From: an uncultured Ignavibacteria bacterium
GTDB lineage: Bacteria; Bacteroidota; Ignavibacteria; SZUA-365
Length of the DNA: 64,000 nt
Direction: 5' to 3'
Assembly (NCBI GenBank): GCA_913061095.1
Contig: CAJXVM010000008.1
Coordinates: forward strand, 1 to 64,000
The translations under genes and the position numbers were made by a program. Below the pieces are notes generated by a model. That model had not been told where the DNA came from and did no database searches. It was given only the letters and a program-made list of their open reading frames with translations. Position 1 is the stretch's first letter. Each line of letters opens with the position of its first letter. Shown piece after piece: positions 1 to 64,000 of this stretch.

Positions 1-15
1 ATTGAGGAGGCTGTC

Positions 16-1332
16 ATGCGTATTTCTTCAAATACGAATTTTTCCCGGTTCCTACTGACAATCCCGCTGACGGTAGGAATGATGCTGCTGCTTGTTTCCA
101 GCAGTTTTTCGCAAACCAATAGCCAGCCAGTTGTGGATGCAGGTGAAAATGTGATTACTGCGCCGATGGAGTTGATTTACCTCGTTGCTACAGCAGTTGA
201 TCCCGACAACGATGACATAACAAAGTGGGAATGGCAGGTAGTCTCATCACCGACAGGAAGTAGCCCAGTGTTATCTTGTAGTTCATGTCAAATTACGAAC
301 TTCACTGGCGATCTTGAAGGAGATTACACGCTTGCAGCCAAGGCATATGATGACTATGAATGGAGTGCGCCAGACTACGTAACCGTTACAGTATATGTTA
401 ATCACCCTCCCGTAGCCGTCGTGACAGCAAATCCAGTCAGCGGCACCGCGCCCCTCACTGTACAGTTTGACGCCTCACAAAGCTATGATCCCGACAACGA
501 TGCAGTGAGCTTTCAGTGGGATTTTGGCGATATGTCAACTGTCTCATCCGAAGCAGTACCCGAGCATACATACATATATGCTGGGACCTATTCTGCCTCG
601 GTGACCGCATATGACCCGGGTTATAGTTATGTGGTAGAATATATCCAAATCGAAGTATCCTTCGCCCCACCCCTCGCTGTCGACGCCGGTCCTGATCAGG
701 AAATCACGCTCGGCTATCTTGATCCGTCACGCACCCTCACGGCAACGGCTTCTGGCGGGACATCTCCCTACACGTATTCCTGGTCCTGCCCCACATGGTC
801 AACACCTCAAACCGGAGCATCCGTCACGGTGACACCCACGGTGCCAACGACCTATACCGTCACCGCTACTGACGCCAACAACCAGACCGCAACAGACGAT
901 GTCTATGTGAACGTGCTCGACTGGCGCTGTGGCAATAACCTCAACAAGGTCACCCTTTGCCACAACGGACACACGATATGCGTGGCAGAAGCGGCGGTCC
1001 AGGCTCACCTTGATATTGGAGACACCCCGGGAGGTTGTCAGGCGTCCAAGTCCGGCCGCGTGGTTCCCGGCGTCTTCTCCCTCGCTCAGAACTATCCCAA
1101 TCCCTTCAATCCTACCACAACCATCGAGTTCGGGATTCCTTCCCAAGGCATCGTAAGGCTCCGTGTGATGGATCTTCTCGGACGCGAGGCTGCCGTACTG
1201 GTGAACGAGGCAAGACCGGCTGGTGCCTATACCGTGGTTTTCAATGCCACGAACCATCCTTCCGGTACGTATGTCTATCAGCTCGAATGGGATGGACAAA
1301 TGATCTCAAAGAGAATGACGATGATTAGGTGA
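16..1332 (+). CDS. Secreted PKD-domain protein with T9SS type A sorting domain
   Basis: A 438-aa exported protein. Residues 1-33 form a signal peptide ending near SSSFSQ. Three PKD/Ig-like segments follow: about 36-125, about 128-215 (with the classic PLTVQFDASQSYDPD and WDFGD motifs) and about 217-300. A short Cys-rich module (CGNN..KVTLCHNGHTICV..AHLD.GD..GGC, about 304-345) comes next. The last ~85 residues are a T9SS C-terminal signal (NYPNPFNP, MDLLGRE, PSGTYVYQLEW, KRMTM). The start is supported by GAGGAG just upstream. By family knowledge the tail directs transport across the outer membrane and surface attachment or release. The passenger domains suggest binding or adhesion; I see no enzyme motif. 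The Cys-rich module and tail are close relatives of those in the next gene. Confidence 0.85.
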   Translation: MRISSNTNFSRFLLTIPLTVGMMLLLVSSSFSQTNSQPVVDAGENVITAPMELIYLVATAVDPDNDDITKWEWQVVSSPTGSSPVLSCSSCQITNFTGDLEGDYTLAAKAYDDYEWSAPDYVTVTVYVNHPPVAVVTANPVSGTAPLTVQFDASQSYDPDNDAVSFQWDFGDMSTVSSEAVPEHTYIYAGTYSASVTAYDPGYSYVVEYIQIEVSFAPPLAVDAGPDQEITLGYLDPSRTLTATASGGTSPYTYSWSCPTWSTPQTGASVTVTPTVPTTYTVTATDANNQTATDDVYVNVLDWRCGNNLNKVTLCHNGHTICVAEAAVQAHLDIGDTPGGCQASKSGRVVPGVFSLAQNYPNPFNPTTTIEFGIPSQGIVRLRVMDLLGREAAVLVNEARPAGAYTVVFNATNHPSGTYVYQLEWDGQMISKRMTMIR

Positions 1333-1485
1333 TTGCATGCATTACGTGTGAAACCCTTGAGGCATCGGATATTTTCATCACTTCAATAGATGCATTACAA
1401 CCTTGCAGAACAATACCATATTGCATTGTGTTCTTATCCCTCAGCCGGCAGAATATTTGACACTATACTATAATTGGAGTCAGTC

Positions 1486-3768
1486 ATGAATACTATTCGT
1501 CTCTATTGCTTCATATTGCTACTGTTTCCGACCAGTGGCATGATATTCGCCGGCCTCACGGGATCATACACCATCGGCGGTATCAATCCTGATTACGCTA
1601 CGATTAACGATGCGGTATCTGATTTGATTCTAACCGGCGTCAGCGGGCCAGTAACTTTTAACATAAGACCCGGTACATATGTAGAACATATATACATCAC
1701 AAACGTTTCAGGAACATCAACAGCCAACACAGTGATCTTTCGCTCAGAAACACAGAACGCTCATGATGTCTCTATCACGTACGCTGGATCAAGCTCAGAA
1801 CGCTACTCGACGATACATCTAGACGGGGCACACGACGTTGCATTCCAACATCTGACTGTCCGTACCACCTGCGTTGACAGCTACGCCAACGCCATCTATA
1901 TCGATTGCTCTTCGTACAACATAGCATTACATGATAACTACATCTATGCATCGCTAAATAATCCTACATACGCTTTTTCCAACAACGCCATATTTTACTG
2001 CGCACCTAACAGAGAGGACGCCTTCATTCTGGTTACAAATAACAACATTCCTATTGGCAACGTGCGCTTCGTACGACACTACTATTACCCCAAGCTTGCG
2101 GTTGACATATTATACAACACTATAAATGGTAACCTGTCGCTTGAGTTCTTATTAGATGTAAATGTGACTGGTAATCATATCAATGGCGATTGCTCTGTCC
2201 ACGGCCCCACGTATTTATCATACATGGAAAGGTGCCTTATCAGAAGCAATCATATCGTAGGCAGCATGCTTCTTAGCGGTACATACTGCAACCCGGAGCG
2301 TGGGATAGTGACGAACAACTTTGTATGCGGAGATCAATCAGCTTCCACTTTCCAATACACATCCAATATACTTCTCGCCCATAATTCCTTCGTCTCTCAT
2401 TCACAATCAGCACCAGGAGAGACTTTTTACGTAAGATCCTCCTCATGTTTAGACGTCCTAAACAATTTATTCATCAACTTAGGATTCGGCCACGCGGTCG
2501 GCGTATTCAAAGCAGGCAGTAATTATACATACTATAATCCTTTCAGGTACTGCGATAACAACAATATATATGCATCTAACGGTACAATACTCGCTGTCTG
2601 TACCTACGGTTATGGCCAAGAAATACCCACGCTCTTTGCTACGAATCTCTCTGAATGGCAATCGATAACTGAAGCAAGTGCCCACGACGTTATTACACCT
2701 GTAAGTTTCGCTTCGCATGCCACAGGAGATTTACATTTATCTGGGAGCAGTCGATACGACCCTACTCTGTTCGGAGAACAAGCGACATCACTCACAAACG
2801 ATATTGACGGTGATCAACGATGGAAATGGATGATGGGTGCAGATGAGGGCTGCTCCGATATTGATTTTGTATCGTGCCCCGGAGATATCAGTGTCAATAC
2901 TGACCATGGATTGTGCACCACAAATGCCACCTACTCAGTTATAGCATCCGGCTACATACCCATAACCTACACCTACGAGCTGAGTGGTGCTACAATTGTT
3001 CAAGGCTCCGGTTCAGGCAGTGGTTCGACATTTAATGTCGGCGAGACGTACGTTTCGGTAACGGCATCTCATCCGTACAAATCAGAGTCATGTGACTTCA
3101 TAATCACCGTGCAAGCCCCTCAACTTGAGCTCGAACTTGGCTCAGACATGCTCTTGACTCTCGGATACGGCGATCAGTACAAAGTGATCACAGCTCAGCC
3201 TTCTGGTGGGACACCTCCATACACCTATATCAGGTCAACCGCAGCAACTACTGAGTCCATAACAGTCTCTCCTTCCACTACAACCACCTATTCCGTCTCA
3301 GTTACTGACGCCTGTGGACAAGCAGAATCAGATCAAGTCAATGTAGAAGTATTAGATTGGAGGTGTGGAAACAATCAGAACAAGGTCACCCTTTGTCACA
3401 ATGGCCATACGATCTGTGTTGCACCCGAAGCAGTCCCAGCGCACCTGGATCATGGCGATCAGCTGGGAGGTTGCCAGGCGTCAAAGTCGAGCCGTGTCCT
3501 GCCTGGGGGGATCTCCCTCGCCCAGAACTACCCCAACCCCTTCAATCCATCCACCACCATCGAATTCGGGATTCCCTCCGAAGGTGTTGTCCGCCTACGA
3601 ATTATGGATCTTCTCGGACGCGAGGTTGCCGTGCTGGTGAACGAGACTCGCCAAGCTGGAGCCCATGCCGTGGACTTCGATGCGACGAATCAACCTTCTG
3701 GCACTTACATGTACCAGCTTGAATGGAATGGACAGGTTATAACGCGAAGGATGACGCTATTGAAATGA
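1486..3768 (+). CDS. Secreted parallel beta-helix/HYR protein with T9SS type A sorting domain
   Basis: A 760-aa exported protein. I chose ATG 1486 because GGAG lies 6 bases upstream; the in-frame TTG at 1474 would put that site inside the gene. After a signal peptide (~1-23) come about 400 residues typical of pectin-lyase-like right-handed beta-helices (YATINDAV.., GPVTFNIRPGTY, repeated short N-rich turns). Then follow an HYR/Ig-like segment (CPGDISVNTDHG.C, ~455-550), a PKD-like segment (~555-625), the Cys-rich CHNGHTICV module and a T9SS tail (NYPNPFNPSTTIEFG.. to RRMTLLK). The front half is conspicuously AT-rich while the 3' ~400 bases match the local GC and resemble the end of the preceding gene, which suggests a mosaic origin. 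No catalytic residues can be assigned; a carbohydrate-binding or surface role is a guess. Confidence 0.85.
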   Translation: MNTIRLYCFILLLFPTSGMIFAGLTGSYTIGGINPDYATINDAVSDLILTGVSGPVTFNIRPGTYVEHIYITNVSGTSTANTVIFRSETQNAHDVSITYAGSSSERYSTIHLDGAHDVAFQHLTVRTTCVDSYANAIYIDCSSYNIALHDNYIYASLNNPTYAFSNNAIFYCAPNREDAFILVTNNNIPIGNVRFVRHYYYPKLAVDILYNTINGNLSLEFLLDVNVTGNHINGDCSVHGPTYLSYMERCLIRSNHIVGSMLLSGTYCNPERGIVTNNFVCGDQSASTFQYTSNILLAHNSFVSHSQSAPGETFYVRSSSCLDVLNNLFINLGFGHAVGVFKAGSNYTYYNPFRYCDNNNIYASNGTILAVCTYGYGQEIPTLFATNLSEWQSITEASAHDVITPVSFASHATGDLHLSGSSRYDPTLFGEQATSLTNDIDGDQRWKWMMGADEGCSDIDFVSCPGDISVNTDHGLCTTNATYSVIASGYIPITYTYELSGATIVQGSGSGSGSTFNVGETYVSVTASHPYKSESCDFIITVQAPQLELELGSDMLLTLGYGDQYKVITAQPSGGTPPYTYIRSTAATTESITVSPSTTTTYSVSVTDACGQAESDQVNVEVLDWRCGNNQNKVTLCHNGHTICVAPEAVPAHLDHGDQLGGCQASKSSRVLPGGISLAQNYPNPFNPSTTIEFGIPSEGVVRLRIMDLLGREVAVLVNETRQAGAHAVDFDATNQPSGTYMYQLEWNGQVITRRMTLLK

Positions 3769-3841
3769 GTTCATACGTGTCGTAATCCTAATTCTTAATA
3801 CGCCATCCACTTACTGATTGATATACCGTGAGGAAACAGAC

Positions 3842-5209
3842 ATGAAACGTAAGAGTATCATTTGCATGGCCGTGATGGTCTTTATCATACTCAATACATC
3901 GTATTCTCAGTGGACCGCACAGACTGCCCCACCGCTACCATGGTATTATTCGATTCTCTCGTTTCATGCCGTTGATGAAAACATTGTCTGGGCAGTTGCT
4001 GATACGATAAAACCGAGTGAGTCATATATCGGATCTCCCTACGTACTGAGAACGACAGACGGTGGTGACTCGTGGAATGTACGGTCCATTCCGCAGACAG
4101 ATGGGACATATCTGATGGATGTCGCAGCCGTAGATGCCAATACCGCGTGGGTGACCATGAACGGATTATCTGCAGATTCAGTCGGCGGGATATTTAAAAC
4201 GACCGATGGCGGTGAGACCTGGACTGCACAACTTGATCAGGTGAAATCAGTGTACATACATTTCTTCGACATGGACAATGGTGTTCAGGTGAACCGTCAC
4301 CGTATCCATATCACGACAAATAGTGGAAACACCTGGGAACTCATACCACCAGAAAACATTCCATCCTTTGGAGATGAAGAATCCACCATCTACTACTGTG
4401 CGAATAATGCTGTCGCAGTATCCGGAGACCGCATATGGATGGGCACGTCGTACGGACGTATACTCAGAAGCACTGACAAAGGACTGCATTGGGATATCAC
4501 CGCCATTGCAGGCACGTTCAATCTGGCGATATTGAGCGTAAGCTTCCGGGATACACTGCATGGGATAGCAACCGCCTGCTATAATGGAAAAACCTTCCAG
4601 CCGGTTCGAACAAAGATGGCGAGGACCTCAGATGGAGGTGAGACATGGGAAATGATCAGCAACCCGCCTTCCACCACAGCCGGCGAGTCCATAACCTATG
4701 TCCCCGGAACAGAACACACCTATGTCGTCAATTCACACTACCATCTTGCCGGGACAGCGATTTCAATGGATGATGGAGTATCATGGACAACTGTGGACGA
4801 CAAGGGTTGTTACGGTCTGGCGTTTGTCAGTCCGACGAAGGGATGGTCCTCCCTTATCACCACGCCTGAGAATACAGCAAATTACATTCTGAGATGGTCT
4901 GGCAATTCCCTGCCCGTTGAAGAGATGAGCTCATCTGGTACTGCGTCCAGCTTTGCTTTGGAGGAGTGTTACCCAAACCCGGTAGTCTCCAGTGCGACAA
5001 TCTCATTCCATCTACCAAGCGCCGGTCTCACCCGGCTTACCGTGCATGATGTCCTCGGCAGATGTGTGAAGGTTCTCGCTGAAGAGTTCAGGCATGCCGG
5101 TGCGCATAAGGTCACGTTCAACGAATCGCATCTTCCATCCGGCGTCTACGTCTACAGGCTCGCATGGAATGGACAGGTGATGACTCGAAGGATGACGTTA
5201 CTGAAGTGA
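3842..5209 (+). CDS. Secreted Asp-box (BNR/sortilin-like) beta-propeller protein with T9SS tail
   Basis: A 455-aa exported protein. ATG 3842 follows TGAGGA at good spacing; the longer in-frame form starts at TTG 3818. The signal peptide ends near NTSYSQ. The body carries at least six Asp-box-type turns (TTDGGDSW, TTDGGETW, TTNSGNTW, STDKGLHW, TSDGGETW, SMDDGVSW), the signature of a YCF48/sortilin-like beta-propeller. The last ~80 residues are a T9SS sorting domain (CYPNPVVSSATI, VHDVLGR, PSGVYVYRLAW, RRMTLLK). Such propellers are usually scaffolds or binding surfaces; no sialidase active-site set is visible. It is followed by a hairpin terminator. Confidence 0.85.
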   Translation: MKRKSIICMAVMVFIILNTSYSQWTAQTAPPLPWYYSILSFHAVDENIVWAVADTIKPSESYIGSPYVLRTTDGGDSWNVRSIPQTDGTYLMDVAAVDANTAWVTMNGLSADSVGGIFKTTDGGETWTAQLDQVKSVYIHFFDMDNGVQVNRHRIHITTNSGNTWELIPPENIPSFGDEESTIYYCANNAVAVSGDRIWMGTSYGRILRSTDKGLHWDITAIAGTFNLAILSVSFRDTLHGIATACYNGKTFQPVRTKMARTSDGGETWEMISNPPSTTAGESITYVPGTEHTYVVNSHYHLAGTAISMDDGVSWTTVDDKGCYGLAFVSPTKGWSSLITTPENTANYILRWSGNSLPVEEMSSSGTASSFALEECYPNPVVSSATISFHLPSAGLTRLTVHDVLGRCVKVLAEEFRHAGAHKVTFNESHLPSGVYVYRLAWNGQVMTRRMTLLK

Positions 5210-5233
5210 TCGGCGAGAACACATGATCCATTG

Positions 5234-5253
5234 GAGGGGGCGCAAGCCCCCTT
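5234..5253 (+). terminator. Rho-independent-type hairpin after the Asp-box gene
   Basis: GGGGGC and GCCCCC pair around a GCAA tetraloop, extended by an A-T pair, and are followed by a T/C-rich stretch (CTTCTCGTT). It lies 25 bases after the stop at 5209. Confidence 0.6.
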
Positions 5254-5299
5254 CTCGTTGAGCACTGTCCGCAGATTTCAGTAGACACGGGGTATCATT

Positions 5300-5698
5300 A
5301 TGTGGATTCGATGGCTGACTGTATAGTCCCGAATTCTCATCGCGGTCGCGCTCTGCACGGTGACTATCACCTCGGCAGAGGCGCAGTCACTGAGCGACTG
5401 GCGTCTGATGACACAGGGAGCCTCAAGAGATTCGTATGTATTCGAGAGACCGGGAAATATATGGCGCGTTTGATCGGGAAGTGGACCGGGAAAATCCAAA
5501 CCGTAAGGACTGACGGATCCAAACTCGGCTGGACTATGGAGATGGGAAATAAAACAATGAGAAATCGTCCTGATGCTCCCACAACCCATGGCTCTGTTTG
5601 CCGTTTTTACGGGTTTCGCACAGACATATAAGCTGTGCCCCGTCAAACTGAATTCGTTCTACCTGAATTCGACCCAGAGTCTGTCCGTGAGATACTGA
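5300..5698 (+). pseudogene. Decayed secreted-protein gene(s)
   Basis: From ATG 5300 the reading frame gives MWIRWLTV, a TAG at 5324-5326, then in the same frame a convincing signal-peptide core (RILIAVALCTVTITSAEAQ) and about 36 more residues to a TGA at 5471. A second short frame (ATG 5573 to TGA 5696, 41 codons) also begins with a signal-like stretch (MALFAVFTGFAQ). Neither is an intact gene. The simplest reading is a remnant of a small secreted-protein gene broken by a nonsense mutation and later lesions. Its family is not recognisable. Confidence 0.4.
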
Positions 5699-5753
5699 CG
5701 TCATACAATGGACAACACCGAAAGAAACCGAGTTTTCCAGGTTTCATCGCACA

Positions 5754-5948
5754 CTACCTGCGATACGCTGCCTCGTAGTCATTGCTGATGTGCAGCTCTT
5801 GTTTCGGAGGTTTCGGTTCAATCGCATATGTCGCGATTTCCACTGCCAGGATGAAAAAGATGAACAGCGATGCATACAGGACAAGAACCAGCATGTTATC
5901 CCGGTGGTCGTAGAGCCACTGTGCGAGCTTGTATCCGTTCTCCGTCAT
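5754..5948 (-). CDS. Small single-pass membrane protein, unknown function
   Basis: A 64-aa protein with one clear transmembrane helix (residues ~18-43, LVLVLYASLFIFFILAVEIA) after a short charged N-terminus (YDHRDN) and before a charged tail (EPKPPKQELHISNDYEAAYRR). AGAGGG lies 7 bases before the ATG. The pattern of charges, helix and soluble tail is more protein-like than chance frames nearby. An upstream frame (5945-6235, - strand) overlaps its start by 4 bases (ATGA), but that product does not look like a folded protein. No family recognised. Confidence 0.5.
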   Translation of the reverse strand: MTENGYKLAQWLYDHRDNMLVLVLYASLFIFFILAVEIATYAIEPKPPKQELHISNDYEAAYRR

Positions 5949-6372
5949 GTTCTCGCCCTCTGACCTGATAAGACTCGTTTGTCCTCAACGTATTGATTCG
6001 GCAGCAAAGACGCAACTCGGGGAAGGAATGTCGCAAGGGATCCGATGACCGACGTGGGTCCAATGCCGTGAACGGCGCATGCGGGCGGGAGGAAGACCTC
6101 CACTATCCGGATGACGATGCGCAAGATGGCAATACATACGCAATAACCGCATCCGGTTGACTTTTTCCTGTCCGTTTTGTAAAAGACAGTTACAATATTC
6201 ATACGTGCCGCTGTCCGGACCTGCGCGACGGACACCCCCCACTTTCCAGGACGGGATCACACGCATGGATGGTTTCAGCAGAGCTGTCTCATGCAATGTC
6301 ACTGCGCCACGTTTTCCGCCGGTCCTTAGGCCTTGTCACTGTCTGCGTCCATCCATCTTTCAGGAGGAAATC
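5949..6372 (+). promoter_or_regulatory. Intergenic region with a likely promoter at 6157-6185
   Basis: This gap before the next + strand gene contains TTGACT (6157-6162), a 17-base spacer and TAAAAG (6180-6185), a plausible sigma-70-like promoter with a ~180-base leader. A weak candidate frame on the - strand (5945-6235) is the only other content. I see no RNA gene. Confidence 0.4.
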
Positions 6373-8430
6373 ATGCGCGCAACAACAATCTGGATCGGGA
6401 TCGCGATCGCACTGTGTATTGGCCACCCGCTTCATGCTCAGGGAGACTGGGTCTATTGCGATGGGCCCTACGGAGGCATGGTCCGTGAGATCGCCCTCAC
6501 GACCGACGGCAGGATCCATGCCATGGCAGGCGGCACGGTGTATCGGTTCGATCACGGCCAGCAGCGCTGGATCGGAGATCTGGAGTTTCAGGAACAGCAT
6601 GCCCAGCTGCGGCGCTATTTCGCGTCGAATACCGAGGGTGACCTCTACGTAACGAATGGCTTGCAGATATGGGTATGGAAGAGCGGACAGAACAGCTGGG
6701 AGCGTATCCCCTATGAAGGCTCTCTGAGTATGCTGGCCTGCAGCAGTGATATCCTCTATGCAGGTACAAGCAGGAACGGAGTGCTCCGCAGTACCGACGA
6801 GGGAAATACATGGGAAGAACTGGGACCACAATTCGCAAGAATCACGGCTTTGAACGCGGATGGCGTCCTGCTCGCCGCAGCCAGCAACGCGGTGTACTTG
6901 TGGGACACCGACGGCTGGTCGGATATTTCCGGCAATCTGTCGCTGCCCGGGACAGTGACACGGATTGCCCGGAGTCCCGACGGCATGATTTACGCACTCA
7001 TGTCGGAGACGTCACAGTGGGGCAACATGCTTCGCACTGAAGACGGCCTGGACTGGATACGGTGCGGTCCACCAGATCAAAAGATCGAAGTCCTCGCTCC
7101 GGGAACTGACGGTCAAATCTATGCATCCACCGGAACGGAATTGTTTGAGAGCACCGATTATGGGGTGACGTGGGCTCTGCAGGATTCGTCACATTCCACC
7201 ATCGACCTGATCCTGACCACGGGAGGGGAACTGTTCCGCGGCGATTATCGGGGAGTATATCGATCCGGAAACAGCGGTGCAGACTGGATCGCGATACATA
7301 CGGGGATACGGAACGTCTCGGTCAGGACATTGTTGCACGGGACTTCCGGCGGACTGCTCGCAGCCAGCACGCTGCAGGGATTTTTCTCATCGTCAGACAA
7401 TGGATTGACCTGGGACAGCGCCATCCCATCGTATCCATCTGCGCAGATTGCATTCGTCTCGCGTCCCGCCCCTGGTCATCTGTTTGCCGCCACCTCTTTT
7501 TCACTGTTCTACAGCAAGGATGCCGGCGGCACATGGGACACCCTTTTCACAGCTGTACCAGGCGGACGAAACATCACCGCCATGTCCGCCAGTCCGGATG
7601 GTGTTTGTTATGTGGGCACAGATATGACGGGCATCCTTGCAAGCAGCGATCTGGAAACATGGACACAGTTCGATCCCCCGGACTGGTGGCAGAGTGTTCC
7701 TCGAATTATCGCTCTTGATGGTGGCACTGCGTTTGTCCTTCGCGATGACGGTGCGCTCTACCGGACGGATGATGAGGGGCAGAGCTGGAACCAGACGGGA
7801 ACGATCCCGGGGGGCGGAAGCCTTCAATTGGATCGGGATATCGACGGCACAATGTTCGGCACCGGCGGCGGGGATGTTTACCGCTCTACGGATGATGGTG
7901 TTTCCTGGACAGCTTTCACGGACGGTTTACCAGAAGCGGAATCCCCGGGCGAACTGAAAGTTGCACACGGATTCGTCTATATCGGCATGGACAGCCTTGT
8001 GTACCGATCCCCGGCGAACGCTGCCGGCTGGATACAGCTTGGCTCCCGGCTCCCCGCAAAACCGACGGCATTTGCCCAGAACGCCGAAGGGACCCCTCTC
8101 ACAGGGACAAACCGCGGTATTCTCCGCTTCGACGCTTCCGTCCGTGTCCCCACTGTCCCCCCATCCGCAACCGCGGATCTTGAGCAGAATCGCCCCAATC
8201 CCTTTAACCCGGCAACACAAATCAGATACGAACTCCCCTCCCCCGGAGACGTGCGACTCAGCGTACATGATCTGCTCGGACGTGAGGTGAAGCTGCTCAT
8301 CAACGAGCGGAAGCCCGCTGGGACATACCAGATACGCTTCAATGGGAGTGGTCTGCCTGCAGGCATTTACATGTACCGGCTGCTCTGGAACGACCATGCA
8401 ATATCCAGAAAAATGATCCTCCTGAAATGA
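6373..8430 (+). CDS. Secreted multi-Asp-box beta-propeller protein with T9SS tail
   Basis: A 685-aa exported protein. ATG 6373 follows CAGGAGGAAATC; the frame is open further upstream, but only this start gives a signal peptide (MRATTIWIGIAIALCIGHPLHAQ). About nine Asp-box turns are spread through the body (STDEGNTW, STDYGVTW, SGNSGADW, SSDNGLTW, SKDAGGTW, TDDEGQSW, STDDGVSW and weaker ones), consistent with one or two beta-propellers. The C-terminus is a textbook T9SS type A domain (NRPNPFNPATQIRYELP, VHDLLGREVKLL, PAGIYMYRLLW, RKMILLK). Related to the genes at 3842 and 8650. A binding or sensing surface protein is my inference. A terminator follows at once. Confidence 0.85.
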   Translation: MRATTIWIGIAIALCIGHPLHAQGDWVYCDGPYGGMVREIALTTDGRIHAMAGGTVYRFDHGQQRWIGDLEFQEQHAQLRRYFASNTEGDLYVTNGLQIWVWKSGQNSWERIPYEGSLSMLACSSDILYAGTSRNGVLRSTDEGNTWEELGPQFARITALNADGVLLAAASNAVYLWDTDGWSDISGNLSLPGTVTRIARSPDGMIYALMSETSQWGNMLRTEDGLDWIRCGPPDQKIEVLAPGTDGQIYASTGTELFESTDYGVTWALQDSSHSTIDLILTTGGELFRGDYRGVYRSGNSGADWIAIHTGIRNVSVRTLLHGTSGGLLAASTLQGFFSSSDNGLTWDSAIPSYPSAQIAFVSRPAPGHLFAATSFSLFYSKDAGGTWDTLFTAVPGGRNITAMSASPDGVCYVGTDMTGILASSDLETWTQFDPPDWWQSVPRIIALDGGTAFVLRDDGALYRTDDEGQSWNQTGTIPGGGSLQLDRDIDGTMFGTGGGDVYRSTDDGVSWTAFTDGLPEAESPGELKVAHGFVYIGMDSLVYRSPANAAGWIQLGSRLPAKPTAFAQNAEGTPLTGTNRGILRFDASVRVPTVPPSATADLEQNRPNPFNPATQIRYELPSPGDVRLSVHDLLGREVKLLINERKPAGTYQIRFNGSGLPAGIYMYRLLWNDHAISRKMILLK

Positions 8431-8436
8431 AACCCG

Positions 8437-8463
8437 GCCCCGTACAACAGCGGGGCGTTTCTT
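8437..8463 (+). terminator. Rho-independent terminator
   Basis: GCCCCG (8437-8442) pairs with CGGGGC (8451-8456) across an 8-base loop and is followed by GTTTCTTT. It starts 6 bases after the stop at 8430. Confidence 0.7.
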
Positions 8464-8649
8464 TCGCTTCCTCTGAAAATCTCCCTGGTGGTATACTGCA
8501 GTGCCGGGGACCGGAGCGCCGCAAGTGCGGCACTCTCGGGTTACGACAGCTGAAATTCTGTTCATGTTCTGACAATTTCATGACAAGCGCGGCGATGACA
8601 TGGTCTAACTTCAACACGTAAGATGATTCCTGCTATCTGGAGATGCGTC

Positions 8650-10056
8650 ATGCGCAATAACAACTGGAAATCCGGTATCCTCGTTCTGCTCGCGATATTG
8701 CTTGTATCCGGCTGTGACGATCCGGAGAACCCCGTTGCCGCGACTCCCGCGGAGGAAAAACACCATGGCGACACCAGCCGGGAGGTTTCAAGATGGAGGG
8801 TCGAACTGTCGGGGAAGAATACGTGCCAGGCGATTCTTGAAATTACCGATCTGCGTTCAGAGGACGGGTGCCGCTCTTCATCGAGATTGGACTTCGGTAC
8901 GTATCAGATTGAATTCCCGGAAGGAACAGTCGACTGTGAGACTCTGAACGGACGTTATTCGGGTCGTGATTCCTCAAGAGGCCTGAACATGTCAGGTATC
9001 GGGAAAATATATGCTATCAATTCATCAACGCTGATCGTGAGTGGCGGAAACGGGAACGGTACAACTTCGCTTCTGCGGTCAACTGACGCAGGGAAGCGAT
9101 GGAGACGGATTTTTTTGGGAAGCGATCGGGGATTCCTCTCTGCGTACCGATCGGCGCAAGGGCCATCGGGCGTGCTCTATCTCATCCAGGGCGACCCTCA
9201 AAGTCAGGAATGCATTTACCGTTCATCGGATCTCGGCGAGACATGGGAAGAGGTCCAAACAGGCCTGCGCGAAGTATTACGCTTCAAGATACACCCCAGC
9301 ACAGGCACACTTTTTGCCGTCACGAAAAGCGCGCCGCAGGTGTTGCTGCGCTCCACCGACAGAGGAGAACACTGGCATACCTGCATCGACCTCGGTGATG
9401 AGCGCCGGCCAATACGCGGTTTCGCTATTGATGATATTGGCCGTGTGTACATTGTAACATCATGGTTTCAATTGAACGAACCTCAGTTCGCCGTCTCCGA
9501 AGATGACGGCGCAAGCTGGTCCGTAAAAGAAATAAGACTGGCAGGTCCGTTTGATCATGTCACCGGACTGTACGCAGCGGGAGATGGTCTGCTGCTGGTC
9601 AGCTCATCCAGCTTCGTTGCAGGGACCACTCAATCCATGGATGGCGGAATTACGTGGACGGGCGCAGATTTCGAACAGGAATACGGGTACGAGATAAACT
9701 CTGCGTATGATTGTTTGATCTTCCCCGGAGAGAATTGGCTCGTGAATACCAACAGAGGTGTTTACTACAAGAGGGCCGAACAGAATCGATGGAAACCGCG
9801 ATTCCCCGGTTGTTATCATGGAATGTATGTGCACAGAACGGAACAAGAAGGATATGTGTGGGCGACGTACCGGAAAAACATATATCGAGCGCCAGCTGAT
9901 AACCTGAGATTCGTTCAGATGTCCAACCCGGAACCATCATATTGTTCACTCATTCTCTCGCGTGACGGAGACAGTCTGTCAGGGACGTTTATCGAACAGA
10001 TGATTGTGAGCGGACCAACCACCGTGCAGAAGGTGCGAGGGCAGCGCATTCGATAA
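8650..10056 (+). CDS. Asp-box beta-propeller lipoprotein
   Basis: A 468-aa protein starting at ATG 8650, with GGAG 7 bases upstream; an in-frame ATG at 8623 has no such site. The N-terminus is a lipoprotein signal with lipobox LVSGC, so the protein is probably anchored to the outer or inner membrane. Asp-box turns (STDAGKRW, SSDLGETW, STDRGEHW, SEDDGASW, SMDGGITW) indicate a beta-propeller related to the neighbouring T9SS proteins, but this one has no T9SS tail. The region before the propeller (~30-110) is unlike anything I recognise. Function unknown. Confidence 0.8.
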   Translation: MRNNNWKSGILVLLAILLVSGCDDPENPVAATPAEEKHHGDTSREVSRWRVELSGKNTCQAILEITDLRSEDGCRSSSRLDFGTYQIEFPEGTVDCETLNGRYSGRDSSRGLNMSGIGKIYAINSSTLIVSGGNGNGTTSLLRSTDAGKRWRRIFLGSDRGFLSAYRSAQGPSGVLYLIQGDPQSQECIYRSSDLGETWEEVQTGLREVLRFKIHPSTGTLFAVTKSAPQVLLRSTDRGEHWHTCIDLGDERRPIRGFAIDDIGRVYIVTSWFQLNEPQFAVSEDDGASWSVKEIRLAGPFDHVTGLYAAGDGLLLVSSSSFVAGTTQSMDGGITWTGADFEQEYGYEINSAYDCLIFPGENWLVNTNRGVYYKRAEQNRWKPRFPGCYHGMYVHRTEQEGYVWATYRKNIYRAPADNLRFVQMSNPEPSYCSLILSRDGDSLSGTFIEQMIVSGPTTVQKVRGQRIR

Positions 10057-10137
10057 TCCGAGATTTCCCATCATCAAGCCGACAACCGACGATGTCGTGC
10101 ATCCCGGAGAATGTCATATGACAGGAGGACCATAATC

Positions 10138-11310
10138 ATGCTACCGATGCTCAAAGCAGCAGCAGTCTGTCTCCTTATCATGCTCATCCCCTTTCCATCA
10201 CAGGGGCAGAAAGTCACGTTCTTCGAGGGAAGCTTCGAGGAGGCGCTCGCTCAAGCAAAGGAACAGAATAAGCGCGTATACCTCTTCACGTATACAGAGC
10301 CCTGTCAATACTGTGATTCGCACCGGGCAAGCTGTTTCCGGGACAGGGACGTCGCGGACATGCTGGAGAAAAACTTCATTCCCATTCAGCGGAACCTTCA
10401 GCGCGGGGAAGGTGTGCTTTTTGCGATGAAGTACAGAGCGGATCGGCATGCGGAATCCTTTGTCTTCGACAGTGACGGACGACTACTCATCCGCTTTGTT
10501 GGGCCCTGGACTGCCGACGCCTTTCTGCGCGAACTGACGCGCAGGTTGGAGCGCGACATTATTGCGGACCGGCCCGGCATCAGTCCGACACTGGAACTGC
10601 CATACCCGGAATTTCTGCGAAACGCCATCGAAGGGACTGCGAGACCTACATCCGCGAATGTTGTACAGTATCTCGCCGAGCACCCTGACTGGTCTGAGGA
10701 AGTCACGTGGTCCGTGCTGACACTTCTGGTCAAGGACGAACAGCTTGACCGCTATATCCTCGACAATTATCAGAAATTATCGAAACTCTATGGGAAAGAT
10801 GAGATGGAGCGAAGAGCGGTGGCCGTCATTGAACGCAGGCTCGGGAAAGCACTGAAGAACCGCAGCCTTCCCGAAGTGGAGGCTGCTCTGAAGACACTCA
10901 AAAACATCCTGCCAGGATACTGGCCCAGCTACAGAAGTCTGTTCTACAATGACTATTATCTCGCGGTTCAAGATTTTCACGAACTGAAAGAGGTGCTGGA
11001 CGATGATTCCTACAAGGGGGAGTTCATTACGCCGGCACAACCGCAGATGCTGAACAATGCTGCCTGGGCAATCTATGAACACTGCGAAGATCACGAGATC
11101 CTGATGTGGGCCGTTGATGGGATGCGAGGCATTATCGAAAAGAATGCTCCGTACGCGTACGTCGACACATACGCAGCCCTGCTGTATAAAACGGGACAGT
11201 ACGTGGAAGCGGAAAAACAGGCCCTGCATGCGATTGAGATTGGAAATCGAAACGGTCAAAACACCAGCAGCTCGGAAAAACTGCTGCGGCTGATTCGCGA
11301 GAAGCGGTAA
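10138..11310 (+). CDS. Secreted thioredoxin-fold protein with helical (TPR-like) C-terminus
   Basis: A 390-aa protein. ATG 10138 is chosen because AGGAGG sits 9 bases upstream; ATG 10111 would place the site inside the gene. A signal peptide (to ~SQGQ, residue 24) is followed by a thioredoxin-like domain with a C-x-x-C motif (C56-Q-Y-C59, in TEPCQYCDSHR) of the DUF255/thioredoxin_7 type. From ~150 on it is mostly helical and ends with a TPR-like hairpin (YAALLYKTGQYVEAEKQALHAIEIGN). By family it may act as a periplasmic thiol-disulfide or chaperone-like protein. It sits in a run of secreted-protein genes. Confidence 0.75.
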   Translation: MLPMLKAAAVCLLIMLIPFPSQGQKVTFFEGSFEEALAQAKEQNKRVYLFTYTEPCQYCDSHRASCFRDRDVADMLEKNFIPIQRNLQRGEGVLFAMKYRADRHAESFVFDSDGRLLIRFVGPWTADAFLRELTRRLERDIIADRPGISPTLELPYPEFLRNAIEGTARPTSANVVQYLAEHPDWSEEVTWSVLTLLVKDEQLDRYILDNYQKLSKLYGKDEMERRAVAVIERRLGKALKNRSLPEVEAALKTLKNILPGYWPSYRSLFYNDYYLAVQDFHELKEVLDDDSYKGEFITPAQPQMLNNAAWAIYEHCEDHEILMWAVDGMRGIIEKNAPYAYVDTYAALLYKTGQYVEAEKQALHAIEIGNRNGQNTSSSEKLLRLIREKR

Positions 11311-11457
11311 TTCCTGCATATGGAGCGGCAGCTCGCGACACCCCGCAGATATTGATTCCCGATATCACACTCCGTATTATTCCTGTCGAACCTCGGGAAG
11401 GGTAATCCCGACCTGGCGCCTGTTTCATCTTTCCATTCTGACGGTGAGGGATTCCAG

Positions 11458-13404
11458 ATGAACACTACAATGACGACACGCAGCTGCGTCAGCATTGTCC
11501 TGTTTGTTCTGCTCGCATGCACGCACACCATGGATGCACAGAATCGGCAGTTGTTCTCCGGTACGGTCATGGGCTACGACGGTACACCGATGAAGGATGC
11601 CCATGTGGAACTGTGGCGGTATGCCTGGGGCAACCGCTGGGCGGGCACGGTGAACATCGACGTCGGTTCGAATGGCCGCTTCATCAGCAAACTCCTGCCC
11701 GGACTTTATACAATCCAGTTTGCGGGCGTCGACCACGAATTTTCCGAGCGCCGATTCATCTTCATTGACTCCACCATCGACTGCACGCTGCATGCGCGTC
11801 TCGAACGCAGCAGCTTCATCTCCCTCGCGGCGATCGATACCGTGTTTCTCGCCTATGTCGATCCCGCCGGATCCACGGAGCGGTTCACGAAACCGATGAC
11901 AGCGATGGGAGACGGACGCTTCGAGCTGCGGCTTGACCTGTCCGGCGAGAAAGATCCGCTATTTGACTTGTTCGAAAGCACACCGCTTCTGCTGTATCAT
12001 ATCGTCGGCATTGTTCCGGACCGCTGGGTGAACGGCACCGACCAGGACTATTATGAATACGACGGAGACGGCGATTTTTTCTCCGTCAAGAAAATCCGGG
12101 ATACGGTGATGACGGTGCATTTCGATTATAATGCTCTGACCGCGATCGACCGGGATCTCGGCGGACCGGAGTACCGTTTTCACATCGACGGCGCACCGCT
12201 GCATCATCCCTACGCAATGCTCGCAGCCCGAAAAGAGGCTTACCGGGATGTTGGCGGCGGATGCGGCATCCCGTACGCCGACAGCGGCACCGCGGAATGG
12301 GATTATTACATCGCGCAGGGCGTCCGGCCGCTGAGTCTTTCGGATACCGTCGGACGCTTCGCCGAGCGGCAGCGGATGCGACAGCAGCAGGCGGACAGCG
12401 CATCGGTGTACCTGTCTGAGATCCGGGAGGCAGGCGAGAGCATCAGCCAGGAGCGGCTGGAAAGCCTGCTGCTCCTGTACCTCAATGCCGTCAATGCGTA
12501 CAATGTCAGGAAGGGAACGACGACGCTGAACGAGAGCGCGGGAGAGGTTACGCAGTGGGTTCAGAAAGCAATGGATGCCATTCCGCCCACTTCGCCGGTC
12601 TGGAGCGCGGAACATTTCCTGCTCGGGAGATTCCGTGTACTGGGAAATGATGCGTATTACTCATACGTGAAACGCGTTATGCGGGAAAATCCCTCTCCCA
12701 CCGCGCAACTGTATGCGTTCGACGACATCAAGAAAACCATGCGCCTCGATACAACCGAAGGAACACGGGAGAGACTGAACAACCTGTACGAGGAAGCACG
12801 GCAGCTGCTCGAGGGCACCGTGGCGGAGAGCGAGATCGCGAGGATTGATGCAGATCCCCTCGAGGAAGCACGAAAACAGGTTGCGGAACAGCGGAAGATA
12901 CGGATGTTAAATATCGCGAATTACAAAAGTCTGCCGGTGGATTCGAACGTCGTCGGCAGGACTGTGCCCGCATTCACTTTCTACGAATATCCCGACAGCA
13001 GCGTGACGTACACGAATGCATCGCTCGCAGGAAAGCCGTATATCCTTTGCCTGGAATATGTCAGCGAGATGGATCACGTCTGTCTCGAAGATGTCTATGA
13101 CCGCTATGCGGATCAGGGACTGCGGGTCGTGATGCCAGCCGCCATCGTGCATCGCAACCCGCAAAACGATTCCGCCATGACCTACATCTTTTCACGCTAT
13201 CGTCCGGAGAAGGATCCTCCTCCCTGGCCCGTCCTGCAGGCGGAGGATGATGATCTGAATCGGATGCGCAGAGAGATGAAGGCGGTCGTTCCCGGTTTCT
13301 TCCTTGTGAATCCCGAAGGCGTCGTCGTTGCATCCGGATGGCGAATGGAAGAATTCAACATCGAGCTATCCGTCGAAAAATACTTCGAGGGGAAACTGGA
13401 ATAG
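11458..13404 (+). CDS. Secreted protein with carboxypeptidase-like regulatory domain and thioredoxin-like C-terminus
   Basis: A 648-aa exported protein (signal peptide to ~MDAQ, residue 27). Residues ~30-120 form a CarboxypepD_reg-like beta-sandwich (GTVMGYDGTPMKDAHVELW.., GRFISKLLPGLYTIQFAG). The middle is largely helical. Residues ~500-648 look like a thioredoxin/AhpC-type domain (VGRTVPAFTFYEYP, GKPYILCLEY, VVPGFFLVNPEGVVVASG), but the expected C-x-x-C is absent (YVSEMDHVC), so redox activity is doubtful. The architecture is reminiscent of TlpA-like Bacteroidota proteins. It ends 19 bases before the convergent gene at 13424. Confidence 0.75.
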   Translation: MNTTMTTRSCVSIVLFVLLACTHTMDAQNRQLFSGTVMGYDGTPMKDAHVELWRYAWGNRWAGTVNIDVGSNGRFISKLLPGLYTIQFAGVDHEFSERRFIFIDSTIDCTLHARLERSSFISLAAIDTVFLAYVDPAGSTERFTKPMTAMGDGRFELRLDLSGEKDPLFDLFESTPLLLYHIVGIVPDRWVNGTDQDYYEYDGDGDFFSVKKIRDTVMTVHFDYNALTAIDRDLGGPEYRFHIDGAPLHHPYAMLAARKEAYRDVGGGCGIPYADSGTAEWDYYIAQGVRPLSLSDTVGRFAERQRMRQQQADSASVYLSEIREAGESISQERLESLLLLYLNAVNAYNVRKGTTTLNESAGEVTQWVQKAMDAIPPTSPVWSAEHFLLGRFRVLGNDAYYSYVKRVMRENPSPTAQLYAFDDIKKTMRLDTTEGTRERLNNLYEEARQLLEGTVAESEIARIDADPLEEARKQVAEQRKIRMLNIANYKSLPVDSNVVGRTVPAFTFYEYPDSSVTYTNASLAGKPYILCLEYVSEMDHVCLEDVYDRYADQGLRVVMPAAIVHRNPQNDSAMTYIFSRYRPEKDPPPWPVLQAEDDDLNRMRREMKAVVPGFFLVNPEGVVVASGWRMEEFNIELSVEKYFEGKLE

Positions 13405-13423
13405 TCGAGGGTCGACGCAGGGG

Positions 13424-14581
13424 CTAAAACTTCCAGAATACCAGCACTGCTGATGATCTTGCGCTGGTATCGTATTTCCCCAATCCGCCTCTTTCCTGAT
13501 AACGAAGCTGCAGAGTCAGCTGTGGAGTCGCATACACGGCAAGCTCAGCACCAAATCCGGCAGCGAAACGCGAATCCTCTTCGGACGGAAATTCGAAATA
13601 GAGCGGGATGAAAATGGTCATGGAATACCGCCGCTCCGGGGCATACTCTATCCCGTTTCTGAATTGCAGGTTAAAGCCGAAGGTATCGATATACTGGCAC
13701 TGAAGCGTATGAGTGTAGGCAATCGGTATGGCGGCACCAAACACATTCGCATTGCCGATGGCGAAGTCGAAACGATGCTGCATGTGTATGATAGCTCGTG
13801 CTGTCCCCGACGTATCTTCCGGACTGCCATCGTCCGTGGTCATCCATCCCGCACCCGCGGTTTCGCGGAAGCGTATGGTCTCAGAGGGAAAATAATCTGC
13901 CGTCCCCGCAAAGATGTACTGCCGGTTGATATCGAGCGAACCGTCGGCCCCATGGGTCGCCAATATGAAACCACCCCCGACTACGACCCTCGGTCGAATC
14001 TGATGCCCGTAGAATATGTATTCAAGAGATCCCAGCAGCGGCGCCTCCCCGTACGGATCCGTTTCTGACACGATGGAGAGATACGTCGTCGGCGTGATAC
14101 CGGCCGCGAGGCGGGTCTGTTTATCCTCGCTCCACACCTTTGGAACGGAGGTAAACTCGTATGCGAATTCGAGACGTGAATCTCTCGTCGCGAATGGACT
14201 GGATGACGAAGCACGGCGCAGAGCGATTCCACCGCCGATCACGTTTCTGTACTGGAGCACGGAATCCTGCTCGGCATGCATCGAATCCGCGGGAGAGACT
14301 TCCCCGGGAGTTCCGACCGTGTCACTTCCTTCCAGAAAGCGGATGTCGGATCGTCGTAGAACAGCTCTCCGTGTGCGATCCCCGTCCAGAGGCACCTCAA
14401 GTGTGACGGTACTGTCATCCGAATCGATGATCCGACCCTCCAGCGTCCCGCCATACTTGAGCTCGACCACCACCTGGGCGCTCCCCTGTGCATGCGGTAT
14501 GACAAGGAAAAGAGCCGGGAGGAAAAGCCAGCGCATGAGAAAGAGATGCCGTGAGACGCGGGAGAAGAGTGGAGAACACAT
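13424..14581 (-). CDS. Outer-membrane beta-barrel-like protein
   Basis: About 385 aa from ATG 14581. The start is uncertain: a GTG at 14668, 3 bases after the upstream stop, and an ATG at 14536 are also possible. A hydrophobic signal (LFLPALFLVIPHAQGSAQ) precedes a short domain (VVVELKYGGTLEGRIIDSDDSTVTLEVP..RRSDIRFLEG) that resembles small beta-rich ligand or Sm-like folds. The rest has alternating beta-strand patterning and ends in VLVFWKF, a terminal aromatic as expected for BAM-inserted barrels. It follows the hydrolase and outer-membrane lipoprotein genes as the last gene of the run. Specific function unknown. Confidence 0.65.
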   Translation of the reverse strand: MCSPLFSRVSRHLFLMRWLFLPALFLVIPHAQGSAQVVVELKYGGTLEGRIIDSDDSTVTLEVPLDGDRTRRAVLRRSDIRFLEGSDTVGTPGEVSPADSMHAEQDSVLQYRNVIGGGIALRRASSSSPFATRDSRLEFAYEFTSVPKVWSEDKQTRLAAGITPTTYLSIVSETDPYGEAPLLGSLEYIFYGHQIRPRVVVGGGFILATHGADGSLDINRQYIFAGTADYFPSETIRFRETAGAGWMTTDDGSPEDTSGTARAIIHMQHRFDFAIGNANVFGAAIPIAYTHTLQCQYIDTFGFNLQFRNGIEYAPERRYSMTIFIPLYFEFPSEEDSRFAAGFGAELAVYATPQLTLQLRYQERGGLGKYDTSARSSAVLVFWKF

Positions 14582-14671
14582 TCGAGCCCCATGGATGATG
14601 GATAATGAGATGAACGGTGTCGAATAGCACTGCAGAGAGACATCCAGACTGGAAACAGACGATGGCACGGC

Positions 14672-15499
14672 TCATAGATCGATCCCAAACTCAATCCACT
14701 CCCTCACCGTTTGCTGGTAGCTCCGTACTCCCATGACATACGGAATATCCGTATGATTCGCATCAGGCACGAGCAGCAGGGATTTCGGTTCCGGTGCATT
14801 CTCATACACGACTCTGCCGTTATCACGGAAGCGCACAAAATCATCGTCCGATCCATGAATGACGAGAAGGGGCGCATGAATCGTGCGAACTCTCTCCGCA
14901 TTATCGAAACTTCCATCCGTCAACCACCGGGCAGGGATATCCAGAGAGAGTGCGGACTGCGAAAGGGAGTTCGCCGAAGCGAACGCCGCCTCGGCAATGA
15001 GACAGGCAGGCGTGACCACCTCGGACGCAAGGTAGATGGAGGCGACATTTCCCAGTGAGTATCCGTAGAGACACAATGAGTCCGCAGGAACATGATACCG
15101 GTCCTGCAGCAGCGACCAGGCGGCTTTCCCATCCTCGTACATCCCCGTTTCCGAGGACTCCCCTTCCGACATCCCGAATCCCCTGTAGTCGAACAGGAAA
15201 AGATTGATGCCCAGATCGTGCAGGATCATGACCCGATCCCAGTACTCATCGATATTGTGCTTGTTCCCTTTGCAATACAGTATCGTCAGTCCACGGTCGG
15301 GATGCTCGGAACGCACATGATACCCGTACAGGGCATATCCCCCACTGTTGAAGGTGACGAGTTCCAGCAATGAATCGGCGATGGTATTTCCGGGAAGTTC
15401 ATACTGTTCGATCTTCTTTTCATTGAACAGGAAACCATCCAGTTCGCACGCCGTGAACATGATCAACAGCATTGCGGAGAGAATGACAGGTGTACGCAT
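14672..15499 (-). CDS. Alpha/beta-hydrolase lipoprotein
   Basis: A 275-aa protein with lipobox MFTAC (Cys18) and an alpha/beta-hydrolase fold. The nucleophile elbow is G-Y-S148-L-G; the likely acid is Asp218 or Asp219 (VIHGSDDDFV) and the base His249 (PDANHTDI). The oxyanion region is FDYRGFGMSEG. It resembles BEM46/YqkD-like serine hydrolases, which act on esters or acyl groups; the substrate is unknown. Its ATG lies one base after the stop of the upstream gene (TGATATG) with GGAGG inside that gene, so translation is probably coupled. Confidence 0.8.
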   Translation of the reverse strand: MRTPVILSAMLLIMFTACELDGFLFNEKKIEQYELPGNTIADSLLELVTFNSGGYALYGYHVRSEHPDRGLTILYCKGNKHNIDEYWDRVMILHDLGINLFLFDYRGFGMSEGESSETGMYEDGKAAWSLLQDRYHVPADSLCLYGYSLGNVASIYLASEVVTPACLIAEAAFASANSLSQSALSLDIPARWLTDGSFDNAERVRTIHAPLLVIHGSDDDFVRFRDNGRVVYENAPEPKSLLLVPDANHTDIPYVMGVRSYQQTVREWIEFGIDL

Positions 15500-15500
15500 A

Positions 15501-16169
15501 TCAGAACCTCCGCTGGATGGAAAATAACGTCGTTACGGCACCATGTCGGCCGACAGCCAGATATTCCACCGCCAGCTGATCAGATCGCACATTCGCTCCC
15601 TGCCATTTCAATTCCGTGAACAGGTACAAATCCTCACCGATGTTCCAGCGGTACCCGAGGAACGGGGAAAGCAGCATCCGGGCAGCGTCATCGTCGTAAT
15701 CCCGGGCGGCGAACGTTCCGACCACATCACACCCGATATACAGTACGCCGGCGGAAACACCCCAGGCAGATGAAACAGAAAACGCCGGATAGAATTTCAC
15801 GCGTTCAGGGACATCCTGCTTCAAACTGGCCATGATGAGGAGTCTCGGTTGAAGACCAATGGTCGGCTGCCAGGTGTCCCGCAGCAGAGGATACCAGGTC
15901 ACCCCGGCATCCAGCGCAGCTACCTTGTAGGCGAATGGCAGAAGATGAACAGTCGCATTTGCATCCATCTTCCCGGTGATGCCATACTCTCCTCCCACCG
16001 TGGCATAGGGGACGGGCATATTCGTCTCGAAGGCCTCGATGATCGGTCCCCCGATTCCGAATGACGCAGAAAATTCTCCCTCGCCCTTCGGTTCGAGATT
16101 CGTATGTGCGGCGCAGCCGAAGAGCACAAGGACAAGAACCGATCCTGCCAGCGTCTTTCCATATTGCAT
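15501..16169 (-). CDS. Outer-membrane lipoprotein with beta-barrel-like sequence
   Basis: About 222 aa. ATG 16169 is preferred because AGGA lies 5 bases before it; an ATG at 16181 gives four more residues. The lipobox is LFGCA. The rest has alternating short beta strands (FSASFGIGGPII, PYATVGGEYGITGKM, GVTWYPL, LSPFLGYRWNIGEDLYLFTELKW) and ends in FSIQRRF, consistent with an outer-membrane barrel. Translationally coupled to the downstream hydrolase gene. No named family recognised. Confidence 0.7.
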   Translation of the reverse strand: MQYGKTLAGSVLVLVLFGCAAHTNLEPKGEGEFSASFGIGGPIIEAFETNMPVPYATVGGEYGITGKMDANATVHLLPFAYKVAALDAGVTWYPLLRDTWQPTIGLQPRLLIMASLKQDVPERVKFYPAFSVSSAWGVSAGVLYIGCDVVGTFAARDYDDDAARMLLSPFLGYRWNIGEDLYLFTELKWQGANVRSDQLAVEYLAVGRHGAVTTLFSIQRRF

Positions 16170-16181
16170 GGATTTCCTCAT

Positions 16182-16514
16182 TCAGAAGATCTGACGGCGT
16201 TCGTATTTCCTCAGACTGGATTGGTGTACCCAAACGTGGAAGAGCGGGATGCATAGCTTCTTCAGCGAGTACGCATGGGCTGGATATCGGAGAATCAGAT
16301 TGCATTATATGGCAAAGCTGCCTGCAACGCAAACCGGAACCTTCCAGCGGTCCCCGCTGCAAGGATGACGCAGACGGTCATGCGCCGGGCCCCGCGAAAC
16401 CGGTCACCCGGCTTCAGTCTCCGGGTGGCTTGGTTTCAACTACCTCCCCGATGATCTGCGACGCGTTGACCAGACCGATGGCGCGGCTGATTAATGCATC
16501 GTGACGGCATTCGA
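16182..16514. other. Intergenic region with an imperfect hairpin
   Basis: No convincing gene. GAAACC..CACCCGG (16396-16411) is inverted as CCGGGTG..GGTTTC (16421-16438) with a central mismatch. It lies 77-119 bases after the stop of the - strand gene at 16515, so it could end that transcript, although no T run follows. Confidence 0.3.
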
Positions 16515-17486
16515 TTACTCGAAGCGCAGCTCGATCATGGTGCTGTCGGCGAACTGTATCCCCTTGTATCTGGCAGAGTAACTGCGGGATTCGCCAAGGT
16601 TCCACGACGAGGAGCTTTCCTTGTAGGTATAGGTGAAATGCGTATGGAGCAGGGTCGTGTCGCGGATGACGTAGACACCGGACTCAGAGGGAGACACGGA
16701 AAGGTATTTTCCCTCGAAACTGAATTCAAAACTGCTGGAATATCCGTGACCCGCATGCTGTTCGGATAAATATTCCCCGTGTGAAAATTTAATGGCGCTG
16801 ATTGCATCGTTGGCGGGATTCATTCCGACAAGCAACGATCGTCCCTCTCCCCAGTGTCTCGCAAGATCGATGCCGCCATCCCCTTCGATGACGGCAAACG
16901 CCTTATCGGCAGTCGAATCACTGACAAACAGAATGGATGCATTCTGTTCGGCAATCGTCGTTCCGGAATATGACTCGTAGTGCGAGTACATCTGATAGGT
17001 GCGATGGAAATCCGCGATACAGTTCAGTCCGCGAAACGTAAGCGTGCAGCGTGTGTATCCGGTTTCAGGCTCCGCGATGCTGAATGTCCTGACGCTCGAC
17101 CAGATGGTCGTGTCAGACCACAAACCTCCAACACGCCAGGCGTATTGCTCACCGCCGTCGAGATCCTGCACCTCACAGTTGCAGACCTGAAGCGGCAGCA
17201 GCCGGACGAGTTCATCCTCCGCGGAATTTCCACGATAGATTTCGAGCATATATTCCTCGTATGCCGTATCCCCCACCCAGGAAAAATGGACATCCCCCTC
17301 ACGTTCGACGCCGTCAGCCGGTGCCGAAAGGATCGGCGCAGGAGGAGGTACGACCGGTTCGACAATGAGGGTATCCTTCCCGCCGGTCACATCCGAACTC
17401 TTGTCATTTCCGTCCGGTCCGACGGGATCGTCCTCGCAGGACGCCAGCAGCAGAAATCCGATACAGAAGCAGAGGATGCATTTCAT
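16515..17486 (-). CDS. Lipoprotein with Fn3-like domain, unknown function
   Basis: A 323-aa protein starting at ATG 17486, preceded by AAGGAGAG. The signal ends in lipobox LLASC. A Ser/Pro-rich linker (EPVVPPPAPILSAPADG) leads into one fibronectin-III-like domain (~60-150: HFSWVGDTAYEEYMLEIYRG.., YAWRVGGLWSDTTIWSSVRTF). The C-terminal ~170 residues are beta-rich with no recognised family. Probably a surface or periplasmic binding protein; this is inference only. Confidence 0.7.
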   Translation of the reverse strand: MKCILCFCIGFLLLASCEDDPVGPDGNDKSSDVTGGKDTLIVEPVVPPPAPILSAPADGVEREGDVHFSWVGDTAYEEYMLEIYRGNSAEDELVRLLPLQVCNCEVQDLDGGEQYAWRVGGLWSDTTIWSSVRTFSIAEPETGYTRCTLTFRGLNCIADFHRTYQMYSHYESYSGTTIAEQNASILFVSDSTADKAFAVIEGDGGIDLARHWGEGRSLLVGMNPANDAISAIKFSHGEYLSEQHAGHGYSSSFEFSFEGKYLSVSPSESGVYVIRDTTLLHTHFTYTYKESSSSWNLGESRSYSARYKGIQFADSTMIELRFE

Positions 17487-17556
17487 GACACTCTCCTTGG
17501 CTTGACCTCTGTATGAAGGATACGGCATCGAACCGGTGTGATTGTCACAGAAATGT

Positions 17557-17604
17557 AAAAAAACCGGCATCCGAACCGGGAGAGAGCATGGCGCCCTCTC
17601 CCGG
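17557..17604 (-). terminator. Terminator of the - strand lipoprotein gene at 17633
   Basis: On the - strand CCGGGAGAG..CTCTCCCGG (a 9-base stem, 17576-17604) is followed by a small CCGG..CCGG hairpin and a run of seven T (complement of A at 17557-17563). It begins 29 bases beyond the stop at 17633. Confidence 0.6.
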
Positions 17605-17632
17605 CCGGCAATCAATGGCGCGGTTCCACGCG

Positions 17633-18724
17633 TTACTTCTTGAGGACTTTCACCACGTCATGACCGACGAACCAGAGTCCGTTGTTGAGCCTTCCCCACA
17701 TTGTGAATACAACGCAATCACCGTCTTCCGTGAGCGGATCAAGCGTCGCAGCCACATCCTTATTCTTGAAATACAGTGTTACGTCGCCGAGTCCGTCGGG
17801 ACCGAGCTCATTGCAGTCCATGCAATCCATCGGCATCATGCCATACGGCGTCGATACATCATAGTAGTACGGTGTCTGCGGCCCGTTCGCGACACCTTCA
17901 AGTGTCACCGTGGCGGTATTCACGTTCATGACATCGAACGTGGACGTTCCCACGATGGCCACAGGGAAGGTCCCACCCGCTTTGGTGTTGAGGGGATTCG
18001 GGCAGCCGCCCGGCTTGATATCCACTTCGGCCTGGATGATGGGTCCAAGATCCTCGATTTGGATGCTCATGATGTCGAAAATCGGTGCATCGACAGCTTC
18101 GATCTGCCAGAGCGTCCAGAAACTCAGGCTCGGACTGGCACCGAGTGGAACGATATCCGAGATGAGCGTTCCCTGATTCGCCTGATCATAGCAATCGTCC
18201 ACAATAATTGCGCCCTGGAAGTTCCCTGTCGTGGAATTCGCATACCGCCAACTGTTCGAGGTGGAGTACGAACGTGCCGTTGAAATGTGCCAGTACCCCG
18301 TTGCGGTCCAATTCCCGGCGCCGCCCTCAACGTCGTCGATGGTCCCATCGATGTCGATATCGTCGAGATACCATCCCTCGAACTTATTGTACTGTGCATC
18401 GCCGGTGTTGAATTCAAAGATAATCCGCACGTTGTGGCCTGCGTATGCGGAGAGGTCGAAGCTCTCCTGCACCCACATCGGCGTTGTGTTCATCATCGTT
18501 CCGCCGGAGGCGCTCCAATCGTAGCACCCCCCATTGTAATCGATAGTGGGATTGAGCGTACCGAGCGTAGTCCAGGCGGCCGGCTTTGAAAGCTGCGTGA
18601 ACTGGCGGTCTCCATACTCCTGCGTCTGCACAGGGCTCTCTGACTTGTCACATGCGGTGAGTACAAGCATCAATACCATGGCGCATGAAAGGACGATGCC
18701 TGCTGATTTGAAAATCGAGTTCAT
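17633..18724 (-). CDS. Lipoprotein with jelly-roll (MAM/immune-inhibitor-like) domain
   Basis: A 363-aa protein. The signal sequence ends in lipobox LVLTAC. Residues ~50-215 form a jelly-roll like those attached to secreted peptidases (ESFDLSAYAGHNVRIIFEFNTGDA..FEGWYLDDIDID, then SLSFWTLWQIE). Residues ~235-363 begin with VDIKPGGCPNPLNTKAGGTFPVAIVG, a module I have often seen in secreted bacterial proteins next to dockerin- or repeat-bearing partners. No catalytic motif is visible, so it is probably a binding lipoprotein. A terminator follows. Confidence 0.75.
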   Translation of the reverse strand: MNSIFKSAGIVLSCAMVLMLVLTACDKSESPVQTQEYGDRQFTQLSKPAAWTTLGTLNPTIDYNGGCYDWSASGGTMMNTTPMWVQESFDLSAYAGHNVRIIFEFNTGDAQYNKFEGWYLDDIDIDGTIDDVEGGAGNWTATGYWHISTARSYSTSNSWRYANSTTGNFQGAIIVDDCYDQANQGTLISDIVPLGASPSLSFWTLWQIEAVDAPIFDIMSIQIEDLGPIIQAEVDIKPGGCPNPLNTKAGGTFPVAIVGTSTFDVMNVNTATVTLEGVANGPQTPYYYDVSTPYGMMPMDCMDCNELGPDGLGDVTLYFKNKDVAATLDPLTEDGDCVVFTMWGRLNNGLWFVGHDVVKVLKK

Positions 18725-19311
18725 TTTTGTGGTCCTTCGCGTGGTGAAAAATTCCGTGAACAGTTTGATTGGCTCCTCGTGTGGAGCGAGACTTCGGGTC
18801 CGAAGGACTTCGCGGAAAGCGGAATTGCACGGTCGAAAGGACTTCGCGGGAAACGGAATTGCACGGTCGACGGTTATCGAACAATATTCTTTCCCGCCTG
18901 CAGCGACAGGACATCACGACCCGCGATCAGCACGCAGATCTCCTCCGGCTCCCCTTGTCCGCAATTCGTCCTGGGCAGGCTCAATCTGTATTCGTCGTAC
19001 AGGTTCCTCTTCACTCCAAAGGATTCTTCCTCATATATCCTTCGGGGGATTCGTTCCCTCGACGACCGCGGAGACAGGTCCACACTCCGGCTGGAAGCAG
19101 GAAAATTCGTAAGAGATGGATCTATGGAAGAATGACTTGATGATTATGAGACATTTTTCCGACAAAGTCAAGTGCCGGGTCCGAAATTCTTGTGAATGAT
19201 CCGATGTCCCCGGGTCCGGCCTGGTTGAACGTGGCGGGTATTCTCTGCCGGAATGAAGAGAGCAGTCAGTGCAGTGATTATTCATGTGAAGGACGGCAGC
19301 CTCCTGTCAGC
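18725..19311. other. Intergenic region with a tandem repeat and no clear gene
   Basis: 587 bases. It holds the 34-base-period repeat at 18803-18869 and presumably the promoter of the - strand lipoprotein gene. A 69-codon - strand frame (18874-19083) has no ribosome site or family likeness and is not called. Confidence 0.4.
18803..18869. repeat. Two-copy direct repeat, 34-base period
   Basis: AAGGACTTCGCGG at 18803 and again at 18837, each copy 33 bases long with two differences and separated by one A. Both copies end in GGAATTGCACGGTCG. It lies ~80 bases upstream of the - strand gene at 18724, so it may fall in its promoter or leader. Confidence 0.8.
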
Positions 19312-20415
19312 TCAGGAGAGGCCGATGGTTATGCTGTCGTAGAAGAATGTCCGGTCCCGCGCGAAAAGGGTGGCGGCCTGCCCGGTATCGTGAGTGAGGG
19401 ATTGCGGAAGAGAACGCGGCACGAAGAGCGAATAATAGAGAAGACGCACGCCCGGAGCGGCGGCGTCCGTGAGTGACTGCATCACGGTGTGCGCGTCTTC
19501 CTGCGGCATGTATTCAAAGATGTCTGAACAATACAGCGCCGTCGGGACGCTGTCGTGGCGCTCCATTCCCTCCCCCATCCGTCCGACGCGGCAGCGGAGA
19601 CGTCCGCAGCGCTCGCGTAGCAGATCGTACGTGTCGGAATGCATCCAGGGATGGGCATGGGAGGAATCACGGAAGTGTCCGGTGAGGATGTACTGCACGA
19701 AATAATTATCGGTGATGGGCACGGCCGTCAGTCCCCGCCGGGTGCGCAGGAGCAGTTCAGCGGCGATGTCCGTGCGATCGACCTGTGCGAAGAAAGCGCT
19801 GTCGCGTCCCAACCGTCCCAGCAGATACCGCGAGAAGAAGAGACGGAACATCGCCCTCCAGCGGGGATTGTCCCATCGCGTCCTGTAGACATCATTCTGT
19901 TCTTCGGTAGAGACGCTGGACAGCAGGGTGCGTACGGTTCCGGGCGTCTGCATGAGCGGCAGCATGAAGCGGCGAAAGATCGCGAAATACTGCTCGAACT
20001 TCCCGCAGTGGATGACGCCGCGACTGATATCAGCCCGGCGGCGATCCCAGTATTCCCGCGCGAAGGACGAGAGATGGCAGCGCAGCGCCGTATATGTCGA
20101 GAAGCGATCCGGAGAAGAAGAAACACCCAGGAAGCTCATGCACTCATGGTGGGACAGCTGCTCGATCGCCCGCACCTTGATTTCGAGCAGCGCGATCTGG
20201 GCCGCGCTCATGTCGACTGCTTCCACGGACGCGGCGTCACGAAGCAGCATGGCGAGGCAGTTGTCGCCGCCGGAGGCGATGGCGAGCACGCGGGAAGCGG
20301 AATCGATGCGCAATCCCTCGCAGACCGTCACCGGATCTTCCCAGCTCTGCGCGTAGCGGATGCGCTCCTCGAGCTGATCCGCGCCGGTCACACCGTAATC
20401 GGGTTCGCGCATCAT
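19312..20415 (-). CDS. btaA: BtaA-like (DUF3419) SAM:diacylglycerol 3-amino-3-carboxypropyl transferase
   Basis: A 367-aa protein. Start ATG 20415 overlaps the stop of the upstream gene (ATGA). The N-terminal signature RYAQSWEDP and the following SAM-binding stretch (RVLAIASGGDNCLAMLL..VEAVDMSAAQIALLEIK) match the DUF3419/BtaA family, which moves the 3-amino-3-carboxypropyl group of S-adenosylmethionine onto diacylglycerol to give diacylglyceryl-homoserine, the first step to betaine lipid. The partner methyltransferase BtaB is not in this window. It is the last gene of a seven-gene overlapping operon and directly follows a phosphatidylserine-decarboxylase-like gene. The family is clear; the acceptor lipid in this organism is inferred. 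Confidence 0.75.
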   Translation of the reverse strand: MMREPDYGVTGADQLEERIRYAQSWEDPVTVCEGLRIDSASRVLAIASGGDNCLAMLLRDAASVEAVDMSAAQIALLEIKVRAIEQLSHHECMSFLGVSSSPDRFSTYTALRCHLSSFAREYWDRRRADISRGVIHCGKFEQYFAIFRRFMLPLMQTPGTVRTLLSSVSTEEQNDVYRTRWDNPRWRAMFRLFFSRYLLGRLGRDSAFFAQVDRTDIAAELLLRTRRGLTAVPITDNYFVQYILTGHFRDSSHAHPWMHSDTYDLLRERCGRLRCRVGRMGEGMERHDSVPTALYCSDIFEYMPQEDAHTVMQSLTDAAAPGVRLLYYSLFVPRSLPQSLTHDTGQAATLFARDRTFFYDSITIGLS

Positions 20416-21419
20416 GCCGCATCCTCCGCGCCGGAATGGTCTATCCACTCGCCCATCTGCTCACCCGACATTCCGATCCGTTCTCTCATCCGCAGACCTG
20501 GAATGCCGATCCGATCGTCCGTCCGCACGTACGGAATTCCGATCCGTTCCCCCATGCGCACACGGGTTTCCATCCCACCGGCACTGTTCTCCACGAGATC
20601 CTCGTCGAAGAACACGGTGCCCGGAGAAAAGAGGAGCACGACCGTGGACGCGCCCAGTGCGAAATGCGCCTTGTGCGCGCCGGCCCGAACGCGCCGTCCC
20701 GGCGTGACATCCTGCCGGATGCTCGCGACGGCAAAGCTGCCGATTTCCGCCAGCAGCATCATCGCATAATGCTCGGAAGCAAACGATGTGAACGCGCGCA
20801 CGTTTTCGCGGTAAAACGGCATCCAGCTTTTCACGGCGTAGGGACCGCCGATGTAGCAGCGTCCCTCCAGCAGCCGGGGACTGGAGGGCACTCCCGCACA
20901 GGGATAATGCACATGGTGGTAATCAGACAGGCCCAGGCGCAGCACGGCCATGCTCCCACCCCGGTAGCGGTGCCAGGCCTCGTCGTTGCGCAGGAACTCG
21001 CGCAGACGGAACATGTGGCTCTTGATGCGGAAGGGCTCATCGTCCACCCGTGGATACACGAGGATCTTCCCGTCCACCGGCGCCACGCAGGCATCCTCAC
21101 GATCCGGCAGCGGACGCTGCGCGAGGTCGATCTCCCGCGTGAAGAAATCGGCGAAGCTGGAGTATTCTTCTGCGGGACGCAGGGCTTCGGACATGTCGAT
21201 CCCCATGCGCCTGATGAACGGCGCGATGCGCCGCCGGCTGCGCGGCAGGCTGTTCCACCACGCGTACAGCCGCGACGGCCAGAGGCGGCTCAGCACGAGA
21301 CGCGAGAACCAGCGGCCAGGCATGGCGTTGCAGGCCCAGTACAGGAAGCCCGAGGCGTAGATTTCCTCGCGCACACGCTCGCCGCTGCGGCGTTCGATAT
21401 AGACATGCTCCTGCGTCAC
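20412..21419 (-). CDS. psd: Phosphatidylserine-decarboxylase-like protein with repeated C-terminal tail
   Basis: A 335-aa pyruvoyl-type decarboxylase homologue. GTG 21419 overlaps the preceding stop (GTGA). Family landmarks: Asp116 (APVDGKIL), the His-rich stretch DYHHVHYP (~166-173), and the self-cleavage region F-A-L-G-A-S258-T-V. In the family the residue before the pyruvoyl-forming Ser is Gly; here it is Ala257. After the usual end (ETRVRMGERIG) come about 40 extra residues made of 11-residue repeats (MGERIGIPYVR, TDDRIGIPGLR, MRERIGMSGEQ, MGEWIDHSG). No phosphatidylserine synthase gene is nearby. It could make phosphatidylethanolamine or decarboxylate another amino-acid lipid, such as the product of the adjacent btaA. 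Confidence 0.75.
   Translation of the reverse strand: MTQEHVYIERRSGERVREEIYASGFLYWACNAMPGRWFSRLVLSRLWPSRLYAWWNSLPRSRRRIAPFIRRMGIDMSEALRPAEEYSSFADFFTREIDLAQRPLPDREDACVAPVDGKILVYPRVDDEPFRIKSHMFRLREFLRNDEAWHRYRGGSMAVLRLGLSDYHHVHYPCAGVPSSPRLLEGRCYIGGPYAVKSWMPFYRENVRAFTSFASEHYAMMLLAEIGSFAVASIRQDVTPGRRVRAGAHKAHFALGASTVVLLFSPGTVFFDEDLVENSAGGMETRVRMGERIGIPYVRTDDRIGIPGLRMRERIGMSGEQMGEWIDHSGAEDAA
20470..20568 (-). repeat. 33-base tandem repeat, three copies, inside psd 3' end
   Basis: Units at 20470-20502, 20503-20535 and 20536-20568, all beginning AT(T/G)CCGATCCG on the + strand. They are exactly in frame and encode the 11-residue repeats at the decarboxylase C-terminus. Confidence 0.85.
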
Positions 21420-22543
21420 AGTCTCATCTCGTAGAGCGTATATTCACGAAGTTCATCGGCTTCTTCTGCATCGAAAAGACCACGCACCCGGTTGCCGCAC
21501 CGCATGAGCGCGATGAGCACTTCATCCTTTCCCATCGCGAGCACACGCTGCAGCGTACGGTGCAGCATGGCGCGCGCACAGCCGGCGGCACTGCGGGCAT
21601 GCTGCGGCAGGACTCCGGCGAGGTGATAAATCACCCGGCCGGAATCGCGGCGATGCAGCAGGTAACGCAGCTTCGCCGCGGCATTCAGCTCTCCGCGTAA
21701 TGCCTGCACCGCGCGGGTCCGGTCAAGAAACGTCGCGGTAAAGCCCACCTCACCGTGATCCGGATGCGTGAGGAAGGAAACAAGTCCGGGCGCGAGTGCA
21801 TCGCGATTGCGCCGCAGCAGTGCGATGAAATCTTCCTCTGCAATGGATGTACAGCCGGGGAAATCCCGGAAGGCCGGCAGCAGAAGGTGGTAGAGGCGGC
21901 GGAAGTCCTGCTCCGGACGACGCGTATCGATATCGCGAAAACTGAAGCCGCGTGCGGTGAGACCCTCGTGTACGGGTAGCGTGAAATCGATCAGCGCACG
22001 CAGACGCAGTTCGCCGCGGTACAGCAGGCTCTCCCAGCGGTGTACGGCCGTGAAACCGGCCCGTTCGAACTGCCCGGGATACCAGGGCGCATTGCGCGGT
22101 TCGCTCACAAATGGAGTGCCGTCCGCGCCGCGCGTGATGAAGCGGTAGCTGTGCCAGATGTCGAAGTTCATCGGACCCCAGACGCGGCGCAGCCCTCGTG
22201 ACCGCAGCCAGCCGACAGCGGCATCTATGAGACGCATCGCCAGGAGGTCGTCATCGATGCATTCGTAGAATCCCACCGTGCCGACCGGTTCACCATTGCC
22301 ATCGCGCAGGTTGCGGTTCACGAACGCCGTGATGCGTCCGACCGCACGGCCCTTATCTCGCGCAATGAAATGATGATGGGCATTTCCCGGGACGGCGTAA
22401 AAAGGATAATCGGGCTGCAGCTGCCGTGCAATCATTGGATGCGGCGGCAGAATGAAATGCGGATCGCGGGCATTCCGCTGATGTCCGCAGTCGAGAAATT
22501 CATGCGCGAGACGCGTATCGAAATCGAAGCCGGTCAGTTCCAT
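21416..22543 (-). CDS. GNAT-like N-acyltransferase, YghO-like
   Basis: A 375-aa protein. ATG 22543 has GGAGAG upstream and overlaps the preceding gene by 10 bases. The first half is GNAT-like (HHFIARDKGRAVGRITAFVN.., GTVGFYECIDD, AAVGWLRSRGLRRVWGPMNFDIWHSYRF), and the layout with WGPMNF resembles the long YghO-type N-acyltransferases. From memory, the bacterial ceramide synthases are also GNAT-like proteins of about this length, so acylation of an amino lipid is a reasonable hypothesis given the neighbours. The acceptor is unknown. It lies between the PEP-utilising enzyme and the decarboxylase in the operon. Confidence 0.65.
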   Translation of the reverse strand: MELTGFDFDTRLAHEFLDCGHQRNARDPHFILPPHPMIARQLQPDYPFYAVPGNAHHHFIARDKGRAVGRITAFVNRNLRDGNGEPVGTVGFYECIDDDLLAMRLIDAAVGWLRSRGLRRVWGPMNFDIWHSYRFITRGADGTPFVSEPRNAPWYPGQFERAGFTAVHRWESLLYRGELRLRALIDFTLPVHEGLTARGFSFRDIDTRRPEQDFRRLYHLLLPAFRDFPGCTSIAEEDFIALLRRNRDALAPGLVSFLTHPDHGEVGFTATFLDRTRAVQALRGELNAAAKLRYLLHRRDSGRVIYHLAGVLPQHARSAAGCARAMLHRTLQRVLAMGKDEVLIALMRCGNRVRGLFDAEEADELREYTLYEMRL

Positions 22544-25233
22544 CGTATCTCTCCGGTGCTGCCGTTGATGGTGACCGACGCGGCTCCGTCGAGTAGTTGC
22601 ATGGCATCCTTCGCGGCGACAATGGTGGGGATGCCGAGCTCGCGTCCGATAATGGCCGTATGAGAAAGAACACTGCCCTGCTCGACGATCAGTCCGGCGG
22701 CGCTTATCATGAGGAACACCCATCCGGGATCCGTGCTGCGCGCCACGAGGATGCGTCCGCGCACATCTCCCGCCTGTCGCGGATCACGCACGATCATGCA
22801 GGGCGCGGTCACGGTGCCGGCGGAACAGCCCGTTCCACGCAGGATGTACGCATCCGGCGCGTCACCGGGCGCCGCAATGCCACTGGCCGGTGCGTGCGTC
22901 GCGGTTCCTGTTTCCGGTGTCAGCACCGGCCCGCTGTCACCGCGGCGCAGAAACCGTGACGGCAGTGTCATACGCACATCGGACTCCTGCCGCTGCCGCC
23001 TGCGAGCAACGATGCTGCGCGCTTCGGCGGGTGTGAGGCGCTTCTCGGCGGCGGCAAACACTTCTTCCATCTCAAGGAAAAATACATCTTCCGCATCGTT
23101 GATCACACGAGTGTTCGCTAGCAATTCGCCGTACCGCTGGAAGATCCGGCGCAGGAGTCCGTAGAGACGGCTGCGCGAGAAGCGCATGTTTTCCCGCGCC
23201 GCGACGGCCGCCCGAGCGCGGTTGAGCACGATGCGCGTGACGATGCGCGCAAATGGATTGCGAACAGCGCGGCGCAGTTCCGCTTCCGCAGCGGTGCGGG
23301 TGCGCTGTTCCTCCCGCTCCATGGCGGCGCAGGTTAGTCCACTGCGCACGTATCCGCGCAACATGCCGATGAGCGCCGTGGGCCGCTGACGATACGTGGA
23401 GGATTCCAACTTGAGCTCCTCGAATCCCCGGTCACCGAAGCGGGCAATATAATCGTCGAGAAAAGCGCTCAGGACGGCGCAGGATGGATCCCTGCGCGCC
23501 GTTTCAAGAATGGCTGCATCGCTGCCGCCGCGTCTGAACAGGCGCGAGAGAGCCGCGTCGGCACGAATGGATTCCGCCATGCGCACGAGGGCACGGACGG
23601 GCTGCACGCTTTCAATGCCCGGCTCCGCGCAGAGCAGCCGGTTGTGCAGTCCCTCATCGAAATGCTTCCGGCTGCAGCAGCGCTTCAGCAGATCGTACCA
23701 GGTCATGGCCGCAAAGTCGTTGTAGAGCGTCCGCGGCCAGAGAAGTGTCGCTTCCTCCGCGATCATGGCATACTGCCGGCGCAGCGCCGGAGCATCGGCG
23801 GATGCGATATCCATAGCAGACCAGCGTTCACAGGCGCGCGTAAATCCTTCGTGGAAGTGACGGGCATTCCTGCGAATGTGCAGGAGCCGCCAGGCACACT
23901 TGATCCCGGTCCCGACCCGATCCAGTATCGAGACCGGCACCGAAGGCAGGTCAATCGCATGCGCGATGCCGATCATCTGATCCCACGCGCGGCGGTTGCG
24001 TCTGATGCCCGGGAGCACCGAAAGCATGGCGTACCAGTTTCGCAGGTTGTAATAGACGCGACCGTGCTGATGTCCGAGCAGGGATGAAAGAGCGCCCTCG
24101 ATACGACGCAGCGGCGCTTCCCGCAGAAGGAATCCGCGCATGGCGCCACGGAAGGCCCGCGTGTAGGCTTCACGGATGACGCTGAAGGTGAGCGGGGATG
24201 TCATCCCGGGATAACTCTCGACGATATTCGCGTTGTCCCACACCTGCGGCGGGGCTTCATTCGTCCCATTGGCGGTGACGGGACGCGCCTGCAGGAGGAA
24301 CAGCATGCCGTCCGCCGCGCGCGCCCATTCCACATCCACCGGGAGGCCGAATTCGGACTCGAGCCGCATTCCCCAGTCTCGCAGCCGCAGTACTTCGCCG
24401 TCACGCAGCACCGCGACATCCTGCTGATGCTCCGGCACCGCCATGATTCGCAGGCCGTCCCTGCCAAATTCTTCGAAGCGCATCACCCGGGTTTTACGCG
24501 CGAGCGTCGCATCCACGACTGTGCCGCTGACCGGACAGCGGTAGCTGTCGGTTTCCACCAGATCCGAGACCACGCCCTCGCCCAGTCCATATCCCGCAAT
24601 GACGAAACATTCCTTCACCGCTGTCACCGGATCGCGCGTGAACAGCACGCCCGACGCCTCCGCGCGCAGCATGCGCTGCAATACGACGGCAATGCGGATG
24701 TCCAGCAGCGGCAGTCCTGCATGCAGGCGGTAGGTCAGTGCGCGCCGGGAAAACGCCGAGGCCCAGACACGCCGGAGGGCATGGGTAACCGACGCACGCG
24801 CGACGTTCAGGACCGTGTCCATCTGTCCCGCAAAGGAATGCCGCACGCCGTCCTCCCCCGCTACGGAGGAGCGCACCGATACGCTGCCGTTCTTTTCCAC
24901 CACCGTATCGAAGGCGCTGTAGATGTCTCGCATAATTTCGGCAGGAAGCGGGAGTGCCATGATGTGCGCCCGCAGCTCGGCGGCCGCGCGGGCGATTCCA
25001 TCGGGCTCATCAATGCGTAAACCCCGCAGCAGTGCCGTCATCTCCTCGCGGAATCCGGCAGCGCAGGTCGCAAACATGTCCGCGGAAAGAATGACAAAGG
25101 GCGGAACGGGAAATCCGAGCGCGCGCAGGCGAAGGAGGTTCCAGCCCTTTCCGCCGGCATCCTGCGCGGAGCAGCGCCGCTTCGTCCGGTGAATCAGCCG
25201 GTGGTGGTTCCGGGTGTGCAGTGCAGTATTCAT
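22534..25233 (-). CDS. PEP synthase / rifampin-phosphotransferase-like dikinase of unknown substrate
   Basis: An 899-aa three-part protein. Residues ~1-320 are the ATP-binding PPDK_N domain (DAGGKGWNLLRLRALGFPVPPFVIL, SVRSSVAGEDG..SFAGQMDTVLNV, VLFTRDPVTAV, FLLQARPVT). Residues ~330-800 form a helical middle that begins ESYPGMTSPLTFSVIREAYTRAF, as in rifampin phosphotransferases. Residues ~810-899 are the swivelling domain with the phospho-carrier His858 (GSVLSHTAIIGRELGIPTIV). Family members pass the beta-phosphate of ATP through the His to pyruvate or to a bound small molecule. The middle domain normally fixes the substrate, and here it is unassigned. Start ATG overlaps the UbiA gene stop (ATGA). 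Confidence 0.75.
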   Translation of the reverse strand: MNTALHTRNHHRLIHRTKRRCSAQDAGGKGWNLLRLRALGFPVPPFVILSADMFATCAAGFREEMTALLRGLRIDEPDGIARAAAELRAHIMALPLPAEIMRDIYSAFDTVVEKNGSVSVRSSVAGEDGVRHSFAGQMDTVLNVARASVTHALRRVWASAFSRRALTYRLHAGLPLLDIRIAVVLQRMLRAEASGVLFTRDPVTAVKECFVIAGYGLGEGVVSDLVETDSYRCPVSGTVVDATLARKTRVMRFEEFGRDGLRIMAVPEHQQDVAVLRDGEVLRLRDWGMRLESEFGLPVDVEWARAADGMLFLLQARPVTANGTNEAPPQVWDNANIVESYPGMTSPLTFSVIREAYTRAFRGAMRGFLLREAPLRRIEGALSSLLGHQHGRVYYNLRNWYAMLSVLPGIRRNRRAWDQMIGIAHAIDLPSVPVSILDRVGTGIKCAWRLLHIRRNARHFHEGFTRACERWSAMDIASADAPALRRQYAMIAEEATLLWPRTLYNDFAAMTWYDLLKRCCSRKHFDEGLHNRLLCAEPGIESVQPVRALVRMAESIRADAALSRLFRRGGSDAAILETARRDPSCAVLSAFLDDYIARFGDRGFEELKLESSTYRQRPTALIGMLRGYVRSGLTCAAMEREEQRTRTAAEAELRRAVRNPFARIVTRIVLNRARAAVAARENMRFSRSRLYGLLRRIFQRYGELLANTRVINDAEDVFFLEMEEVFAAAEKRLTPAEARSIVARRRQRQESDVRMTLPSRFLRRGDSGPVLTPETGTATHAPASGIAAPGDAPDAYILRGTGCSAGTVTAPCMIVRDPRQAGDVRGRILVARSTDPGWVFLMISAAGLIVEQGSVLSHTAIIGRELGIPTIVAAKDAMQLLDGAASVTINGSTGEIRWN

Positions 25234-26162
25234 GACGCGCTCCAGGAAGCGAAAATGACGGATATCATCAGCATGACAGCGTACGCCTCGCCATACACGC
25301 GCAAACGGGCATGCGCGGGCACGGGCCGCAGCAGAAATCTCGCGTAGGCGAGGGTAAGCAGTATCCAGGCAGCGAGCAGGGGCAGCAGCGCGATGGCGGA
25401 CCAGGAGCCGGCGACGACAAAAGACAACGCCGACGCGGCTGCGACGCTCTGCGCCGCGAAGGCGAGCGCGACCGCACCGTGGCGTCCCAGCAGACGCGAA
25501 TACGTGACGTATGCGTTTTCCTCCTCCGGTGCGCGGATCTTGCGCGCGATCTCCCAGGCGAACATCGGCATCCAGAGCATCAGCGCACCGCGAAGGAGCA
25601 TGTCCCAGTCGAGCGCGGCCAGGGGGAGATCCGCTGCTGCCGCCGTGACAATCATGCAGTGCAGAACGATCAGCGGGATGACGGGATTGTGCGTGGCGAG
25701 ATTGAGAAAGAGATTCTCGCGCAGCAGCGTGGGTGCGAAGAAATAGCGGTACATCAGAACGGTGTATCCCAGCAGGGGGATGGCCGAGAGCAGTGTGACG
25801 GGAAGGAGCAGATGCAGGGCGACAAACGCCGCGGCGACCGCTGTCATGCTGATCCGGATGTCGGACTCCCGGACGCGTCCCGACGGCAGCGGCCGCTCCC
25901 GGAAAAGCGCCCGATCAATTTCCACGTCCTTCAATTCATCCATCAGACGCAGCAGGAGCAGCAGGAGGAATACCGCCGCGCTGCTGACAGCCAGGGGCAG
26001 GAGGAGTGCAGGGTGCGGCTCTGCCAGCGAAGACTGCGTAAACAGTACGACTGCCGCACCGATGATGAGCGCGAGCGGAAGACGTTGCGCGAGCGGATAC
26101 ATTTCCTGCAGGTAGCACCACATACGCTGCGTGTAGCCATGTGCGGAGTATGCGTGTATCAT
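25230..26162 (-). CDS. UbiA-family membrane transferase
   Basis: A 310-aa protein with about eight or nine transmembrane helices. The first Asp motif of the UbiA superfamily is present as D75-x3-D79-x3-D83 (MDELKDVEIDRALFRERPLPSGRV). The second Asp motif, usually D-x-x-G-D before a G-R stretch, is replaced by KIRAPEEENAYVTYSRLLGRHGA, so diphosphate/Mg binding may differ. UbiA enzymes transfer prenyl groups to aromatic or lipid acceptors (for example archaeal ether lipid or quinone synthesis). Start overlaps the lipid-kinase stop (ATGA). The acceptor is unknown, but the neighbours point to a membrane lipid. Confidence 0.7.
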   Translation of the reverse strand: MIHAYSAHGYTQRMWCYLQEMYPLAQRLPLALIIGAAVVLFTQSSLAEPHPALLLPLAVSSAAVFLLLLLLRLMDELKDVEIDRALFRERPLPSGRVRESDIRISMTAVAAAFVALHLLLPVTLLSAIPLLGYTVLMYRYFFAPTLLRENLFLNLATHNPVIPLIVLHCMIVTAAAADLPLAALDWDMLLRGALMLWMPMFAWEIARKIRAPEEENAYVTYSRLLGRHGAVALAFAAQSVAAASALSFVVAGSWSAIALLPLLAAWILLTLAYARFLLRPVPAHARLRVYGEAYAVMLMISVIFASWSAS

Positions 26163-27100
26163 GATATTCTCCTTGAGACCGAACGATCCGATGGGATGGA
26201 AGATGAAACGATGCGCAGCGCCCCGGGAAGGACAAGCACATGGAAGGTGTCGGTGGGATCGGAAAGCTCCCCGTCACCGAGATACGGCACGGGGACATCG
26301 GTCTGGACGCGGAGCGAATGATCCTGCCAGCAGCGGATGTCCGTACAGTCGATATGCCGCTCGCGCAGCACTTCGGTGACGAGGCGGAGGAGCCCGAGGC
26401 GTCCGTTGCGACCACTGACCATGCATACGTCGAAGAGTCCGTCGTCATTACGCGCGGAAGGCGCGATGGGGAAATACCCGCCGAGCAGGCGCTGGTTGCT
26501 GATCATGAGCAGTGGTGAAGACACTTCTTCGCTCCACCCTTCCGCCGCGATCTGCATCCGGCTGCAGTGGCTGGACTGACGCAGCAGCGTTCGCACGGCG
26601 GCCAGCGGGTATAACGAAGAGCCGAATGCGCCGCGCCGGGCAGTGCTTCCACCCCGTGTCCGCATGTGCGCGGCCATCCCCGCAACACTGGCGCACAGCC
26701 CCAGTCCCCCGTCGGTCGCATAGCGCCAGCCGTTGACGTCGATCAGGTCAACGCGTTTCCGTCCGCCGCGCAGGATGTCGCGGCAGACATCCTGCAAACC
26801 TCGTGCGCAGCCATTCTGCTGCGCGAAATCATTCGCCGATCCCGCCGGCAGCACGGCCAGCGCTGCACTGCCGTCCACCATGCCGTTGATCACCGCGTTC
26901 AGCGTTCCGTCACCGCCCGCGGCGAGAATGACATCGGCACCGTCGCGCACGGCGTCGCGCACGTGTTCCGTCGCTTCCTCCCCGGAACGGGGCATATGCG
27001 CATTCACGAGAGCGCCGTTCAGCTGCACACGCAGCTGGGGAAGCAGGCGGTCGGCGATTCCTCTGCCGGCATTGGGATTCAGGATGGCAACGACATTCAT
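26159..27100 (-). CDS. Diacylglycerol-kinase-family lipid kinase (YegS/BmrU-like)
   Basis: A 313-aa protein starting at ATG 27100, preceded by GAGGAGG, 10 bases after the upstream stop. The frame is open further upstream only as a shadow of the SDR gene. Motifs: N-P-N-A-G-R-G (8-14), ILAAGGDGTLNAVINGM (nucleotide-binding GGDGT at 62-66) and LPAGSANDFA (84-93), then the C-terminal beta-sandwich (DVNGWRYATDGGLGLCASVAG). Family members phosphorylate diacylglycerol, sphingoid bases or related lipids using ATP. Overlaps the UbiA-like gene by 4 bases. The lipid substrate is not determinable from sequence. Confidence 0.8.
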   Translation of the reverse strand: MNVVAILNPNAGRGIADRLLPQLRVQLNGALVNAHMPRSGEEATEHVRDAVRDGADVILAAGGDGTLNAVINGMVDGSAALAVLPAGSANDFAQQNGCARGLQDVCRDILRGGRKRVDLIDVNGWRYATDGGLGLCASVAGMAAHMRTRGGSTARRGAFGSSLYPLAAVRTLLRQSSHCSRMQIAAEGWSEEVSSPLLMISNQRLLGGYFPIAPSARNDDGLFDVCMVSGRNGRLGLLRLVTEVLRERHIDCTDIRCWQDHSLRVQTDVPVPYLGDGELSDPTDTFHVLVLPGALRIVSSSIPSDRSVSRRIS

Positions 27101-27110
27101 GACATCCTCC

Positions 27111-28235
27111 TCACGCCGCGAGCGCGAAGCGGCGGCCCCAGGCGGAGTCGACGGCGAAGCGCAGAATGGTGGAGATATACTGTGTAAACGGACGCAGAGC
27201 GATACCGCTGCCGCGAAGCAGATCCCGCGCGCCGGTATCATCGAAGGTCCGGTTGATGGCGAGGTACGGCGCAAACTGCGCGAGTGTCGCGACGAGCGCC
27301 CGTTCACCCGCACCGGTGATATCCGTGAAGTTAAATTTCCGGGGAGAGACGAATTCCACCCTGGCCGTGTCGACGCTTCTGCCTGAACGCAGTGCGCCAC
27401 GCACGATATCCCCCACGGTGCTGGAAGCTGCGCCGCCCGCAGTGAGATGCAGGGTGCGCCCGATACTGGCACCGTCATCGAACAGCAGGTGGCAGATGGC
27501 GCGGCTGACGTAATCCACGGGAACAACGTCCAGCGGCGTGTGCTCCTCACATGGGAGGAAGCGCACCAGGTTGCGCACAATGAGACGGAGCGGCGCATAG
27601 AGCGCCTTGAATGCGTTGGTTCGTCCGCTGTGCTCATCACCGACGATGATGCTGGGTCGCAGGATACTCGCGGGCAGATCCCGCATGGCCGCGCGCACGT
27701 GCTGTTCAGCTTCGAATTTGCTCTGCTCATAGGTGTTGGAAAAGCGCGGTGTGATATCCTCATCTTCATATATCACGCCGTCACGGCTTCCGCAGACATA
27801 CGCGGTGCTCACGTAGGTGAAGCGCTTCAGACCTCCACGCTCCATCACATCACGCGCGATCCGCAACAGCTGTCTCGTGCCATCCACGTTGACCCGCCGC
27901 GCCTCGTCGAGCTGAAGATCAAAGCGCACATCGGATGCCGCATGTACGATATGGGTGACAGCACTGCGAAGCCGCTGCCGGATATCCGGGGTGAGACCAC
28001 AGTCCTGCCTGGTGATATCACCACAGAGTACGCGAACACGCTCCCAGGAGGATGCGGGCAGACGTGCTCCCTCGAGCAGCTCAACCGCCCTGCGCAGTCG
28101 CGCCCGGGCAGTATCAGGGCTGCTTCCACGAACCAGGGCCCAGACCTTCAGGTCTGTGTCCCCCGCCAGCAGTCTGCGGAGAACATCGGCCCCGACGAGT
28201 CCAGTTCCTCCGGTAAGCAATACGTTCTGTGCCAT
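27111..28235 (-). CDS. Fatty-acyl-reductase/thioester-reductase-like SDR
   Basis: A 374-aa extended SDR, first gene of the operon. ATG 28235 follows AGGAGA. The Rossmann motif is T-G-G-T-G-L-V-G (8-15) and the active-site pair is Y169-x3-K173 (TYEQSKFEAE), with upstream Ser-Thr in VSTAYVCG. The spacing and the GDIT, VHAASDVRFD and RPSIIVGDEHSG stretches resemble the NAD_binding_4 (male-sterility / thioester-reductase) group, which reduces acyl thioesters to aldehydes or alcohols. It could supply an alkyl chain or reduce a lipid keto group. The precise substrate is unknown. Confidence 0.7.
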   Translation of the reverse strand: MAQNVLLTGGTGLVGADVLRRLLAGDTDLKVWALVRGSSPDTARARLRRAVELLEGARLPASSWERVRVLCGDITRQDCGLTPDIRQRLRSAVTHIVHAASDVRFDLQLDEARRVNVDGTRQLLRIARDVMERGGLKRFTYVSTAYVCGSRDGVIYEDEDITPRFSNTYEQSKFEAEQHVRAAMRDLPASILRPSIIVGDEHSGRTNAFKALYAPLRLIVRNLVRFLPCEEHTPLDVVPVDYVSRAICHLLFDDGASIGRTLHLTAGGAASSTVGDIVRGALRSGRSVDTARVEFVSPRKFNFTDITGAGERALVATLAQFAPYLAINRTFDDTGARDLLRGSGIALRPFTQYISTILRFAVDSAWGRRFALAA

Positions 28236-28299
28236 GTCGGTCTCCTGTCGCTGTTCATTCGCATGATACGTTCTACAGCCGGAGCCGATGTCATGGTTC

Positions 28300-28317
28300 T
28301 GTCAAAGCGTTGTCAAA
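28300..28317 (-). promoter_or_regulatory. Possible tandem -35 elements upstream of the lipid operon
   Basis: On the - strand TTTGACA occurs twice, 11 bases apart (complement TGTCAAA at 28300-28306 and 28311-28317), 65-80 bases before the operon's first ATG. These could be alternative -35 boxes or a direct-repeat operator. No strong -10 is evident. Confidence 0.35.
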
Positions 28318-28333
28318 TCCCCCAGAACACAGT

Positions 28334-28367
28334 CCGCCCCGCACTCTCGAATCGAAAGGCGGGGCGG
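28334..28367 (-). terminator. GC-rich hairpin downstream of the carbonic anhydrase gene
   Basis: CCGCCCCGC (28334-28342) pairs perfectly with GCGGGGCGG (28359-28367) around a 16-base loop, starting 29 bases after the stop at 28396. No T run follows, so intrinsic termination is uncertain. Confidence 0.45.
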
Positions 28368-28395
28368 CGCGAACGGTCTTTGTCTGTCGAGTCCC

Positions 28396-29127
28396 TTAAT
28401 CGAGCAGCGTCACAGACCCGTCATGCAGATTGTAGTAGCCGCCGGCGAGCATGATTTTCCCTTCCTCTTCCAGCTGGCGTACAATCGCGCTGCGGCTGCG
28501 GATATCTTCGATCGTCAGTTCAACGTTGTTCTTGATGACTCCCGTCAGGTACTCCTTGTTCGCGGCATCGCGCTCACCTTCGGTTTTTTCGATAGCGGGC
28601 TCGATCTGTGCGAGGAGATGGTCAACGTTCTCACTGCCGACGTCGAGCTGATCCACGGCCGACTTCACGGCACCGCAGGATTCATGTCCCAGCACCATCA
28701 CCAGCTTCGAGCCGGCAACGCCCACGGCGTACTCGATACTTCCGAGGAGATCCTCATCCTCGATGTTGCCCGCGACACGGGCGACGAACACATCACCGAC
28801 GCCCTGGTCGAACACCATTTCGACGGGCACGCGCGAATCGACGCAGGAGAGAATGATGGCCTTCGGGTACTGTCCGTCGGTCGTGGCCGCCACCTGCGCG
28901 GGGAGATCGCGTGCGGTCAGGTCATTCTGCATGTACCGCTGGTTCCCCGCCATCAGATCATCGAGCACCGCCTGAGGGGTCATGGCTCCCTGATCGGTTG
29001 CGGTCATGACTGTGGAGGTCATTTCCTCTGACTGCTCTTGCTCACTGGTTTCCTGCGCCGGCTGATTGCAGGCGGCAAGGAGGATAATAGCCAGCAGCGG
29101 CACCGCTGCGAGAAGAGTTTTATTCAT
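28396..29127 (-). CDS. Beta-class carbonic anhydrase, lipoprotein
   Basis: A 243-aa protein. ATG 29127 is preferred, with GAGGTGG upstream and an immediate lipoprotein signal (lipobox LLAAC, Cys20); in-frame codons further upstream lack a ribosome site. After a Glu/Ser-rich linker comes a beta-carbonic anhydrase domain with zinc ligands Cys95, His148 and Cys151 and the Asp97-Arg99 dyad (CVDSRVP, GHESCGA). It interconverts CO2 and bicarbonate, here presumably at the periplasmic face or in the outer membrane, where it could help CO2 uptake or pH control. Neighbours do not reveal a pathway. Confidence 0.9.
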   Translation of the reverse strand: MNKTLLAAVPLLAIILLAACNQPAQETSEQEQSEEMTSTVMTATDQGAMTPQAVLDDLMAGNQRYMQNDLTARDLPAQVAATTDGQYPKAIILSCVDSRVPVEMVFDQGVGDVFVARVAGNIEDEDLLGSIEYAVGVAGSKLVMVLGHESCGAVKSAVDQLDVGSENVDHLLAQIEPAIEKTEGERDAANKEYLTGVIKNNVELTIEDIRSRSAIVRQLEEEGKIMLAGGYYNLHDGSVTLLD

Positions 29128-29340
29128 AGTCCACCTCGTAACATTGTTATACGTTTGAAGCGGCGATGTGCGGCTTGTTGCGCACAAAGCGGCGCTCCTG
29201 ATTAGACAAAACTGCAACACAGAATTATGGAGCAAATAATAACATGGATTCTGGATAAAAAGTTGCCGCTGAGATGCGAAAACCTTGATGTGACATGCAG
29301 ATGGATTTCACCGACTCTGCCAGCAGGCGGTGGCTCCGGT

Positions 29341-29390
29341 GGGATATGCGGGTGGAGGCGCCTGCGGGATATGCGGCTGGTGGCGTCTGC
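29341..29390. repeat. Two-copy 25-base tandem repeat
   Basis: GGGATATGCGG starts at 29341 and again at 29366; the 25-base units differ at three positions and end GCCTGC or GTCTGC. A partial third copy (GGGAGACG) follows. Confidence 0.75.
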
Positions 29391-29428
29391 GGGAGACGTC
29401 AAATGCTGGAAAAGCGGGAGAATACGTG

Positions 29429-29468
29429 TTTTAGGATATCCTAAAAAATATTTTAGGATGTCCTAAAA
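29429..29468. promoter_or_regulatory. Twin DtxR/MntR-like operator palindromes
   Basis: TTTTAGGATATCCTAAAA (29429-29446) is a perfect 18-base palindrome. TTTTAGGATGTCCTAAAA (29451-29468) is the same with one change. Centres are 22 bases apart, about two helical turns. The half-site TTTAGG..CCTAAA fits the metal-responsive DtxR/IdeR/MntR operator pattern as I know it. The nearest gene transcribed away from it is the carbonic anhydrase, ~300 bases down the - strand. No regulator gene is in the window, so both target and factor are inferred. Confidence 0.5.
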
Positions 29469-29628
29469 CCACGTTTCATGCCATTTTGGCAGTTCGCAAA
29501 GAATATTGTGCCAATTCAGCATATGGGGGACGCAATTATGAGCCGTCTGACCGGGATGCAAAGCCGGGTGCGGACCCATGATTAAGGGAAAAAATCCAGT
29601 TCCATGACGACTCAGCGAGACAGAGGGA

Positions 29629-30186
29629 TTACCCGTAGGCGTATTCGGCGAGGATGAGGGCGCGTTTGCTGCGAGGATCATAGATGAGGACGAGATATTC
29701 GAACTGACTATCATCGCGCAGTTTGAGCGAGGATTGCCGAATCTCGGAATGGAATAGACGCACACCTGCGGGGAGACGAAGCATTTCGTTCGTGTACGAT
29801 TTCTGGGCATTCCTGAGCCAGCCGGCCACCGGATCACCGGCGGATGGGAGCGCATCGGGCACTTCCTGGAGATGCAGAACGGAGACGAGGCGGACGATTT
29901 CGCCTTCTGCAGCCGGGAACTGTGCGAGTCCCATCCGCGAACGCGGATCCATGGCGACGGAGAGATCCTTCCCTCCCGCATCCGCGCGCATGAGAAGTTC
30001 GTTGATGTGCCGGGCGAGTCCCGCCCTGCTGCTGCACCCGGTCAGGAGGACAGGAGCTGAAGCGACTATGATAAGCATGAGCACGACAATGACCTGCGGG
30101 ACCAGGTGCTGCATCCGGAACCCGGGTACAAATCGGACAGGACGGCAACGCTGGTGAGCGGGAGCGGTGGTGCGAGGCTGATTCAT
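29629..30186 (-). CDS. Small lipoprotein, unknown function
   Basis: Up to 185 aa. A lipoprotein signal (VVLMLIIVASAPVLLTGC) precedes a mixed alpha/beta domain of ~135 residues (ARHINELLMRADAGGKDLSVAMDP.., EYLVLIYDPRSKRALILAEYAYG). The start is uncertain: ATG 30186, 30114 and 30078 all lack a clear ribosome site, and the last two leave a more normal signal length. No family recognised. Confidence 0.6.
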   Translation of the reverse strand: MNQPRTTAPAHQRCRPVRFVPGFRMQHLVPQVIVVLMLIIVASAPVLLTGCSSRAGLARHINELLMRADAGGKDLSVAMDPRSRMGLAQFPAAEGEIVRLVSVLHLQEVPDALPSAGDPVAGWLRNAQKSYTNEMLRLPAGVRLFHSEIRQSSLKLRDDSQFEYLVLIYDPRSKRALILAEYAYG

Positions 30187-30529
30187 GACTCAAAGTAGAG
30201 ATACGGGGGGTGGTTTTCAAGTGGTGGTCGATCCGGGTCCGGCCCCATGCTTACGCATGGGGTTAGCGCATCCGGCAGACTGCTCTGTGCTTCACGTTCC
30301 TGCACACCCTCCAGATCGCACTCCCCCTCCTGCTCGCGCATCTGCTCACGCTCGTGCTCGTGCGCCTGCTCGCCCATCCAATCTTAAAAGCATGTAAGTC
30401 AATCGTAATCTGGCTTTAATGGACGATTCAGTCCCCTGTAAGGTGCCGCCTCTAGATTGGTATGCGAAGGTTCGAATGTCTCGGACCCTGGAGGAAAGTA
30501 GATCCGAGCATAATTCAAAAGGAGGAAGT
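30187..30529. other. Intergenic region with hairpin and low-complexity stretch
   Basis: CCCCATGC (30243-30250) pairs with GCATGGGG (30255-30262) across TTAC. A low-complexity run built from CTCGTG/CTCGCG-type hexamers lies at ~30330-30378. No gene is supported. The promoter of the protease gene probably lies at its right end. Confidence 0.45.
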
Positions 30530-32227
30530 ATGGCACGGAAGCTTACAGAAAAAAGGTTGCTGTTGCGCATTGCGATCGTATTCGCACTGCTCAGTTTCAG
30601 TCATGAAGGACTCACGGCGGCGGATCAAGTGTTACCGGGCGATTCCGGTGATGAGATGGTGTTGTATGCGGATGATCCCCGCGTTGTGCACACGATGGAG
30701 GTACAGAATCATTACACTCCATATTTCATGGATATTCCTGGAGTGATTGGAACCGGTACCGGCATGACAGAGACCGGGGAACCGGCGATCCTCGTGTTTA
30801 CTACAAGGGAACTCGGCCCCCAGGTCATCCCTGTGGAACTCGAGGGACTCCCAGTGATCGAAAGGGTATCCGGAGAAACAACGTTGCTCGGAAACGGCGA
30901 TAAAAACGAACGCGGTGCGCTCAGAAGCGGTACCGGCCAGGAAAATACCATTGATGCCGTTGCGACAAGGTATTCCCGTCCCGTTCCCATCGGTGTTTCC
31001 ACCAGCAACTGGAATGAATGCGCCGCGGGTACGATCGGTGTCCGCGTCAGAAATGGCAATAACGTCTACGTCCTCTCATGTAATCATGTATTCGCGCGCT
31101 TGAATTACGCGAGCAGTGGTGAAAAAATCGTACAGCCGGGACGCGGTGACGTCAGCTGCGCCCAGAACACCGCTGATGAAATCGGTACGCTCGCTGATTA
31201 TGAACCAATCGTGTATGGAACGTCTGGCAACAATATCATGGATGCGGCGCTGGTCAGCACCAATACAAATCTCGTTGATGCAAGTACCCCATTATCAGAT
31301 GGCTACGGCGCACCCAACAGAACCACTGCGACAGCCTATATCGGTATGGATGTCCAAAAATATGGTCGCACAACAGGACTTACACAGGGGGAAGTCGTCG
31401 CAATCAATTTCAATTGTACCGTCCCGTATCCTGCCGGCCCCAGTCTGTTTAACAGTCAGATTGTTGTGCAACCCAAAAAGAAGAATTCGGATTTCGCGGG
31501 GAGTGGTGATTCCGGAGCACTGGTGGTGACGGACGATAATAGTGTGAATCCGGTCGGCATGCTCTTCGCCAGCAGCGGATCATACATCTATGTTTCACCG
31601 ATCGATCCGATTCTCTCCCGCTTCAACGTGGAGATTGATGACGGCACTCCGAACATTAATCCCGTCGAGCTGGTGTCCTTCTCGGGAGCTATGGTCGGCC
31701 AGGATGTGCAGCTGAAATGGCACACGGCGACGGAAGTCGAAAATTTCGGCTTCTTCGTGCAGCGTTCCACGGATAAAAAGACCTGGACGGATATCGACAT
31801 GATTCCGGGCGCGGGAACGGTGAACACGCCGCGCTCCTACCGCTATACCGACGCCGGCATCGCACGGAAATTCGCCGGACAGACGCTGTACTACCGTCTC
31901 CTGCAGCTCGACCGTGACGGCACGGAAGACTTTTCATCCATTCTCACAATCGAAAACACGCCTGCACCGGCAAGCATGCAGGTCTATCCGCATCCGGTGC
32001 GCAGCAACGCCACCGTGCAGCTGCAGCTCAATCAGCCCGCGGAAGGACACCTGCACGTGTACGACGCGTCTGGCAGGCGGCTGGATATCCTCACGCATTC
32101 TCTGCCCCTCGTGCAGGGGACGCATATTGTTCCTCTCTCTCTCTCCTCGGTGTCTCCGGGATACTATTTCCTGGAGTTTGAAAGCGCGGGAACCGTGGTG
32201 CGCAAGCGCATCCTGGTGGTCCGCTGA
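30530..32227 (+). CDS. Secreted trypsin-like serine protease with T9SS tail
   Basis: A 565-aa exported protein. ATG 30530 follows AAGGAGGAAGT. The signal peptide ends near LTAA. A chymotrypsin-fold domain (~150-375) shows a plausible triad: His186 (SCNHVF), Asp238 (NIMDAALV) and Ser328 (GSGDSGALVV), spaced as in Nal1-like/trypsin-like peptidases. An Fn3-like domain follows (~385-475, VELVSFSGAMVGQDVQLKWHTATEVENFGFFVQRS), then a T9SS type A tail (VYPHPVRSNATVQLQL.., GYYFLEFESAG..RKRILVVR). It is expected to be exported through the outer membrane and to cut extracellular proteins. The next gene may be co-transcribed. Confidence 0.85.
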   Translation: MARKLTEKRLLLRIAIVFALLSFSHEGLTAADQVLPGDSGDEMVLYADDPRVVHTMEVQNHYTPYFMDIPGVIGTGTGMTETGEPAILVFTTRELGPQVIPVELEGLPVIERVSGETTLLGNGDKNERGALRSGTGQENTIDAVATRYSRPVPIGVSTSNWNECAAGTIGVRVRNGNNVYVLSCNHVFARLNYASSGEKIVQPGRGDVSCAQNTADEIGTLADYEPIVYGTSGNNIMDAALVSTNTNLVDASTPLSDGYGAPNRTTATAYIGMDVQKYGRTTGLTQGEVVAINFNCTVPYPAGPSLFNSQIVVQPKKKNSDFAGSGDSGALVVTDDNSVNPVGMLFASSGSYIYVSPIDPILSRFNVEIDDGTPNINPVELVSFSGAMVGQDVQLKWHTATEVENFGFFVQRSTDKKTWTDIDMIPGAGTVNTPRSYRYTDAGIARKFAGQTLYYRLLQLDRDGTEDFSSILTIENTPAPASMQVYPHPVRSNATVQLQLNQPAEGHLHVYDASGRRLDILTHSLPLVQGTHIVPLSLSSVSPGYYFLEFESAGTVVRKRILVVR

Positions 32228-32285
32228 TCGCCGGTGGGGAGGGAGAAAAACCGATTACGTCTGCCAACTACAAGAGGAACAGATC

Positions 32286-33230
32286 ATGCCGTATACAGAT
32301 CTCTATCGAGCACGCATTCCGATCACGGCGAGGGAAGCATCCGCGCTGGCGCGCTTCGCCCTCCTGCTGATCATCCTTCTGCTGATCCCGGTCCTGCTGT
32401 TCGGGCAGCTCACGGTCTCATCCCCCAGCTTCGCATCGCTGAACATCATCCCCGATATCAAGGGCGATGACACCGGCGGAGAAGCCGCAAACACCGGGGC
32501 AAAAAGGGCCAATCGCCGCAGCGATGCCGGGGAAGCGCACAGCAAGGCACAACCGGCCGCGATTTTGTCCCCTGCATTGAACACCGTGGCACTCAGCACG
32601 ACCGCCATAGACCTGCGGAACATCACATCATCAATTGAACGCTTCTCCCGGCACGCGCCTTCAACACGGCAGCGCGCGGACCTGCATACGTTCTCCGGCG
32701 CTCGCATCCGCGACGTCATCGAGCTGAGATGGAACACGGTTTCGGCACGCGACATCGCCGGATTCGAAATCGAGCGCCGGACACAACGCACCGGCAGATG
32801 GGAGCACATCGGATTCCTGCGTCCCTCTGACAAATCGGAAAACGAGTACGCATTTCTCGATCGGCTTTCGGGAAGCGGTGTGATGTACTACCGCCTCCGC
32901 CAGGTGCGCATGGACGGCAGCACCACCGTCTCCCCCATCGTCCGTGTGACGCCGGAAGACGTTCTCGCGTCATACAGTGTGTGGAAACACTCGACGGACG
33001 CGTTCAGGGATTACGGCACCGTCTCGTTCGGCCTGCGCCGAACAGCGAAGGTCAAGCTGACGCTGCTCGACCGTTTTGGCAGCACTGTCAGAACCATCCT
33101 TGATCACAAGCCGATGGAGGAAGGACATCATGTCATCCCCTTCGGCACCGGCGACCTCGCACCCGGGATGTATATCCTGCGCATTCACACGGACGACCGC
33201 ATCACAAACCTGATCTTTCTCCATTCCTGA
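32286..33230 (+). CDS. Exported protein with Fn3-like and T9SS-like domains
   Basis: A 314-aa protein. ATG 32286 has AGAGGAAC upstream. An N-terminal hydrophobic segment (ALLLIILLLIPVLLFGQ, ~25-41) may be a long signal peptide or anchor. An Fn3-like domain occupies ~120-215 (IELRWNTVSARDIAGFEIERR.., YYRLRQVRMDGSTTVSP). The last ~85 residues resemble a divergent T9SS tail (SFGLRRTAKVKLTLLDRFGSTVR.., LAPGMYILRIHTDDRITNLIFLHS). It shares the Fn3-plus-tail layout with the protease 58 bases upstream and may be its partner. Confidence 0.7.
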   Translation: MPYTDLYRARIPITAREASALARFALLLIILLLIPVLLFGQLTVSSPSFASLNIIPDIKGDDTGGEAANTGAKRANRRSDAGEAHSKAQPAAILSPALNTVALSTTAIDLRNITSSIERFSRHAPSTRQRADLHTFSGARIRDVIELRWNTVSARDIAGFEIERRTQRTGRWEHIGFLRPSDKSENEYAFLDRLSGSGVMYYRLRQVRMDGSTTVSPIVRVTPEDVLASYSVWKHSTDAFRDYGTVSFGLRRTAKVKLTLLDRFGSTVRTILDHKPMEEGHHVIPFGTGDLAPGMYILRIHTDDRITNLIFLHS

Positions 33231-33323
33231 ACAGGCCGGATTTCTCCAACACTGCAGTGGCCGCATAACCCGCCGGGTCCTCCTCCTGTCCCGGCGGGTT
33301 TGTATTCCCACCCATTGCATTAC

Positions 33324-33399
33324 CCCGTTCTCCGTATTCCTGCCCGTTCTCCGTATTCCTGCCCGTTCTCCGTATTCCTGCCCGTTCTCCGTATTCCTG
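33324..33399. repeat. Four perfect 19-base tandem repeats
   Basis: CCCGTTCTCCGTATTCCTG repeated four times without change at 33324, 33343, 33362 and 33381. No spacers are present, so this is not a CRISPR array. It lies 64 bases upstream of the -35 element of the following operon. Confidence 0.95.
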
Positions 33400-33462
33400 C
33401 CTGAGACCGCCGGCTTTGCCGCAGTCCTCCGCACCCTCCTCCCCGCTTCGTATTCTCTCCGC

Positions 33463-33490
33463 TTGACATTGTTCCAGGGTCTTGTATATT
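33463..33490 (+). promoter_or_regulatory. Strong sigma-70-like promoter
   Basis: TTGACA (33463-33468), a 16-base spacer and TATATT (33485-33490). It would start transcription near 33497, ~165 bases before the HMG-CoA synthase ATG. Confidence 0.6.
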
Positions 33491-33661
33491 CCGATTCGTA
33501 TCTCCATTTCTCTGCACGTCCATGCAACGACCGGCGACCGGCCTGGTGATGTCACGCGTTCAGCAGTGAAGCAGCTCCAACGTCCATGTCTTCGGAAATC
33601 CGTCTGCAGCCGGTGAATTCGGAGTGCATCACGTGCGATCACTCAAGCAAGGAGGCGCGTC

Positions 33662-34708
33662 ATGGTCGGCATCGTCGGCTACGGAACACAGATTCCCCGC
33701 TACCGCATCCGCGTGGAGGATATTGCGTCCGTCTGGGGCGCGGATGCGCCCTCGTACAAGCGGGGGCTGAATCTCAATGAAAAGTCCGTCCCCGGACCGG
33801 ACGAAGATACGGCGACGCTGTCGGTCAATGCCGCGCGGAATGCTCTGCTGCGTGCGGGCATCGATCCGCAGCTGATCGGCGCGGTGTATGTCGGAAGCGA
33901 ATCGCACCCCTACGCGGTCAAGCCCACGGGCACGATTGTCTCCGAGGCGCTCGGGGCATGTCCCAGAGTGCACACCGCCGATCTCGAGTTTGCCTGCAAG
34001 GCCGGCACCGAAGGACTGTTCATCGCACTGCACGAGGTGCAGTCCGGCGTAATCACGCACGCTCTCGCCATCGGCGCCGACACCTCACAGGGCGCGCCGG
34101 GCGATGCGTTGGAATATTCCGCCGCGGCCGGAGCCGCCGCGTTTATCGTCGGCAGCGAAGATCTCATCGCGGAACTGCTGACTACCGACGTGTACATGAC
34201 AGACACCGCGGATTTCTGGCGGCGTGAACACACGCCCTATCCGGAGCATGGCGGACGCTTCACCGGCGTTCCCGCCTATTTTCGTCATGTCACCGGCGCC
34301 GCGAAGGCCATCATGGACAGGGCGGAAATGGCACCGGAGGATTTTGATTACTGTATTTTCCATCAACCCAACGGGAAATTCCCCGTACAGGTGGCCAGGA
34401 AGCTCGGTTTCACCGAGGAACAATGGGCGCCTGGACTGTTGTCACCAACCCTGGGGAACACGTACTCCGGCTCCTCTCCGATGGGACTCGCGGCGACACT
34501 GGATGTCGCGAACCCGGGAGCGCATATACTTCTTGTATCCTACGGATCCGGCGCGGGGAGCGATGCGTTTATTTTCCGCACGACAGAGCGGCTCTCGGAT
34601 GTGCGCGACAGGGCTCCGCACACGCGCACTCAGCTTGACGAATATCGCGTTCACATTCCCTACGGGACATACGCGAAGTTCAGACGTAAAATTCTCAAGG
34701 CCGAATAG
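33662..34708 (+). CDS. Hydroxymethylglutaryl-CoA synthase, archaeal type
   Basis: A 348-aa thiolase-superfamily enzyme. ATG 33662 follows AAGGAGG. Catalytic residues are Glu80 ([13 protein letters not shown]), Cys112 ([11 protein letters not shown]) and His234 ([11 protein letters not shown]), as in the short archaeal HMG-CoA synthases (~350 aa). It condenses acetyl-CoA with acetoacetyl-CoA to HMG-CoA, the entry to the mevalonate pathway. The next two genes encode its thiolase and DUF35 partners, as in Archaea where the three proteins form one complex. HMG-CoA reductase is not in this window, so a role in isoprenoid supply is inferred from family and context. Confidence 0.85.
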
Positions 34709-34717
34709 GAGGATCCC

Positions 34718-35875
34718 ATGCGAGACGTAGCAATTATCGGCATCGGAATGACGCGCTTCGGCGAGCTCTGGGAGTCCTCCATTCGCGATCTCTGCGTGGA
34801 GGCCGCGCTTGCCTGCTTCAATGACGCGGGCATCGACCGGCTGGACTCGATCACCATCGGCAGCATGAGCAGCGGACTGTTCACGGGGCAGGAACATCTC
34901 GCCAGTCTTGTCCCAGACTACCTCGGCCGGCGCAACGTACCCGCGGTACGCGTGGAATCCGCCTGCGCATCCGGAGGGCAGGCGGTGCGCACGGCATTCC
35001 TGGAAGTCGCCTCCGGCATGTCGGATGTCGTACTTGCCATCGGTATCGAGAAAATGACCGACGTGAGCGGCGGTGAAGCGACATACGCCCTTGCAACAGC
35101 CGCCGACCAGGATTACGAGGCTTTCCACGGTGTGACCTTTCCGGGCCTGTACGCCATGATGGCACGCGCGCACATGGAGCGCTTCGGCACGACGCGCGAC
35201 CAGCTCGCACAGGTAGCAGTGAAAAATCACGAAAACGGAAGCCATAATCCTCACGCGCAGTTCCCGTTCACCGTAACGCGGAAGCAGGTGATCAATTCTG
35301 TCATGATCGCAGATCCGCTGACACTGCTGGACTGCTCCCCCATCACGGACGGGGCCGCCGCGGTTCTTGTGGCTCCCGCGGAAATGGCACGTGAACTGCA
35401 GAGGGGTCCGCTCACAGTGATCACGGGCATCGGGCATGCAACCGACACGATTTCAATCGCCCATCGAGCGGATCTGCTTCACCTCGATGCTATCGAACTC
35501 GCGTCCTCGCGTGCACTCGGCATGGCTGGAAAAACAATCGAGGATATCGATTTCGCGGAAGTCCATGACTGTTTCACCATTGCGGAAATCCTGGTGCTTG
35601 AGTCAATGGGTGTCGTTCCAGCCGGACAGGGTGGTCCCGCAACGCTCGATGGTCTCACGGCCCTCGACGGCGACTTCCCAGTGAATCCATCCGGCGGATT
35701 GAAGTCCAAGGGACACCCCGTGGGTGCCACCGGCGTGGCACAGATCTGCGAGGCGGTGACGCAGCTGCGTGGCGCGGCGGGGGATCGTCAGATTCCGAAC
35801 GCCCGCATCGCGCTGACGCAGAACATGGGAGGATCGGGCGGCAGCAGTGTGGTTCATATCGTGGAGGCAAGGTGA
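34718..35875 (+). CDS. Acetyl-CoA acetyltransferase (archaeal-type / SCP-x thiolase)
   Basis: A 385-aa thiolase. AGGAGG lies just upstream. Nucleophile Cys83 ([14 protein letters not shown]); His284-Asp-Cys-Phe ([10 protein letters not shown]) and His333 ([14 protein letters not shown]) complete the SCP-x/archaeal pattern. It forms acetoacetyl-CoA from two acetyl-CoA. In archaeal complexes the thermodynamically uphill thiolase reaction is coupled to HMG-CoA synthase by direct passage of the intermediate. The gene follows the synthase by 9 bases and its stop overlaps the start of the DUF35 gene (TGATG), a compact operon. Confidence 0.85.
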
Positions 35876-36273
35876 TGCAGGTTCCAAGATTCTGGAGAGA
35901 AATCCCCCGGTACTACCGGCTCGAAGCCGCCGCCTGCGTGCAGTGCGACGCCATACACTTTCCCCCGCGGAAGATCTGTCCGTCATGCGGCGCGAATGCC
36001 TTTGAAACTGTCCGTCTTTCCGGTCGCGGCGCGCTGACAACCTTCACGATCATTCGGACGCCCCCGAGCGGCTTCACCGACCAGGCGCCCTATGCGGTCG
36101 GCATTGTCGAACTCGACGAAGGCGTGCGGCTGATGGCGCAGATCACCGACTGCGACGTCGACACGCTGAAGACCGGGGATCGCATGATCGCGAAATTCCG
36201 ACGTATCCGCGAGGAGGGCCGCACCGGCGTGATCATGTACGGATACAAGTTCGTCCCCGACGTCGGCGTGTAA
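35875..36273 (+). CDS. DUF35 OB-fold/zinc-ribbon protein
   Basis: A 132-aa protein from ATG 35875 (a GTG at 35872 is one codon earlier). The zinc ribbon has Cys21, Cys24, Cys35 and Cys38 (CVQCDAIHFPPRKICPSC), followed by the OB-fold (GRGALTTFTIIRTPPSGF..PYAVGIVELDEGVRLMAQITD). In archaea DUF35 proteins bridge the thiolase and HMG-CoA synthase and form a shared CoA-binding channel. Its start shares bases with the thiolase stop, supporting coupled translation. Confidence 0.85.
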   Translation: MQVPRFWREIPRYYRLEAAACVQCDAIHFPPRKICPSCGANAFETVRLSGRGALTTFTIIRTPPSGFTDQAPYAVGIVELDEGVRLMAQITDCDVDTLKTGDRMIAKFRRIREEGRTGVIMYGYKFVPDVGV

Positions 36274-36282
36274 GCGCACGGC

Positions 36283-36690
36283 TCAGATCCATACATCCGC
36301 TTCAGCGGTGCGATCGCCGCCGGCATCTCCCGTATTGAGGACGCCGCGCGGTTCGATGATAAGCACGCGGCATTCTTCCTGCGCGCGCGGACAGTGCTCC
36401 ACGCCCTTCGGCACCACGAGCATCTCCCCTTCCGAAAGCCGCACGGTACCGTCGCGGAAGGCAATCTCCACGGTGCCGCCGATGACCAGAAAAAGCTCGT
36501 CGGTTTCATCGTGCCGATGCCAGACGAACTCGCCCTCGAGCCGCGCGAGTTTCACCTGGTAATCGTTGAGTTCCGCGACAACGCGCGGGGACCACCGGTC
36601 GGAAAAGAGGCCGAATTTTTCTTCGATGCGAATCGGGGATGGGGGCATGGCTGATACCGTATTCGGTTTCGTGAAACACCGGATGTTCAC
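36283..36690 (-). CDS. Small cupin-domain protein
   Basis: A 135-aa protein. A GTG at 36690 overlaps the upstream heparinase-like stop (GTGA), matching the overlap style of the locus; ATG 36648 is an alternative start. One cupin barrel: first motif [16 protein letters not shown] (His-x-His and Glu metal ligands), second motif around [17 protein letters not shown]. Cupins of this size are often sugar isomerases, lyases or binding proteins. As the last gene of the polysaccharide locus it may act on a sugar. It converges with the DUF35 gene. Confidence 0.75.
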
Positions 36691-38531
36691 ATCATCGATC
36701 CAATTGTGTGTGTCTTGCCACGCGGGAGCCTGAATGTTACCGACTTGTTGAGAGGATCGATGTGGAGGGGGATGTCGTGTCCATCAAGCACAAAGAGATT
36801 CCCGGTAATCAGTGGGAATCGCGCCTCGTTCTGCTGCAGCACGCTCGGACGAAGAATTTTTTCACCGAATGCGGGATAGTACTCCGTGCGTTCACTGATG
36901 ACGGATTCCGGTCCGAGAGAATGAAGGATGATGTCATGCGCGCCGCGCCGCAGGCGGATGTGCTCGGCGGCGACCTGAATTTCCACGGAGGGATGGAGGT
37001 GCAGAAAGCTCCTGTACCGGTGAATGCCGGTGCCGTGCAGCCAGTCGATGACAGCCAGCCAGGCGGGTGCGAGAAGAATCGCGCGCTCATGCACGAGCCC
37101 GCGCTCGAGACGCTCGTAGCCATCGTGCGCTCCCCGCAGAATCTGCACACCATCGATTTCCTCACGCCCGTATTCCAGGATTTTCGCCCGGCGACCGACG
37201 CGAAAGCTCTTCCATACCTCGCTCTGATCCTCACCCTCGATTTCTATCGTGTTATGCGCCGCGGTCGAACGGGAGTAGAACCGCTCCGGTGATTCGCGAT
37301 AATGATAGACACCGGTATCGGTGACAAAGCGATCTCCGTCGAGCGACCACTCAAAACTCAGTGTGTCACAATGCGTATGCCCCGGCTGGTAATCCGGCCC
37401 GACATTCCCCGCATCGAAGACCACCCAGCTGCGCGGCATCTGCGCGGTCAGGAGTCCGGATACACGTTTCGGTTGGGCTCCCGTATCCTCAGGAGCATCG
37501 GAATGGCCGGGCCAGTCCATCTCCTCACAGAGTCGGTGACCGCGCTCAAGCACTTCGGCCGTGCGGAGAAAAAAACTTCGCGTCGCGTCATTGAAGTACG
37601 GAATCTCGCCGTCGGGATGACGCATGTGTTCGAGAAATGCCGTCATGCGCGCCGCGGCGCCTGAGAGTGCTTCGGGTACCGTGCTCTCCGACAGCGTGAT
37701 CGCCTCGGCAATGTCAAGGACATCACTGGTCATGGAGACGTGGTACATGGGACTGCGCTCGAAGTGACATCCGTCGTCGAGCACCTGCTCGCGGATTTCA
37801 CGTTCGAGCAGAGTGAGTCCGATGCGCCGCGCCTGCGCACCGGTGGACGTATCGAGAAACAGTCCAGCCAGCACCAGCGCTTTGATGTTCCGCAGCAGGT
37901 GATTCGCCATCGTCCCCTTTTCGAGGTTGCGCAGCAGCACGCGCGTCATCAGTTCGATGCTTCGCGCGATCTCCGCGAGACGTGGATCACTGGTGTCCAC
38001 GCCGAAATCCTGGACACGCGCATGGAGGCGGATCCACGCCTCTATGCGAATGGACAGCACGTACGGATGCCACGCGCTTCTCCGCGCACCGGTCGTGTAC
38101 AGCGGGTAGACGTGCATCCACTCTTCCATGAAGTCCAACACCTTCCCCGCGCAGAGGGGATCCGTGTCGGTATCCTCCATCAATGCAAGCAGATAATCAT
38201 GGTACCCGAAATGGAACTGCCACAGAAGCGGCTTCCGCGCAACGGCGGCTCGCATCTCATCTGCATCCTCGGGCAGGACAAGAACATCCTGCAGGAAACT
38301 GAAGCGGCGCTCGGCAAGATCGATCTCCTCACAGTGATAGCGAGAAGAAAGACGCGGGACCGGTGACACGGAGACGTCTCCAACCGGACGATCAAACATG
38401 CGCTCGGCCAGTCTCGCCTTCTCCATGAAACGGATGCCCGCCCCCTTCACCGTGCGATGGACGCGCCAGTAGATCATGGATGGACGCAGGTACATGAGCG
38501 ACCAGAATATGACTTCGGGGCGAAAAGACAT
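36687..38531 (-). CDS. Heparinase II/III-like protein
   Basis: A 614-aa protein from ATG 38531 (the frame extends to 38615, overlapping intergenic sequence only). Residues ~60-330 are the alpha/alpha toroid ([75 protein letters not shown]). The beta-sandwich follows with the heparinase signature H-x-H-x-D ([29 protein letters not shown]). No signal peptide is evident. The family contains polysaccharide lyases and EPS-modifying enzymes encoded in exopolysaccharide loci, which fits the position here. Catalytic competence was not tested. Confidence 0.8.
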
Positions 38532-38583
38532 GGTTGGAAAGTACGAATTATGAATGACGAATGAATGATGAATTGTCCGACAA

Positions 38584-40059
38584 CTATTTCGTATGACGGG
38601 TCGGGCGCGCGCCACCGAGGAGCGCGAAGAGGCTGCCGAGCACCACGATGACGAGTCCGTCGAAACAGATGTTGGCCAGGAACAGGTGTTTGATCAGATC
38701 GCGCTGGCCGTCACCGAAGATCTGCATCCACAAGTCCGTCAACGCGGCGAGCGCAAGCAGAATTCCAGCGGCCCCGAATGTCCGCAGAAGGCGGTTGTGT
38801 CCACGCAGCAGCCATAAGAACAACGGGAGCAGTGCGGTAATGACAATTACGAGCGGTGTTCCCGTCGGGAAAGCGCTGCGCTTGAGGCGCGACCAGGTAT
38901 CGAGCGGCGTCGACATCGCGGCGGCGGCAGGCATCCAGCGCGCCCACGGCCGTTGCACACCGGGCTCATTGTACAGGACCATCTTCGACAGGTGGGTCAG
39001 TTCAGCCTGCTGCATGCTGTCTGCGGCAAACTCCAGCATATCCCACACGATGGACGGCTCATGCAGCAGCATGGCTGCAACCGTGCTGTGCGAAAGCTTG
39101 TCCGCGTAGCGTTCCATCGCTTCCTCGCCTTCCGGACAGTAGGCGTGATAACCGATGTAGGCCTCTCCGCCTTCCATGCCGTGGCGCTGGAGGTGTTCCG
39201 ATGGACGCTCGCTGAACATGAGCGTGCCGCAGAAAATACTCTGGTAGGCATTGATCGAACGCGTACTGTAGAAGGACGCCTGCAGCAGTGTGAACCCGAC
39301 GGGGACGATGACAATGAGCAGCACGTACACCGCGAAGCGCCGGCGCGCTCCGCGCAGCATACCCCACGGGATCAGCAGCAGCGCCCCGAGCAGCGCCCAG
39401 TGAATATTGCTCAGCTTCGCGGTGGTCATGAACATCACCGCCGCGGCGGACAGCCATGGACGCCATGCAGTATCACCGCGATCCTGGTAGTACGCAATGG
39501 CCAGCAGTATCAGGCCGAGCCCGATCATCGAGGCGGGTTCCTGATAAAAGCTGGTGAAGTACGCGACGTAGTCGGTGTTGATGGCCCAGAACACGAACGG
39601 CAGTCCCATGGCCAGGTACAGCAGAGGCGCATGCTTTCCACCTTCGCGGTCGATCCAACGCAGCATCAGCCAGAGAAAGAGCAGCAGGAACACGCGCGGC
39701 ATGAAAGAGATGAATGGCAGGTATACGACCTCGGTGGAGAACAGGAGTGCGTTCATCACTGCTCCCGGCAGCCAGACCAGCAGAATGGAACTGACCCAGC
39801 GCGAGGTCCACGGCATGTCGAATTTCCAGAACGGCAGCACGTTATTGAAGAAGCGCTCCTCGTAGGCATCCGTGTCCGGGAGCGGAAGGTTCTCCTCGAA
39901 TCCCACCGGTCCGGATGTCACATACAGGAGCAGCCGCGTGAAATCCCCGTTATCCGCCAGTCCGACATGCAGCTGCATCACGCTGCCGGTGAGCAGCACG
40001 CCGAACAGCAGCACTTTCAGTACAAGGCGGAGATCGATGGATTTCAGCAAGCGATTCAT
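38584..40059 (-). CDS. Polytopic membrane protein of the polysaccharide locus
   Basis: A 491-aa protein with about 10-12 predicted transmembrane helices and a large loop rich in acidic residues after the first helix (QLHVGLADNGDFTRLLLY..). The layout resembles GT-C-type or uncharacterised glycan membrane proteins, but I cannot place it in a family. Start ATG 40059 overlaps the asparagine-synthase-like gene stop (ATGA). Probably a membrane glycosyltransferase or a modifying enzyme of the polymer; this is inference from context. Confidence 0.7.
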   Translation of the reverse strand: MNRLLKSIDLRLVLKVLLFGVLLTGSVMQLHVGLADNGDFTRLLLYVTSGPVGFEENLPLPDTDAYEERFFNNVLPFWKFDMPWTSRWVSSILLVWLPGAVMNALLFSTEVVYLPFISFMPRVFLLLFLWLMLRWIDREGGKHAPLLYLAMGLPFVFWAINTDYVAYFTSFYQEPASMIGLGLILLAIAYYQDRGDTAWRPWLSAAAVMFMTTAKLSNIHWALLGALLLIPWGMLRGARRRFAVYVLLIVIVPVGFTLLQASFYSTRSINAYQSIFCGTLMFSERPSEHLQRHGMEGGEAYIGYHAYCPEGEEAMERYADKLSHSTVAAMLLHEPSIVWDMLEFAADSMQQAELTHLSKMVLYNEPGVQRPWARWMPAAAAMSTPLDTWSRLKRSAFPTGTPLVIVITALLPLFLWLLRGHNRLLRTFGAAGILLALAALTDLWMQIFGDGQRDLIKHLFLANICFDGLVIVVLGSLFALLGGARPTRHTK

Positions 40060-42029
40060 GACGTGGTTCCGTTTTCGTGTGTCACATCCGGGAGCGCATC
40101 CGGAACCGCGGCCGGGGCATGGAGTGAGCCGTCGAGATATTCGCGGAACCAGGTTTCCAATACGAGCAGCTGCCAGAGACGCATGCTGTGATCTTCCCGT
40201 CCCGCGGCGTTTTCACGCAGCAGCTCTTCGACGCGCCCTCTCTCGAAGAGCCCGCGTTCAGACGCCCTGTGTGAGAGCAGGATATCCTCGGTGTACTCCC
40301 GCAGGGAGTCACGCATCCACCCGCGAACCGGGGGGCTGTATCCCGTTTTCGGACGACGCAGGATCGGATCGGGGATACGGTCGCGGTAGGCACGCCGCAG
40401 CGCCACCTTGCGCCGCGCGTTGGAACGCAGCTTGTCGTCGTCGGGCAGTGTCATGCTGTATTCGACGAGCCGGTGATCGAGAAAAGGCACGCGCAGTTCG
40501 ACGGCATTCGCCATGCCGGTCTTGTCCATGTTCTCGAGATTCAGCTGCGGGAGAAAGGTGCACAGGTCCACGGCAAGCATACGCGAAAGCGGGGTCATTC
40601 CAGTGCAGCGGGCAAACAGATCGCGGTGTACCGCCTGGATGCGTTCAGCTGTCGCGGTATCCTGCATATCGCCGTTGAGTAACTGCTGGAGTTCGTCCGG
40701 GCTGTTGTACGTGGAGTATCCGATGAAACGGTCGACGAAGGGACGGGAAAGATGGCGCAGCAGGTAGAGCGGACGACGCCCGCGTTCGATGGGAAGAAAT
40801 CCGATGCGAACGGCGGTCTGCAGGAGTCCGCTCAGCATGCGCATGAAGACAGCAGGAACGAAGCGCAGCCGCTCACCGAAAAGCACGGCCGGGTAGCGCG
40901 GGTATCCCGCGATAATTTCATCGGCACCCATGCCGGTGAGAAGCACGGTGAGGCGCTGCTTCGCGCGGCGCGTGAGTGCGAGATTCGTCACGACCGTCGG
41001 ATCCGCCAGCGGCTCGTCGAGATGCCAGACCGCTTCGGGCAGCAGCCCCGGCACGTCGGCCTCGAGTTCGGCAACTTCCAGATCCGCTCCGAAATCCTGC
41101 GCGGCCATACGGGCGAAGGGCAGATCGTCGTCGAAGACATCCCTCCCGCGCGATGCGCTGGAGTACGCGGCGGTAAACGCACGCACATCCTTTCCCGCAT
41201 CCGTCATTTCCTTCAGCAGGATCGTGGAATCCACACCACCGCTGAGCAGCAATCCGAGGGGAACGTCACTGGCGAGCTGCGAGCGAACGGCCTTTCGCAG
41301 CAGCGAGCGGAATTCCTCATCCCGCTGATCGGGAGTGGGCTGCGCAGGGCCGGCCTCCCGCCACTTCCCGACAGGATCCCAGTACCGGCGTGTGCGGAGC
41401 ACACCGTCTCGGTGCACGGCGAAACTTCCGGGGGACAGACGATCAATGCCGTCGAACATGGTGTCAGTGCCTGGAACCCAGAGGAAGGATAGGTACTGCG
41501 GCAGGAGATCCGCACGAAGTCGCCGCGTGCGCGGCAGCGCGGCGACAATGGCCTTCGCTTCCGAGGCGAAATAGAGAGTGCCGTCATGCTGGGCCAGGTA
41601 CAGCGGCTTGATGCCGAGATGATCCCGGGCGAGAAGCAGCGTGCGCTCGCGTGTGTCCCAGAAGCCGAAGGCGAACTGTCCGACCAGACGATTCACCGCG
41701 TCTTCTCCCCATTCGACGCAGGCATACAGCACAGCCTCACTGTCGGTTCGTGAACGGAAGACATGCCCTCTGCCCTCGAGCTGTTCACGCAGCTCTTCGT
41801 AGTTGAAGATTTCGCCGTTGTACACGAGCACGAAGCGGCCGTCTGGTGTGGTCATGGGCTGGCGTCCCGCCTCTGACAGATCGAGGATGCTGAGGCGGCG
41901 GTGTCCCAGTCCGGCGCCCGGTCCCGTCCACACCGCGCCGTCGTCCGGACCCCGATGATACAGCATCTGCGTCATGAGACGCAGCCGCGCATCGTCAACC
42001 TGGCCGATGATTCCGGCTATGCCGCACAT
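40056..42029 (-). CDS. asnB: Asparagine-synthase-like glutamine amidotransferase (EPS-associated)
   Basis: A 657-aa protein. ATG 42029 puts the nucleophile Cys2 right after Met (MCGIAGIIG) and overlaps the preceding stop (TGATG). The N-terminal glutaminase domain (~1-200) has YHRGPDD, GHRRLSILDLS and YNGEIFNYEELRE. The synthetase domain carries the ATP PP-loop LLLSGGVDSTILLKEM and ...GMGADEIIAGYPRY. Family members amidate Asp or, in exopolysaccharide loci, sugar carboxylates or proteins. The neighbours favour amidation of a glycan uronic acid over housekeeping asparagine synthesis. Confidence 0.8.
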   Translation of the reverse strand: MCGIAGIIGQVDDARLRLMTQMLYHRGPDDGAVWTGPGAGLGHRRLSILDLSEAGRQPMTTPDGRFVLVYNGEIFNYEELREQLEGRGHVFRSRTDSEAVLYACVEWGEDAVNRLVGQFAFGFWDTRERTLLLARDHLGIKPLYLAQHDGTLYFASEAKAIVAALPRTRRLRADLLPQYLSFLWVPGTDTMFDGIDRLSPGSFAVHRDGVLRTRRYWDPVGKWREAGPAQPTPDQRDEEFRSLLRKAVRSQLASDVPLGLLLSGGVDSTILLKEMTDAGKDVRAFTAAYSSASRGRDVFDDDLPFARMAAQDFGADLEVAELEADVPGLLPEAVWHLDEPLADPTVVTNLALTRRAKQRLTVLLTGMGADEIIAGYPRYPAVLFGERLRFVPAVFMRMLSGLLQTAVRIGFLPIERGRRPLYLLRHLSRPFVDRFIGYSTYNSPDELQQLLNGDMQDTATAERIQAVHRDLFARCTGMTPLSRMLAVDLCTFLPQLNLENMDKTGMANAVELRVPFLDHRLVEYSMTLPDDDKLRSNARRKVALRRAYRDRIPDPILRRPKTGYSPPVRGWMRDSLREYTEDILLSHRASERGLFERGRVEELLRENAAGREDHSMRLWQLLVLETWFREYLDGSLHAPAAVPDALPDVTHENGTTS

Positions 42030-43210
42030 CAGATGTCTCTCCCCACGTGATGCAATGACTCGAGAATGCCGCGCACCTGCTCTGAGGACGCTGCCCATGT
42101 CTGTCCTGCAACAAGTTCCCGGCGATGCCGGCGGCGCTCGGGGCTGTCGGTCTCCATCGCCTCGCGGATGCGGGCGGTGAACTCCTCGACCGTGCGAGCC
42201 GTCAGTCCCTCCCCCTCGTAGGCGCGCTCCACCTCGACCATCGGTGGCGCGACGACAGGAAGTCCGAGCGCGAGGTATTCACGAAACTTGATCGGCGCCC
42301 CGTAATACGTGAAATCCGTCTGCTTGAAACTGATCAGCCCGACATCGAAGTGCACCCCGTGGCGGGGGATGTCTTCAATTGGCAGAAAGCCGGGATAGTG
42401 CACGTTCGGCAGCGCCTCCAGCTCCGAGACATCTGTCATCTTCCTGCCGAAGAAAACAAAGGACCAGTCGGGATTCCGTTTCGCGAGCGCGAGCACGAGG
42501 TCGCGGTCGTGCAGGGATTCGAGCGATCCCCAGTACCCGATGATGGGACGCGAAATACCGCGCAGTTTCTCCGGCACCGCGCTGTCGGCGGTCAGGCCGT
42601 GATTGAGGAATACGGGATTGATGCCCTGCGGCACGTACTCGACGCGGCGCGCGATTTTGGATTCGCGATCCACGAGTCCAATCGAGGCGCAGATGACAAC
42701 GTCCGTGTCCTTGAGCATGTCGGCGTGGTCTTCGTCCAGCCGCATGAATCCCTGGTGATCAAAGCTGGAATACGACAGGTAATCATCCTGCACGTAATAC
42801 ACACTGGCGCGATGCGGCAGATGGTGCCGGAGCAGCGCGGCCGTCGGGAGTCCCGCCCAGAAAATTCCCGGTGCCATTCCGGCGCGTTTCATCGCATAGC
42901 GCACCTGCAGCGTGATCAGGAACACATTCGCACGACGCACGATTCCGAGCGACCACAAAGGCAGGAGCAGCGGTGTGAGCACCCAGACATCCTCGTCACG
43001 CCGCAGCCAGTACGAGAGGCTGCGCAGCTTGCGGAGCAGACGACGGAGTACGTAGGGCGATCCCTTCCCGGGGAAGCCGACGCCGATGCTGTTGACGAAC
43101 AGCACCTTCCAGCCATTGCGGGCAAGAAAGCCCATCCACTGCTTCTCGGTCAGCGGATTGTGCACCCACCAGTCATTGCCGGCAAAACAAACGATGGAGT
43201 CAATGGGCAT
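42029..43210 (-). CDS. Glycosyltransferase (GT-B, GT4-like)
   Basis: A 393-aa protein. ATG 43210 has GAGAGA upstream and overlaps the preceding gene by 11 bases. The fold is GT-B: N-terminal part FAGNDWWVHNPLTEKQWMGFLAR, C-terminal part PIIGYWGSLESLHDRDLVLALAKRNPDWSFVFFG and the donor-binding stretch APIKFREYLALGLPVVAPP. It probably adds one sugar to the lipid-linked repeat unit on the cytoplasmic face. Donor unknown. Confidence 0.75.
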   Translation of the reverse strand: MPIDSIVCFAGNDWWVHNPLTEKQWMGFLARNGWKVLFVNSIGVGFPGKGSPYVLRRLLRKLRSLSYWLRRDEDVWVLTPLLLPLWSLGIVRRANVFLITLQVRYAMKRAGMAPGIFWAGLPTAALLRHHLPHRASVYYVQDDYLSYSSFDHQGFMRLDEDHADMLKDTDVVICASIGLVDRESKIARRVEYVPQGINPVFLNHGLTADSAVPEKLRGISRPIIGYWGSLESLHDRDLVLALAKRNPDWSFVFFGRKMTDVSELEALPNVHYPGFLPIEDIPRHGVHFDVGLISFKQTDFTYYGAPIKFREYLALGLPVVAPPMVEVERAYEGEGLTARTVEEFTARIREAMETDSPERRRHRRELVAGQTWAASSEQVRGILESLHHVGRDI

Positions 43211-44420
43211 GGTCTCTCTCGATGACAGTATGGTATTCTCGCCGCAGCACCTCAACCTGGTCGGACCACGACCACTGAGCACGCGCCTGCATGGCGATGT
43301 CCTCCGACGGGGAAATGTTCGCGGCGTCCGTGATTGCGCGGGCGATGTCGCCCGGACGCTCCGGATCGGCACAGGCACCGTAGCCGCGCTCGGCGACCAT
43401 CGCGCGCAGGCCGGGGAAATCACTGGCCACAACTGGCAGACCAGCAAACAGGTATTCGAATACCTTGTTCGGCGCGGCGTAGTAATTGTTGCGCCCGCGG
43501 TTGCGGTACAGGAGCACGCCTACGTCGGCGGATGCCGTCATGGCGCGCAGTTCGTCCGCATGCATCCACGGCAGAATGTGGATGCGCTGTCTGGCCCGTG
43601 AAGCGGTATGCTGCAGCTGCTCGAGATACGATTCCTCGCCGACACCGATCAGCACGAGATGCATACGCTCCGGCAGGTCGCAGACGGCCTGCACCAGTTC
43701 AATGATGCAGCGGGACTCCGCGATCAGGCCCTGGTAGAGAATGATCACGGCATCTTCCGGGAGCCCGAGTCTGTCACGCAATGCCGTCCCGCGATGAAAC
43801 GGAGGCGGGTCGGGCGGGACATTCATGACGACAGCGGGCCGTTCACGGGCACCGTACTCCTCGTGAAGAATGCGCGCCCGGTTCGCTTCGGGTACGATCA
43901 CACGGGCGGCACGCCGCACAGTCCACATCTCGAGCCGCCGCCATAGCCGCCGCAGCGGCACATTGTCCTCGGCCATCTCCGTCCACAGCTCGTGGGCATG
44001 AAAGATGACGCGCGCGGGACGAACAAGCAAACGCGCGAGCAGCGGAAGCACGGCGGGCATGTCATGCGCCACGGTGATATCCGCATCCGCGCGTCCGACG
44101 GCACGCATGCCGCGAAGCGTGAACTCCGCGAAGCGCAGCAGCTTGCGCAGTGGCGTCTGCCGCGCGGACCAGCGGCGTGTGCGCATGGTCAGGTACCGGA
44201 TGTCCACCCCATCGAGCGCGACTTCAAGATATTCCGGTGCCTGATCGTACTCGGGGACGATCAGCGTCAGCCGGAAATCGCTGCGGAGAGAGCGAAGCTC
44301 TGCCATCAGCGGCGAGAGCTTCCGCGCCTGTCCGAAGAACACATGCGCGATGTGGATGCGTGTGCCGCCGGTATCCGTCATTGCCACCGCAGGCGCGGTC
44401 CGCTCCCGGGTACGCATCAT
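43200..44420 (-). CDS. Glycosyltransferase family 4-like
   Basis: A 406-aa GT-B enzyme. ATG 44420 overlaps the upstream GT2 stop (ATGA). Motifs: HAHELWTEM (acceptor side), LPEDAVIILYQGLIAESRCIIELVQAV, and the E-x7-E-like donor stretch APNKVFEYLFAGLPVVASDFPG. Expected to extend the polysaccharide repeat unit. Sugar specificity cannot be read from sequence. Confidence 0.8.
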   Translation of the reverse strand: MMRTRERTAPAVAMTDTGGTRIHIAHVFFGQARKLSPLMAELRSLRSDFRLTLIVPEYDQAPEYLEVALDGVDIRYLTMRTRRWSARQTPLRKLLRFAEFTLRGMRAVGRADADITVAHDMPAVLPLLARLLVRPARVIFHAHELWTEMAEDNVPLRRLWRRLEMWTVRRAARVIVPEANRARILHEEYGARERPAVVMNVPPDPPPFHRGTALRDRLGLPEDAVIILYQGLIAESRCIIELVQAVCDLPERMHLVLIGVGEESYLEQLQHTASRARQRIHILPWMHADELRAMTASADVGVLLYRNRGRNNYYAAPNKVFEYLFAGLPVVASDFPGLRAMVAERGYGACADPERPGDIARAITDAANISPSEDIAMQARAQWSWSDQVEVLRREYHTVIERDHAH

Positions 44421-45373
44421 GCACGCCTCCCCGGTGCCCCACGAAGGCGTCCCATGACATACCCGACAAACATGCTCCATTCCTTCAGCGCGACAAACGT
44501 GAATCCTCCGAGTGCCTGATACAGCGGCATGCGAAACCAGCCATATTTCGGCGCGAGGTAAAAGAAATAGGAAAGAATGCCGAGTGGAATCAGCAGCCAG
44601 AGCAGCGGTTCGAAAAAGCCCGCGGCGATAAGAAGCGGCAGCATGCTCCATTTAAGCGCGATGCGGCGGTAATGCGCCGCGTGCGAACGGGCTTCCCCGT
44701 CGCCGAGTCCGTAGTAATAATGCTGGCGCAGGAATGCACGCAACGTGGGACGCGTGTACCAGTGCACGAGCGCATCCCAGCGCGTGACAAAGCGCTGCCC
44801 GCGATCCTTCATCCGAAGCACGAGCGCGGTGTCCTCCCCCGCGAAGGTGAGATCTTCGGGATATCCGCCGGCAGCGAGAATGGCATTCTTCCGCGCGGCA
44901 AAGGAGCGCGAGGACGGAAGGAAATGCGCGGGATCCCCGGCTTCCAGCGGCAGGGACGCTGCCGCAGTACAACGCTGCACAGGGCGGTCTCCCATGAGCG
45001 TGTATCCCCCGCCCACGGCATCGATCTCCGGTTCGCGCAGAAGGTCCTCGGTAATGCGCTCCAGCCAGAACGGATCGATGATGCAGCCGGCGTCGGTGAT
45101 GGCGATAATATCATTCCGCGCAAGGGCGATTGCGCGGTTGCGTCCCTGCGCGATCGTGGCGCCGGGTTCCGAGAACATCGTCACCGGCAGATCGCCGGCT
45201 TCCCGCCGGAACGCCTCCAGCGTACCGTCAGTCGAACCGCCGTCACAGATCACGATTTCCTCCGGAAGCACGCTGCCCGCGCGCACGCCGTCGAAAAACA
45301 TCGCCGCATTGCCCGCCTCGTTACGCGTGGTCAGAATCAGCGATACCGGTATGGTCGGAATGTTCCTGTTCAT
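44417..45373 (-). CDS. Glycosyltransferase family 2 with C-terminal membrane helices
   Basis: A 318-aa protein from ATG 45373, overlapping the polymerase gene by 53 bases; a later start would remove the first strand (VSLILTTRNEAGN). The GT-A domain has the DXD-type stretch AITDAGCIIDPFW, CDGGSTDGT and FAGEDTALVLRMKDRG. Residues ~225-300 are hydrophobic helices. It transfers a sugar from a nucleotide donor to a lipid-linked acceptor in the locus. Confidence 0.8.
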   Translation of the reverse strand: MNRNIPTIPVSLILTTRNEAGNAAMFFDGVRAGSVLPEEIVICDGGSTDGTLEAFRREAGDLPVTMFSEPGATIAQGRNRAIALARNDIIAITDAGCIIDPFWLERITEDLLREPEIDAVGGGYTLMGDRPVQRCTAAASLPLEAGDPAHFLPSSRSFAARKNAILAAGGYPEDLTFAGEDTALVLRMKDRGQRFVTRWDALVHWYTRPTLRAFLRQHYYYGLGDGEARSHAAHYRRIALKWSMLPLLIAAGFFEPLLWLLIPLGILSYFFYLAPKYGWFRMPLYQALGGFTFVALKEWSMFVGYVMGRLRGAPGRRA

Positions 45374-46862
45374 GCGTTGCCGCGAAAACGGTGATACCCG
45401 CGAGGGCAAATCCGAGAAGATACTTGAGACGGATGAAATACAGGTAGTTCGGTGCAAAGATGACGATCATCAGCAGCAATGCCATGAGCGTCCAGCGCTG
45501 CCATGGCGGCATGGACGTCCGGTACAGGCGGATACCCGTCAGCAAGTACCGGAACATGCTGCCGTAAACGATGAGTGTGCCGACGATGCCGACTTTCAGC
45601 ATGAATGTCACGGCATCGATGTGCGCCTGCACATGCACACCGCTGTACTGCTCCTCGACGGCAAATGCGCCGCCATCGAATGGCATGTGCACCGACAGCT
45701 CATGCCACGCCGCGCCCCATCCCTGACCGAACAGCAGCGCACCCTCGCGCACGAGCTGATCCCAGATGTTGATGATCTCGAGCAGGCGCGTGCCGAAGGA
45801 GAGGTCGCCGTAGAGTCTAAGTGCATCCCACCAGTTGAAGGCGTGCGTCAGCGCATAGAGGACGGTGTCGCGTATCGCAGGCGGCAGGATGACCGCAAAG
45901 ACGATCGCACCGGCCGCAGCTCCCGCCGCGGCGACGCCGAGCACGGAGCGCAGGCGGATCTGCCGGCGGTGCAGGATCCAGATCATGACGAGGGAGTACA
46001 CCGCCTGCAGGTAGGTGAGCTTTCCGAGCCCGGCAATGAGCATGACGATGAAGTACACGGCCAGCAGCAGAACAGCGGCGCGGAGATCCTTCCGGTGATG
46101 GTCAAAGATCAGCAGGGCCGCGACGGTGAGGCCCAGCGCCAGTGCGGTGAGCGGAAGGTCACTGCCGAGCATCACGCGGCGGTACATTTCCGTTTCCAGT
46201 CCCCCGCCGCTGATGAAGCGGTAGAAGAACATTGCATGCTTCGCGAGAAACACACCACCTCCGACCAGAAGCGCGAGAAGGACATCGCGCCGCGTTTCGA
46301 AAGCGCGGGAGAAAATGAAATAGAACACCACAACGTGGGCCAGCATGCGGAGATCCCAGGTGAAATCCGATGTCGAGTGCATGTTCGCCATGCCCGGGAT
46401 CATTCCCCAGATCCAGACGGCCAGGAGCGGCAGAAGGAACAGATCGGTGCGGAACCAGCGCCAGCGCCCGGTCTCCACGGCATGCCGCCATTCGCGAAGC
46501 AACACGGGTACGAGCAGCACCACCGAGACCAGGTCCATCAGCGAAACGCCGAACAGGGTCACCGCGATCACCGTATTCTCGATGTTCTTCTCGACGAAGG
46601 CCTGTTCGCTCGTGAGATTGAATTCTTCGTAGGCGAAAAGAAACCCGATGAAGAGCAGCAGTGCGAGACGGAAATCGATGATCATGAGAATGACAGCGCC
46701 CAGCATGACGGCGACCGAGATTGCGTAAGCCGGGGAGGCGGCCATTTTCTCACCGAAAAGCAGCAGGACGGTGAGCGACAGCAGCACCGTGCCGACATGC
46801 CAGACCGCGGGCTTCCCGCGCAGCGCTTCGAGCTGAGATCCGAAGGACTGTAGTGCGTTCAT
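45321..46862 (-). CDS. O-antigen ligase/polymerase (Wzy-like) membrane protein
   Basis: A 513-aa protein with about 12 transmembrane helices and a long soluble loop (~340-410, RLLEIINIWDQLVREGALLFGQGWGAAWHEL.., typical of O-antigen ligase/Wzy). ATG 46862 overlaps the flippase stop (ATGA). Expected to polymerise or ligate lipid-linked repeat units at the periplasmic side. Its 3' end overlaps the next gene by 53 bases. Confidence 0.75.
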   Translation of the reverse strand: MNALQSFGSQLEALRGKPAVWHVGTVLLSLTVLLLFGEKMAASPAYAISVAVMLGAVILMIIDFRLALLLFIGFLFAYEEFNLTSEQAFVEKNIENTVIAVTLFGVSLMDLVSVVLLVPVLLREWRHAVETGRWRWFRTDLFLLPLLAVWIWGMIPGMANMHSTSDFTWDLRMLAHVVVFYFIFSRAFETRRDVLLALLVGGGVFLAKHAMFFYRFISGGGLETEMYRRVMLGSDLPLTALALGLTVAALLIFDHHRKDLRAAVLLLAVYFIVMLIAGLGKLTYLQAVYSLVMIWILHRRQIRLRSVLGVAAAGAAAGAIVFAVILPPAIRDTVLYALTHAFNWWDALRLYGDLSFGTRLLEIINIWDQLVREGALLFGQGWGAAWHELSVHMPFDGGAFAVEEQYSGVHVQAHIDAVTFMLKVGIVGTLIVYGSMFRYLLTGIRLYRTSMPPWQRWTLMALLLMIVIFAPNYLYFIRLKYLLGFALAGITVFAATHEQEHSDHTGIADSDHA

Positions 46863-48304
46863 GACGTCCTCCGGCGCGAGAGTAGCAGCAAACGGATCTC
46901 CGTGACATCCTGCGTCGTCAGCACGCGCAGACCGAAGATAAGCAGGAGCGACAGCGGCATGGATACCGTTCCGAGGAGCAGACCCGCGGAAAGACCGGCC
47001 ACCTGCAGCAGCAGCGGCGGCAGGGCAACGGCGGCGATGCCGCCGAGAATGCGCCGGGTCGGCAAATGCATTTCCAGTCGGTGCGCTGCAAAGAACACGA
47101 AGAGAATCGCGGCCAGGGTTTCCGCGGTGAGTACGGCTGCTGCCGCACCCTGGATTTCCCACATGCCGATTGCCGGAAGTGCAAGCGCGATACCCGTGAG
47201 CAGTCCGGCCGCACTGGCGCCGACAGCATACCATACCGCGCGGGAAACCATCAGCACATTGCTGGCCAGAAGTCCGATACCGAACAGCGGCAGGAAAAGG
47301 GCGAGCAGCTGCAGCACGACCGCGGATTCCGCAAACGCCTCACCGTACAGCAGCGTCGTGATGACCGGTGCAAGCGTATAGAAGAGCTGCGCAATCACGA
47401 GTGCAAGGAGCAGCAGGTACAGGCTTCCGCGTGCGTACAGTGAGCGTGCGCGTTCGCGATCTTCGACGAGCAAGCGGCTGAATATCGGATAGAGCAGCGC
47501 ACCAATCGATGCAAGGAGAAACAGTGACGCGAAGACCAGCCGCGACGCGGCCGCGTACACGCCGACACGCTCATCCGAGACGGTCCACGAGAGAAAGAGA
47601 ACGTCCATCCGCTGAATCGCGAAATGCGTCCCGTTGATCAGAAGGAACGGCACACCCGCAGCGAGCAGCGTGCGCACGGCGCTCCATCGAAAGCGCCATT
47701 GCACGCGCATGGAGAACCGTCCGGCCCAGACCGACCCGACGGACCAGCGCACGACGGCGACCAGGGCGGTGACCCCGACGAGCGCGAGCAGACCCTCTCC
47801 CATCAGCACGACTGTCACGTTTCCCACAAGAAAGACCAGCATGCAGATCATCTCGATGATCGCAAACGGGTAGAAAAGCTCATGGGCGTTCATCAGCGCT
47901 TCATAGGCATTGGACAGCCCACTGAAAAACGGACCAAAACTCCCGATGGCCAGCGCAGCAATGATGATGGATTCATAACCGGCAGCCACGCCGGTAAGCA
48001 TGATCAGGGCGATGAGCAGGAGTCCGACCAGCAGCTGCAGGACGAAAAAATTGTCGAGGTAGGACGCGGCACGGCTGCGATCCTGGCTGACATCGCGGAT
48101 CACGAGATTCGTGACACCGAGATCACCGAAGGCGAGATACAGGGTTAGCACATTCATGACCGTCGCATATTCCCCGAGCACCGCGGCCCCCAGCGCCCGT
48201 GCGAGATACATGGCCACGCCGATGCTGACAAGTCGATACAGCACCTTGGACACGGTGAGTGTCCAGAAGTTGACGGAGAAACGCTGCAGTGCCGGTGCAG
48301 TCAT
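46859..48304 (-). CDS. Polysaccharide flippase (Wzx/RfbX-like, MOP superfamily)
   Basis: A 481-aa protein with about 12-14 transmembrane helices. N-terminal FSVNFWTLTVSKVLYRLVSIGVAMYLARALGAAVLGEYATVMNVL and GVTNLVIRDVSQDR match Wzx/PST-type lipid-linked-oligosaccharide flippases. It would turn undecaprenyl-linked repeat units across the inner membrane for the Wzy-like polymerase. Follows the chain-length gene by 18 bases. Confidence 0.85.
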   Translation of the reverse strand: MTAPALQRFSVNFWTLTVSKVLYRLVSIGVAMYLARALGAAVLGEYATVMNVLTLYLAFGDLGVTNLVIRDVSQDRSRAASYLDNFFVLQLLVGLLLIALIMLTGVAAGYESIIIAALAIGSFGPFFSGLSNAYEALMNAHELFYPFAIIEMICMLVFLVGNVTVVLMGEGLLALVGVTALVAVVRWSVGSVWAGRFSMRVQWRFRWSAVRTLLAAGVPFLLINGTHFAIQRMDVLFLSWTVSDERVGVYAAASRLVFASLFLLASIGALLYPIFSRLLVEDRERARSLYARGSLYLLLLALVIAQLFYTLAPVITTLLYGEAFAESAVVLQLLALFLPLFGIGLLASNVLMVSRAVWYAVGASAAGLLTGIALALPAIGMWEIQGAAAAVLTAETLAAILFVFFAAHRLEMHLPTRRILGGIAAVALPPLLLQVAGLSAGLLLGTVSMPLSLLLIFGLRVLTTQDVTEIRLLLLSRRRTS

Positions 48305-48322
48305 GAGACTCCCGCGTGCCGG

Positions 48323-49630
48323 TCAGCTCCGATCCGGAGCATCGTTTTCCGGTCGGGACATGTCCGCGCTCCTGCCCGGGGCGAAACCGTGGTCAGGCGT
48401 ATTGCCGGCGCGGATTTCGGACGCAGCCGCAATTTCATGACGTGAATCCACCCATGCGCGAAGCATGACGGCCAGAACAGCAAGAATGGTGCTGAAGAAC
48501 ACGGTCATCAGCATCCACATGGCACGCTTTGGCGAGGTGCGCTGAATCGCCGGCACGGCTGCGTCGAGAACCTGCACGGTGGGCGTGTCGCGGGCCTCCT
48601 GCACACGATCCTGGTAATACTGCTGACTCAGGTAGAGGATAACCTGTTCGAGTGTTTTGACGTCACGGAGATGACCGGCCATTTCACGCGCGACATCCGG
48701 CACGCGCATGAAGGGCACCACAAACTCGGCGTCGGAGTCTTCGCCGCCGGTGCTCAATTCGGCATACTGACGCGAGAGCTGTTCGATCTGCGCTTCCAGT
48801 TCATTGATGACGCGGCTGTCCTCGGCGAAGTCTTGCCGCTTGAGTCCGAGTTCCGTCCGCGCTTCCATGAGTTTCTCACGAATCTCCGCCGCGCCGCTGA
48901 GCGCCGCTTCCATCTGCTTTTCGAGAAACACGGATTTGTTCTCGCGCTGGAACTGGACGAGACGCGCATATGCGGAATCCAGTTCAGCCTCGGTTCGCTC
49001 GAGCTCCTCCTCAATGAACATGCGGGAGTTGCGCGCGCTGGAAATCAGCTTGTCGCGGTTGATGCGGTCGAGCCAGAGCACATAATCGTTTGTTACTCGC
49101 GCCGTGAAGGATTTCACCGAATCGACTTCACTGCCGGAGGGGAAAAAGCCCGTCCCCAGTGTGACCGACACGCGAATCAGGCCGTTCTTGTTGACCTCGA
49201 TCTGCGTGGATTCCTGCAGGGGACGCACCGCGTGGCGATACGAAAGATCCTCGTCGATGCCGAAAAAGTCATCCAGGTCGTGCTGAACGATGAGGCTCTC
49301 GGCGACTGACTGGCTTTTGAGGATTTCAGCGAAGATGTCGGAGGGACGTCCACCGAAGCCCAGCGAGGAGCCGATATCGAACATCGGCAGAGACGAAGAG
49401 CCCTGCAGCAGCGAGCCGAGGTTCAGACCGCTTTTCTCCTGTTGCGGCGGCAGCAGTGATACCGTCGAAGTATAGGTCTGCGGCATGATCAGCACGTAGA
49501 TGAGCATGATCACCGTCACCACGCCCACCATGCCGACAATGGTTTTTCGCCGCTGCCAGACTGTGCGGAACAGCATGCGATATGTTTCGAGATCGGCGCC
49601 TTCGAAGCGCCTTGTCTGATGCTCTGCCAT
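48323..49630 (-). CDS. Chain-length determinant (Wzz/PCP) protein without kinase domain
   Basis: A 435-aa polysaccharide co-polymerase. Two transmembrane helices (~32-52 and ~375-395) flank a long periplasmic coiled-coil part (TEAELDSAYARLVQFQRENKSVFLEKQMEAAL.., INELEAQIEQLSRQYAEL). The second helix is preceded by the PCP signature PAIQRTSPKRAMWML. No Walker-type tyrosine kinase follows, so a separate kinase or none is used. Sets polymer length with the polymerase and links to the export porin. Confidence 0.85.
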   Translation of the reverse strand: MAEHQTRRFEGADLETYRMLFRTVWQRRKTIVGMVGVVTVIMLIYVLIMPQTYTSTVSLLPPQQEKSGLNLGSLLQGSSSLPMFDIGSSLGFGGRPSDIFAEILKSQSVAESLIVQHDLDDFFGIDEDLSYRHAVRPLQESTQIEVNKNGLIRVSVTLGTGFFPSGSEVDSVKSFTARVTNDYVLWLDRINRDKLISSARNSRMFIEEELERTEAELDSAYARLVQFQRENKSVFLEKQMEAALSGAAEIREKLMEARTELGLKRQDFAEDSRVINELEAQIEQLSRQYAELSTGGEDSDAEFVVPFMRVPDVAREMAGHLRDVKTLEQVILYLSQQYYQDRVQEARDTPTVQVLDAAVPAIQRTSPKRAMWMLMTVFFSTILAVLAVMLRAWVDSRHEIAAASEIRAGNTPDHGFAPGRSADMSRPENDAPDRS

Positions 49631-49637
49631 AGACGAT

Positions 49638-51302
49638 TTACCTGCTGACGGCAATGACAATTCCGACGATTCCGGCAATCTGCGAGATGACGCCGAGGGC
49701 GGTGAACGCGACTTCCCAGAACTGGGTCTTGGGCACTTCCGGCACCCAGATTGTATCGCCGGGTTCCAGCTCGTAATCTTCCTCGTCGCCAGCGTCAACC
49801 AGTTCACCGGTTCGCGCCTTGACCACGCGCACGTCGCCGTCGTCCGCACGCCAGCCAAACCCGCCGACGGTATTGATGTAGTCCATGTATGACCAGCCGT
49901 CATGGAAGATCACATTTCCGGGATTGTCCACACGGCCGATGATGCGGATATAATTCTTCGCCTTGGGTACTTCGATGCGGTCACCCTCTCGCATGACGAT
50001 ATCCTGTGTCGTGTCTCCCTCAAGAAACAGCCGCTTGAAATCGACGACCATCATTCCCACCTTTTCGCGTGAGCGGGCCTTAAAATATTCGTACTCGTCC
50101 TCACGCATATCGGCGGCGGGGATTTTCTGCAGACGCTCGAACTCGGCGTCTTTCTCGTTTTCCGGCGGTTTGCGGATCACGACCGCCTCCTCCAGCGAGG
50201 CCTCCGGCGTGAAGCCGCCCGCCCGGCGGATCAGATCGCTGAGGCGCGTCTCCCCGAGTTCGATGGAATAGCTGCCTTCGTGCCGCACCTCGCCGATGAT
50301 GAGCACCAGACGGTGCTGCTGAAACTGCGGCCGGGCACGCACGAAGATGTAATCGCCGGCGTTCAGCGCGATATTGACGCTCTGATCATCCGGGTATCCG
50401 CTGAGATCCAGGAAGGAACGATCTGTATTGACGTTGTCCTCCCGGAAGCGAACCACGACAACGCTGTCGAGGAAGGCGGATGCGCGCAGTCCCTGACTGG
50501 CGTCGATCAGATCAAACAGACGCTCGCCGGGCACATAATCCACGCGTCCTTCCATTCCCACAGCACCGAAGAGCGCGACCTGCTGATCCTTCGGCGGGAA
50601 GTAGATCCGGTCACCGCCGCTGACAAAGGGATTAGCCTCGAGGTCGCCGATGCGCATGTAGCGCAGCAGGTCTGCGCGGACCTCACTGCCGTCAGTGCGC
50701 CGCACAACGATGTTGCGCATGGCGGTGGTATCCTTCACCGCACCACCCGCGGCGGTGAGCGCTTCGGAGACGCGTGCCGTTGAAGGCAGTACCACGATGC
50801 CGGGTTTCCGAACGGCCCCGGCAACGGTCACCTTTACCTGCCGCGCCTTCTCGAGACTGATGATGATGTCGGCGCGCCTGACGTCGCGGCGCAGCTTAGT
50901 GTGGATGCGGTCGCGCACATCGCGAAGCGTGCTGCTGCGGACCGACACGGTCCCCAGGCGCGGGATCACGATGGTTCCGTCGGAGTTGACCGGGACGGAG
51001 AAGGAATAAAATTCCGTCCCGAAAATACTGATGGAAAGGATGTCACCGGGACCGACGACATACGATGTGTCGCTCACCGGCACTTCCACCACCGGCAGGT
51101 ATTCTTTCTCCTGGACGAGGGTCTCTTTCTTATCGGGCGGCTTCTGGATGGCCCCGGCATCCTGTGCCTGCACCGCAGCCGCAAAGAAAAGCTGCGTCAG
51201 GAGCACCGCCAGGTGAACCGTCCACACCGCCGCATGCGGATATCGAGCGTGCTGCGTTTTCAAATGGATGATAATCGAGCTGTGGATGTTCTGTTGTCGC
51301 AT
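49638..51302 (-). CDS. Polysaccharide export outer-membrane protein (Wza-like, SLBB)
   Basis: A 554-aa protein. ATG 51302 lies two bases after the tRNA-Leu 3' end and has no ribosome site between; the true start could be later, for example a GTG before the signal (WTVHLAVLLTQLFFAAAVQAQ). Mature features: polysaccharide-export domain (VVGPGDILSISIFGT..VPVNSDGTIVIPRLG), several SLBB domains (VTVAGAVRKPGIVVL, FGAVGMEGRVDYVPGE, IIGEVRHEGSYSIELGE, IIGRVDNPGNVIF) and a C-terminal hydrophobic helix (VISQIAGIVGIVIAVSR) like the Wza outer-membrane helix. Forms the exit channel for the polymer; first gene of the 11-gene locus. Confidence 0.85.
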   Translation of the reverse strand: MRQQNIHSSIIIHLKTQHARYPHAAVWTVHLAVLLTQLFFAAAVQAQDAGAIQKPPDKKETLVQEKEYLPVVEVPVSDTSYVVGPGDILSISIFGTEFYSFSVPVNSDGTIVIPRLGTVSVRSSTLRDVRDRIHTKLRRDVRRADIIISLEKARQVKVTVAGAVRKPGIVVLPSTARVSEALTAAGGAVKDTTAMRNIVVRRTDGSEVRADLLRYMRIGDLEANPFVSGGDRIYFPPKDQQVALFGAVGMEGRVDYVPGERLFDLIDASQGLRASAFLDSVVVVRFREDNVNTDRSFLDLSGYPDDQSVNIALNAGDYIFVRARPQFQQHRLVLIIGEVRHEGSYSIELGETRLSDLIRRAGGFTPEASLEEAVVIRKPPENEKDAEFERLQKIPAADMREDEYEYFKARSREKVGMMVVDFKRLFLEGDTTQDIVMREGDRIEVPKAKNYIRIIGRVDNPGNVIFHDGWSYMDYINTVGGFGWRADDGDVRVVKARTGELVDAGDEEDYELEPGDTIWVPEVPKTQFWEVAFTALGVISQIAGIVGIVIAVSR

Positions 51303-51304
51303 CG

Positions 51305-51390
51305 TACCGAGGGCGGGACTCGAACCCGCACGAATCTTACGATCCAAAGGATTTTAAGTCCTTCGCGTCTACCAATTCCGCCACCCCGGC
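51305..51390 (-). tRNA. tRNA-Leu (UAA)
   Basis: An 86-base tRNA reading GCCGGGGTGGCGG.. to ..CCCTCGGTA on the - strand. Anticodon loop CTTAAAA gives anticodon UAA, with a long variable arm as expected for Leu and a GGTTCGAGTC T-arm. The acceptor stem pairs with G-U at the ends and discriminator A. CCA is not encoded; CG then ATG of the export gene follows directly. Confidence 0.95.
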
Positions 51391-51436
51391 AGGGGGGACA
51401 TTGCCGCGCTTCCATGCTGGTTTCGGCCTAGCATGA

Positions 51437-51465
51437 AATGTACTTTCCCGTCGTTTGGGATACAA
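51437..51465 (-). promoter_or_regulatory. Possible promoter of tRNA-Leu and the polysaccharide locus
   Basis: On the - strand TTGTAT (51460-51465), a 17-base spacer and TACATT (51437-51442) lie ~50 bases before the tRNA 5' end. It would transcribe the tRNA and possibly the downstream operon. Confidence 0.35.
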
Positions 51466-51526
51466 GAGACAATTCCGTCTTGGCGGATGCCTGGCGGGAT
51501 GATGCGAAACCGGGATCCGTGCCCGG

Positions 51527-52753
51527 TCAGGTCGTGTATACGGAATTGAATATGACGTAATCCGTGGTGAGATCGGTGCCCCAGCCTTCGGCCTCGGCCT
51601 CGCCGTCATGCAGTTCCATGTGCACGCTGATATGCGATTCCCGCAGCAGCCGCTTGACATTGTTGCGGTCGAACTCCATGGGACGGCCGTCCTCGAGCAC
51701 GGGCACGGCGACATCCTCCGAACCGATGGACAAATCCACTTTTGTGTGATCGAAGGGAACACCGGCGTTCCCCGCCGCACCGACGATGCGGCCCCAGTTC
51801 GGGTCGCGTCCAAACATGGCGGTTTTCACAAGGATGGAGCTCGATATGGCGCGTACCAGTTTCCGTGCGGTTTCGCGGTCTCGGGCACCGGTAACACGGT
51901 ACGCAATGTATTTCGAGCAGCCTTCCCCATCGGAAACGATAAGCTTCGCGAGATGCGCCATGAGCTCGCGCAGGTTCGCGAAGAAGAGCTGATAGCGCTC
52001 ATCGTCGGTAGATGTAATGGGTTCGTTGCCCGCCATGCCATTCGCCATGACGGCGACCATGTCATTGGTCGACGTGTCACCGTCGACGGTGATCATGTTG
52101 AAGGTATCGTCCACGGCTTCGTGCACCGCTGTATTGAGCACGTCAGGTTCGATGGCGATGTCAGTGACAATGAACGCAAGCATGGTACCCATGTTGGGAT
52201 GAATCATGCCCGATCCCTTGGCAATCCCTGCAAGATTGATTGTCGTGCCGTCCATCTCAAACTCCAGGAAGCCTTCCTTGGCGAAGGTATCTGTTGTGAG
52301 GATGGCATTCGCCACGAGGGAACCTGCTTTGGAGTCGTCGGAAAGCTTCTCCATGTTCGTGCGGATACCGTTAACGACATCTTCCGTGGGGAACGGTTCT
52401 CCAATCAGTCCGGTCGATGCAACCAGGACAAGCTCTGGATCGATGCCCAACGTCTCCGCGGTGGCGCTGACCATGGCTTCCGCGCCCTCGCGTCCCTGCC
52501 TGCCGGTACAGGCATTCGCGTTTCCCGCATTGCAGACGATGACCTGAGCCTTGCCATCGGCGACATTCTCCCGTGATACCTTCACGGGTTCAGCAACGAC
52601 TTCGTTCAACGTGAATGTGGCCGCCGCCGAAGCGGGCACCTCGGAGTATATGATTGCCAGATCCCGTCGCATCGACTTGATGCCGATGTGCGCTCCCCAG
52701 CACTTGATGCCTCGTACGTTCGTGAGATTGCGTAACATTGTACCGTTCTTCAT
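51527..52753 (-). CDS. argJ: Bifunctional glutamate N-acetyltransferase / amino-acid acetyltransferase (ArgJ)
   Basis: A 408-aa protein. The conserved K-G-x-G-M-I-x-P-N-M stretch is present (AKGSGMIHPNMGTMLAF). Self-cleavage in the family occurs before the Thr after this motif, normally preceded by Ala; here the residue before the Thr is Gly. N-terminal GIKCWGAHIGIKSMRRDLAIIYSE and C-terminal NWGRIVGAAGNAGVPFD are typical. ArgJ recycles the acetyl group from acetylornithine to glutamate in arginine synthesis. Start ATG 52753, with ATG 52738 as an alternative. Last gene of the arg cluster, ~100 bases after argC. Confidence 0.9.
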   Translation of the reverse strand: MKNGTMLRNLTNVRGIKCWGAHIGIKSMRRDLAIIYSEVPASAAATFTLNEVVAEPVKVSRENVADGKAQVIVCNAGNANACTGRQGREGAEAMVSATAETLGIDPELVLVASTGLIGEPFPTEDVVNGIRTNMEKLSDDSKAGSLVANAILTTDTFAKEGFLEFEMDGTTINLAGIAKGSGMIHPNMGTMLAFIVTDIAIEPDVLNTAVHEAVDDTFNMITVDGDTSTNDMVAVMANGMAGNEPITSTDDERYQLFFANLRELMAHLAKLIVSDGEGCSKYIAYRVTGARDRETARKLVRAISSSILVKTAMFGRDPNWGRIVGAAGNAGVPFDHTKVDLSIGSEDVAVPVLEDGRPMEFDRNNVKRLLRESHISVHMELHDGEAEAEGWGTDLTTDYVIFNSVYTT

Positions 52754-52857
52754 TGATTGAAAATATTCCGGTCGGTGAAAAAAGTGATGCGTCCGCGCTG
52801 CCTGCCGTTATGCTCCGGAGCCGCTTCTGACGGATTTCGCAGCTGCGAGAAATCGTC

Positions 52858-53910
52858 TTACGGATTCATGGGGACGTGCGTCAGTCCATAGGTTTCCGGG
52901 AGCCCGAACATGATGTTCATGTTCTGTACCGCCTGGCCGGCCGCACCCTTGACCAGGTTGTCGATTGCAGAAAGAGTTATGATGCGCTGCGTGCGTTCAT
53001 CGATGGTAACGAAAATATCGCAATAGTTGGATCCGCGAACGTCCTTGAGCGTCGGCGGTTCGTTGCGGAGACGGACGAAGGGTTCATCCGCATAGTGCGA
53101 AGCATAGGCGTCCTGCAGCTGCCCCTCACCGATCGTTCCGCGTGGAGTCGTGTACACAGTCGCGAGGATGCCACGGTCTACCGGCAGCAGATGCGGCGTA
53201 AACTGCACGGCGCCGGGTGATGCTCCGCGGGCGGCGAGCTGCTCTTCAATTTCAATCGTGTGCCGATGTGTCTTCAATCCGTAGGCACGAAAGTTGTCGC
53301 TGACGGTGGGATAATGTGTCGTGGGTTTCGGCTTGATACCCGCACCGGTGATCCCCGATTTGGCGTCGACGATTACCTGGGCCGGATCGATGAGTTCTGC
53401 TTCCAGCAGGGGCAGTGCCCCGAGAATGGAACAGGTGGGATAGCAGCCGGGATTGGCGACAAGGCGCGACTGCACGATGTCGCCGCGATGCACCTCGGGC
53501 AGGCCGTAGACCGCACCCTCAAATCCCTTCGGATCAATGTGTTCCTTCCCGTACCATTCGCCGTACACGGTCGGTGAGGAAAGACGGTAATCCCCCGAAA
53601 GATCCACGATGCGAAACGGGGCGTCACTGAAGCGCTTGACGAAGTCCATGGATACGCCATGCGGCAGCGCAAGGAACGCGACGTCAATCTCGTGCGAGAG
53701 CAGGTCGTCGGCGGATTCCAGCCTGTGCTCGGCGATGCCCTGGAAATGCGGATGCACGTCCGCGAAGGATTCCCCGGCACATCGTTCCGACGTAATCACC
53801 TCGATGTCCACATGAGGATGACGGCTGAGAATGCGTACCATCTCTGATCCCGTATATCCGGTGGCACCAACGACCGCGGCGCGCAGCTTCTTCTGTTGCT
53901 GGGAAATCAT
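52858..53910 (-). CDS. argC: N-acetyl-gamma-glutamyl-phosphate reductase (ArgC)
   Basis: A 350-aa protein. NADP-binding GATGYTGSEMVRILSRHP (15-32) and active-site Cys156 (NPGCYPT) mark ArgC, with the family stretch AKSGITGAGIKPKPTTHYPTVSDN and C-terminal HTIEIEEQL..HLLPVDRGI. Reduces N-acetylglutamyl phosphate to the semialdehyde. Start ATG overlaps the argD stop by 4 bases. Confidence 0.95.
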   Translation of the reverse strand: MISQQQKKLRAAVVGATGYTGSEMVRILSRHPHVDIEVITSERCAGESFADVHPHFQGIAEHRLESADDLLSHEIDVAFLALPHGVSMDFVKRFSDAPFRIVDLSGDYRLSSPTVYGEWYGKEHIDPKGFEGAVYGLPEVHRGDIVQSRLVANPGCYPTCSILGALPLLEAELIDPAQVIVDAKSGITGAGIKPKPTTHYPTVSDNFRAYGLKTHRHTIEIEEQLAARGASPGAVQFTPHLLPVDRGILATVYTTPRGTIGEGQLQDAYASHYADEPFVRLRNEPPTLKDVRGSNYCDIFVTIDERTQRIITLSAIDNLVKGAAGQAVQNMNIMFGLPETYGLTHVPMNP

Positions 53911-55106
53911 GCAGCCTCCACGCTCTTGATTGAGGCGGAAATGACGTCGACGACGGTCTGCAGTTCTTCCCTGCTGATGATCAGGGGCGGGACGAGACGC
54001 AGGACATTTCCGGCGGTGGCATTGGCAATCACACCGCGGCGGAGCATCTCCATGACCAGAGGTTTCGTTTCATAGCTGAACTCCACGCCGATCATCAGGC
54101 CAAGGCCGCGCACCTCGCGAATCGCGGGGTGCTCCGCCTTCAACGTCTCGAGTTGTCCGCGGAACCATGCACCCTTGCGCTCCGCTTCCCCGGGAATGTC
54201 GAGTTCGATCAGCGTTTCCAGCGTGGCGACTGCGGCCGCGGTGGCAAGGGGATTGCCGCCGAAGGTCGTGCCGTGATCGCCGTACTCGATGGCGTCACTG
54301 ATTCTCTGACTGCTGAGCACGGCGCCGATGGGCACGCCGCTGCCGAGTCCTTTCGCGAGCGTCATAATGTCCGGTTGCACGCCGAACACATCCTTTGCGA
54401 ACATGCGTCCCGTGCGGGCGATGCCGCACTGGATTTCATCGAAGATCAGCACGACGCCCTCGCGGTCGCAGAGTGCGCGCAGGTCCCTGATGTACTGCGT
54501 ATCCATGACATTGATGCCGCCCTCTCCCTGTACCGGCTCGACGATGACCGCGGCGGTCTGATCGTCGATGGCGGCCTCCATGGCGTCGATGTCATTCGAC
54601 GGCACACGGCTGAATCCCTGCGGAATGGGATCGAACCCGCGCTGCATTTTTTCCCCGCCGGTGGCGATCGCTGCAAGTGTGCGGCCGTGAAACGAGCCCT
54701 CGAGTGAGAGGATATTGCCGCCGCGTCCATTGGCATGCGCATATTTGCGCGCGAGCTTGAATGCGCCTTCGACGGATTCCGTGCCGCTGTTCGAGAGGAA
54801 GACGCGATCGAGTCCGGAAAGCTCCACAAGCTTTTTCGCCAGATGCATCTGCGGCTCGCTGACAAAAAAGTTGGATATGTGAATCAGCGTTCCGGCCTGT
54901 TCGCGGATCGCGTCGACCACGCGCGGATGGCAGTGGCCAAGACTGTTGACGGCGATACCCGCAAGTGCGTCGATATATTCATTCCCTTCGACGTCCCAGA
55001 CACGCGCGCCCTTCCCGTGTGCGAGGGCGACAGGCATTCTCCGGTAGGTCTGCAGGTGATACTGTGCGTCCAGTTCGTGCAGTGATGTGTTTGTCGTGGC
55101 AGTAAT
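53907..55106 (-). CDS. argD: Acetylornithine aminotransferase (ArgD), start probably AUU
   Basis: A PLP enzyme of class III: VWDVEGNEYIDALAGIAVNSLGH, FLSNSGTESVEGAFKLAR, IFDEIQCGIARTGRMF, and the PLP-Lys in MTLAKGLGSG. It makes N-acetylornithine. The first ATG (55037, MPVALAH) starts about 23 residues late for the family. The upstream in-frame codons read KITATTNTSLHELDAQYHLQ then TYRR, matching the usual ArgD N-terminus, back to the argB TAG with no ATG, GTG or TTG. GAGG lies 8 bases before an ATT at 55104-55106, so AUU initiation is the best guess; it leaves only the codon AAA between the argB stop and the start. Confidence 0.85.
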   Translation of the reverse strand: MTATTNTSLHELDAQYHLQTYRRMPVALAHGKGARVWDVEGNEYIDALAGIAVNSLGHCHPRVVDAIREQAGTLIHISNFFVSEPQMHLAKKLVELSGLDRVFLSNSGTESVEGAFKLARKYAHANGRGGNILSLEGSFHGRTLAAIATGGEKMQRGFDPIPQGFSRVPSNDIDAMEAAIDDQTAAVIVEPVQGEGGINVMDTQYIRDLRALCDREGVVLIFDEIQCGIARTGRMFAKDVFGVQPDIMTLAKGLGSGVPIGAVLSSQRISDAIEYGDHGTTFGGNPLATAAAVATLETLIELDIPGEAERKGAWFRGQLETLKAEHPAIREVRGLGLMIGVEFSYETKPLVMEMLRRGVIANATAGNVLRLVPPLIISREELQTVVDVISASIKSVEAA

Positions 55107-55109
55107 TTT

Positions 55110-55964
55110 CTAATCCTCGTTGTGTGAACGAATCTTCGTGCCGCACTCATCCCCGGCAGCGGCCGTGAGCAGCTGAGCCGGCTTCATGCCGTTGATGATG
55201 CGGGCCTCCCTTGCTCCTCCTTCCAGCGCGATACGGCAGGACTCCAGCTTGGGGATCATTCCTCCCTTGATCACGGATCCCATACTGTGCGTCAAATCCT
55301 CCAATGTCATTTCCCGGACGAGACTCCCCGGATCATCGATGTCGATGAGCACTCCGTCAACATCTGTCAGAACCAGATAGCGATCCACAGCGAGTGCACC
55401 GGCAAGATGTCCGGCAAACATATCGGCATTGACGTTGTGATCCGTACCGTCTGCGTCCGGTGCGATGCAGGTGATCACCGGCAGGTAATCGTGCTCGAGC
55501 AGCAGCTCAGGCAGCGTCGTATCAACCGAGGTCACATCGCCGACGAGACCGAGATCGAAAGTTCGTTTCTCACCGTCCACCATTTGTTCATGTTCGCGCC
55601 GCTTGGCGGTCACCATGCGACCGTCCTTGCCGGAAAGCCCGACGGCGCGCAATCCCGCGCGGTTGAACAGCTGGACGAGATCACCGTTCACACGTCCTTT
55701 CAGCGCGATTTCGACATACCGGAGAGCTTCCGGCGTCGTTTTGCGGTGTCCCGCCACGAATTCGGATTCAATTCCAGCCATATCCAGCATTTCCTGGATG
55801 AACGGCCCCCCTCCGTGAACAACGACCACACGCAGACCGCGCTCACGCAGTTCGGCGATACGCGAAACGATGTCTCGTTTGAGTTCATCGCTGCGCATGG
55901 CATTGCCCCCGTACTTGATCAGCACAAGCGGGGCTGTTTCCATGATCTTGGCATGTTTGTTCAT
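55110..55964 (-). CDS. argB: N-acetylglutamate kinase (ArgB)
   Basis: A 284-aa protein from ATG 55964 (the frame extends upstream but without a ribosome site). LIKYGGNAM, VVVHGGGPFIQEML and the C-terminal VLTDVDGVLID..GGMIPKLESC match ArgB. It phosphorylates N-acetylglutamate. The stop TAG is in the same frame as argD with only AAA between it and the AUU start, so the two genes read as one broken only by TAG. First gene of the arg cluster. Confidence 0.9.
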   Translation of the reverse strand: MNKHAKIMETAPLVLIKYGGNAMRSDELKRDIVSRIAELRERGLRVVVVHGGGPFIQEMLDMAGIESEFVAGHRKTTPEALRYVEIALKGRVNGDLVQLFNRAGLRAVGLSGKDGRMVTAKRREHEQMVDGEKRTFDLGLVGDVTSVDTTLPELLLEHDYLPVITCIAPDADGTDHNVNADMFAGHLAGALAVDRYLVLTDVDGVLIDIDDPGSLVREMTLEDLTHSMGSVIKGGMIPKLESCRIALEGGAREARIINGMKPAQLLTAAAGDECGTKIRSHNED

Positions 55965-56124
55965 TTCAGCAATAACATTGTAATGTACTATTATTCCGGG
56001 GAAGGCAAAAATCTGCACTCTTCCCGGCCTTATCCTGACTTTTTCATCATACATTTGCGCGTCGTATGCGGACCGTGCGGTGGTCATTCAGGAAGGGGAA
56101 TCCCGCAGACTTTGCCACGGTCAG

Positions 56125-58533
56125 TCAGCGGCGGAGAAATCCCGCGGCCGCCGCAGCGGCATACATTGCTGCGGCAGCGATAATGACAAGGGAAAAGCCG
56201 AACTGCAGTGCAAGGACGGTCGCGGCGCCCGTGGCGACAACCGAAAGACTGCCGTTTATCGCCCATGCCCACGGAATATGCGATTCATTCGATGCGCCGA
56301 GGATACGGATGCCTGTCGGGAAAGGCATACCCATCAGCACCCCGGCGGGAAAAACGACTGCCACTGCAATGAGCACTTTTACGATGAGCGGAGCGTGCAT
56401 GGTTGCGTTCAGCAGGGGATGAAGCCCCAGCGCACCGGCGAGCAGCAGAACGGCGATCGCGCCGCAGATATGGATAAGTGTACCGCCGTTGGCGCGCAAC
56501 CGTTCAGACATGCGGCTTCCGATGCCGGCACAGAGCAGCAGCAGCGTAATCACGGCTGCCGCCGCGTACGCCGGATTCCCGAAGTACAGCACGAAATGGT
56601 GCAGCAGCAGAATCTCCACGAACATGAATCCGGAACCAATGGTGGCGAAGTGCAGAAACGTCCACCCGCCTCCCCCACCACGCATCCCGCGCGGGAGCAG
56701 CGGAAGAACGATGAAGACCAGTGCCAGCAGCGTAACCGCAGCGACGGCGGCCAGCACCGTCACCGAGCCCAGTTCCATGGTGGGAATGGCAGCTCGTCCC
56801 GCCCGGTCGGTAATCACGTCCAGCGAGGCCGGTGTCAGAAACTGTGAAAAGAATGGCCGGTTATCGGTCGCCGGGCTGATGCGGAACGGATACCCCGCGA
56901 TGAAGGTGTCGCGCTCCGGACCAAGCAGCGTATCCAACGCGCGGAAAAATCCCTCCTCCCCGATCGTGTGAAACCGCTGCCGCTCATCCGCGCGAACACC
57001 GGGCAGCAGCGCGGGATCGAACTGCAGACGTTCACAGAAACCCCGCACACGGCGCACATCCCCATCGGCCAGCGGACTGCGTGTTATGACGAAGGTCAGC
57101 GTGCCCCAGCCGCGCACGGCGGCAATGTGCCGCCACGGCTCCCGGCCGACCCGGTCCAGCATCGCTGCCAGCGTCGCCGGCAGGCGCAGGGTGCTGCGCC
57201 AGGGATAATCCATCCACACGGTGACTTCGATCCTTCCCGCCGGTGAAAGCCGCTGCCACATGGCGGTGAAAGCCTCCACCGTGAGCGTGTACTCCTCCTG
57301 CAGGGCGCGCAGGCCGGCACTGCCACCCATCGATTCCACGACAGGATGGATGATGAGATCATACTGCTCGCTGCGCGCCAGCACGCTGCGAGCGTCGCGA
57401 TGCAGCAGCTGCAGGCGCGGATCATGAAACAACGAATCTGTATCCGGAGCCAGCAGCCCCAGGAGCAGGGAACGAAGACGGCCGTCGGGAAGCACCGCCG
57501 CGACCTGATGGGCGCCATGGTGCAGAGCCTGCACCACTTCCTCGCCGGTTCCGGCATCGAGGATGAGCACGCGTGAAGCCGGTCCGAACGCATACGGCAG
57601 CGCGCGCGTACTGAAATCGAGCAGCGGCGGCGCATCACCCGGAGCAGGTGCCGCCAGCACTCCGAGCATCGCCCCGTCGCGAAAGACCGCATCCTGCACG
57701 GGAATCGCCCCGGTGTAGGTCAGACTCAATCCGGGGGCATGCCGCAGCGCGGGCGCGTGCACGACGTGCAGCATCCCGTAGGGACTGTTCGCCTCGGCAC
57801 GGATCTCCGCATCGGGCAAATCCATGGTGCGGGAAAGACTTTTGTACGGGGAGATTTGCGGCCCGGGCAGCAGCGGAACGGATGCCAGGCACAGCAGCAG
57901 TGCAACGGCCTGCATCAGCCACAGCACGCGCGGTTTTGCGCGGCCGGACGTACGTGCAGGCAGCAGAAGAGCGGATGCGGCCACAGCCAGCAACGCCAGG
58001 GCAGCGGGGATTTGCTGTGGCAGCAGCAGCCAGGGAAGCAGCACGGCGAGCAGTCCGCCTGCCGCCGAGCCGCCGAGATTGCTGAGGTAGAGTCCACCGA
58101 TGCGCTCAGGCCAGCTCGCAAAGGCGAGAATGAGCACCATGGCACCCGGAAGAAAGGGCAGGAACAGCAGCAGACAGGTGAGCAGCAAGCGCCATATATG
58201 GGAGCTGTCCGTAAACAGCAGGAAGGGATCGAAGGCGGCCGAAGTGAGCAGCGCCGCCGCGGTACAGACGATCATGAGGACGGCACTGAGGGATGCCAGT
58301 GCCGGGAGCAGCGTTCGGCGTTCGGTGAGCATGCGCACACGCAGGAGCGAAAACAGCGTGCCGGAGGCCCCGAATCCCGTGAGGGCGATGGAAATGACGA
58401 GAAAGGCATAATGATGCCACTGCACGAGCGCGAACAGCTGCATCTGTGCCAGCTGAAACGAAAGCAGCGCAGCGGACAGCATGGCGATCGCCACATGTAC
58501 GCGGACCGGCAATGCGTGTTGCTTCACAGGCAT
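56125..58533 (-). CDS. Membrane protein with spermidine-synthase-like domain
   Basis: An 802-aa protein. About seven N-terminal transmembrane helices (to ~215) are followed by a SAM/spermine-synthase-like domain (~250-560) and a further ~six helices (~600-802). The methyltransferase motif I is atypical (RVLILDAGTGEEVVQALHHGAHQVAAV instead of D-x-G-x-G-x-G), and PEYDLIIHPVVESMGGSAGL replaces the usual polyamine stretch. Related fused proteins are found in many Bacteria with no proven activity. Start ATG 58533 follows pcm by 9 bases, so the two may be co-transcribed. Confidence 0.7.
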   Translation of the reverse strand: MPVKQHALPVRVHVAIAMLSAALLSFQLAQMQLFALVQWHHYAFLVISIALTGFGASGTLFSLLRVRMLTERRTLLPALASLSAVLMIVCTAAALLTSAAFDPFLLFTDSSHIWRLLLTCLLLFLPFLPGAMVLILAFASWPERIGGLYLSNLGGSAAGGLLAVLLPWLLLPQQIPAALALLAVAASALLLPARTSGRAKPRVLWLMQAVALLLCLASVPLLPGPQISPYKSLSRTMDLPDAEIRAEANSPYGMLHVVHAPALRHAPGLSLTYTGAIPVQDAVFRDGAMLGVLAAPAPGDAPPLLDFSTRALPYAFGPASRVLILDAGTGEEVVQALHHGAHQVAAVLPDGRLRSLLLGLLAPDTDSLFHDPRLQLLHRDARSVLARSEQYDLIIHPVVESMGGSAGLRALQEEYTLTVEAFTAMWQRLSPAGRIEVTVWMDYPWRSTLRLPATLAAMLDRVGREPWRHIAAVRGWGTLTFVITRSPLADGDVRRVRGFCERLQFDPALLPGVRADERQRFHTIGEEGFFRALDTLLGPERDTFIAGYPFRISPATDNRPFFSQFLTPASLDVITDRAGRAAIPTMELGSVTVLAAVAAVTLLALVFIVLPLLPRGMRGGGGGWTFLHFATIGSGFMFVEILLLHHFVLYFGNPAYAAAAVITLLLLCAGIGSRMSERLRANGGTLIHICGAIAVLLLAGALGLHPLLNATMHAPLIVKVLIAVAVVFPAGVLMGMPFPTGIRILGASNESHIPWAWAINGSLSVVATGAATVLALQFGFSLVIIAAAAMYAAAAAAGFLRR

Positions 58534-58542
58534 GGGTGCCGC

Positions 58543-59301
58543 TCACCTCTTACGGGTGAAAGGCACGAAACGCACCGGCATCAGTGTCCTGGTGCTGATC
58601 TCGCCGTCCTTCTTTTCAACGAGCATGAGATACTGTGTGCGAAATGATGAGCCGACGGGTATCACCATCACGCCGCCGTCCCTGAGCTGTGCGACAAGAG
58701 GCGGTGGGATATGCTCCGCCGCCGCCGTGACAATGATGGCATCAAAGGGGGCATGCTCCTTCCAGCCATGGTATCCATCCGCATGCCGCACATGGACGTT
58801 ATCGTACTCAAGCTCCGCAAGCCGTTCTTTCGCGCTTGCGGCCAGCTCCTCGATGATTTCCACGGTAAATACTTCCTTGACCAGTGGCGAGAGCACAGCT
58901 GCCTGGTACCCCGAGCCGGTTCCGATTTCGAGGACCACATCGTCCTTCCGCGGATTGATGATGTCGGTCATGTACCCGACGATGTAGGGTTGGGAGATGG
59001 TCTGTCCGTGTCCGATGGGCAGCGGCTGATCGGCGTAGGCCATGCGCCGCATATCCGACGAAACGAACAGATGACGCGGCACGCTGCGCAGGGCATCGAG
59101 CACACGCCGGTTCTCAACACCGCGACCGGCAATCTGTACCCGCACCATGCGTTCGCGCGCCTGATCCATTTCTACTTTTCCCTGGGCGGGGAGGTGACCC
59201 GCGAACGCGAACAGGATAAGCGGTACGACCAGCAGCAGCGGCGGCGGAATAACCGTCGCAGCATATGTTCTCTGCATGAGAATTCCATGAATTGTGAGCA
59301 T
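58543..59301 (-). CDS. pcm: Protein-L-isoaspartate O-methyltransferase with signal peptide
   Basis: A 252-aa protein. The start is ATG 59301 or ATG 59277. The N-terminus is an export signal (TVIPPPLLLVVPLILFAFAGHLPAQG), giving a ~210-residue mature enzyme starting ARERMVRVQIAGRGVENRRVLDALRSVPRHLFV. Class I SAM motif VLEIGTGSGYQAAVLSPLV and the family signature HGQTISQPYIVGYMTDI. PIMT methylates isoaspartyl groups and starts their repair. An exported form is unusual because SAM is cytoplasmic. It may share a transcript with the membrane protein downstream. Confidence 0.85.
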   Translation of the reverse strand: MLTIHGILMQRTYAATVIPPPLLLVVPLILFAFAGHLPAQGKVEMDQARERMVRVQIAGRGVENRRVLDALRSVPRHLFVSSDMRRMAYADQPLPIGHGQTISQPYIVGYMTDIINPRKDDVVLEIGTGSGYQAAVLSPLVKEVFTVEIIEELAASAKERLAELEYDNVHVRHADGYHGWKEHAPFDAIIVTAAAEHIPPPLVAQLRDGGVMVIPVGSSFRTQYLMLVEKKDGEISTRTLMPVRFVPFTRKR

Positions 59302-59352
59302 CTCCCTGTATCCTCGCGAAAAGGGCGGACAAAGGCAAGTCCGGAACGCGGG

Positions 59353-59383
59353 ACAAAAAAAACCGGGTGTGGAACCCGGTTTT
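59353..59383 (-). terminator. Terminator of tRNA-Cys
   Basis: AAAACCGGGT (59359-59368) pairs with ACCCGGTTTT (59374-59383) around GTGGA. On the - strand the tRNA is followed by this stem and a run of eight T, a typical intrinsic terminator. Confidence 0.75.
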
Positions 59384-59387
59384 CTTG

Positions 59388-59460
59388 AGGCGACGATCGG
59401 ATTCGAACCGATGAATAACGCTTTTGCAGAGCGTCCCCTTAGCCACTTGGGTACGTCGCC
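59388..59460 (-). tRNA. tRNA-Cys (GCA)
   Basis: A 73-base tRNA from GGCGACGTACCC to CGTCGCCT on the - strand. Anticodon stem ACGCT..AGCGT encloses CTGCAAA, so the anticodon is GCA. T-arm CGGTTCGAATCCG. Discriminator T as expected for Cys. CCA is not encoded. Confidence 0.95.
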
Positions 59461-59566
59461 ATTGGAATATCAAAGATAGCATCGGAACCGGCAAAATGCA
59501 ATGACATATCATGTCGGCACCGTTTACAGATGTTCACATGGCAGAGCCGATGGCTCGGCCCTACGG

Positions 59567-59600
59567 ATTCTCCTGCTCGTGCTCCTGCTCCTGCTCGTTC
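59567..59600. repeat. CTCCTG/CTCGTG low-complexity hexamer run
   Basis: TCTCCTGCTCGTGCTCCTGC continues as TCCTGCTCG, a run of near-identical hexamers in the spacer before the glycosyltransferase gene. A similar run occurs at ~30330-30378. Confidence 0.6.
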
Positions 59601-59653
59601 GTTTCCGTCAATTCCCGTATCTTTCGGGATTGTGACCACAGGGCCATGAAGGC

Positions 59654-60355
59654 ATGCCGAAAATCCTTTCCATCATCATTCCCTGCTACAACGAGGAAGC
59701 GACCATCCTGGAGCTGATCCAGCGCGTGGAAGCAGCGGAAATTGCTCCGGTCAAAAAACAGCTCGTGATTGTCGACGACGGTTCGACCGACAGCACCCCT
59801 GAGCTGCTGCGACAGCATGCCTCGCAGCACACGCTGCTTCTTCGGGAACAGAACGAGGGAAAGGGAGCTGCCATTCGTCACGGACTGACCGCCGTGCAGG
59901 GGGACATCGTGATCATCCAGGATGCCGACCTCGAATACAATCCAGACAATTATGCCGCATTGATTGCCCCGATCCTTGAGGGAAAAACTCCCGTGGTGTA
60001 TGGCTCGCGTGAGCGCAATGCACGGAATCGTCTGCACTCGGGCATGACGTATTACGCGGGAGGAAAGTTTCTTTCCGCAGCAACCAACCTGCTCTATGGA
60101 TCGGACATCACGGATGAACCGACCTGCTACAAAGTCTTTGATGCGCAGCTTCTGAAAAGCATCCCCCTGCGCTGCACCGGCTTTGAATTCTGTCCGGAAG
60201 TCACGGCGCGCGTTCTGCGCCGCGGCATTGACATCGTCGAAGTCCCCATCGACTATTTCCCACGGAAAAAGGACGAGGGGAAAAAAATCCGCTGGCGTGA
60301 CGGCATCGAAGCCGTGTGGACACTGCTCCGGTACCGCTTTGTCCGAGACATTTGA
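59654..60355 (+). CDS. Glycosyltransferase family 2 (dolichol-phosphate-mannose-synthase-like)
   Basis: A 233-aa cytoplasmic GT-A enzyme: LSIIIPCYNEEATILELIQRV, VDDGSTDSTPELLR, DXD motif IIQDADLEYNPD, and GSRERNARNRLHSGMTYYAGGKFLSAATNLLYG, characteristic of polyprenyl-phosphate mannose/glucose synthases without the membrane tail. It would load a sugar from a nucleotide donor onto undecaprenyl phosphate. The gene 12 bases downstream encodes a GT-C enzyme that would use that product. Confidence 0.85.
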   Translation: MPKILSIIIPCYNEEATILELIQRVEAAEIAPVKKQLVIVDDGSTDSTPELLRQHASQHTLLLREQNEGKGAAIRHGLTAVQGDIVIIQDADLEYNPDNYAALIAPILEGKTPVVYGSRERNARNRLHSGMTYYAGGKFLSAATNLLYGSDITDEPTCYKVFDAQLLKSIPLRCTGFEFCPEVTARVLRRGIDIVEVPIDYFPRKKDEGKKIRWRDGIEAVWTLLRYRFVRDI

Positions 60356-60366
60356 ATCCTGTTGAA

Positions 60367-61647
60367 ATGAACGGCATGCTGCAACAGCTCTGGGAAATGG
60401 TCGGACGGCTTCGGCCCGGGCGCATTATCGCCGCGGCGGTGGCTGTGCGCCTGCTGTTTGGCCTGTTCTGGATGCTTGCGGTTAATGCGCCTCCCGAGAA
60501 TGTGCCCGTCGCCGGCAACACCTGGTACCAGGCGGGAGCGGATGGCTACCTGCAGATTGCCCGGACGATGCTGATGACCGGGGAATACGCCTTTACACCT
60601 GACGGACCGCCCGTGCATAACCGTCCCCCGGTACAGGTCGTGCTGCTGATGATCTTCGGGGCGTGGTGGCCGGCGCACTGGTATCTCGTCTGGATGCTCG
60701 GCAGTGCCCTGCTCTCCCTGCTGATGTTCGTCGCCCTGCGTGCCCTCGGCCGGGATCTCAGGCTCTCTCCCCTCATGCTCCGCCTGCTGCTGCTCCTCGC
60801 CGGATTCCATCCGTATCTGATTTTCATCAGCAAGACCACGACCTTCATCAACGTCGCGGCACTCCTGCTCACCGTGGTCGCGCTCTGTGTGTTCCGCATC
60901 CGCCATGCACCGTTGCGGTATGCTCCTGCGGCCGGTTTGCTGATGGGCGTCGGCGCACTCACGCATGGCACCTTCCTGCTGATGCCGCTGCTGGCGGCAC
61001 CATACATCCTCAGCCGTCGCAGTCTGCCCGCGGGAAGACGCATCGCCGCTGTGCTGCTTGTGATCGTCTGTGCCGGAGCAGTGGTGGCGCCGTGGACGCT
61101 TCGCAACGTACGCACGTTCGATCAGTTCATTCCCGTAGTGACAGGCAACGGCTACCACTACTGGAAAGGGGAAGCGGTGTACTTCGGTGGACACTATCCA
61201 ATGGCGCGGCTGTACGAAGAGGAGACGGGGAAGGAGTTCGAGGAAATGTATTATGGCGCGGTGGATCCGAACGCGGACGCGGTCCTCTGGCGGCTGGCGA
61301 AAGAGGACATGCTCGCGCGGCCGGAGCGCATCCCCCTGCGGCTGATCATCGGAACGGGAGCGTTCCTCGCGCCCTGGGATGGCGGACCGAAAAAAGCTGT
61401 CGCTTCTGCTCTGATGAACATCCCCCTCATAATCCTGCTCCTCGCCGGCCTCTATCGCCGCTTTCGCCGCGGCGGCTTCACTGCAGAACAGTTCGCCCTT
61501 ACCCTGCTTCTGCTCTACATCGTCGAAGCCTTCGCATTCTTCGTCGCCTGGGGATCGTATTTCACCATGCTCCTCCCCCTCGCCCTTCTTTTGACAGTCT
61601 CACTCTTTGATGACACCAGGACACGAAGTCACCAAGCCTCGAAATGA
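60367..61647 (+). CDS. GT-C glycosyltransferase (PMT/ArnT-like, GT39/GT83)
   Basis: A 426-aa membrane protein from ATG 60367 (ATG 60376 is also possible). About 11-12 transmembrane helices. The first periplasmic loop has the family pattern (GNTWYQAGADGYLQIARTMLMTGEYAFTPDGPPVHNRPP, with Asp/Glu near the active site) and the second PWTLRNVRTFDQFIPVVTGNGYHYWKG. Such enzymes transfer sugar from polyprenyl-phosphate to protein, lipid A or glycan at the periplasmic side. Neighbouring GT2 supplies the donor. Acceptor unknown. Confidence 0.75.
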   Translation: MNGMLQQLWEMVGRLRPGRIIAAAVAVRLLFGLFWMLAVNAPPENVPVAGNTWYQAGADGYLQIARTMLMTGEYAFTPDGPPVHNRPPVQVVLLMIFGAWWPAHWYLVWMLGSALLSLLMFVALRALGRDLRLSPLMLRLLLLLAGFHPYLIFISKTTTFINVAALLLTVVALCVFRIRHAPLRYAPAAGLLMGVGALTHGTFLLMPLLAAPYILSRRSLPAGRRIAAVLLVIVCAGAVVAPWTLRNVRTFDQFIPVVTGNGYHYWKGEAVYFGGHYPMARLYEEETGKEFEEMYYGAVDPNADAVLWRLAKEDMLARPERIPLRLIIGTGAFLAPWDGGPKKAVASALMNIPLIILLLAGLYRRFRRGGFTAEQFALTLLLLYIVEAFAFFVAWGSYFTMLLPLALLLTVSLFDDTRTRSHQASK

Positions 61648-61671
61648 ACTTTTTCTTCGTGGCTTCGTGTC
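61620..61671. repeat. Imperfect inverted repeat of CACGAAG type
   Basis: GACACGAAGTCACCAAG (61620-61636) is inverted as CTTCGTGGCTTCGTGTC (61655-61671) with two mismatches, spanning the stop of the GT-C gene. CACGAAG/CTTCGTG repeats of this kind recur between genes in many environmental genomes. Confidence 0.6.
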
Positions 61672-61689
61672 ATCGTGGCCTTGTGACCA

Positions 61690-62628
61690 TCAAGAGTTTA
61701 GTTTTTCTCGGAAGTAGGCAGCGGTGCGGCGGAGTCCCTCACTGCGTGACACCTGCGGCTCCCAGCCAAGCAGCTCGCGTGCACGACTGATATCGGGCTG
61801 GCGCACTTTGGGATCGTCCTCGGGCAGCTCTTTGTGCACGATGCGGCTCTCACTGCCGAGAATCCCGATGATCTCTTCGGCAAGCTCCTGCATCGTGATC
61901 TCATCGGGATTGCCGATGTTGACGGGGTCACTGTAATCAGACATGAGCAGACGGTAGATGCCATCCACCAGATCCGACACGTAGCACACGCTCCGCGTCT
62001 GCATGCCGTCGCCGAACACGGTGACATCCTCCCCGCGGATCCCCTGCGACATGAAGGCCGGAATGGCTCGTCCGTCATTGACACGCATGCGTTCACCGTA
62101 GGTATTGAAAATACGCACGATGCGCGTCTCCACCCCGTGATACCGGTGATAGGCCATTGTCATCGCTTCTGCGAAACGTTTTGCCTCGTCATACACGCCG
62201 CGTGGTCCGACCGGATTCACATTCCCCCAGTACGACTCCACCTGCGGATGTATCTCGGGATCGCCGTACACTTCGGAGGTGGACGCGAGAAGGAATCGCG
62301 CCTGTTTGGCCTTGGCCAGTCCGAGCGACTTGTGCGTGCCGAGCGACCCCACTTTCAATGTCTGAATCGGCAGCTTGAGGTAGTCGATCGGACTCGCCGG
62401 TGAAGCGAAATGCAGAATGTAATCGAGCCCGCCTTCGACATGCACGAACTCCGTGACGTCATACTTGATGAAACGGAATCCCGGATGACCGAACAGGTGA
62501 TCGACGTTGGCGAGATCGCCGGTGATGAGATTGTCCATGCAGAGAACCTCATGGCCCTCCTTGAGGAGCCGGTCGCAGAGATGGCTCCCGAGAAATCCGG
62601 CTCCGCCGGTAATCAGTGTGCGCGGCAT
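61690..62628 (-). CDS. UDP-glucuronate decarboxylase-like NAD-dependent SDR
   Basis: A 312-aa extended SDR. Rossmann [16 protein letters not shown] (7-22), the UXS-type stretch [34 protein letters not shown], catalytic Y146-x3-K150 (YDEAKR) with Ser/Thr from ASTSEVYG, and [10 protein letters not shown]. It converts UDP-glucuronate to UDP-xylose in the closest known family; related epimerases act on other UDP-sugars. It would supply a nucleotide sugar to the surface-glycan genes here. Confidence 0.8.
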
Positions 62629-62661
62629 GGATCCTGCAAAAATTGTGTGTGTAAAATGAGA

Positions 62662-62689
62662 CCGGGACGGAGCACATGCTCCGTCCCGG
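62662..62689 (-). terminator. Strong hairpin downstream of the DUF2723 gene
   Basis: CCGGGACGGAGCA and TGCTCCGTCCCGG pair perfectly over 13 bases around a 2-base loop. On the - strand it lies 35 bases after the stop at 62724 and is followed by TCTCATTTTAC, a weak T tract. Confidence 0.7.
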
Positions 62690-62723
62690 CTGTATGTGCT
62701 GTTGAATAATCGGCCGGCGGCGC

Positions 62724-64000
62724 TTACTCGATGATCACCGAATCGACCATTGGTTCGTCGAGCGCCTCCGGACCTCGCTGTTGAAGCTGCTGATAATAGC
62801 GGATCTGCTGCTGTACGCCAGGGTCATCGGGATACGACTCTCGCAGGCGCTCGAGCAGGTTGATCGCCTTTTCGTACTGCTGTGAGGTTTCATAATACTG
62901 CAGCAGGAAGACATACGCCGAGCGCACATTCGGATCGCTTGCGGGATCCGCCGTGCCGAGCGTTGGCAGCAGCCAGGTTTCGAGGTCCTCGGCCATCTCG
63001 ATGTACCTGGCCGTGTCACCGATCATGATGTAGAAATTGGCGAGATCGGTGCGCAGCGAATTGTCGAAGCGGTGATACTCCGACGGCATGACCTCTTCCA
63101 TCTTGTCGAGGACGGCCTTTGCCTTCTCGGGATCGCCTTCCTCCTGCACGATGATCTGCGCGAGCCCCATGTACAGAGCCCGGAAACTGAAGATCATCTT
63201 CGTGCTCGCCTCGTCGAGATTGATCTCGGGATTGTCGAGCTCGCGGAACATGAATCCGAACGCGCGGTTGGAATCGGGTTCCTGGCGGAGATTCATCAGG
63301 TGATCATGCGTCGACGAAATGTTCATCGCACCGTAATACCGGCCGCCACGCTGCGGAAACTCGACCGGGGCGACACGGTACGCGAGTCCTTCGACAATCA
63401 TGTGATTGGTGAGGCCCGCGCGGTCCTGCGTTGCAGTGCTCAGCGCGAAGTAGATCGGCCGCGTGTTGAAATTGTTGTTAAGGATATCAAGAATGAGGAT
63501 ATCCTGGATGCGAATACCCTTGTTGCCCGCGGGATCTTCGTAGGATGCCGGCACGGAGAATTCAAGTGCGGTCGGAAGTGAAACCCGGTCGCGGATCTCG
63601 GGAACGTCCTTCAGCCTGCCGAAGTTGAACTGCGCCGTATCGATCGGGACGCTGATCTTCCGCGTGTCCCAGAGAATGGGCTGCAGCGATTCGAGCTCCG
63701 TGTCGGAGTACGATATCCCCACCTTTTTCGCGCCGTACGGCATCTCGTTTTTGAGCTGTTTGCTGTACCACGGCGTGTTGAGCAGACTGAGGTTCACCAC
63801 GCGCACGTCGCGGCGGATACCCGCAGCATACTGCAGATACCAGACGGGGAAGGTGTCATTGTCGCCGCCCGTGAAGAGGATGGCATCCTGGTCGCAGCTC
63901 TGCAGCAGATTGTAGGCATAGTCGAACGCGACGTAATTGTAGTGACGGTCATGCGTCTGATAATTCTGTGCGAGCATGTTCATCGGACCGATGACAAACA
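62724..64000 (-). CDS. DUF2723-type glycosyltransferase, C-terminal part (cut by window edge)
   Basis: At least 425 codons of a gene that continues past the right edge. [34 protein letters not shown] and [43 protein letters not shown] match the soluble C-terminal part of DUF2723/GT117-like proteins, whose N-terminal half is a membrane GT-C enzyme. The end carries TPR-like helices ([35 protein letters not shown]). Family members are linked to protein O-glycosylation in Bacteroidota. Only the C-terminal part can be seen. Confidence 0.7.

Follow-up and report, generated by a model that had tools for sequence, protein, structure and literature searches.

A Recurrent Seven-Gene Cluster Proposed to Direct the Synthesis of an Undescribed Polar Membrane Lipid

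The Gene Cluster

In the window, which is the whole stretch of 64,000 nucleotides that was analysed, seven minus-strand genes form a cluster in the order SDR, DGK, UbiA, PEP-synthase-like, tandem GNAT, PSD, and BtaA, and the coordinates confirm both the genes and their order as given in the original prediction:

27111..28235, minus strand: SDR of the fatty-acyl (thioester) reductase type, with an NAD_binding_4 domain (374 aa; gene 1 of the operon)
26159..27100, minus strand: DAG-kinase/YegS-type lipid kinase, DGK (313 aa; DAGK_cat 8e-25, YegS_C 5e-20)
25230..26162, minus strand: UbiA-superfamily transferase (310 aa; UbiA Pfam 3e-8)
22534..25233, minus strand: PEP-synthase-like phosphotransferase of rifampin-phosphotransferase/PigC architecture (899 aa)
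21416..22543, minus strand: tandem GNAT acyltransferase-like protein (375 aa; AlphaFold model)
20412..21419, minus strand: PSD-family pyruvoyl decarboxylase (335 aa; GTG start; PS_Dcarbxylase 5e-38)
19312..20415, minus strand: BtaA-like (DUF3419) 3-amino-3-carboxypropyl transferase (367 aa; DUF3419 1.7e-62)

Five junctions are overlaps, of 4 bases (DGK/UbiA, UbiA/PEP-synthase-like, GNAT/PSD, PSD/BtaA) or 10 bases (PEP-synthase-like/GNAT), and the only gap is that of 10 bases between SDR and DGK (27101–27110), which follows GTGAGGAGGATGTC and contains GAGGAGG; this is exactly the pattern predicted. The G+C content of the cluster is 63% versus 55–56% in the flanks.

Families were assigned with Pfam and NCBIfam profiles, with which the labels given originally agree, except that the label of the tandem GNAT, which has no family match in either library, rests on an AlphaFold model instead (pLDDT 94.5). 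The model matches the tandem GNATs 2wpw, 7q3a, and MshD, and the full-length tandem-GNAT matches (E 5e-11) indicate two GNAT folds in one chain. The SDR matches NAD_binding_4 (1.3e-55) in Pfam and thioester reductase (9e-47) and PRK07201 (1e-42) in NCBIfam, and its translation contains TGGTGLVG (GGxGxxG) and YEQSK (YxxxK). None of the enzymes lacks its catalytic motif: the translations also contain GGDGT, DxxxDxxxD, the histidine of SHTAI, GAST, and the BtaA SAM motif.

The PEP-synthase-like enzyme contains PPDK_N (5e-72) and, at its C-terminal end (residues 826–894 of 899), the PEP-utilizers mobile domain with the swivelling histidine (1e-21). No Pfam domain for a PEP/pyruvate-binding barrel was found in it, and since the PEP-binding domain is absent it is not a true PEP synthase. 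The NCBIfam search yielded PigC (5e-88) and RPH (1e-88), and the closest solved chains are 5hv2, 5fbs, and 5hv1. The catalytic-histidine motif GSxLSHxAI is present in 62 of the 64 cluster copies.

Occurrence in Other Genomes

The compact cluster was found again in about 60 loci from about 12 phyla (among the loci, L006/L095 and L002/L098 are each one locus counted twice), and the genes are thus not scattered in relatives, which the original prediction had named as the finding that would speak against it. In the window's own phylum (395 genomes) all 10 UbiA carriers keep the cluster. The search for the same gene order in other genomes, proposed earlier, found it, short gaps and overlaps included, in other classes and phyla at about 30–46% identity, and the arrangement is therefore more than chance. 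This co-inheritance across relatives supports the view that the seven genes are one operon for an undescribed polar lipid. Neither the gene combination nor an aminopropyl-ether lipid was found described in the open-licence literature, in keeping with the earlier statement that no described pathway has this gene set. The Ebo cluster (UbiA-297; PMC9235831) differs in gene set and is ruled out as the identity.

The constant core consists of UbiA and the PEP-synthase-like enzyme, to which the tandem GNAT is usually added; the fatty-acyl reductase, the lipid kinase, and the head-group set occupy swappable slots. One locus, L003, has the SDR, UbiA, PEP-synthase-like, and GNAT genes and lacks the kinase, PSD, and BtaA. 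Loci from Nocardia and Mycobacteroides without UbiA, which were found via the PEP-synthase-like search, were treated as a different cluster. The distribution is patchy, and in several loci the cluster is followed by genes for a MacB/FtsX-type ABC transporter. A shared genomic position within the genus was not found: in one genome (G101) the carbonic-anhydrase gene, a neighbour in the window, has neither the cluster nor other window genes beside it, and the position of the cluster is therefore not conserved.

The Reductase and Kinase Slots

The reductase slot holds an SDR in 7 loci, an HMGR-like protein in 17, and a TamH-like fusion in 12, never two together, where these and the other swap counts share ancestry and are not independent. 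The HMGR-like genes bear the Ser684-to-Glu change of FcrA, an HMGR homologue shown to make fatty alcohols rather than mevalonate (PMC11948995), and a mevalonate or isoprenoid role for them was rejected on these grounds. The fusion has the architecture of PtTamH, a class III aminotransferase joined to an acyl-ACP reductase (PMC9594044). The slot is always of the fatty-acyl type. It should be noted, however, that the product may differ: in the TamH-type clusters an amine would be expected instead of an alcohol, and with the single-domain SDR the product may end at the aldehyde.

DGK is replaced in other loci by a phytol/dolichol-kinase-like protein, a label given by motif only, and by eye, because no model in Pfam or NCBIfam matched. 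The SDR and FcrA types are accompanied by a lipid kinase of either of these two unrelated families, or by an APH domain fused to FcrA. The UbiA clade to which the window belongs includes every pairing of the two reductases with the two kinases (SDR+DGK, SDR+PhyK, FcrA+DGK, and FcrA+PhyK).

The Head-Group Enzymes

As in the BtaA/BtaB pathway of betaine lipids (DGTS), the cluster has a BtaA with a full-length DUF3419 match (positions 7–382 of 385) and a conserved SAM-binding motif, VLAIASGGDN (alignment of 17), and a homoserine ether head would be expected. A solved structure related to BtaA was not found. Unlike the DGTS pathway, the cluster has six extra genes, lacks BtaB, and contains a BtaA of a subfamily distinct from the BtaB-linked BtaA of the same phylum. 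Of the 18 ordinary BtaA genes of this phylum, 16 adjoin a gene for a BtaB-like methyltransferase and none adjoins a PSD gene, whereas the cluster BtaA has PSD alongside in 14 of 28 loci and a neighbour with the BtaB-like methyltransferase motif in 0 of 28, apart from one spurious high-GC reading frame. In the cluster a decarboxylase takes the place of the N-methyltransferase. In the window this is PSD; in locus L133, a DGK-BtaA-GNAT cluster in which a phospholipid-methyltransferase domain is fused to BtaA, it is an unrelated Orn/DAP/Arg decarboxylase at the place expected for PSD, and thus a second decarboxylase partner for BtaA. In the head-group slot as a whole, BtaA with or without PSD (28 loci) and CarS/CDP-alcohol transferases (15 loci) never occur together, and PSD goes with either route.

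The operon PSD resembles the PSD of phosphatidylethanolamine synthesis in fold, in its self-cleavage site (G-S-T, within GAST), and in its catalytic D/H residues; D, H, and S are conserved in 21 relatives. It differs in being neither the sole PSD of the cell nor linked to PSS: a canonical PSD adjoins a CDP-alcohol transferase on contig C1 of the same genome, forming a PSS-PSD pair outside the operon, and the operon PSD is therefore an extra copy. Exactly two PSDs were also found in 12 of 12 other genomes with BtaA and PSD. The earlier remark that PSS and BtaB are missing thus holds for the operon, but not, as regards PSS, for the genome.

Could the cluster be a bundle of separate lipid enzymes, in which PSD forms phosphatidylethanolamine from phosphatidylserine, BtaA forms a homoserine lipid, and the rest makes a third product? 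All family residues are kept in PSD, the genome has PSS, and PSD is missing from every second BtaA cluster, as such a bundle would allow. Nevertheless we consider it unlikely: the second, PSS-linked PSD weakens the case for ordinary phosphatidylethanolamine synthesis by the operon copy, and the doubling of PSD in the 12 other genomes, its association with the cluster BtaA and never with the BtaB-linked one, the mutual exclusion of BtaA and the CDP route with PSD accompanying either, and the replacement of PSD by an unrelated amino-acid decarboxylase all point the other way. A partnership of BtaA and PSD in one pathway, which the original prediction had missed, is likely.

The UbiA Homologue and the Chain

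The first aspartate motif of the UbiA homologue, DELKDVEID, is intact, with D75, D79, and D83 invariant; the second is absent and ExxRKIRxPExE...TYS is found instead, of which E204xxRK208 and E215 are all invariant (alignment of 30 for both). The nearest folds of the model (pLDDT 93.8) are DGGGP synthase (6m31, Z 19.5), ApUbiA (4od5, Z 18.9), and a membrane PRTase (8j8j, Z 17.1). The first of these is a synthase of archaeal ether lipids, which speaks for the ether transfer proposed below.

The match to 8j8j, together with the basic residues R207 and K208 in motif 2, which can be likened to the basic cluster that Rv3806c has in place of the second Mg site (PMC10994848), could mean that the homologue is phosphoribosyltransferase-like, joining PRPP to the alkyl phosphate formed via reductase and kinase, with BtaA and PSD decorating the sugar. 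The kinase product would then be used directly, no allylic donor being needed. However, DGGGP synthase and ApUbiA score higher, and the CarS/CDP-alcohol transferases of sister clusters point to a backbone like glycerol phosphate, which makes such a sugar lipid rather improbable.

A secreted specialised metabolite, a fatty amine or a prodiginine/tambjamine-like compound, rather than a membrane lipid is very unlikely. The PEP-synthase-like enzyme does share its PigC/rifampin-phosphotransferase architecture with these pathways and resembles RedH as well as PigC, the fusion of sister clusters resembles TamH and PigE, and the transporter genes and the patchy distribution would fit, but the window cluster has no pyrrole-forming genes, and head groups of membrane lipids are what BtaA, PSD, CarS, CDP-alcohol transferase, and PEMT act on. 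Least probable of all is an archaeal-type isoprenoid ether lipid made by a DGGGP synthase acting on geranylgeranyl chains: although the UbiA fold with its first aspartate motif, the CDP-archaeol-synthase-like CarS of sister clusters, and the archaeal lipid genes known from FCB bacteria (PMC7852524) recall it, the UbiA prenyltransferase motif 2 is missing, the HMGR-like proteins are of the FcrA type and the remaining reductases of the fatty-acyl type, the recurrent neighbours were seen to include neither polyprenyl synthase nor GGGP synthase, and the window cluster has BtaA where the archaeal pathway has the CDP route. On the same grounds of reductase type and lost aspartate motif, the prenyl decoration of the ether- or amino-linked lipid originally suggested is disfavoured, while an ether link is likely.

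The Proposed Pathway

With moderate confidence we propose that the cluster encodes a widespread, undescribed, modular pathway to a polar membrane lipid with an alkyl ether and a decarboxylated homoserine head, in which we infer every reaction, whereas the anatomy of the operon, its co-inheritance, the enzyme families, the swapping of slots, the lack of BtaB, and the redundancy of PSD are shown by the sequences. A fatty-acyl thioester would be reduced to the aldehyde or alcohol by the SDR (step 1), and the DGK-type kinase, the PEP-synthase-like dikinase, or both would convert the fatty alcohol to the alkyl phosphate or diphosphate (step 2). The UbiA homologue would join this chain through an ether bond to a backbone of glycerol or glycerol phosphate (step 3), and the tandem GNAT would add an acyl group (step 4). 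With SAM as the donor, BtaA would then place a 3-amino-3-carboxypropyl group on the free hydroxyl and so form the homoserine-ether head (step 5), which the PSD paralogue would decarboxylate at the alpha-amino acid to a 3-aminopropyl head (step 6), a phosphorus-free counterpart of phosphatidylethanolamine. The support is best for steps 1, 5, and 6 and weakest for steps 2–4, as regards both their order and their exact substrates.

The known fatty-alcohol routes to ether lipids, via myxobacterial ElbD or via FcrA/FarA with a PlsC-like enzyme or AGPS (PMC11948995), likewise begin with a reductase supplying the fatty alcohol. ElbD, however, is a multidomain FarA-FadD-ACP-PlsC protein, whereas the operon SDR is a single domain of 374 aa, and the operon has no gene for ElbD, FadD, or a PlsC-like or AGPS-type enzyme; activation and transfer of the chain appear to use the kinase, the PEP-synthase-like enzyme, and UbiA instead.

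Several points stand against the proposed pathway. The usual donor of UbiA enzymes is an allylic diphosphate, and a saturated alkyl diphosphate would not be readily ionised. It is not obvious that one linear scheme accommodates both the kinase and BtaA, and the substrate of the kinase could instead be a diradylglycerol. PSD is absent from half of the BtaA clusters, and L003 does without kinase, PSD, and BtaA. Finally, the amine expected from the TamH-type clusters and the possible end of the SDR reaction at the aldehyde count against it as well.

Implications

Tentatively, the cluster may define a new class of membrane lipid with a 3-aminopropyl-ether head, a new mode of chain activation (fatty alcohol, kinase, PEP-synthase-like dikinase, and non-prenyl UbiA), and a BtaA-PSD pair that mimics the logic of PSS-PSD without phosphorus. 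If this is true, many bacterial phyla would contain an unrecognised membrane lipid that replaces an aminophospholipid without phosphate, with ether bonds formed by a route that is neither archaeal nor that of plasmalogens. The cluster would also be a clear-cut case for testing how non-homologous enzymes replace one another inside one pathway, supply candidate genes for the orphan ether and amino lipids of environmental lipidomes, and give a function to a large set of genes that now bear the labels "DUF3419", "UbiA", "phosphoenolpyruvate synthase", or "HMG-CoA reductase".

Gene Content and Occurrence of the Operon

The seven genes, strands and junctions of the operon are as the original prediction described them:

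28235-27111, minus strand, SDR; first gene of the operon
27100-26159, minus strand, DAG-kinase-type lipid kinase (DGK); 10-base gap after SDR, containing GAGGAGG
26162-25230, minus strand, UbiA; 4-base overlap with DGK
25233-22534, minus strand, PEP-synthase-like protein (PEPS); 4-base overlap with UbiA
22543-21416, minus strand, GNAT; 10-base overlap with PEPS
21419-20412, minus strand, PSD; 4-base overlap with GNAT
20415-19312, minus strand, BtaA; 4-base overlap with PSD

Six of the families are backed by Pfam and NCBIfam; the GNAT gene has no model match in either, and its product is a tandem GNAT by predicted structure (pLDDT 94.5). The host genome is complete (4.6 Mb). The G+C content is 63% in the cluster versus 55–56% in its flanks. 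The C-terminus of PSD (20412-20560) carries an extension of imperfect repeats (RIGIPYVRTDD-RIGIPGLRMRE-RIGMSGEQMG), which relatives lack. Directly upstream of the cluster, on the same strand, lies a β-carbonic-anhydrase-like lipoprotein gene (28396-29235). Its 78% orthologue in a genome of the same genus (G101) has no adjoining lipid cluster, and the position of the cluster is therefore not conserved; the G101 cluster is visible only in part because it lies on a contig of just 5.4 kb.

Scanning 84,980 bacterial and archaeal genomes for homologues of the PEPS protein yielded 80 loci, which were mapped first with the seven window proteins and then with profiles derived from the cluster. The complete order SDR-DGK-UbiA-PEPS-GNAT-PSD-BtaA recurs in loci L004 and L006, and from DGK onward in L008 and L009. 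L034 has the same order, but FcrA, an HMG-CoA reductase (HMGR) homologue yielding fatty alcohols (PMC11948995), replaces SDR and a desaturase is inserted. These loci belong to Ignavibacteria, Bacteroidota, Zixibacteria, Calditrichia and "Deltaproteobacteria"; other variants occur in further groups, among them Acidobacteria, Planctomycetota, Desulfobacterales and Spirochaetes. A UbiA alignment, used as a separate and independent query, found matches in 5 of 197 Ignavibacteria and 10 of 395 Bacteroidota genomes, and every locus fetched from this search was a cluster. Within the window's genus, this UbiA is absent from three of five sampled genomes. Scattering of the genes in relatives would have spoken against the prediction; from conserved order and the UbiA search, the set is therefore rare and patchy, yet clustered.

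Interchangeable Reductases and Kinases

Among 63 UbiA+PEPS loci (61 once two same-contig pairs are removed), the reductase is an SDR in 7, HMGR-like in 17 and an aminotransferase/acyl-ACP-reductase fusion in 12, two types never occurring together (0 of 63). The HMGR-like proteins match class I HMGR, with Glu at the position of Ser684 (IEANLSGDKK, VESNLSGDKK and similar). This is the exchange diagnostic of FcrA, whose products are fatty alcohols and not mevalonate (PMC11948995). The fusion matches PigE and acyl-ACP reductase models and shares the architecture of PtTamH, which produces fatty amines (PMC9594044). The kinase is either DGK or a phytol/dolichol-kinase-like protein (PhyK; motifs RKxxH, DAxAAxxG, KSxEGS and GxDNxxVP); in Bacteroidota, an APH domain joined to FcrA also occurs. 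In the UbiA tree, the window's 13-member clade includes SDR+DGK, SDR+PhyK, FcrA+DGK and FcrA+PhyK, and the whole tree requires at least five reductase and five kinase changes. That unrelated proteins with a common reaction type interchange suggests two steps: formation of a fatty alcohol and phosphorylation of a lipid alcohol.

UbiA and PEPS

The most constant neighbours are UbiA and PEPS, with 45 adjacent pairs in the order UbiA, PEPS. In cluster UbiA the first Mg-binding motif is retained (D75, D79, D83), but invariant E204, R207, K208 and E215 stand in place of the second. The nearest folds to the window's UbiA are archaeal DGGGP synthase (Z 19.5), ApUbiA (Z 18.9) and then the PRTase Rv3806c (Z 17.1), in which the second Mg site has given way to basic residues (PMC10994848). 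In domain order PEPS matches rifampin phosphotransferase and PigC, and its catalytic His is conserved; the PEP-binding barrel is absent from the window's protein.

In plant phytol salvage, phytol kinase and phytyl-phosphate kinase are followed by a UbiA enzyme. By analogy, the fatty alcohol would be activated by the lipid kinase and PEPS as dikinase, and the UbiA homologue would form the ether bond. This scheme is most vulnerable at the UbiA step, where an allylic donor is ordinarily required; the difficulty would not arise with a 2-enoyl chain or with a phosphoribosyl-type reaction.

Head Group

Of the UbiA+PEPS loci, 28 carry BtaA and 15 carry CarS/CDP-alcohol enzymes; no locus has both, and PSD accompanies either route. 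These and the following counts are descriptive, as the loci share ancestry. In established biochemistry, PSD acts after PSS, from which the α-amino-acid head comes. PSS is absent from the BtaA loci, where the α-amino-acid (homoserine) head would be supplied by BtaA itself. The window's genome has a PSS-PSD pair on a different contig, and each of the 12 other genomes with BtaA+PSD has exactly two PSDs; the operon's PSD is therefore a non-housekeeping copy.

Of 20 control DUF3419 loci from Bacteroidota without the UbiA cluster, 18 belong to the ordinary subfamily. There, a BtaB-like methyltransferase adjoins BtaA in 16 of 18 and PSD in none. Cluster BtaA genes score far above ordinary control BtaA with the cluster profile, and no BtaB-like methyltransferase was found beside them.

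The remaining two of the 20 control loci are L133 and L136. L133, from another Ignavibacteria genome (G119; L133:940-7370), offers a second decarboxylase partner for BtaA, unrelated to PSD: on one strand follow DGK, a PEMT-type methyltransferase/BtaA fusion, a tandem GNAT, an Orn/DAP/Arg PLP decarboxylase and a class II aldolase. It looks like a sister pathway, with the PLP decarboxylase in PSD's place and the amine then methylated. In L136:1687-5661, a tandem-GNAT-like gene, a ferritin-like protein resembling aldehyde deformylating oxygenase, and an acyl-ACP-reductase-like gene adjoining BtaA stand in a row.

Related Clusters

Six Bacteroidota loci (L043, L052, L055, L064, L072, L075) have UbiA and a PEPS gene beside CarS, CDP-alcohol transferase and PEMT, with either an FcrA-APH kinase fusion or a TamH-like fusion and a second PEPS gene; they probably specify an ether or amino phospholipid of Flavobacteriales/Chitinophagales that has so far gone unrecognised. 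A conserved actinobacterial cluster without UbiA (L017-L080, Nocardia; L024, Mycobacteroides chelonae; L026, Mycobacterium sp.) comprises two PEPS, a TamH-like fusion, AMP ligase, P450, α-oxoamine synthase, NTP_transf_5, DGK and an ABC/FtsX transporter. On Streptomyces clavuligerus plasmid pF1D18A (L116), a PEPS homologue (32% identity) adjoins an ICMT-family methyltransferase and an AfsA hotdog protein. MacB/FtsX-type permease and ABC ATPase genes, in or beside the cluster in L003, L004, L008, L009, L040 and L071, possibly serve product transport.

Predicted Product

The original claim of a co-inherited, undescribed lipid operon stands: the same set is clustered in other genomes, and neither gene set nor product was found described in the open-licence papers searched. 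The novelty is that known modules are newly combined. A new aminopropyl-ether lipid class made via a new activation route is conceivable, though the odds are somewhat against it. The product is most likely an alkyl-ether lipid bearing homoserine as its head; in clusters that include PSD, decarboxylation would convert this head to aminopropyl.
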